Below are positions 1-23,335 of a stretch of 23,335 bases of DNA, piece after piece (position 1 is the first letter of the stretch; every line of letters begins with the position of its first letter). This DNA comes from a virus: positions 1 to 23,335 of IMG/VR virus record IMGVR_UViG_3300008050_000328. One strand, 5' to 3'. The notes beneath the pieces are model-generated. The model was given only the letters and a program-made list of their open reading frames with translations. It was not told the origin of the DNA and ran no database searches. The translations under genes were made by a program, and so were the position numbers.

Positions 1-51
1 AAAATTAAAAAATAATAAATAAAAATTTTTCAAACTTTTTTCAGAAATCCT

Positions 52-82
52 TAGGATATACGAATAAAAGTTCATATATTAA
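52..82 (+). promoter_or_regulatory. Candidate promoter upstream of the gp32-like gene
   Basis: TAGG at 52-55 is followed, after a 20-base spacer counted from TAG, by TATATTAA at 75-82. The same geometry recurs at five other places in this window. It resembles the Bacteroidota -33/-7 promoter (TTG and TAnnTTTG). The predicted start of transcription would be near 88-90, leaving a leader of about 30 bases that contains a clear GGAGG ribosome site at 107-111. The A/T-rich stretch at 1-50 contains only a poor AAAAATTTTT palindrome with a T-run and no recognised gene. The call rests on pattern comparison only. Confidence 0.5.
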
Positions 83-119
83 GTATAATTAATAACAATT
101 AAAAATGGAGGAATAAAAA

Positions 120-887
120 ATGGCAATTAATTTAGACGCTATTAAAGCAAAACTCAACAAGTTACAATCACAAACTACAAAGCAAAATAATCTTTGGAAA
201 CCAGATCCTGGGAAACAAATCGTACGAATAGTACCTTATCAATATAATAAGGAAAATCCGTTCAATGAATTGTTGTTCCATTACAATTTAGGAAAGAAAA
301 ATTATCTTTCTCCTATGACTCATGGACGACCTGATCCGGTTGCAGAGTTTGCTGAAAAGTTAAAAGCATCAGGTAATTCTGATGAATGGAAACTTGGTAA
401 AAAACTTGAACCAATTATGAGAACTTACGTTCCAGTTATAGTTCGAGGGCTAGAATCTGAAGGTGTTAAACTTTGGGGTTTTGGAAAAACAGTTTACCAA
501 GAGTTATTAGGATTTATTGCAGATCCAGATTACGGCGATATTACCGATCCAGTTAATGGACGTGATATTGTAGTAGAATTTACACCTGCTGAAGGTGGTG
601 GCTATCCAAAAACAAGTATTAGGGTAAAACCAAATACATCACATGTTTCGGATGATAAAAATATTTTAGATAAAATTGTGGGAGATCAACCAGAATTGAC
701 TAAAATCTTTAAAGAACCATCGTATGATGATCTTAAAGCTGCACTTGAAGCTTGGTTGAATCCTGAAGATGAAGACAAACCAACTACATCTACGGAAACT
801 AACTCAACTACATCTGAACCTGTAACTGCTGGCGTAAGTAATGTCGATGACGTTGCAGGCGCGTTTGATGAATTATTCAATAAATAA
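120..887 (+). CDS. 32: gp32-like single-stranded DNA-binding protein
   Basis: A 255-residue protein resembling T4 gp32, which coats single-stranded DNA during replication and recombination. Visible hallmarks are the N-terminal segment with KLQSQTTKQNNLWKPDPGK (about residues 14-32), followed by VRIVPY, which matches the start of the OB-fold core in this family, and an acidic, Ser/Thr-rich linker ending in VDDVAGAFDELFNK, the type of tail that contacts other replisome proteins. T4 gp32 is longer (301 residues). This protein has no cysteine at all, so the T4 zinc site (three Cys and one His) cannot form. The start is fixed by GGAGG at 107-111. It sits first in the recombination/replication block, 14 bases before uvsX. 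Confidence 0.88.
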   Translation: MAINLDAIKAKLNKLQSQTTKQNNLWKPDPGKQIVRIVPYQYNKENPFNELLFHYNLGKKNYLSPMTHGRPDPVAEFAEKLKASGNSDEWKLGKKLEPIMRTYVPVIVRGLESEGVKLWGFGKTVYQELLGFIADPDYGDITDPVNGRDIVVEFTPAEGGGYPKTSIRVKPNTSHVSDDKNILDKIVGDQPELTKIFKEPSYDDLKAALEAWLNPEDEDKPTTSTETNSTTSEPVTAGVSNVDDVAGAFDELFNK

Positions 888-901
888 AACAGGGGTTATA
901 A

Positions 902-2041
902 ATGGCAAAGTCAAAAGGACAGCTAGTCGATGAACTGGCTGGAGAGTTAGCAAATAATCTTAACAAGAAGTTTAAAAATTCAAACTTTAAAGTTGCGTAT
1001 TTTTTAGATGGAGACACGGATTCGCCCAGTGATGTTAAAGGCTGGGTAGGTTCAGGTTCTTCTATGCTTGATTTGGCAATATCTAATAGACCAAAAGGAG
1101 GATTTCCAGTAGGACGAATTACGGAAATCACAGGATTAGAAGCATCAGGTAAATCATTATTAGCAGCACATGCATTGGCCAATACTCAAGAAAAAGATGG
1201 ATTGGCCGTTTACATTGATACAGAAAATGCTGTTAGCCGAGAGTTTCTCGAAGCAATAGGTTTAGACCTGGAGAAAATGCTCTATGTACCATTGGACAAC
1301 ATTGAGGATATCTTTGAAGCTATAGAAAGTATTATTGAATCAGTAAGAAAATCTAATAAAGATAGATTGGTTACGATAGTAGTAGATTCAGTAATGGGAG
1401 CTTCGACAAAAATTGAACAAGCCGCAGATTATGATAAAGATGGTTGGGCAACTAGCAAAGCTATTATTTTATCAAAAGGTATGCGTAAAATTACAAATAT
1501 GATTGGAAGAGAAAAGATATGTCTTATCTTTACTAATCAGCTTCGTTCAAGATTGGGTATCGCCTTTGGAGATCCATGGACAACTTCTGGAGGTAAAGCA
1601 ATTCCATTTCATGCATCAGTACGGTTACGTTTAAAATCGATGGGCCAGATTAAAGTAAAAAAAGATGGCGTAGACCAAGTTATTGGTATCAAAACTAGAT
1701 GCCAAGTGGTTAAAAATCGATTAGGACCGCCTTTGAAATCAATTGATTATGATATCTATTTTGAATCAGGTATTGATAATTATGGTGGTTGGCTAAATGT
1801 TATGAAAACTTATGGTTTAGTAAATGCAGCTGGTGCCTGGTATACATATACAAAATCAGATGGAACAGAAGTAAAATTTTTATCTAAAGATTTTCAGAGT
1901 AAACTTGAAGAAGATGAAAAACTTAAAGATGAAATTTATCAAGCTATCTGTGATGCGTATATTTTAGCGTATAAACCAGGAAAGGATTTTGGGATTGATG
2001 ATATCGAAATTGAAGAGGAATTTGTAAATGAAGAGGGATAA
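902..2041 (+). CDS. uvsX: UvsX/RecA-like recombinase
   Basis: A 379-residue RecA-family strand-exchange ATPase, close in size to T4 UvsX (391). Walker A is GLEASGKS at residues 78-85, and the Walker B-like strand LVTIVVDS lies at 156-163. TNQLRSRLG and TTSGGKAIPFHASVRLRL in the middle correspond to the DNA-binding loop region and later core of UvsX proteins. The C-terminus is acidic (EIEEEFVNEEG). It would load on DNA coated by the upstream gp32-like protein for recombination-dependent replication and repair. The leader reads GGGGTTATAA directly before ATG. The stop codon shares one base with the ATG of the next gene (TAATG), indicating translational coupling. Confidence 0.93.
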   Translation: MAKSKGQLVDELAGELANNLNKKFKNSNFKVAYFLDGDTDSPSDVKGWVGSGSSMLDLAISNRPKGGFPVGRITEITGLEASGKSLLAAHALANTQEKDGLAVYIDTENAVSREFLEAIGLDLEKMLYVPLDNIEDIFEAIESIIESVRKSNKDRLVTIVVDSVMGASTKIEQAADYDKDGWATSKAIILSKGMRKITNMIGREKICLIFTNQLRSRLGIAFGDPWTTSGGKAIPFHASVRLRLKSMGQIKVKKDGVDQVIGIKTRCQVVKNRLGPPLKSIDYDIYFESGIDNYGGWLNVMKTYGLVNAAGAWYTYTKSDGTEVKFLSKDFQSKLEEDEKLKDEIYQAICDAYILAYKPGKDFGIDDIEIEEEFVNEEG

Positions 2042-3102
2042 TGAACCGATATAAAGAATTGTTTAAGCAAGTTATATCAGAACATGAAAAAGGTGTTGAG
2101 GTAACAGACGTTAATAGTAACATATTAATATTTGATGGCCTCAACACTTTTATCCGTGTATTTAGTGCAATACCAGCTTTAAATGATGATGGAGATCATA
2201 TTGGAGGAGTTACAGGATTTTTAAGATCAATTGCAGCTGCAATACGACAATTAAAGCCTACTAGAGTTATTATTTGTTTTGATGGTAAAGGTGGAAGTAA
2301 ACGGAGAAAAAAGATATTTCCAGATTATAAAGCTAATCGTGCAGTAAAAACTAAATTTAATAGGTATGATGAATTTTTATCACATGATGAAGAACAAGCT
2401 TCAATGTACAAACAATTTGCACGGGTAGCAGAATATTTAGATTTTTTACCAATACTATCATTATCAATTGATAATATTGAGGCCGATGACGCCATAGCGT
2501 ATATTGCAAATGAGATTTTTACATTACCGGAACAAAAAGTAAAGATAGTATCTACGGATAGAGATTTTTTACAACTAGTTAATGATAGGATTTCTGTCTG
2601 GAGTCCGATTAAAAAGAAATTATATACACCAGAATTACTTAAGGAAGAGACAGGATTACCAGCTGATAACTATTTATTATACAGAATATTTGCAGGAGAT
2701 ACTACCGATAACATTCCTGGAGTAAAAGGAGTTGCGTTAAAATCATTGATAAAATATTTTCCATTGGTAGCAGATGATAAAGTACAATTATCAGAAATTT
2801 TAGATTACGCTACAAAAGAAGCAAAAGATACAAAATATAAAATTTATGATCGTGTATTGGAATGTAAAGATCAAATATTCCTTAACGAAAAATTAATGCA
2901 ATTAAAGCAAGTCGACATTTCCGGGAATATTAAAATGTTAATATCTGACAGAGTGAATCAACCAATCAATAAACTCAATACCTTTGGGTTCAAAAAAATG
3001 TTCATGGCGGACAAAATGTTTAGTATTATTAAAGATATTGATACTTGGCTAAATACTTCCTTTAATACTCTTAATGCTTACAGAACGTTACGAAAAAACT
3101 AG
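2041..3102 (+). CDS. rnh: RNase H / FEN-type 5'-3' exonuclease
   Basis: A 353-residue flap endonuclease-family nuclease, comparable to T4 RNase H (305), which removes RNA primers and 5' flaps from lagging strands. Metal-binding acidic positions are visible in order: D32 in LIFDGLN, D81 in ICFDGKGG followed by the basic helical-arch segment KRRKKIFPDYKANR, IEADDA at 146-151, STDRDF at 171-176, and D220/D223 in AGDTTDNIPGVKG (helix-hairpin-helix start). The gene starts within the uvsX stop codon. Its own TAG stop doubles as the upstream box of a candidate promoter for the helicase gene. It could be named a PolI-like 5' exonuclease instead; the neighbours favour the T4 RNase H role. Confidence 0.87.
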   Translation: MNRYKELFKQVISEHEKGVEVTDVNSNILIFDGLNTFIRVFSAIPALNDDGDHIGGVTGFLRSIAAAIRQLKPTRVIICFDGKGGSKRRKKIFPDYKANRAVKTKFNRYDEFLSHDEEQASMYKQFARVAEYLDFLPILSLSIDNIEADDAIAYIANEIFTLPEQKVKIVSTDRDFLQLVNDRISVWSPIKKKLYTPELLKEETGLPADNYLLYRIFAGDTTDNIPGVKGVALKSLIKYFPLVADDKVQLSEILDYATKEAKDTKYKIYDRVLECKDQIFLNEKLMQLKQVDISGNIKMLISDRVNQPINKLNTFGFKKMFMADKMFSIIKDIDTWLNTSFNTLNAYRTLRKN

Positions 3103-3130
3103 GATAATTGAAATAAATTTATTATAATAT
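3100..3130 (+). promoter_or_regulatory. Candidate promoter upstream of the helicase gene
   Basis: TAGG at 3100-3103 and TATAATAT at 3123-3130 are separated by the same 20-base spacer as the other candidate promoters. The downstream box fits the TATATTWA pattern less well. If real, transcription would begin at or within a few bases of the helicase ATG at 3135, giving an almost leaderless message. The surrounding bases show no convincing Shine-Dalgarno sequence. Confidence 0.33.
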
Positions 3131-3134
3131 AGGT

Positions 3135-4490
3135 ATGACAGACAGACTTAGTTCGTATGGTTATAGTTTTCAAATAAAGGTGATTACCATATTGCTCACT
3201 GATAAAATATTTATACAACAAATAGTAGATATTTTATCACCTACTTATTTTGAATCTGATGCAAATAATTGGATTGTAACTACAATTTTAGAATACCACG
3301 CCGAATATAAAAGTCCTCCTACATTAGAAGTATTAAAGGTTAGATTAGATACAGTAGATCATGATGTATTAAAAACACAAATTATAGCACATCTTAAAGA
3401 TGCTTGGAAATATACTGGTGCTAATGATTTGGAATTTATTAAAGATCAGGTACTAGATTTTTGTAAGAATCAAGAAATTAAAAAAGCAATTTTAGGTTCC
3501 GTTGAATTATTAAAAAACGGACAGTACGAAGATATAAAATCAAAAATCGATAATGCTTTAAAGGCTGGAGCAGATAAAGATATCGGACATGAATATATGA
3601 TTAATATAGAAGAACGATATTCAGAATCTGTCCGTGATGTGAAAGAAACCCCATGGGAATCAATTAATGAAATAATGGACGGTGGATTAGGAAAAGGAGA
3701 GCTTGGAGTATTTGTAGCACCAGCTGGTATAGGAAAGTCTTGGGGATTAATTAACATAGGTGCTAACGCAATTAAAAAAGGTTTAACTGTAGTTCATTAT
3801 ACACTAGAATTAAATCAAGCTTATGTTGGATTAAGATATGATAGTGTAATTACAGGTATTCCAAATCAAAATCTTAAACATTATCAATCAGAAGTGAAAG
3901 CTGCAGTTGATAAATTAAATGGAGAGTTAATTATTAAATACTATCCAACCAAATCAGTATCAGTAATTGGAATTCGTGCACATATTGAAAAATGTATAAT
4001 GCAAGACAAAAAGCCTGATATAGTTATTGTTGATTATGCAGATCTTTTAGTTGGCTCCGGAAAAGAGAAACATCAAGTATTAGAAAGTATCTACGAAGAT
4101 TTAAGAGGTACCGCCGGAGAATATGATGTACCGGTTTGGACAGCATCTCAAGCCAATAGAAGTGCACTAGAAATGGATATTATTGAAGCAGATAAGATTG
4201 CTGAATCATATGGTAAGGTTATGGTAGCAGATTTTATCTTATCATTGTCTAGAAAGGTACAAGATAAATTAGCAGGAACTGGAAGATGGCATGTAATTAA
4301 AAACAGGTTTGGTCCAGATGGCATTACATTTCCAAGTAAATTAAATTTGAGTAATGGACAAATTGATATATTTACTGAGACTAGTGTTCAAGGAAAAGAG
4401 ACACAAAAGCAAATAGATGGCGGCGAAGAGTATACAAGAAAGTTATTATCACGTAAATTTAAAGAAATTTCTAATGAAGGATTTGAGTAA
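3135..4490 (+). CDS. 41: gp41-like replicative DNA helicase (DnaB family)
   Basis: A 451-residue RecA-fold hexameric helicase that would unwind DNA ahead of the phage polymerase; T4 gp41 has 475 residues. An N-terminal helical domain (about 1-150) precedes the ATPase core. Walker A is APAGIGKS at 195-202, Walker B is IVIVDYADLL at 296-305, WTASQANRSA at 335-344 matches the DnaB H3/SQL region, and RWHVIKNRFGPDG at 384-396 holds the arginine-finger and H4-type residues. No primase (gp61) or helicase loader (gp59) gene is visible in this window. The start lacks a ribosome site; ATG 3135 is chosen because the N-terminus agrees with the usual domain length. Confidence 0.92.
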   Translation: MTDRLSSYGYSFQIKVITILLTDKIFIQQIVDILSPTYFESDANNWIVTTILEYHAEYKSPPTLEVLKVRLDTVDHDVLKTQIIAHLKDAWKYTGANDLEFIKDQVLDFCKNQEIKKAILGSVELLKNGQYEDIKSKIDNALKAGADKDIGHEYMINIEERYSESVRDVKETPWESINEIMDGGLGKGELGVFVAPAGIGKSWGLINIGANAIKKGLTVVHYTLELNQAYVGLRYDSVITGIPNQNLKHYQSEVKAAVDKLNGELIIKYYPTKSVSVIGIRAHIEKCIMQDKKPDIVIVDYADLLVGSGKEKHQVLESIYEDLRGTAGEYDVPVWTASQANRSALEMDIIEADKIAESYGKVMVADFILSLSRKVQDKLAGTGRWHVIKNRFGPDGITFPSKLNLSNGQIDIFTETSVQGKETQKQIDGGEEYTRKLLSRKFKEISNEGFE

Positions 4491-4509
4491 AAAAATCTTT
4501 ACTTTTTTT
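4486..4509 (+). terminator. Weak intrinsic terminator after the helicase gene
   Basis: AGTAAA at 4486-4491 and TTTACT at 4498-4503 form a perfect 6-base-pair stem with a 6-base loop, followed directly by a run of T residues to 4509. The stem is all A-U except one G-C pair and so is weak. It overlaps the helicase stop codon. Its position between the replication block and the separately promoted reductase gene makes the call plausible. Confidence 0.4.
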
Positions 4510-4631
4510 AACAAAATCGATGGTTAAAGCGCGCGAACCACATATTTATATCAAAGAAACCATAGAAAAAGGTTCTCGGCCGAGTTACAATTTCTTTATT
4601 GATTTAACTTATAAAATAAAGGAGCATTAAG
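4510..4631 (+). promoter_or_regulatory. Structured leader and candidate promoter of the reductase gene
   Basis: This 5' region contains a candidate promoter: ATGG at 4520-4523 and TATTTATA at 4543-4550 with the 20-base spacing seen elsewhere. It is the only GC-rich island in the gaps: GCGCGCG at 4529-4535 and a perfect 10-base palindrome CTCGGCCGAG at 4575-4584. GGTT at 4522-4525, AACC at 4536-4539, AACC at 4558-4561 and GGTT at 4571-4574 can pair in mutually exclusive ways. The sequence TTACAATTTCTTTAT at 4585-4599 also resembles the promoter at 7695-7725. A GGAG ribosome site lies at 4621-4624. No cobalamin riboswitch core is recognisable. Confidence 0.4.
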
Positions 4632-6488
4632 ATGGAACTATCCAAAAGTATATTATCTGACATCACAATCCACATGAAATACGCGAGGTTTTTACCAGAA
4701 AAAAATCGTCGCGAGGTTTGGAAAGAAATAGTCAGCCGGAACAAAAACATGCACATTAAAAAATATCCTGAACTAAAAGATGAAATTCGAAAAGTATATA
4801 AATTAGTTTATGATAGAAAAATTTTGCCGTCTATGAGAAGTTTGCAATTCGCCGGAAAGCCTATTCAGATAAGTCCAAATAGAATATATAATTGTGCATA
4901 TCTTCCAATTGATGATTGGAGATCATTTTCTGAAACCATGTTTTTATTGCTAGGTGGAACAGGAGTTGGTTATTCAGTACAGAAACATCATATAGAACAA
5001 TTGCCAGAAATTCATAAGCCAAATGAAAATCGTAATCGCAGATTTTTAATTGCAGATAATATTGAAGGTTGGGCAGATGCAGTAAAGGTTTTAGTAAAAT
5101 CATATTATTATGGAGGATCAAATATTGTTTTTGATTTTAGTGATATTCGTTCAAAAGGAGAACGGTTGGTCACATCAGGTGGAAAGGCACCAGGTCCTCA
5201 ACCGTTAAAGGAATGTTTAGTTAAAATTAGGGGAATATTAGATGAGAAGGCTAATGGAGAGAAGTTATCAACACTTGAAGTCCATGATGTTGTGTGTCAT
5301 ATCGCAGATGCCGTATTGGCCGGAGGGATCCGTCGTGCAGCTCTTATATCGTTGTTTTCGGCAGACGATGAAGAAATGATTGCTTGTAAAACAATATCAG
5401 CATTAGAATTGAATCCACAAAGAGGAAGAGCTAATAATTCAGCAGTGTTAGTTCGTAGTCGAATTACTAAAGAATTTTTTATGGATTTATGGAAACGTGT
5501 TGAAGTAAGCCGATCTGGTGAACCAGGCATTTATTTCAATAATGATAAAGATTGGGGAACTAATCCATGTTGTGAGATTGCTTTAAGACCATTTCAATTT
5601 TGTAATTTATGTGAAGTTAATGCAAGCGACATTGAATCTCAAGAAGACTTAAATGAAAGAGTCAAAGCCGCCGCCTTTATAGGAACATTACAAGCTGGAT
5701 ATGTTGATTTTCATTATTTAAGGCCTATTTGGCAGAGAACGACAGAAAAAGAAGCACTTATTGGAGTTTCAATGACTGGCATAAGCAGTGGTAGAGTGTT
5801 AGGTTATGACATGAAAGAAGCTGCGCGGTCTGTTAAGGCAGAAAATGAACGAGTTGCAAACCTATTAGGAATTAATAAAGCCGCTAGGTGTACAACCGTT
5901 AAACCAGCAGGAACCACATCATTAGTATTAGGAACATCTTCAGGTATTCATTCTTGGCATAATGATTATTATATTAGACGTATACGAGTTGGAAAGAATG
6001 AAGCAATTTATCAATATCTAGCCACTAATCATCCAGATTTAGTTGAAGATGAATATGAACGGCCTCATGATACTGCAGTTATATCCGTTCCTCAAAAAGC
6101 ACCACTTGGAGCTATTGTTAGAACAGAATCACCATTCCAGATGTTGGAAAGAATAAAAAGAGTTGCAACTGAATGGGTAAAGTCTGGTCATAGAAGTGGA
6201 ATGAATACACATAATGTTTCTGCAACTATTTCTTTGCGAGACCATGAATGGGGAGCTGCCGGCGAATGGATGTGGGAAAACAAAGAATATTATAACGGTC
6301 TTGCTGTATTACCATACCATGGCGGATTTTATCCACAACTACCAATGGAAGATATATCAGAAAATACATATAGTACCATGCTTTCTTGTCTTAAAGATAT
6401 TAATTTATCTGAAGTTGTAGAAGTTAATGATGAAACAGATTTAAAAGCAGAAATTGCATGTGCAGGAAATGCATGTGAAGTTGTTTAA
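4632..6488 (+). CDS. nrdJ: Class II (adenosylcobalamin-dependent) ribonucleotide reductase
   Basis: A 618-residue monomeric-type class II ribonucleotide reductase, making deoxynucleotides from ribonucleotides with a B12-derived radical. Key sites: C88 in RIYNCAY (N-terminal redox Cys), GGTGVGYSVQ at 108-117, NPCCEI at 311-316 giving the thiyl Cys (C313) and the catalytic Glu (E315), FCNLCE with C324 as the partner redox Cys, and KPAGTTS near 424-430 for substrate phosphate binding. The C-terminal tail CAGNACEVV (C610, C615) would re-reduce the active site. The residue between the thiyl Cys and Glu is Cys where Gly is usual. The protein is shorter than Lactobacillus RTPR (739). No class I NrdB-like partner gene follows, consistent with class II. 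A host supply or import of B12 is implied. Confidence 0.88.
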   Translation: MELSKSILSDITIHMKYARFLPEKNRREVWKEIVSRNKNMHIKKYPELKDEIRKVYKLVYDRKILPSMRSLQFAGKPIQISPNRIYNCAYLPIDDWRSFSETMFLLLGGTGVGYSVQKHHIEQLPEIHKPNENRNRRFLIADNIEGWADAVKVLVKSYYYGGSNIVFDFSDIRSKGERLVTSGGKAPGPQPLKECLVKIRGILDEKANGEKLSTLEVHDVVCHIADAVLAGGIRRAALISLFSADDEEMIACKTISALELNPQRGRANNSAVLVRSRITKEFFMDLWKRVEVSRSGEPGIYFNNDKDWGTNPCCEIALRPFQFCNLCEVNASDIESQEDLNERVKAAAFIGTLQAGYVDFHYLRPIWQRTTEKEALIGVSMTGISSGRVLGYDMKEAARSVKAENERVANLLGINKAARCTTVKPAGTTSLVLGTSSGIHSWHNDYYIRRIRVGKNEAIYQYLATNHPDLVEDEYERPHDTAVISVPQKAPLGAIVRTESPFQMLERIKRVATEWVKSGHRSGMNTHNVSATISLRDHEWGAAGEWMWENKEYYNGLAVLPYHGGFYPQLPMEDISENTYSTMLSCLKDINLSEVVEVNDETDLKAEIACAGNACEVV

Positions 6489-6503
6489 CTTATAAAGGAT
6501 GAT

Positions 6504-6704
6504 ATGAAAAAATTTTATTATATATATGAAATCAAAGAAGATTGGTCCGAAGTGTTTAGAAAAAAAGAATTCTCCGAACATTCGGCGGTTCAATGGATAA
6601 ATGAAAAATTACAAAAGTCTAAATATAAAAATAGTAAGTTTAAAATTCAAGCAATTTATAGGGGCCATTCTTCATATACACCAGAAGAAGTTAAAATAAA
6701 ATAA
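6504..6704 (+). CDS. Small unknown protein downstream of the reductase
   Basis: A 66-residue, lysine-rich protein beginning with an aromatic stretch, KKFYYIYEIKEDW. I do not recognise the family. No signal peptide, membrane segment or cysteine is visible. It follows the reductase by 15 bases and has a good AAAGGATG leader (6495-6502), so it probably shares that transcript. The gap behind it carries the next promoter, so it looks like the last gene of the reductase operon. Confidence 0.68.
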   Translation: MKKFYYIYEIKEDWSEVFRKKEFSEHSAVQWINEKLQKSKYKNSKFKIQAIYRGHSSYTPEEVKIK

Positions 6705-6721
6705 AAAAGTTATCAAATGTC

Positions 6722-6752
6722 TAGGATTTACGAGATTTTTTCCTTATCTTTA
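6722..6752 (+). promoter_or_regulatory. Candidate promoter of the small-gene cluster
   Basis: TAGG at 6722-6725 and TATCTTTA at 6745-6752, spacer 20 bases, with TTTAC in the spacer. The downstream box matches the Bacteroidota TAnnTTTG pattern at all but the last base. The first eleven bases after the TA of the upstream box (GGATTTACGA) closely match those of the promoter at 52-82 (GGATATACGA). It lies in an 89-base gap without other genes. The leader ends with AAACACTAT (6780-6788), a string repeated just before the QueD gene. Confidence 0.55.
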
Positions 6753-6793
6753 TATATAAAGAAGAGAAAATTAACCATTAAACACTATAAACC

Positions 6794-7132
6794 ATGAAAT
6801 ACGGAACAATACTTCCGGCCGAGGAAGTAAAAGTCGGTCAAATACTTAAATTAAATTATACATCTTATACATCTTGGGGCTATCATAATCGATATAACGG
6901 AGATCAAGTAGGAGGAGTTAATGCCAGCCCGGGCCAAGTAGCTAAAGGAACAGTTTCAAAAATAACTGAAAAGGCTATTTGTGTTGATATAGATGAAAAA
7001 TATATGTGGCTTCCGAAGAGTATATTGACTCATGATGCAGAGAAAATGGCCGTAAATGAATTTGAAATTGCTCGTTGGTTTTGTTATAAGAATCTTGGTC
7101 TAGATTTAAGATCAAAGCAGATTAAAAATTAA
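6794..7132 (+). CDS. Unknown 112-residue protein
   Basis: No family recognised. The sequence opens with MKYGTILPAEEVKVGQIL and contains KGTVSKITEKAICVDID and KYMWLPKSIL, strand-rich segments that could form a small beta-barrel. A helical C-terminal part (EKMAVNEFEIARWFCYKNL) follows. The gene is first after the promoter at 6722-6752. Its leader has no Shine-Dalgarno sequence, as is common in Bacteroidota. The next gene follows after five bases, so the two are probably co-expressed. Confidence 0.7.
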   Translation: MKYGTILPAEEVKVGQILKLNYTSYTSWGYHNRYNGDQVGGVNASPGQVAKGTVSKITEKAICVDIDEKYMWLPKSILTHDAEKMAVNEFEIARWFCYKNLGLDLRSKQIKN

Positions 7133-7137
7133 AAGTT

Positions 7138-7371
7138 ATGAAAAATAAATTATTAGAAGATCTTTCAGTAGCACGCGATGTTGACTTTTATAAAAGCTTT
7201 AACAGAGAGTTTTTTAAAAAGGTTGTAAAGCCAGCTGATGAGCTAAAATTATTTGAGCGGTTAGGACTGTTATCAGATCTTGATGACATTGAAGAAAAGG
7301 TTGATATTATCAATCAACATGTTGACAATTTTATGGTAATTACCTTAACCGGACCAGTTATTGCAAATTAA
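7138..7371 (+). CDS. Unknown 77-residue protein
   Basis: A mostly helical, acidic protein containing KVVKPADELKLFERLGLLSDLDDIEEKVDIIN (described in parts: residues about 29-60). No cysteine, signal peptide or membrane segment is visible and no family is recognised. It starts five bases after the previous stop and has a short A-rich leader ending AAAAGTT before ATG. Size and setting suggest an early accessory phage protein. Confidence 0.65.
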   Translation: MKNKLLEDLSVARDVDFYKSFNREFFKKVVKPADELKLFERLGLLSDLDDIEEKVDIINQHVDNFMVITLTGPVIAN

Positions 7372-7386
7372 AAAGAAAAACAATTT

Positions 7387-7686
7387 ATGGAAGAATTAGA
7401 TTTTAAAAATTCGTGTATCGGATTTGATTGGAAGTATATGCCATATTACGATAGAGAATATCTAAAGACTATGTATTGGGATACAGTAACATCACGAAGT
7501 GTTATAAAGGAAGGTGAATATACTGGTGTCCCGTTTAAACAAATGTATCCAAATGCTGGAAATTTTGTAGTTGTCCGTGGACATCATGCAAAGCGTAAGT
7601 ATTTACAAAGGAACAGGCCTGCAGATTTTGCATCGTCACATTTGTTAAAAGGTCAAAAATATTTTCTTTGTTGGAGATATTTTTAA
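7387..7686 (+). CDS. Unknown 99-residue protein
   Basis: The protein is rich in aromatic residues (many Tyr, Trp and Phe) and basic near its middle, with the segment VVRGHHAKRKYLQRNRP at about 63-79. It ends with LKGQKYFLCWRYF. I do not recognise a family. It is the third and last gene of the small-gene cluster and is followed by the promoter at 7695-7725. The basic patch could contact nucleic acid, which is a guess. Confidence 0.65.
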   Translation: MEELDFKNSCIGFDWKYMPYYDREYLKTMYWDTVTSRSVIKEGEYTGVPFKQMYPNAGNFVVVRGHHAKRKYLQRNRPADFASSHLLKGQKYFLCWRYF

Positions 7687-7694
7687 TTAAATAT

Positions 7695-7725
7695 TTGGTA
7701 TTTACAATAATTTTCTTTATATTTA
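7695..7725 (+). promoter_or_regulatory. Candidate promoter of the QueD-QueE-FolE operon
   Basis: TTGG at 7695-7698 and TATATTTA at 7718-7725, spacer 20 bases, with TTTAC in the spacer. This is the best match in the window to the Bacteroidota TTG / TAnnTTTG promoter. The predicted start of transcription is near 7731, leaving a short leader that ends AAACACTATG at the QueD start. The gap 7687-7746 holds nothing else. Confidence 0.6.
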
Positions 7726-7746
7726 ATATGAAAAAAGAAAAACACT

Positions 7747-8223
7747 ATGCCCAAATTTCAATCAACAAAAATATTTGATAATTATACAATTGCTTTACGG
7801 CAATGGAAAGCAGGACATTCTCATTGTCAATTATTGCATGGATATGCACTTGAATTTAAAGTATGGTTTGAACCAAATGATACTGCAATTAATGATGGTT
7901 TGGATGAAATGAATTGGGTTGTTGATTTTGGTGGATTTAAAGATGCACCAATTGGTAATGGCTTAAAATCATGGATGGATCATATGTTTGATCATACTTT
8001 ATTGGCTGAAAAAGATGATCCTTATGTTGATATATTCGAACAAATGGGTCAAATGGGAATAGCCAAAGTACATATTTTAGATAAATTAGGAGCCGAAGCA
8101 ATGGCTAAATTAGTTTATGATAAATTCAATGATGTTTTATCTAAAACAGATGCATCTAGATGTAAGGTAGTTAAAGTTGAATGTAACGAAAATAAAAAGA
8201 ATTCGGCAATATATTATGAATAG
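7747..8223 (+). CDS. queD: QueD-like 6-carboxy-tetrahydropterin synthase, divergent
   Basis: A 158-residue member of the PTPS/QueD family. QueD converts dihydroneopterin triphosphate into 6-carboxy-5,6,7,8-tetrahydropterin on the way to 7-deazaguanines. Visible signatures: C27-QLL-H31-G-Y33, matching the E. coli C27-x3-H31-G-H33 core; WVVDFGGFK at 57-65 (usual VxDFxxLK); FDHTLL at 81-86 with the catalytic Asp-His; and E145 in VECNENKKNS near the C-terminus. The third His of the zinc site is Tyr (HGY) and the first (E. coli H16) is not in its usual place (ALRQW), although H24 and H26 are close. The protein is about 35 residues longer than E. coli QueD. A related but changed chemistry is possible. 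Confidence 0.83.
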   Translation: MPKFQSTKIFDNYTIALRQWKAGHSHCQLLHGYALEFKVWFEPNDTAINDGLDEMNWVVDFGGFKDAPIGNGLKSWMDHMFDHTLLAEKDDPYVDIFEQMGQMGIAKVHILDKLGAEAMAKLVYDKFNDVLSKTDASRCKVVKVECNENKKNSAIYYE

Positions 8224-9028
8224 AGATTTTTTACCAATATCAGAAGATTTTTATACAATCCAAGGTGAGGGAGTCACAACTGGATATCCAGCTTATTTTA
8301 TACGATTAATGAATTGTAATTTAAGTTGTGGAGCTTCTAAGAAACATATGAAAGAAATTAGAACTGGAGATTTTCCACCTGGAGATTTTAAAGGTGATTT
8401 ACATGATAAAGGAGTAGCTACCTGGACATGTGATACAATTCCAGTCTGGATTAAAGGACATAAAAAACCACATCATTATTTGATTGATAAATGGATCGAC
8501 CAAGAAATTGATGATTGGATTTATAATGGAAGGGTACATTTAGTATGGACAGGTGGAGAACCCTTAATGAAAGTAAATCAAGAATGTATTGTTAATTTTT
8601 TAGAATTTTATGATAGACTTTATGATTCTAATAATGTTTATAATGAAATTGAAACAAACGGAACAATGTATATAGGAGATGAATTGTTCAATCGATTAAA
8701 TCAAATTAATTGTTCCGTAAAATTGGCTAATTCAGGACATTCAAAAGAAGAACGAATTGTTCCTAAAGCAATTAAAAGAATAATGGAACATGACAATTAT
8801 TATTTTAAATTTGTAATTAGTAATAACCAAGACTTGCAAGAAATTTTAGATGATTTTGTAACTCCATTTAATATTGATCCAAACCGGATTTGTATGATGC
8901 CAGGATTAGACGATCAGGATAATTTTCATGAAAGAACAGCATTTGTATTGGAAATGGCTAAAAAATATGGATTTATAGGATTAACAAGATTACATGTCAG
9001 TGCATGGAATAAAACAACAGGAGTATAG
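8216..9028 (+). CDS. queE: QueE-like radical SAM 7-carboxy-7-deazaguanine synthase
   Basis: A 270-residue radical SAM enzyme that would contract 6-carboxytetrahydropterin to CDG. The N-terminus DFYTIQGEGVTTGYPAYFIR is typical of QueE. The cluster cysteines appear as C34-NLS-C38, then 33 residues, then C72 in WTCDT, so an insertion splits the usual Cys motif. TGGEP at 112-116 is the SAM-binding GGE motif, and EIETNGT at 144-150 is a QueE hallmark. I chose ATG 8216 over an in-frame ATG at 8177 because the family begins near this point; the gene overlaps queD by eight bases, implying translational coupling. Activity with the split motif is inferred. Confidence 0.87.
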   Translation: MNRDFLPISEDFYTIQGEGVTTGYPAYFIRLMNCNLSCGASKKHMKEIRTGDFPPGDFKGDLHDKGVATWTCDTIPVWIKGHKKPHHYLIDKWIDQEIDDWIYNGRVHLVWTGGEPLMKVNQECIVNFLEFYDRLYDSNNVYNEIETNGTMYIGDELFNRLNQINCSVKLANSGHSKEERIVPKAIKRIMEHDNYYFKFVISNNQDLQEILDDFVTPFNIDPNRICMMPGLDDQDNFHERTAFVLEMAKKYGFIGLTRLHVSAWNKTTGV

Positions 9029-9031
9029 AAT

Positions 9032-9340
9032 ATGAAAATGAAACCAATGGGAGACCAAGTTCTTTTAAAGGAACAAGAAAAGGCTGAAAAGACAACCTCC
9101 GGAATTATTTTAGTTGATGGTATAGATGGACAATTCGTTTATGCAGATGTTATATCAATTGGACCAGGATTAATTAATCCAATGTTAGGAAACATGATTC
9201 CAATGGCCGTAAAAGAAGGCGATACAGTATTATTACATAAAAGTAATTTGGGTAGTCAAAAAGAAATTAAATTAAATGATGAAAAATATATACTAGTGCG
9301 TGAATCAGAAATTGCAATGGTATCAACAAGTAGAAAATAA
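9032..9340 (+). CDS. GroES-like co-chaperonin
   Basis: A 102-residue cpn10-fold protein. MKPMGDQVLLKEQEKAEKTTSGIILVD shows the family N-terminus with the mobile loop (EKTTSGIIL, about residues 18-26) that docks on GroEL. VISIGPG at about 41-47 and KEGDTVLLHKS follow the GroES order, and EKYILVRESEIAMV is the closing strand. Phage co-chaperonins (T4 gp31) replace host GroES for folding the large capsid protein. No GroEL gene is visible, so it should work with the host chaperonin. It lies three bases after queE, in the middle of the deazaguanine operon. Confidence 0.87.
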   Translation: MKMKPMGDQVLLKEQEKAEKTTSGIILVDGIDGQFVYADVISIGPGLINPMLGNMIPMAVKEGDTVLLHKSNLGSQKEIKLNDEKYILVRESEIAMVSTSRK

Positions 9341-9341
9341 A

Positions 9342-9554
9342 ATGAAAGTAACAATTTGGGTTAAGCCAGAACATTTAGAAAAACTTAATAAATTATTAGA
9401 ATCAAATAATTCATTTACAGAAAAAGATTATTTATGTATCAATTTTTCAACTATTCCAGATGTTGAAATGATACAAGTACAAATTGATTCAGATAAGTTT
9501 ATTGAATTTCTAGATAGAAGAGGAAATAAATGTAAATCAGTTTTATTAGGATAA
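9342..9554 (+). CDS. Unknown 70-residue protein
   Basis: It starts MKVTIWVKPEHLEKLNKLLESNN and has an alternating beta-alpha-beta look, ending with FIEFLDRRGNKCKSVLLG. I do not recognise it. An in-frame ATG at 9300 would overlap the GroES gene by 41 bases; ATG 9342 is preferred because it follows the upstream stop by one base. FolE starts three bases downstream, so it is co-expressed with the deazaguanine genes. Confidence 0.7.
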   Translation: MKVTIWVKPEHLEKLNKLLESNNSFTEKDYLCINFSTIPDVEMIQVQIDSDKFIEFLDRRGNKCKSVLLG

Positions 9555-9557
9555 TTT

Positions 9558-10184
9558 ATGAAAAAATTAAAATACGCTAATTTAAATGATCCACGGACAG
9601 AAGCAGAACGTCAAGAAATAATTACTAATGCATCATATTATTATGGACAATATATGGATGCTTTAGGAATTGATTGGCGAAATGATCCTAATTCGAATGA
9701 TACTCCAATGCGGGTAGCGAAGGCATTTGTTAATGATCTGGCAGAAGGCTGTTATATAGAACCGCCAAAGATTACAACATTTAAAAATGTTAATAAATAT
9801 GATGGGATAGTATTTCAAGGAAATATTGATGTAAAATCATTTTGTTCACATCACCATTTACCATTTGTTGGTTATGCTCATGTAGCTTATTTGCCTGGCG
9901 ATAATGTAATTGGTTTAAGTAAATTAAATAGAATTGTAGAATGGTTCGCTAGACGTCCTCAGGTACAAGAAAATTTAACAATGCAAATTCATGATTACCT
10001 AAACGAGGTTTGTGATAAGAATGATGGTGTAGCTGTAGTAATAGAAGCAAAACATATGTGTGCTTGTGTAAGAGGAGTTCGTCATAATAGTACAATGATG
10101 ACAAGTAAATTATCTAAAGCATTCAAAAAAGATCCAGCCACTAGAGAAGAATTTTATAAATTTATTGAAAATATTAAAGCGTAA
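9558..10184 (+). CDS. folE: GTP cyclohydrolase I
   Basis: A 208-residue type I GTP cyclohydrolase producing dihydroneopterin triphosphate from GTP, the first step of both folate and 7-deazaguanine synthesis. Signature FCSHHHLPFVGYAHVAYLPG at 95-114 supplies zinc ligands C96 and H99, VIGLSKLNRIVEWFARRPQV at 117-136 is the conserved helix, QENLTMQI follows, and H166-M-C168 in EAKHMCACVRGVRH completes the zinc site. E. coli FolE is 222 residues. Together with queD and queE just upstream it gives the route GTP to CDG. The stop overlaps the DNA polymerase start by one base (TAATG). Confidence 0.94.
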   Translation: MKKLKYANLNDPRTEAERQEIITNASYYYGQYMDALGIDWRNDPNSNDTPMRVAKAFVNDLAEGCYIEPPKITTFKNVNKYDGIVFQGNIDVKSFCSHHHLPFVGYAHVAYLPGDNVIGLSKLNRIVEWFARRPQVQENLTMQIHDYLNEVCDKNDGVAVVIEAKHMCACVRGVRHNSTMMTSKLSKAFKKDPATREEFYKFIENIKA

Positions 10185-12655
10185 TGTATCAAGCAATATC
10201 ATATAGGAGGCGTGATAATACCGTACATATTTGGGACGATAAACTCGGACACCAAAAAATAAAATATAAGCCGTATGCTTATAGAAAATCTTCTTCCGGA
10301 AAAGATACTGCCTTAGATGGTTCTCGAGTTACAAAAATATTTAAATTTGATAATGAAGAAAGAGGATTATATGAATCAGATCTTAATCCAGAAACTCGTA
10401 CATTAATAGATAGATATACTGATTCAGATGAAATATCAGTTGGACATAGAACATTATTTATTGACATAGAAGTTGATATTGAAAATGGGTTTCCTACACC
10501 AGAAGAAGCTCAAAATGAAGTTACGTCCATAGCAATTTATGATTCTGCCGGCGATCAAAGATTTGTTTGGATATTAGATAAAGAACAAGCAGTAATTACT
10601 ACAGATAAAGTTATTTCGTGTTTTAATGAATCTGATTTATTAAGTAAGTTTCTTATGAAATATTATGAGATACAACCTACAATAATAACTGGATGGAATA
10701 TAGATTTCTTTGATATTCCATATTTGTATAATAGAATGTGTCGGATATTAGGTGAAAAAACAGCTAGATCATTATCACCTATTAAAGATGTTATTTGGCT
10801 TAAACATAGAAATAGATATCGTATTTCTGGAGTATCTTGTTTAGATTATATGGCTTTGTATAAAAACTTTACTTATAATGAAGAATCAAGTTATTCTTTA
10901 GAAGCTATATCACAAAAAGAATTAGGAAAAGGAAAACTCCAATATGAAGGAAGTCTAGATGACTTAATGAAATCAGACATTAACAAGTATGTTGATTATA
11001 ATATGAATGATGTTGATCTTGTTGTTGAGATAGATGAGAAAATGAAGTTATTAGATTTGGCTCGTGGTATATGTCATAAAGGTCATGTTCCTTATGAAGA
11101 TGTATATTTCGCGACTAGATATTTAGATGGCGCGGCTTTAACTTATATGAAACGATTAGGAATCGTAGCACCAAATAAACCGCCTCGTGAAGAAATTAGA
11201 CATACAGACTTACTAGGAGCTTATGTAAAGGCACCAAATCCTGGAAGGTATGAATGGGTATATGATTTAGATTTAACGTCTCTATATCCAAGCATAATCA
11301 TGACATTAAATATATCACCTGAAACTAAGGTAAGTAAAGTTGATAATTTCAAACCTCATTCATATGTTAAAAATATACATCAAGAGTTTACAACTGATAA
11401 ACAGTCATGGAAATCACCAGCCGACCTAAAAACATATTTAACAGATAATAACTATTCCATTGCTGCTAACGGAGTGGTTTATGATTTAACTAATAAAGGA
11501 TTTATTCCATCAATATTAGAAAAGTGGTTTGCAGAAAGAGTTGAATATAAAGATTTAAGAAAAGAATACGAGAAAAAAGGAGATACTGCTAAAGCAGAAT
11601 ATTTTGATAGATTACAGCACGTAACTAAGATTTTGTTAAATTCTTTTTATGGAGTTTTGGGTAATCCAACCTTTAGATTTAATGACCCGGACAATGCAGT
11701 AGCAGTTACAAGTACAGGGCAACAATTAATTAAGTTTACTGCTGATATCGGCAATCAATATTATCTAAAAAAATTAGGAGTTGAAAAAGATTATTGTATA
11801 TATACTGATACAGACAGTACATTTTTTAGTTCATTACCTTTAATAAAACATAGTCATCCAGATATCGATACTACAGATAATCAACTAATGGCTGAAAAGA
11901 CTATTGAAGTTGCATCTGCAATTCAATATTTTATAAATAAATCGTATGATATTTATGCTGAAAGATTTCATAATGTAACTACACATAAGTTTCATATTAA
12001 ACAGGAATTGGTTGCTAAATCTGGACTATGGGTTGCGAAAAAACGATATGCACAATGGATTGTTAATGCAGAAGGACATGCAGTAAATAAATTAGATGTT
12101 AAAGGATTAGATGTTGTAAGGTCATCATTCCCTCCGGCCTTCAGAAAGTTTATGGCAGAGGTTTTAAAAGATATTTTGAACAATATTAAAAAAGAAGATC
12201 TGGATGAAAAGATCTTAACGTTTAAAGAATATATGAAAACATTAGATAATATAGAAATTATGTTTCCAACCGGAATTAAAAATATAAAAAAATATACCCG
12301 GAAAGGGGACCAACCATTTACGGCTAAAATGAAAGGAACTCCAGTTCATGCTAAATCTGCAATAAATTATAATGATTTATTAAAACATTATGATATTAAA
12401 AAAGTCCGGGAAATTGGTAATGGTGAAAAAATTAAATGGACGTATCTTAAAGAAAATAATATGGGATTAGAAACAATGGCTATTAAAGGATCTGATGATC
12501 CGGAAGTAATTGTTGATTTTATAAACAGTTATATTAATTATGATAAGATATTTAAATCAGCATTTGCAAATAAATTAAATGATTTTTATGGTGCAATGAA
12601 ATGGGGAAGAATCCCAGAAAATAATAATTTAGGTAAATTTTTTACATTCAACTAA
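10184..12655 (+). CDS. 43: Family B DNA polymerase, gp43-like
   Basis: An 823-residue replicative polymerase with proofreading exonuclease, somewhat shorter than T4 gp43 (898). Exonuclease motifs: FIDIEVDIE at 92-100 (Exo I, D94 and E96), TGWNIDFFDIPYL at 169-181 (Exo II), YNMNDVDLV at 272-280 (Exo III). Polymerase motifs: DLTSLYPSI at 363-371 (A), KILLNSFYGVLGN at 482-494 (B), YTDTDST at 540-546 (C). The start is the ATG sharing a base with the folE stop. It would bind the sliding clamp encoded at 15863 through its C-terminal end (NNLGKFFTFN), whose Phe-rich terminus is typical of clamp-binding peptides of gp43-type enzymes (inference). Confidence 0.96.
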   Translation: MYQAISYRRRDNTVHIWDDKLGHQKIKYKPYAYRKSSSGKDTALDGSRVTKIFKFDNEERGLYESDLNPETRTLIDRYTDSDEISVGHRTLFIDIEVDIENGFPTPEEAQNEVTSIAIYDSAGDQRFVWILDKEQAVITTDKVISCFNESDLLSKFLMKYYEIQPTIITGWNIDFFDIPYLYNRMCRILGEKTARSLSPIKDVIWLKHRNRYRISGVSCLDYMALYKNFTYNEESSYSLEAISQKELGKGKLQYEGSLDDLMKSDINKYVDYNMNDVDLVVEIDEKMKLLDLARGICHKGHVPYEDVYFATRYLDGAALTYMKRLGIVAPNKPPREEIRHTDLLGAYVKAPNPGRYEWVYDLDLTSLYPSIIMTLNISPETKVSKVDNFKPHSYVKNIHQEFTTDKQSWKSPADLKTYLTDNNYSIAANGVVYDLTNKGFIPSILEKWFAERVEYKDLRKEYEKKGDTAKAEYFDRLQHVTKILLNSFYGVLGNPTFRFNDPDNAVAVTSTGQQLIKFTADIGNQYYLKKLGVEKDYCIYTDTDSTFFSSLPLIKHSHPDIDTTDNQLMAEKTIEVASAIQYFINKSYDIYAERFHNVTTHKFHIKQELVAKSGLWVAKKRYAQWIVNAEGHAVNKLDVKGLDVVRSSFPPAFRKFMAEVLKDILNNIKKEDLDEKILTFKEYMKTLDNIEIMFPTGIKNIKKYTRKGDQPFTAKMKGTPVHAKSAINYNDLLKHYDIKKVREIGNGEKIKWTYLKENNMGLETMAIKGSDDPEVIVDFINSYINYDKIFKSAFANKLNDFYGAMKWGRIPENNNLGKFFTFN

Positions 12656-12691
12656 AATAATTCTATTAAAAATAAAACGAAAGGAATAAAT

Positions 12692-12979
12692 ATGGAAACA
12701 ATTATTTTAGTATCAGTTTTGTCAACATTGGGTGTAGTTGCTATAGTGGGAGCTGTAGTGGTTGCGTTTAATAGGTTAGGCAATAAAGTTGATGTTGATG
12801 ATTTCAACAGATTTATGGATGACAGTTATCGTAACGCTGAAACGGTGGCTGGAGATATACATCGAAGGATTGATGATGTTGATAATAATGGTCGTCAAAA
12901 CATAGACGAATGTTTTAGATCAATTGATTCACGATGTGATAAACTTTACAGCGAAATAAATTCTAAAAAAAATAAGTAA
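12692..12979 (+). CDS. Small single-span membrane protein with helical tail
   Basis: A 95-residue protein. Residues about 4-27 (IILVSVLSTLGVVAIVGAVV and following) form one hydrophobic transmembrane segment or uncleaved signal anchor. The remainder is hydrophilic and charged with spaced Asp/Arg heptad-like patterns (VDVDDFNRFMDDSYRN, HRRIDDVDNNGRQN, SIDSRCDKLYSEIN), suggesting a coiled coil. The leader has AAAGGAATAAAT before ATG. Function is unknown. It follows the polymerase by 36 bases and is probably cotranscribed with it. Confidence 0.7.
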   Translation: METIILVSVLSTLGVVAIVGAVVVAFNRLGNKVDVDDFNRFMDDSYRNAETVAGDIHRRIDDVDNNGRQNIDECFRSIDSRCDKLYSEINSKKNK

Positions 12980-12998
12980 CATATTTTGATGGAATTAT

Positions 12999-13029
12999 TT
13001 GGTTGTTTGTAAAAAATTTCTTATATTAA
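12999..13029 (+). promoter_or_regulatory. Candidate promoter of the glycosyltransferase-dpdA-clamp operon
   Basis: TTGG at 12999-13002 and TATATTAA at 13022-13029, spacer 20 bases; the spacer ends TTTCT as in the promoter at 7695-7725. It is in a 72-base gap with no gene. All genes from 13052 to 18661 lie on the same strand with gaps of 16 bases or less or small overlaps, so this promoter could drive the modification and clamp/clamp-loader genes together. Confidence 0.55.
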
Positions 13030-13051
13030 TATAAATAAAAAAGTTATAAAG

Positions 13052-13471
13052 ATGTACGGAAAAAGTTACTGGTATGGTAAAGAAGTAGAAGGCAGGTTAT
13101 CTGATATAGAAACTGTATTTGTAAGAGGCCAAGTACCAGAAAATTATAAAGAATATCCACATATCTATTTTACTATAGAATATATTGAAATGGCATGTGT
13201 ACATGGTAATTGGGATGATATTCATGATATATTAGAAACCAAACAATATGTTACAGTAGAAGCAAATCAGAAAACAATAGATAAAATTCCAATGTCTATA
13301 TTCAATAAGGTACATCTAATTTACAGAATCCCAGATGAAAACGTTACTAAATTAAAGAAAACAGATACATTATCAATTGATCAAGGCTGGTATAGAGTAC
13401 ATCAAGTTACAAAATGTAATATGATGGAAATTAATCCAGATGATTATAAATTTGATAGAATAAAAGAATAA
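13052..13471 (+). CDS. Unknown 139-residue protein next to the glycosyltransferase
   Basis: No family recognised. It has several aromatic-rich strands (YPHIYFTIEYIEMACVHG, VHLIYRIPDENV, DQGWYRVHQVTKCNMMEI) and an acidic segment NWDDIHDILE. No signal or membrane segment is visible. It is the first gene after the promoter at 12999-13029 and ends two bases before the glycosyltransferase, so it is likely translated together with it and dpdA. A role in the same modification pathway is possible but rests only on position. Confidence 0.72.
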   Translation: MYGKSYWYGKEVEGRLSDIETVFVRGQVPENYKEYPHIYFTIEYIEMACVHGNWDDIHDILETKQYVTVEANQKTIDKIPMSIFNKVHLIYRIPDENVTKLKKTDTLSIDQGWYRVHQVTKCNMMEINPDDYKFDRIKE

Positions 13472-13473
13472 TT

Positions 13474-14667
13474 ATGAAAAGAAATTTATTTTACTTTGGT
13501 CTTGAACCACTTAAGAGTCGGTATACATATCAATTATCAAAAGAATGGATGCCAAAAACATTTGAAGAATATAAAGACAAATTAAACTTTGTAGAAGTTG
13601 AAGGCGATTTTGACCCCGACCAAGAAATTAAAGTAGGTGCTGTATTAGATGCAATAGGTAGAGGAAAATATAGTTTATCACAATGCCAGAATTTTTTACA
13701 AATGTTATATGATGACAAAGTTCAAGACGGTGATGTTATATTTTTACAAGATTATTGGACACCAGGCGTTGAAGCTATTTGGTATGCTTTAGATTTATAC
13801 GGTTATAAAGATGTTAAAGTATATGCAATGTTACATGCACAATCAGTTGATGAATATGATTTTACTTATCCGATGAAAGATTGGATGAGGCCATATGAAT
13901 TAGGATTAGATAAAAGAATGGCGGGTATATTTGTAGGTAGTTCAATACATAAAGAACAATTAAGAGCAACAGGATTTGAAGCACCTATTCATGTAGTGTC
14001 ATTACCAATTCATAAAGACGCAACATTAGCTAAATTACCAGCCGGAGAATATACAAAAAAGAATACTATAGTTTATTCGTCTAGATTAGATAAAGAAAAG
14101 AATCCATTCTTTATGATGAAAGTAGCTGAATCTTTTTTAGAATTTCATCCAAAATTTGAATGGCATGTAACTACATCAGGAAAAGAGTTTAGAAGTATGT
14201 TACCCGGAGCAATTGATGCTTTAAAAGCGTTAGCAAAGAAACAACCAAGATTTAAATTATTAACAGGACTTACAAAACAAGAATATTATACAGAATTAGC
14301 AACTTGTAAAATACAATTTAATTCATCATTACAAGATTATGTATCTTGGACAGTTATCGAATCTACAGCATTTGGAGCCGATATAGTATTTCCATATTTC
14401 AGAAGCTTTCCGGAGTTTGTAGATTCTGATAGAATGTATAAACCATTTGATGTTAAGAGTGCTTTAGAAACAATCGAAACTGTTTTGGAATCGCCTAGAG
14501 TACATCCGGATATAGTTAACCGATCTGATTTAGGAAGACGAATGGAAGGATATATTGTCGCTAATGATTTTGATAAAGAAATTTGTGTTTGGCATGAAAA
14601 AGAATATTGTGAACATTTATTAGCAGAAGAATATAAAGGTGCATATCAATATACATTACAATTATGA
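13474..14667 (+). CDS. GT-B fold glycosyltransferase coupled to dpdA
   Basis: A 397-residue protein with the layout of a GT4-like glycosyltransferase. The C-terminal domain opens with NTIVYSSRLDKEKNPFFMMK (about 198-217), the usual start of the nucleotide-sugar-binding half, and contains LLTGLTKQEYYTELATCKIQ and VSWTVIESTAFGADIVFP; the Glu in WTVIES occupies the place of the family's conserved donor-binding Glu. The N-terminal half (FYFGLEP, DVIFLQDYWTPG, VYAMLHAQSVDEYDF) would bind the acceptor. The donor and acceptor cannot be read from sequence. Its stop codon overlaps the dpdA start in ATGA, so the two are translationally coupled, which points toward DNA-base glycosylation as one option; glycan modification is another. 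Confidence 0.78.
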   Translation: MKRNLFYFGLEPLKSRYTYQLSKEWMPKTFEEYKDKLNFVEVEGDFDPDQEIKVGAVLDAIGRGKYSLSQCQNFLQMLYDDKVQDGDVIFLQDYWTPGVEAIWYALDLYGYKDVKVYAMLHAQSVDEYDFTYPMKDWMRPYELGLDKRMAGIFVGSSIHKEQLRATGFEAPIHVVSLPIHKDATLAKLPAGEYTKKNTIVYSSRLDKEKNPFFMMKVAESFLEFHPKFEWHVTTSGKEFRSMLPGAIDALKALAKKQPRFKLLTGLTKQEYYTELATCKIQFNSSLQDYVSWTVIESTAFGADIVFPYFRSFPEFVDSDRMYKPFDVKSALETIETVLESPRVHPDIVNRSDLGRRMEGYIVANDFDKEICVWHEKEYCEHLLAEEYKGAYQYTLQL

Positions 14668-15851
14668 AAAAAGATTTAATATATTATCCATCATTAAGCG
14701 CCGGAGGATGTGCTGGTGATTTCAAAAAAAATAAAGAAATTAAACCCGGACTAACCTGCAGGTTTTACGATAAGTCATTTCCAGAAAGATGGAGGCATCC
14801 ATATTTTCTAATAACTGCCGGCCATCATTATAAATGGATGGACGCAAGAGACAAATATGGATTGGAAGATGATGTAGTAGTATTAGGAGATTCTGGAGGA
14901 TTTCAATTAGCCACCGGTGCTATTAAATGGGACCCTAAATTTAAAGAAACTATTTTTCATTGGTTAGAAGCTAATTGTGATCTAGGAGTTAATTTAGATA
15001 TACCACCTAGAGCAAAATATGATGGAAAATTTTATGAATGTCTAGACATTAGTTATGACAACTTTAAATATTTTGCAGAAAACCAATCTGGTAAATGTAA
15101 ATTTTTAAATGTTATTCAAGGTAATAATGTAGAAGAATATGAAGCTTGGTATCAAAAGGTTAAAGATTTTGATTTTAACGGTTGGTGTATTGGTGGAGCT
15201 CAAAAACGTGTAACGATGTTTATGTCGGCATTGGTTCCAATGATCCGGAATAGAGAATTTGAAAAAAATAGAAATCAATATATACATATATTAGGAATCT
15301 CAAAAATATCTGACTTCTTTATATTAAGCTTCTTTCAAAAGATGATGAATAAATATTATGGAGGAAGAATCCAAATATCAACTGATTCATCATCACCAGG
15401 ATTATATCCTGTTTACGGAACATATTTACATTCTCCACAATTAAGTAAAATGACGTTTACAGATTTGTATTTTCCAAAAGGTGAAGACCTTCCTTATACT
15501 GCAGAAGATTTAGTTCCAAATCCATTAGGCCATCCAGCATCTGAAGGATTTACATTTGGGGAAGTATCAACATATAAAGGGGATGTACCAATGAAAATGA
15601 CATTAAATAATTTATTTGTATTTAATGAAACAGTAAAGCAAGTAGAAGAAATTGTTCAATGTCATAATGAATTACTTAAAACAGTAGTTCCGAGAGATTT
15701 TTATGCGATATTAATGAGCATGGAAGAAATGTTTTTGAACCCAGATAAAGCAATTCACATCTATAATAAAAATAGACAGTTGTATGATAAGTTTGGTGGC
15801 AGCACGAGAGATTTAGTAAATAATCAAGTATTTAATCAGTTTTTTGAATAA
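14664..15851 (+). CDS. dpdA: DpdA-like DNA guanine transglycosylase (TGT superfamily)
   Basis: A 395-residue TIM-barrel relative of tRNA-guanine transglycosylase; phage DpdA proteins exchange guanine in DNA for a 7-deazaguanine. TGT hallmarks in order: LGDSGGFQ with D76 (base-binding Asp), LNVIQGN at 148-154 (TGT VQG), WCIGGAQKR at 174-182 (TGT substrate-binding IGG), YIHILGIS at 206-213 (TGT HLMGVG-like), and STDSSSPGLYP with D241 as the likely nucleophile. The C-terminal TGT zinc motif (CxCxxC) is absent, as expected for a DpdA rather than a tRNA enzyme. It is coupled to the upstream glycosyltransferase by ATGA, lies 11 bases before the sliding clamp, and is served by folE, queD and queE 4.5-7 kb upstream. 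Confidence 0.88.
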   Translation: MKKDLIYYPSLSAGGCAGDFKKNKEIKPGLTCRFYDKSFPERWRHPYFLITAGHHYKWMDARDKYGLEDDVVVLGDSGGFQLATGAIKWDPKFKETIFHWLEANCDLGVNLDIPPRAKYDGKFYECLDISYDNFKYFAENQSGKCKFLNVIQGNNVEEYEAWYQKVKDFDFNGWCIGGAQKRVTMFMSALVPMIRNREFEKNRNQYIHILGISKISDFFILSFFQKMMNKYYGGRIQISTDSSSPGLYPVYGTYLHSPQLSKMTFTDLYFPKGEDLPYTAEDLVPNPLGHPASEGFTFGEVSTYKGDVPMKMTLNNLFVFNETVKQVEEIVQCHNELLKTVVPRDFYAILMSMEEMFLNPDKAIHIYNKNRQLYDKFGGSTRDLVNNQVFNQFFE

Positions 15852-15862
15852 AAGTAAATAAT

Positions 15863-16588
15863 ATGGAAAAGAAAAAATTAACCAGTTTTATAGATAAGTA
15901 TCACTTAGCAGGTAATACAGAATCAGTAAAGGTCGAATGTAAAGATAATACATTGAATTGTAATTTTATAGCCAGCGACCAAAATGTAGTAGGTAAAGTA
16001 AGTATGAATGGTTTCAATGTAAAGGATTGTGAGTTAGGAATTTATGCCACTTCACAATTAGTTAAATTGTTGACAGCACTAGATAGTAACGTCGAAATTG
16101 CAGTTAACAGTACAGGAGGTACTACTTATTCAATTAATTTAAGTGATACAAATAAGACCGAATGTATTTTTATGTTAGCTGATATGTCAGTAATACAACA
16201 GGTACCTCAAATGAAACAATTACCTGACTTTAATGTAAAGATAAAATTAACAAGCGACTTTACAGAAAAATTTGTTAAGTCTAAAAATGCATTACCAGAT
16301 GCAGAAAATTTTGCTGTAAGAGAGGATGCTTTAGGTACTGAAATTATATTAAATTATTCAAGTTTAAATACAAATAGAATTACATTTGATGTTTCATCAG
16401 AGTCGACAGCAGATAATGAATTATCACCTATTTGTTTCTCAGCCAATTTATTTAAAGAAATCTTGTTAGCTAATAAAGATGCAACAGAAGGGTACTTAGA
16501 AGTGAGTCAGGCTGGTTTGGCTAGAGTAACATTTATAGGACCTGATTATTTATCAAATTATTTCTTAGTTCAACTACAAAGCGCATAA
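15863..16588 (+). CDS. 45: Sliding clamp, gp45-like
   Basis: A 241-residue protein matching the size of T4 gp45 (228), the trimeric ring that tethers polymerase to DNA and also activates late transcription. The opening MEKKKLTSFIDKYHLAGNTESVKVE and the strand-rich pattern with GKVSMNGFNVKDCELGIYAT, ending FIGPDYLSNYFLVQLQSA, fit phage clamps. Sequence identity is low in this family, so the call rests on fold-like pattern, size and its place one base before the clamp loader gene. Confidence 0.82.
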   Translation: MEKKKLTSFIDKYHLAGNTESVKVECKDNTLNCNFIASDQNVVGKVSMNGFNVKDCELGIYATSQLVKLLTALDSNVEIAVNSTGGTTYSINLSDTNKTECIFMLADMSVIQQVPQMKQLPDFNVKIKLTSDFTEKFVKSKNALPDAENFAVREDALGTEIILNYSSLNTNRITFDVSSESTADNELSPICFSANLFKEILLANKDATEGYLEVSQAGLARVTFIGPDYLSNYFLVQLQSA

Positions 16589-16589
16589 C

Positions 16590-17522
16590 ATGTTTGGAAA
16601 TCAAGAACATACATTATGGGTTGAAAAATATCGACCTGGAACATTAGATGGATATGTTGGTAACGCAACTATCATTGAAAAAGTTAAAATTTATTTAGAG
16701 AATGGTGACGTACCACATTTATTATTTTATGGACAAGCTGGAACGGGTAAAACGACATTAGCAAAAATAATTGCTAATAATGTAGATGCTGATATAATGT
16801 ATATCAATGCCAGTGATGAAAATAATATTGAGACGGTACGAACTAAAATTAAAAATTTTGCAAGTACAATTGCATTTAAACAATGGAAGATTGTTATTTT
16901 AGACGAGGCAGATTATATGACACCAAATGGACAAGCTGCTTTAAGGAATTTAATGGAGACATTTTCTAAAACTACAAGATTTATATTGACATGTAATTAT
17001 GTTGAAAAAATAATTGACCCAATACAAAGTAGGTGTCAGACATTTGGCATTACACCACCATCAAAAACAGATGTGGCAAAACGCATGGTTGAAATATTGG
17101 ATACAGAAAAAATTGTATATGATAAAGTTAACTTGGTTACTTTAATAAATAGCGGGTATCCAGATATTAGAAGAATACTTAATTCATGTCAACGGCAAAT
17201 TGTTGATAATGAGCTCGTAATTGATAAACAGAGTTTGGTTGAAGCTAATTATATGACAAAATTAGTAGATATATTAGTAACCGATGTCAGTAAAAAAGAT
17301 GCATTTCAACAAATACGAAAATTAATAGCAGATTCAAAGGTTAGAGATTTTAATGCACTATATAAATTTTTGTTTGATGAAATAGATATTTATGCAAAAG
17401 GTCATATTGCAAGTGTTATTTTAATTTTAGCGGAAACACAATACCAAGATACTTTTGCAGTAGATAAAGAACTACATTCCATGGCAATGTTAGTAAAATT
17501 AATTAATGAAATAAAACAATAA
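16590..17522 (+). CDS. 44: Clamp loader large subunit, gp44-like AAA+ ATPase
   Basis: A 310-residue AAA+ protein (T4 gp44 is 319) that opens and loads the sliding clamp. LWVEKYRPGTLDGYVGN is the typical N-terminus, Walker A is GQAGTGKT at 48-55, Walker B is VILDEAD at 102-108, sensor 1 is TCNYVEK at 134-140, and the SRC arginine-finger motif is at 147-149. The C-terminal helical collar domain follows. The gene begins one base after the clamp stop. Its partner subunit (gp62-like) is not adjacent but two small genes downstream. Confidence 0.95.
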   Translation: MFGNQEHTLWVEKYRPGTLDGYVGNATIIEKVKIYLENGDVPHLLFYGQAGTGKTTLAKIIANNVDADIMYINASDENNIETVRTKIKNFASTIAFKQWKIVILDEADYMTPNGQAALRNLMETFSKTTRFILTCNYVEKIIDPIQSRCQTFGITPPSKTDVAKRMVEILDTEKIVYDKVNLVTLINSGYPDIRRILNSCQRQIVDNELVIDKQSLVEANYMTKLVDILVTDVSKKDAFQQIRKLIADSKVRDFNALYKFLFDEIDIYAKGHIASVILILAETQYQDTFAVDKELHSMAMLVKLINEIKQ

Positions 17523-17538
17523 TATAAAAAGGATTAAA

Positions 17539-17805
17539 ATGGGAAAAATACGATCACTAGGTGATAATTCAAAAGAGCAACAACAACCTCAATCAATCAA
17601 TTTAAAAGCTGATGATTTAGATGATATAGTTTGTGAAAATTGTGATGGACAAATTTTTAGAGAAGCTAGTATGTTTAAACGATTATCAGCACTATTATCA
17701 CCAACCGGCAAAGAACAAATTGTTCCAATTCCGATTTTTAGGTGTGATGATTGTGGACATATAAATGAAGCATTCTTACCAAAAAGTTTAAAAGATAAAG
17801 CGTAA
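17539..17805 (+). CDS. Small zinc-ribbon protein
   Basis: An 88-residue protein with two CxxC pairs, VCENCDG (C32, C35) and RCDDCGH (C69, C72), spaced 33 residues apart, a zinc-ribbon pattern. The N-terminal 30 residues are Gln/Asp-rich and probably disordered. An AAAAGGATT leader precedes ATG. It lies between the two clamp loader subunit genes. A role as a structural or transcription-linked accessory of the clamp is conceivable; the sequence gives no specific function. Confidence 0.78.
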   Translation: MGKIRSLGDNSKEQQQPQSINLKADDLDDIVCENCDGQIFREASMFKRLSALLSPTGKEQIVPIPIFRCDDCGHINEAFLPKSLKDKA

Positions 17806-18036
17806 ATGAAAAACAGACGTGATTTTCTTAAGATAGGTGGAGTAATATCTGTTGGAGCCTTTATAGCTCCTTTTATTTCATGTAAAAAACCTTTTCTAAG
17901 GCCTTTCACTTATATAACTGGATCATTAACCGGATCATTAACCGGAAGTTATTCAGGATCATTAACCGGAAGTTATTCAGGATCATGGGACACCATTACA
18001 GGTTCAATGAATTATTCACAAAGTTTTGAAAAATGA
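17806..18036 (+). CDS. Tat-type lipoprotein with GSLT/GSYS repeats
   Basis: A 76-residue secreted protein. Residues 3-9 (NRRDFLK) match the twin-arginine motif RRxFLK, followed by a hydrophobic stretch IGGVISVGAFIAPFIS and Cys26, giving a lipobox-like FISC. The mature part is a low-complexity chain of four-residue units (GSLT, GSLT, GSYS, GSLT, GSYS, GSWD) and then TITGSMNYSQSFEK. It would be exported folded through the Tat system and anchored by lipid in a membrane, an unusual product for a phage DNA replication operon. The start is the ATG directly after the zinc-ribbon stop; the end overlaps the next gene in ATGA. Function is unknown; surface exclusion or envelope signalling are guesses. 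Confidence 0.75.
   Translation: MKNRRDFLKIGGVISVGAFIAPFISCKKPFLRPFTYITGSLTGSLTGSYSGSLTGSYSGSWDTITGSMNYSQSFEK
17920..17991 (+). repeat. Six 12-base in-frame tandem repeats
   Basis: Six consecutive 12-base units in the order A A B A B A', where A is GGATCATTAACC (17920, 17932 and 17956), B is GGAAGTTATTCA (17944 and 17968), and the last unit (17980-17991) is GGATCATGGGAC. They encode the four-residue units of the lipoprotein. A and B copies are identical at the DNA level, so the array is recent or still being copied by slippage. Confidence 0.9.
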
Positions 18037-18482
18037 AGAAGCCGGCTACTATTTTTGATCACATAGCTAATATTACTTATAAGAAAGTCCCTTGGGATAA
18101 ATTATCTGACCTCGATCAAAAATCATTTCAACCATATATTATTAATCGCTGGTTATCAATGAACATGGGATTGATCGAAATAATTAATTTATTTCAACAA
18201 TATACAATCGGTCCATTATCAAAGAAACATGTTTATCAATTATATTATGATATACTTCCAGCTAAGAAAATGTTTTCAAAATATATTAAAGGACACAAGG
18301 TTGATAAGTATAAACCAGAACTTGTAGAGTTCATTAGACGAACTCATATGATAAGTAAAAGAGAGGCAAATCAATATTTAGATATGTTTTTTACGTCTGG
18401 CAACAAAGGAAAAGAATTTTTAAAGGATTTACTAAAGTTATATGGTAAATCGGATAAAGAAATAAAAGGAATCTTAAAATGA
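18033..18482 (+). CDS. 62: Clamp loader small subunit, gp62-like
   Basis: A 149-residue helical protein that would complete the clamp loader with the gp44-like ATPase. The segment SFQPYIINRWLSMN at about 31-44, then KKHVYQLYYDILPAKKMFSKYIK, has the pattern I associate with small clamp loader subunits of T4-related phages (Pro-aromatic-x2-NRxLS followed by a YDxLP-x-KKxFxKYIK block). T4 gp62 is 187 residues, and conservation is weak. Position in the clamp operon supports the call. It starts in ATGA with the lipoprotein stop and its own stop overlaps the next start the same way. Confidence 0.75.
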   Translation: MKKPATIFDHIANITYKKVPWDKLSDLDQKSFQPYIINRWLSMNMGLIEIINLFQQYTIGPLSKKHVYQLYYDILPAKKMFSKYIKGHKVDKYKPELVEFIRRTHMISKREANQYLDMFFTSGNKGKEFLKDLLKLYGKSDKEIKGILK

Positions 18483-18661
18483 CAGTAATTAAAGAAGGCC
18501 CAAAAAAAATAAAATTTACAGAGAAGGAGGCATCTCCAAACCCGGCATCTCCAGAGGCATTTATAACATGGCTTACTGGATTTGTAGAAGCAATTGGTGA
18601 TGGCCATCCTACTGAAAACCAATGGAATATCATAGTAAATAAGATACCACAAATAAAATAA
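18479..18661 (+). CDS. Unknown 60-residue protein
   Basis: A short protein beginning MTVIKEGPKKIKFTEKEA, with a helical middle PEAFITWLTGFVEAIGDGHP and PTENQWNIIVNKI near the end. No family recognised. Translational overlap (ATGA) with the gp62-like gene argues it is real. The next gene begins two bases downstream, so it links the clamp loader and nuclease genes in one transcript. Confidence 0.68.
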   Translation: MTVIKEGPKKIKFTEKEASPNPASPEAFITWLTGFVEAIGDGHPTENQWNIIVNKIPQIK

Positions 18662-18663
18662 TT

Positions 18664-19599
18664 ATGAATAAATTTTTAAAATATAGTGTAGTAGAACCCA
18701 AAGAAGGAGATAAACGAATATCATATTCACAGTTTGCAATGTATTCGTCTTGTCCTAAACATTGGGAATTAGCTTATGCAAAAGGATTAAGAACATTTTC
18801 TCAAAGTATACACACTATTTTTGGCACAGCATTCCATGAAACATTACAGACATATATATCAACTATGTATAAAGATTCAGTTAAAGCAGCTGATGAATTA
18901 GATTTACATAAACTCTTACGAGATAATATGGCTTCCGTATATAAAAAGGCCATAGATGAAACGAAAGAACATTTTTCTACTAAATTTGAATTGGGTGAGT
19001 TTTATAATGATGGTGTAGCAATTTTGGATTGGTTCAAGAGCCACCGCGGTGCATATTTTAGTAAAAAAGGATATGAACTAGTCGGAATAGAAATGCCATT
19101 ATATACCCAAGCTGTTGATGGAAATAAAGATATTAAAATGTTAGCTTATTTAGATATTGTATTAAGAGATACAGTATTTAATAAAATTGAAATAATTGAT
19201 ATTAAAACGTCTACCCGAGGTTGGAATAAATGGCAAAAAGCAGATAAAATAAAATCATCTCAGTTAGTTTTGTATAAAGAATATTTTGCTAAACAATATG
19301 GGTTTAGTGCAGATATGATTGATATAAAATATTTAATTGTAAAACGAAAGTTATTTGATGGAGCAATGTTTCCACAAAAAAGAGTACAAGAATTTATTCC
19401 GGCATCCGGCAAACCAACTAGGAACAAATTATTAAAAGAAATTAATGAATTTATTAATGTAGGATTTAAAGATGATGGATCGTATAATTTAGATAATAAA
19501 TATCTAGCCGTTCCTGGTAAGAACAATAAGAGTTGTAAGTTTTGTGAATTTAAAGATAACCAAGATTTGTGTCCAAAAGAAAATAGAATTAGAGAATGA
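18664..19599 (+). CDS. PD-(D/E)XK nuclease with Fe-S cysteine cluster (RecB/Cas4-like)
   Basis: A 311-residue nuclease of the RecB/Cas4 type. RISYSQFAMYSSCPKHWELAY gives the N-terminal motif with C30. FGTAFHET holds H58, AYLDIVL holds D164, EIIDIKTS holds D179 and K181 of the D-x-K active site, and QLVLY at 200-204 is the QxxxY motif of the family. The C-terminus CKFCEFKDNQDLC supplies C291, C294 and C303 which, with C30, would bind a 4Fe-4S cluster as in AddB and Cas4. It probably trims or resects DNA ends in recombination or host DNA breakdown. It ends in an ATGA overlap with the SLOG gene. Confidence 0.87.
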   Translation: MNKFLKYSVVEPKEGDKRISYSQFAMYSSCPKHWELAYAKGLRTFSQSIHTIFGTAFHETLQTYISTMYKDSVKAADELDLHKLLRDNMASVYKKAIDETKEHFSTKFELGEFYNDGVAILDWFKSHRGAYFSKKGYELVGIEMPLYTQAVDGNKDIKMLAYLDIVLRDTVFNKIEIIDIKTSTRGWNKWQKADKIKSSQLVLYKEYFAKQYGFSADMIDIKYLIVKRKLFDGAMFPQKRVQEFIPASGKPTRNKLLKEINEFINVGFKDDGSYNLDNKYLAVPGKNNKSCKFCEFKDNQDLCPKENRIRE

Positions 19600-19997
19600 A
19601 AGTTGCGATTATAGGTTCTCGAGAATGGGAAAACAAACGGAAGGTAAAAGAATTGTTTACAAATTTAAAGAATAAATTTGGAGACAAATTAACAATAATA
19701 TCAGGTGGATGTCCTAACGGAGCAGATAGATATGCTAAGAAATTTGCTTTAGAGTTTGATATTAAATATCAAGAATTTAATCCGGCACATACACCTAGAA
19801 ATTTGTATTCAATGATGTCAGAAAATTATTATGGAAAGGTATATCATGTATCACAATTCCATCATAGAAATATGTTGATTGCTAAGGCCTGTGATGTAAT
19901 GTGTGCTTTAATACCAAAAGGACATAAAAGTAAAGGATCAGAAAGTGCAATTAAAGCAGCTAAAAAATTAAAGAAACCAATAGTAATAATTAATTAA
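19596..19997 (+). CDS. SLOG-domain nucleotide-binding protein (DUF2493/YspA-like)
   Basis: A 133-residue Rossmann-like protein. MKVAIIGSREW at 1-11 and SGGCPNGADRYAKKFA at about 36-51 match the SLOG signature, a strand-loop for nucleotide phosphate binding with the GGxxGAD motif. HHRNMLIAKACDVMCALIP and KAAKKLKKPIVIIN are the later strands. SLOG proteins bind nucleotides or nucleotide-derived signals; the ligand here is unknown. The gene overlaps the nuclease stop (ATGA), suggesting a joint role, for example in host nucleotide handling or countering a nucleotide-signal defence. The latter is speculation. Confidence 0.83.
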   Translation: MKVAIIGSREWENKRKVKELFTNLKNKFGDKLTIISGGCPNGADRYAKKFALEFDIKYQEFNPAHTPRNLYSMMSENYYGKVYHVSQFHHRNMLIAKACDVMCALIPKGHKSKGSESAIKAAKKLKKPIVIIN

Positions 19998-19998
19998 A

Positions 19999-20196
19999 AT
20001 GGAAATAACTGATAGAATATCTATTAACAGATACGTAGAGATGATACAAAAATTAAACCCTAAAATTAGTTATTGTAATGCTTATAAATTAGCATACGAA
20101 GAATTTACTAATTACAAAGAATTAAGAGATCAGGGCTATAGTGATGTTCATGCAAAAAGGTTAAGTGCAAGTATCCGATGTGGAATTTATTTATGA
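19999..20196 (+). CDS. Unknown 65-residue protein
   Basis: A helical, charged small protein beginning MEITDRISINRYVEMIQKLNP (described only in part) and containing AYKLAYEEFTNYKELRDQGY. No family recognised. It follows the SLOG gene by one base and its stop overlaps the next ATG in ATGA, which favours genuine translation. Confidence 0.66.
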   Translation: MEITDRISINRYVEMIQKLNPKISYCNAYKLAYEEFTNYKELRDQGYSDVHAKRLSASIRCGIYL

Positions 20197-20513
20197 AAAA
20201 AATATTATTAATAGTATTAAGCTGTTTGTTTTATGTAAACAGTTACTCACAAAAAATATACTTTTGTAAATATCCACACCTGGCAGATATAAAAGTTTTT
20301 GTGACAGATTATTCACATCAAGCAGATTGGTTATTATATATGGTAAAATATCCATACGAATCAAAAAAACCTGGTCATTGGTATATAGTAAAATATCCAT
20401 ATCAAGCAGATAAAAAGGTATACGTAGTAAAATATCCATATCAAGCAGATAAAAAGATATATTTTGTTTCGTATAAATCGCGTGTTAAACTAAAAAAAGC
20501 ATATTTATATTAA
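20193..20513 (+). CDS. Secreted 13-residue-repeat protein (DUF6150-like)
   Basis: A 106-residue protein. MKKILLIVLSCLFYVNSYSQ is a Sec signal peptide; cleavage before or near the Gln is typical of Bacteroidota. The mature part is about five to six imperfect copies of a 13-residue unit of the form (K)xYxVKYPYQADK, as in KYPHLAD, DYSHQAD, KYPYESK and two nearly identical KYPYQAD copies. Similar repeats are seen in small Bacteroidota proteins assigned to DUF6150 (from memory, unverified). I prefer ATG 20193 over the in-frame ATG 20178, since it starts the signal peptide and overlaps the previous stop in ATGA. Function is unknown; a host-derived envelope protein is likely. Confidence 0.75.
   Translation: MKKILLIVLSCLFYVNSYSQKIYFCKYPHLADIKVFVTDYSHQADWLLYMVKYPYESKKPGHWYIVKYPYQADKKVYVVKYPYQADKKIYFVSYKSRVKLKKAYLY
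20388..20465 (+). repeat. Two tandem 39-base units
   Basis: A 39-base unit beginning GTAAAATATCCATATCAAGC occurs at 20388-20426 and again at 20427-20465, identical over the first 30 bases and diverged at the 3' end. Each unit encodes 13 residues including VKYPYQADKK. Older, diverged copies lie upstream in the same gene. Confidence 0.88.
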
Positions 20514-20530
20514 ATAAAAAGAACGGTTAT

Positions 20531-20538
20531 AAAGGAGG
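20531..20538 (+). promoter_or_regulatory. Strong Shine-Dalgarno sequence
   Basis: AAAGGAGG ends three bases before the ATG of the glycosyltransferase at 20542, a near-perfect complement to the 16S rRNA 3' end and the best such site in the window. Most neighbours rely on A-rich leaders, so this suggests high translation of the glycosyltransferase pair. Confidence 0.7.
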
Positions 20539-20541
20539 AAG

Positions 20542-22008
20542 ATGCAACAAATCAAGTTACCGAAATTACGTAAAATTGACCCAGACAAACCCAAAAGAAA
20601 AAAGAAAAAAATATTATTATTGTCAGATGATTTAAGATTACATTCTGGTATAGGAACTATGTCCAAAGAATTTGTTATTGGAACTGTAGATAAATATGAT
20701 TGGGTTCAAGTTGGAGCAGCTATTAATCATCCTGACCAAGGAAAATGTTTTGATCTATCTGAGGAAACACAAAAAGTTACAGGAGTAGAGGATGCATCAG
20801 TTAAGATATATGCCAATAATGGATATGGTAATCCTCAATTATTATATTATTTATTAGAAACAGAAAAACCAGATGCTATATTACATTTTACAGACCCTAG
20901 ATTTTGGGGTTGGCTGTACCAAATGGAAGATCAGCTCAGACAACATATCCCATTGATGTATTATAATATTTGGGACGATCTTCCTTATCCACAATGGAAC
21001 GAAGATTTTTATGAGTCTTGTGATTTATTAATGAATATAAGTAAGCAAACAAATAATATTGTAAAAAATGTTTTAAAACGGTATCCAAAAGAAGATTGGG
21101 CAGTTCAATATGTACCTCATGGAATAAATGAAAAATTTTATAAACCAATTACCCCATTGGATAATGATTATAAAGAATATCATGAATTCGATAAGACCTT
21201 TCGATTAAAGAATAATAACGCAGAATTTGTAGTATTTTGGAATAATCGAAATATAAGAAGAAAACAGCCAGGAGATGTGATCCTTGCTTACAAAACATTT
21301 TGTGATTCCTTACCAAAAGAAAAGGCTGAAAAATGCTTACTATTAATGCATACTCAACCCAGGGATGATAATGGAACAGATTTACCTGCAGTGAAGAGAG
21401 CATTATGTAATGATTATAATATCACATTTTCAGGCGTTGGTATAGATGATAAACAGTTGAATTATTATTATAATATTGCAGATGTTACTATTAATATTGC
21501 TTCCAATGAAGGATTTGGATTAAGTGGAGCAGAATCGTTAATGGCCGGCACACCTATTATTAATAACGTTACAGGAGGGTTACAAGACCATTGCAGGTTT
21601 GAAGATGAAAATGGAAAGTGGATAGACTTTACACCTGAATTTCCAACCAATCATTTAGGCCGTTATAAAAAGCATGGTAAGTGGGTTAAGCCAGTATTTC
21701 CGAGTAATATATCATGTCAAGGATCTCCTCAAACTCCATATATTTTTGATGATAGATGTGATTTTAGAGATGTTGCTAAAGCAATTAAATATTGGTATGA
21801 TATGGGCAGAGATAACCGTAAAGAACATGGAATGGCCGGACACGATTGGGTTTGTTCAGAAGAATCCGGAATGTCGGCTAGAGAAATGTCGAATGGATTT
21901 ATTAAACATATGGAAATATGTTTTGAAAAATGGAAGCCAAGAAAAAGATTTAAATTATATAAAGTTGAACAAGTTCCAATTAATGAAACACCAGGAGTAT
22001 TAGTATGA
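20542..22008 (+). CDS. GT-B glycosyltransferase with N-terminal KLPKLRKI motif
   Basis: A 488-residue glycosyltransferase of the GT4-like type. After a basic leader (residues 1-24, with IKLPKLRKI at 4-12 and a KPKRKKKK cluster) come KILLLSDDLRLHSGIGTMSK, the acceptor-domain start with a glycine loop, MYYNIWDDLPYPQWNEDFYE, YVPHGINEKFY, and in the donor domain FVVFWNNRNIRRKQPGDV and NEGFGLSGAESLMAGTPII with the conserved E-x7-E spacing (EGFGLSGAE). The acceptor is unknown. Its stop overlaps the next glycosyltransferase start in ATGA, so the two probably act in the same pathway. Confidence 0.83.
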   Translation: MQQIKLPKLRKIDPDKPKRKKKKILLLSDDLRLHSGIGTMSKEFVIGTVDKYDWVQVGAAINHPDQGKCFDLSEETQKVTGVEDASVKIYANNGYGNPQLLYYLLETEKPDAILHFTDPRFWGWLYQMEDQLRQHIPLMYYNIWDDLPYPQWNEDFYESCDLLMNISKQTNNIVKNVLKRYPKEDWAVQYVPHGINEKFYKPITPLDNDYKEYHEFDKTFRLKNNNAEFVVFWNNRNIRRKQPGDVILAYKTFCDSLPKEKAEKCLLLMHTQPRDDNGTDLPAVKRALCNDYNITFSGVGIDDKQLNYYYNIADVTINIASNEGFGLSGAESLMAGTPIINNVTGGLQDHCRFEDENGKWIDFTPEFPTNHLGRYKKHGKWVKPVFPSNISCQGSPQTPYIFDDRCDFRDVAKAIKYWYDMGRDNRKEHGMAGHDWVCSEESGMSAREMSNGFIKHMEICFEKWKPRKRFKLYKVEQVPINETPGVLV

Positions 22009-23335
22009 AACCATTTATTGTTATGCAAGGACCAGTAGCTACTAGGTCCGGTTACGGAAATCACATGAGAGATTTAGCCTCAGCGTTAATATCATCAGAC
22101 AAATATGAAATAGCTATTGTATCACTCCCATGGGGCAGTTGTCCTATGAATGCTCTTAATAGTCAAGACGAAACTCATAAAGCGATTATAGATAAAATAA
22201 TTACGACAAATATCAATAAACAACCAGACATATTTATTCAATTATCTGTACCACATGAATTTCAAAAAATCGGAAAGTATAATATAGGAGTTACAGCTGG
22301 AATTGAAACTAATCAATGTTCAGCTGAATGGCTAGAAGGTTGTAATAGAATGGACTTAATAATTACTACATCAAAACATTCAAGTGATGTATTTACAAGT
22401 ACTGTTTATGATAAAATAAACGAACAAACAAAACAAAAAGAAGCTGAATTAAAATTAACAACTCCTATCGAAATATTATTTGAGGGATGTGATTTGAACG
22501 TCTATCGTAAAACAGATAAATTGGATAGGAATGTAGTAGATGAATTAACACATATTAAAGAAGATTTTTGTTACCTTTTTGTTGGACATTGGTTACAAGG
22601 CGGGTTTGGACAAGATAGAAAAGATGTAGGAATGTTGATTAAAACATTTTGTGAAACGTTTAAAAAGAAAGTAGGAAGTAAAAAACCGGCTCTAGTATTA
22701 AAAACAAGCGGTGCTGGTTTTAGTATAATTGATAGGGAATATTGTTTAAATCGGATTAGGGATATTATAAGTGAATATGGCCCAGCTGGACCAAGTGTTT
22801 ATTTATTACATGGTGATTTTACGGATAATGAAATAAATTCGTTGTATAATCATCCTAAGATGAAGGCAATGGTTTCATTTACTAAAGGAGAAGGCTTTGG
22901 TCGTCCGTTATTAGAATTTGGTATGACCGGTAAGCCAATAATAGCTTCTAATTGGAGTGGACATATTGATTTTCTTAATCCAGACAATTGTGTACTCTTG
23001 CCAGGACAGTTAACCGATGTACATAAATCAGTTGTACAAGACAAAATGATAATAAAAGGTTCAAAATGGTTTACTGTTAATTATAGTTATGCAAGTCAAA
23101 TATTTGTTGATGTACATAAAAAGTACAAAGAATATTTAGTAAAATCTAGAAAACAACCAGAACATATTCGAAAGAATTTTACGTTTGATATGATGAAAGA
23201 AAAATTTGTGGGAATGATAGACGCAGTCGCGTCCAAAATGCCACAACCGGTTAGCTTAAATTTACCTAAGTTAAGGAAAATCAATTCCGGAAATAATGAA
23301 CCTACAAAAATTAAATTACCTAAATTAAAAAAGAT
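22005..23335 (+). CDS. GT-B glycosyltransferase, cut by the window end
   Basis: An open frame of 443 complete codons running off the right edge. MKPFIVMQGPVATRSGYGNHMRDLASAL starts the acceptor domain with an SGYG glycine loop. FEGCDLNVYR, YLFVGHWLQGGFGQDRKDV and KGEGFGRPLLEFGMTGKPII give the donor domain with E-x7-E spacing (EGFGRPLLE) and the usual ASNWSGHIDFL segment after it. The tail has LNLPKLRKI at 418-426 and IKLPKLKK at 436-443, echoing the N-terminus of the preceding glycosyltransferase. The start is the ATG in the ATGA overlap with the upstream stop. The C-terminal end and any further repeats lie beyond the window. Confidence 0.83.
   Translation, partial: MKPFIVMQGPVATRSGYGNHMRDLASALISSDKYEIAIVSLPWGSCPMNALNSQDETHKAIIDKIITTNINKQPDIFIQLSVPHEFQKIGKYNIGVTAGIETNQCSAEWLEGCNRMDLIITTSKHSSDVFTSTVYDKINEQTKQKEAELKLTTPIEILFEGCDLNVYRKTDKLDRNVVDELTHIKEDFCYLFVGHWLQGGFGQDRKDVGMLIKTFCETFKKKVGSKKPALVLKTSGAGFSIIDREYCLNRIRDIISEYGPAGPSVYLLHGDFTDNEINSLYNHPKMKAMVSFTKGEGFGRPLLEFGMTGKPIIASNWSGHIDFLNPDNCVLLPGQLTDVHKSVVQDKMIIKGSKWFTVNYSYASQIFVDVHKKYKEYLVKSRKQPEHIRKNFTFDMMKEKFVGMIDAVASKMPQPVSLNLPKLRKINSGNNEPTKIKLPKLKK

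Follow-up and report, generated by a model that had tools for sequence, protein, structure and literature searches.

A distinct subfamily of phage glycosyltransferases (GT) keeps company with a DpdA-type DNA-guanine transglycosylase in well over 100 viruses, both related and very unrelated, as judged from their gene content. Because the association is kept in so many viruses, we regard a sugar-coated guanine in viral DNA, so far unreported, as a serious prediction, and the base, made from 7-carboxy-7-deazaguanine (CDG), is probably glycosylated. The GT is encoded in a marine virus sequence of 23,335 nucleotides (the window, meaning the whole stretch of DNA that was analysed), a 23-kb fragment that also carries T4-like replication genes. 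The genes concerned are the following.

7747 to 8223, + strand: QueD (6-carboxytetrahydropterin synthase), matching PTPS PF01242 (6e-12) and phrog_2389
8216 to 9028, + strand: QueE (7-carboxy-7-deazaguanine synthase), matching phrog_2076 (2.8e-47) and NCBIfam QueE models; its start is taken as the ATG overlapping the end of QueD
9558 to 10184, + strand: FolE (GTP cyclohydrolase I), matching PF01227 (2e-52)
13052 to 13471, + strand: U139, an open reading frame of 139 residues; a GT-linked accessory protein and putative degenerate QueE relative without Fe-S cysteines
13474 to 14667, + strand: GT, a GT-B, GT4-like glycosyltransferase of 397 residues, assigned from its model, structural matches and conserved residues
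14664 to 15851, + strand: putative DpdA-type DNA-guanine transglycosylase of 395 residues, assigned from TGT motifs and model matches

QueD, QueE and FolE thus lie 3-6 kb upstream of the U139-GT-DpdA trio. The sequence-only reading of this DNA had described the trio with a 2-nt gap between the U139 stop and the GT start and an ATGA (14664-14667) in which the GT stop overlaps the DpdA start, and we confirm that all three frames are open over 13052-15851. From the coupling of GT to DpdA it had proposed a sugar-decorated 7-deazaguanine. The tie between the GT subfamily and dpdA is upheld by the survey described below, but the ATGA is weak evidence on its own: of the 30 junctions between accepted genes in the window, 17 measure 5 nt or less and 7 are overlaps of 1 or 4 nt, and because such junctions are common here we give the overlap little weight and reject it as evidence of a GT-DpdA link.

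Several other genes of the window deserve mention. Positions 4632-6488 encode a protein resembling B12-dependent (class II) ribonucleotide reductase, and a GroES-like co-chaperonin (9032-9340) lies within the deazaguanine cluster; another locus (L215) has a GroES-like gene with a GroEL-like gene after it. Further downstream are a SLOG-type (YspA/DprA-like) protein (19596-19997), possibly nucleotide-sensing or defence-related, a DUF6150 protein with repeated KYPYQADKK motifs (20178-20513), and two more GT4-like genes (phrog_2170; 20542-23335) that overlap by 4 nt and, in the window's marine relatives, are kept about 5-7 kb downstream of DpdA.

Single-sequence searches match the window DpdA weakly (TIGR00432, 7e-5; NF041059 DpdA, 3e-4; phrog_10773, 7.5e-5). 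Because its score of 19.8 bits against the NCBIfam DpdA model NF041059 is below the cut-off of 200, we call the protein DpdA-type rather than a member of NF041059, and its sequence places it in a divergent phage subfamily. Across 20 relatives the catalytic motifs of the TGT superfamily vary little or not at all (D76-S77-G78-G79, Q81, D112, H208, L210-G211 and D241); among them are the second catalytic aspartate and the motifs DSGG(F)Q and HxLG. The closest annotated relatives are phage DpdA/TGT proteins; phrog_10773 includes a queuine tRNA-ribosyltransferase of phage X1, and the DpdA of phage ACP17, which is related to that of the window, has relatives in nt-1, KVP40, Stenotrophomonas phages, Ps15 and pf16. 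A DpdA profile found no match among PDB sequences. As a general DpdA probe phrog_10773 proved too narrow, since it misses the DpdA of phage Phosso that our alignment A2 finds. Two DpdA subfamilies are combined with the GT: D1, to which the DpdA proteins of Vibrio phage nt-1 and related phages belong, and D2, which corresponds to phrog_887. In nt-1 and its relatives, deazaguanine is present in virion DNA (PMC12028318).

The Pfam match of the GT is weak (Glycos_transf_1, E=4e-4, below the cut-off). An AlphaFold model built from 53 aligned sequences (pLDDT 92.8, pTM 0.91) shows the two-Rossmann GT-B fold, with a Foldseek E of 4e-13 to MshA and BshA as the best VIA-align match (Z 26.9 over 316 residues, 3.2 Å). 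Its matches are retaining GT4 enzymes, namely MshA, BshA, SenB, LmbT and the cyanobacterial tetrahydrobiopterin glucosyltransferase BGluT (9v0l, Z 24.1; 5zes, Z 23.1). Neither T4 AGT nor BGT is among the best 50 structural matches listed, and QTMAN is not among the matches listed, absences that exclude nothing. Residues R204, K209, D288 and E296 are invariant in 53 homologues, R204 and K209 forming the donor-phosphate R..K pair of GT4 enzymes. Where canonical GT4 enzymes show EX7E, a motif present in the GT relatives of X1, ACP17, PA5oct and Phosso, the window clade has DX7E (D288...E296), a departure that counts somewhat against our main reading, although the GT of this clade is likely to be active. 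We are confident in the prediction of a GT4-like GT-B enzyme with an intact donor site. The modelled fold is generic for GT4 and also resembles those of small-molecule and pterin glycosyltransferases, which counts against a role in DNA glycosylation. Comparison with viral models places an unnamed protein (E 4e-27) and the ACP17 enzyme (3e-22) far above generic viral GT4 proteins (1e-10), and the GT therefore represents a phage subfamily of its own, whose N-terminal signature is LEPxxxRYT.

Relatives of the GT occur in 20 of 50,697 phage records, and all 20 of these also carry a relative of DpdA, a pairing that by these sequence counts is far beyond chance. The isolated phages ACP17, X1, BUCT-ZZ01 and PA5oct have the GT inside deazaguanine clusters, with DpdA adjoining or near; in Phosso it sits in a cluster with FolE and QueE, and DpdA is elsewhere in the genome. 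All five genomes contain FolE/QueD/QueE/DpdA genes. Among near relatives in IMG/VR, DpdA lies directly downstream of the GT in 79 of 80 contigs, gaps in this linkage being contig ends (as in L040 and L062), and the association is kept in distant relatives down to 32% identity. Most GT loci that seemed to be without DpdA carry the second subfamily, D2. In all, 172 of 184 non-redundant loci have a DpdA of one subfamily or the other; among the 82 loci flanked by 4 kb or more on both sides, 78 do. In two of the other four (L086 and L088) DpdA is encoded at another place in the genome, which leaves L145 and L254 with no DpdA found. L145, on a 297-kb contig (G008), has the GT and the QueD-like protein T125 described below and no DpdA that we could find, and counts against our main reading. 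The same contig has FolE, QueE and a phosphoribosyltransferase-like gene, and its modified base is perhaps incorporated at the nucleotide level. FolE, QueD and QueE usually lie beside GT-DpdA loci, and a true QueD is present in all GT genomes tested.

The loci include many related marine and metagenomic contigs, and the counts thus overstate independence; the weight of the linkage lies in the unrelated isolated phages and the two DpdA subfamilies. Since the GT is combined with both D1 and D2, the link outlives replacement of DpdA. A scan of a genome collection gave 8 GT matches, mostly short contigs binned into MAGs and probably phage. A search for the GT in 12 DpdA or T125 phages gave no match; it was made without a positive control and was weighed only together with the locus scans. 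The sequence-only reading had suggested asking whether the GT subfamily occurs mostly in phages without dpdA, and the survey finds it almost exclusively with dpdA, in many kinds of phages.

This linkage also bears on the alternative that the GT coats an unrelated target, such as a host surface glycan or a virion protein, and is only a passenger of the cluster, the DNA bearing unglycosylated CDG or 7-deazaguanine. Surface polysaccharides are frequent targets of phage GT4 enzymes, and two more GT4 genes lie in the window at 20542-23335. These two, however, have no such linkage in distant phages, whereas the GT under study stays linked in phages whose genomes are laid out in unrelated ways and with either DpdA subfamily, QueC being excluded; we consider an unrelated target improbable, if the best placed of the alternatives.

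QueC is absent from all 184 non-redundant GT loci, and from the complete GT phages ACP17, BUCT-ZZ01, PA5oct and Phosso and a 173-kb contig. X1 gives a sub-threshold QueC match only, and larger GT contigs give none or partial weak matches, such as the 60-position match just above the cut-off in G008; a T125 phage, D479, has a 69-position match. No QueC is found in the window, a 23-kb fragment that alone would not settle its absence. Conversely, DpdA genomes without T125 have QueC in 8 of 8 cases. The gene order polymerase, recombinase, FolE, DpdA, QueE, helicase is common to phages Ps15 and ACP17; within it Ps15 has QueC and ACP17 has the GT and T125. These gene distributions lead us to recognise a branch of DNA 7-deazaguanine modification that does without QueC, and in its phages the GT appears to take QueC's place.

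One of the eight QueC-bearing genomes, that of Xanthomonas phage PhiXhv-16, carries an outlying GT4. We rejected it as a clear member of the subfamily, as the match of its GT4 begins only at residue 69 and its QueC domain lies in a longer protein; an apparent QueC match at L088 in an early scan is this longer gene. At L088 5654-8888 the QueC-domain protein (a 521-aa frame), a GlcNAc-malate-type deacetylase and the GT4 gene adjoin in this DpdA phage, and the trio is possibly a second, QueC-based route to a sugar-decorated deazaguanine.

T125 corresponds to phrog_17812 and is a homologue of QueD by profile comparison (E 6.3e-7 over 122 columns; PH0634, E 0.0028). In 20 sequences its zinc histidines H18, H37 and H39 are invariant and the motifs HxxRxxEF and SCE are conserved, and no conserved cysteine is found before the HxH motif, where QueD/PTPS enzymes have their catalytic cysteine. 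Most GT loci contain it, or else it lies in another part of the GT genome; the window-clade relatives G012 and G002 have it, and it was not found within the 23-kb window. There are 25 T125 loci without the GT; none has QueC, and 17 have a third TGT-like family (D3). A T125-seeded search of distant loci found the GT in 30 of 49 and QueC in 0 of 49. Because T125 is present in GT loci and in 25 GT-less loci, all without QueC, it marks the QueC-less branch. Following T125 in GT-less loci, the third TGT-like family (phrog_20335-like, with a DNxAFE motif; L215 10792-11634, L227 6416-7264, L167 9417-10289) apparently consists of unannotated transglycosylases. Cui et al. in 2023 reportedly described phages with dCDG and dDG and predicted a CDG decarboxylase, DpdL, for which T125 is a candidate.

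The likeness of T125 to QueD/PTPS leaves room for a different substrate: the GT might glycosylate a pterin from FolE and a QueD/PTPS-like protein, the cluster making a pterin glycoside and DpdA being a neighbour with a separate role. Cyanobacterial BGluT glucosylates tetrahydrobiopterin and is among the GT4 matches given above, and FolE and QueD-like proteins do stand in the GT cluster. Yet BGluT scores below BshA, MshA and SenB, DpdA and the pterin-consuming QueE are linked equally, and T125, which is without the PTPS catalytic cysteine, is found with DpdA-like genes in loci that have no GT. We hold a pterin glycoside to be unlikely.

U139 is conserved upstream of the GT. Its family is present in 57 of 82 GT loci versus 0 of 25 GT-less T125 loci and, over these loci, occurs only with the GT; a profile comparison adds a distant version of 173 residues (E 1.8e-4 over 140 columns). 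The top VIA row for U139 is E. coli QueE, at Z 5.4 over 117 residues and 4.0 Å and tied with unrelated folds, and a profile match to QueE (E 0.0016, with an N-terminal GEG...FxR motif) covers 26 columns only. None of 30 sequences has a CX3CX2C or variant Fe-S motif, and the profile found no match among PDB sequences. Given the weak structural and short profile matches, we reject U139 as a firm QueE homologue and keep the relationship as a lead, which suggests a recruited QueE.

Genes for nucleotide-sugar metabolism stand beside the GT in one distant clade, with a GalE-like epimerase downstream in about 30 loci (Pfam E 5e-48 in one example) and a DegT/DnrJ-type aminotransferase-like gene downstream in 15; no such genes lie beside the GT in the window fragment. 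Their presence fits a dedicated and varied sugar donor. A few loci have a second GT-like gene. A phosphoribosyltransferase-family gene recurs in GT clusters, often beside QueE (L135 3212-3646, a PF00156 member; L084 5078-5548; L082 8309-8740; 10 other loci), and in four loci (L149 6098-7273 and 3 others) a radical SAM/SPASM protein, possibly a further tailoring enzyme, lies between DpdA and T125.

We therefore lean, with somewhat better than even confidence, towards a QueC-less pathway in which a base derived from CDG is glycosylated by the GT with the help of U139. FolE, QueD and QueE would supply CDG, T125 would tailor the CDG-derived base in place of QueC's conversion to preQ0, and DpdA would insert the tailored base into DNA. 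The GT, with U139 assisting, would use a nucleotide-sugar as donor to glycosylate the deazaguanine, the acceptor being the base in DNA rather than the free base and the transfer most likely following insertion, as in T4 with hydroxymethylcytosine. The glycosylated base may act as bulky protection against restriction and CRISPR enzymes. Against this pathway counts an acceptor-atom problem, in that CDG has no hydroxyl, and the problem is sharper if T125 is a decarboxylase that leaves bare 7-deazaguanine. The sugar might conceivably be attached as a carboxylate ester, through an amide or through carbon, none of these being favoured over the others. That many phages of sea, soil and fresh water have glycosylated 7-deazaguanine in their DNA, made without QueC, with T125 and U139 recruited and the sugar varied by epimerase and aminotransferase genes, seems to us evenly balanced between true and false. 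The carboxyl handle on cytosine that is extended by amide bonds (PMC12783734, a paper of 2025) offers a helpful chemical comparison for a carboxyl carried by deazaguanine.

DpdA belongs to the TGT superfamily, and the sugar on tRNA queuosine is, to our knowledge, the sole glycosylated 7-deazaguanine known. That precedent notwithstanding, we think it very unlikely that the transglycosylase acts on tRNA and that the sugar sits on a tRNA 7-deazaguanine, as a phage counterpart of galactosyl- or mannosyl-queuosine, given that FolE, QueD and QueE without QueC cannot reach queuosine by the known route and that the D1 family includes nt-1 and its relatives, with deazaguanine in virion DNA (PMC12028318).

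The literature that we searched, which leaves out the specialist papers closest to the topic, yielded no report of a glycosylated 7-deazaguanine in DNA, and no nucleoside data on phages PA5oct, MIJ3, Callisto or Paride. All phage DNA sugars known to us sit on pyrimidines. Iyer et al. 2021 (PMC7824862) describe a deazaguanine system of PA5oct; in the passages considered, no GT is tied to it. A sugar on 7-deazaguanine, if true, would unite the two principal means by which phages armour their DNA, account for the absence of QueC throughout one group of DpdA phages, and assign roles to three families so far uncharacterised, namely the GT subfamily, phrog_17812 and the 139-aa family. The prediction is directly testable, as carriers including ACP17, X1, PA5oct and Paride are in culture.

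Compared with known systems, the phages that make dPreQ0, dPreQ1, dADG or dG+ (CAjan, 9g, nt-1) likewise have FolE, QueD, QueE and a DpdA of the same superfamily, but they have QueC where the GT phages instead have the GT, the QueD-like T125 and U139. The dCDG/dDG phages with the predicted DpdL are also comparable, as a QueC-less pathway at the level of CDG, like the one proposed here, would give such bases; no GT is known to us from the work of Cui et al. 2023 on them. The small-molecule glycosyltransferases BshA, MshA, SenB, LmbT and BGluT resemble the GT in fold and donor site, whereas identity to them is about 10% and the GT belongs to a phage subfamily with LEPxxxRYT. QTGAL and QTMAN place a sugar on a 7-deazaguanine, as proposed here; unlike the phage system, they are eukaryotic, act on tRNA and use a cyclopentenediol hydroxyl as acceptor. 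The α- and β-glucosyltransferases of T4, which act on 5-hydroxymethylcytosine DNA, follow the same logic that we propose, modifying the base, adding a sugar and so evading nucleases, although the base is different and insertion here would be by base exchange.
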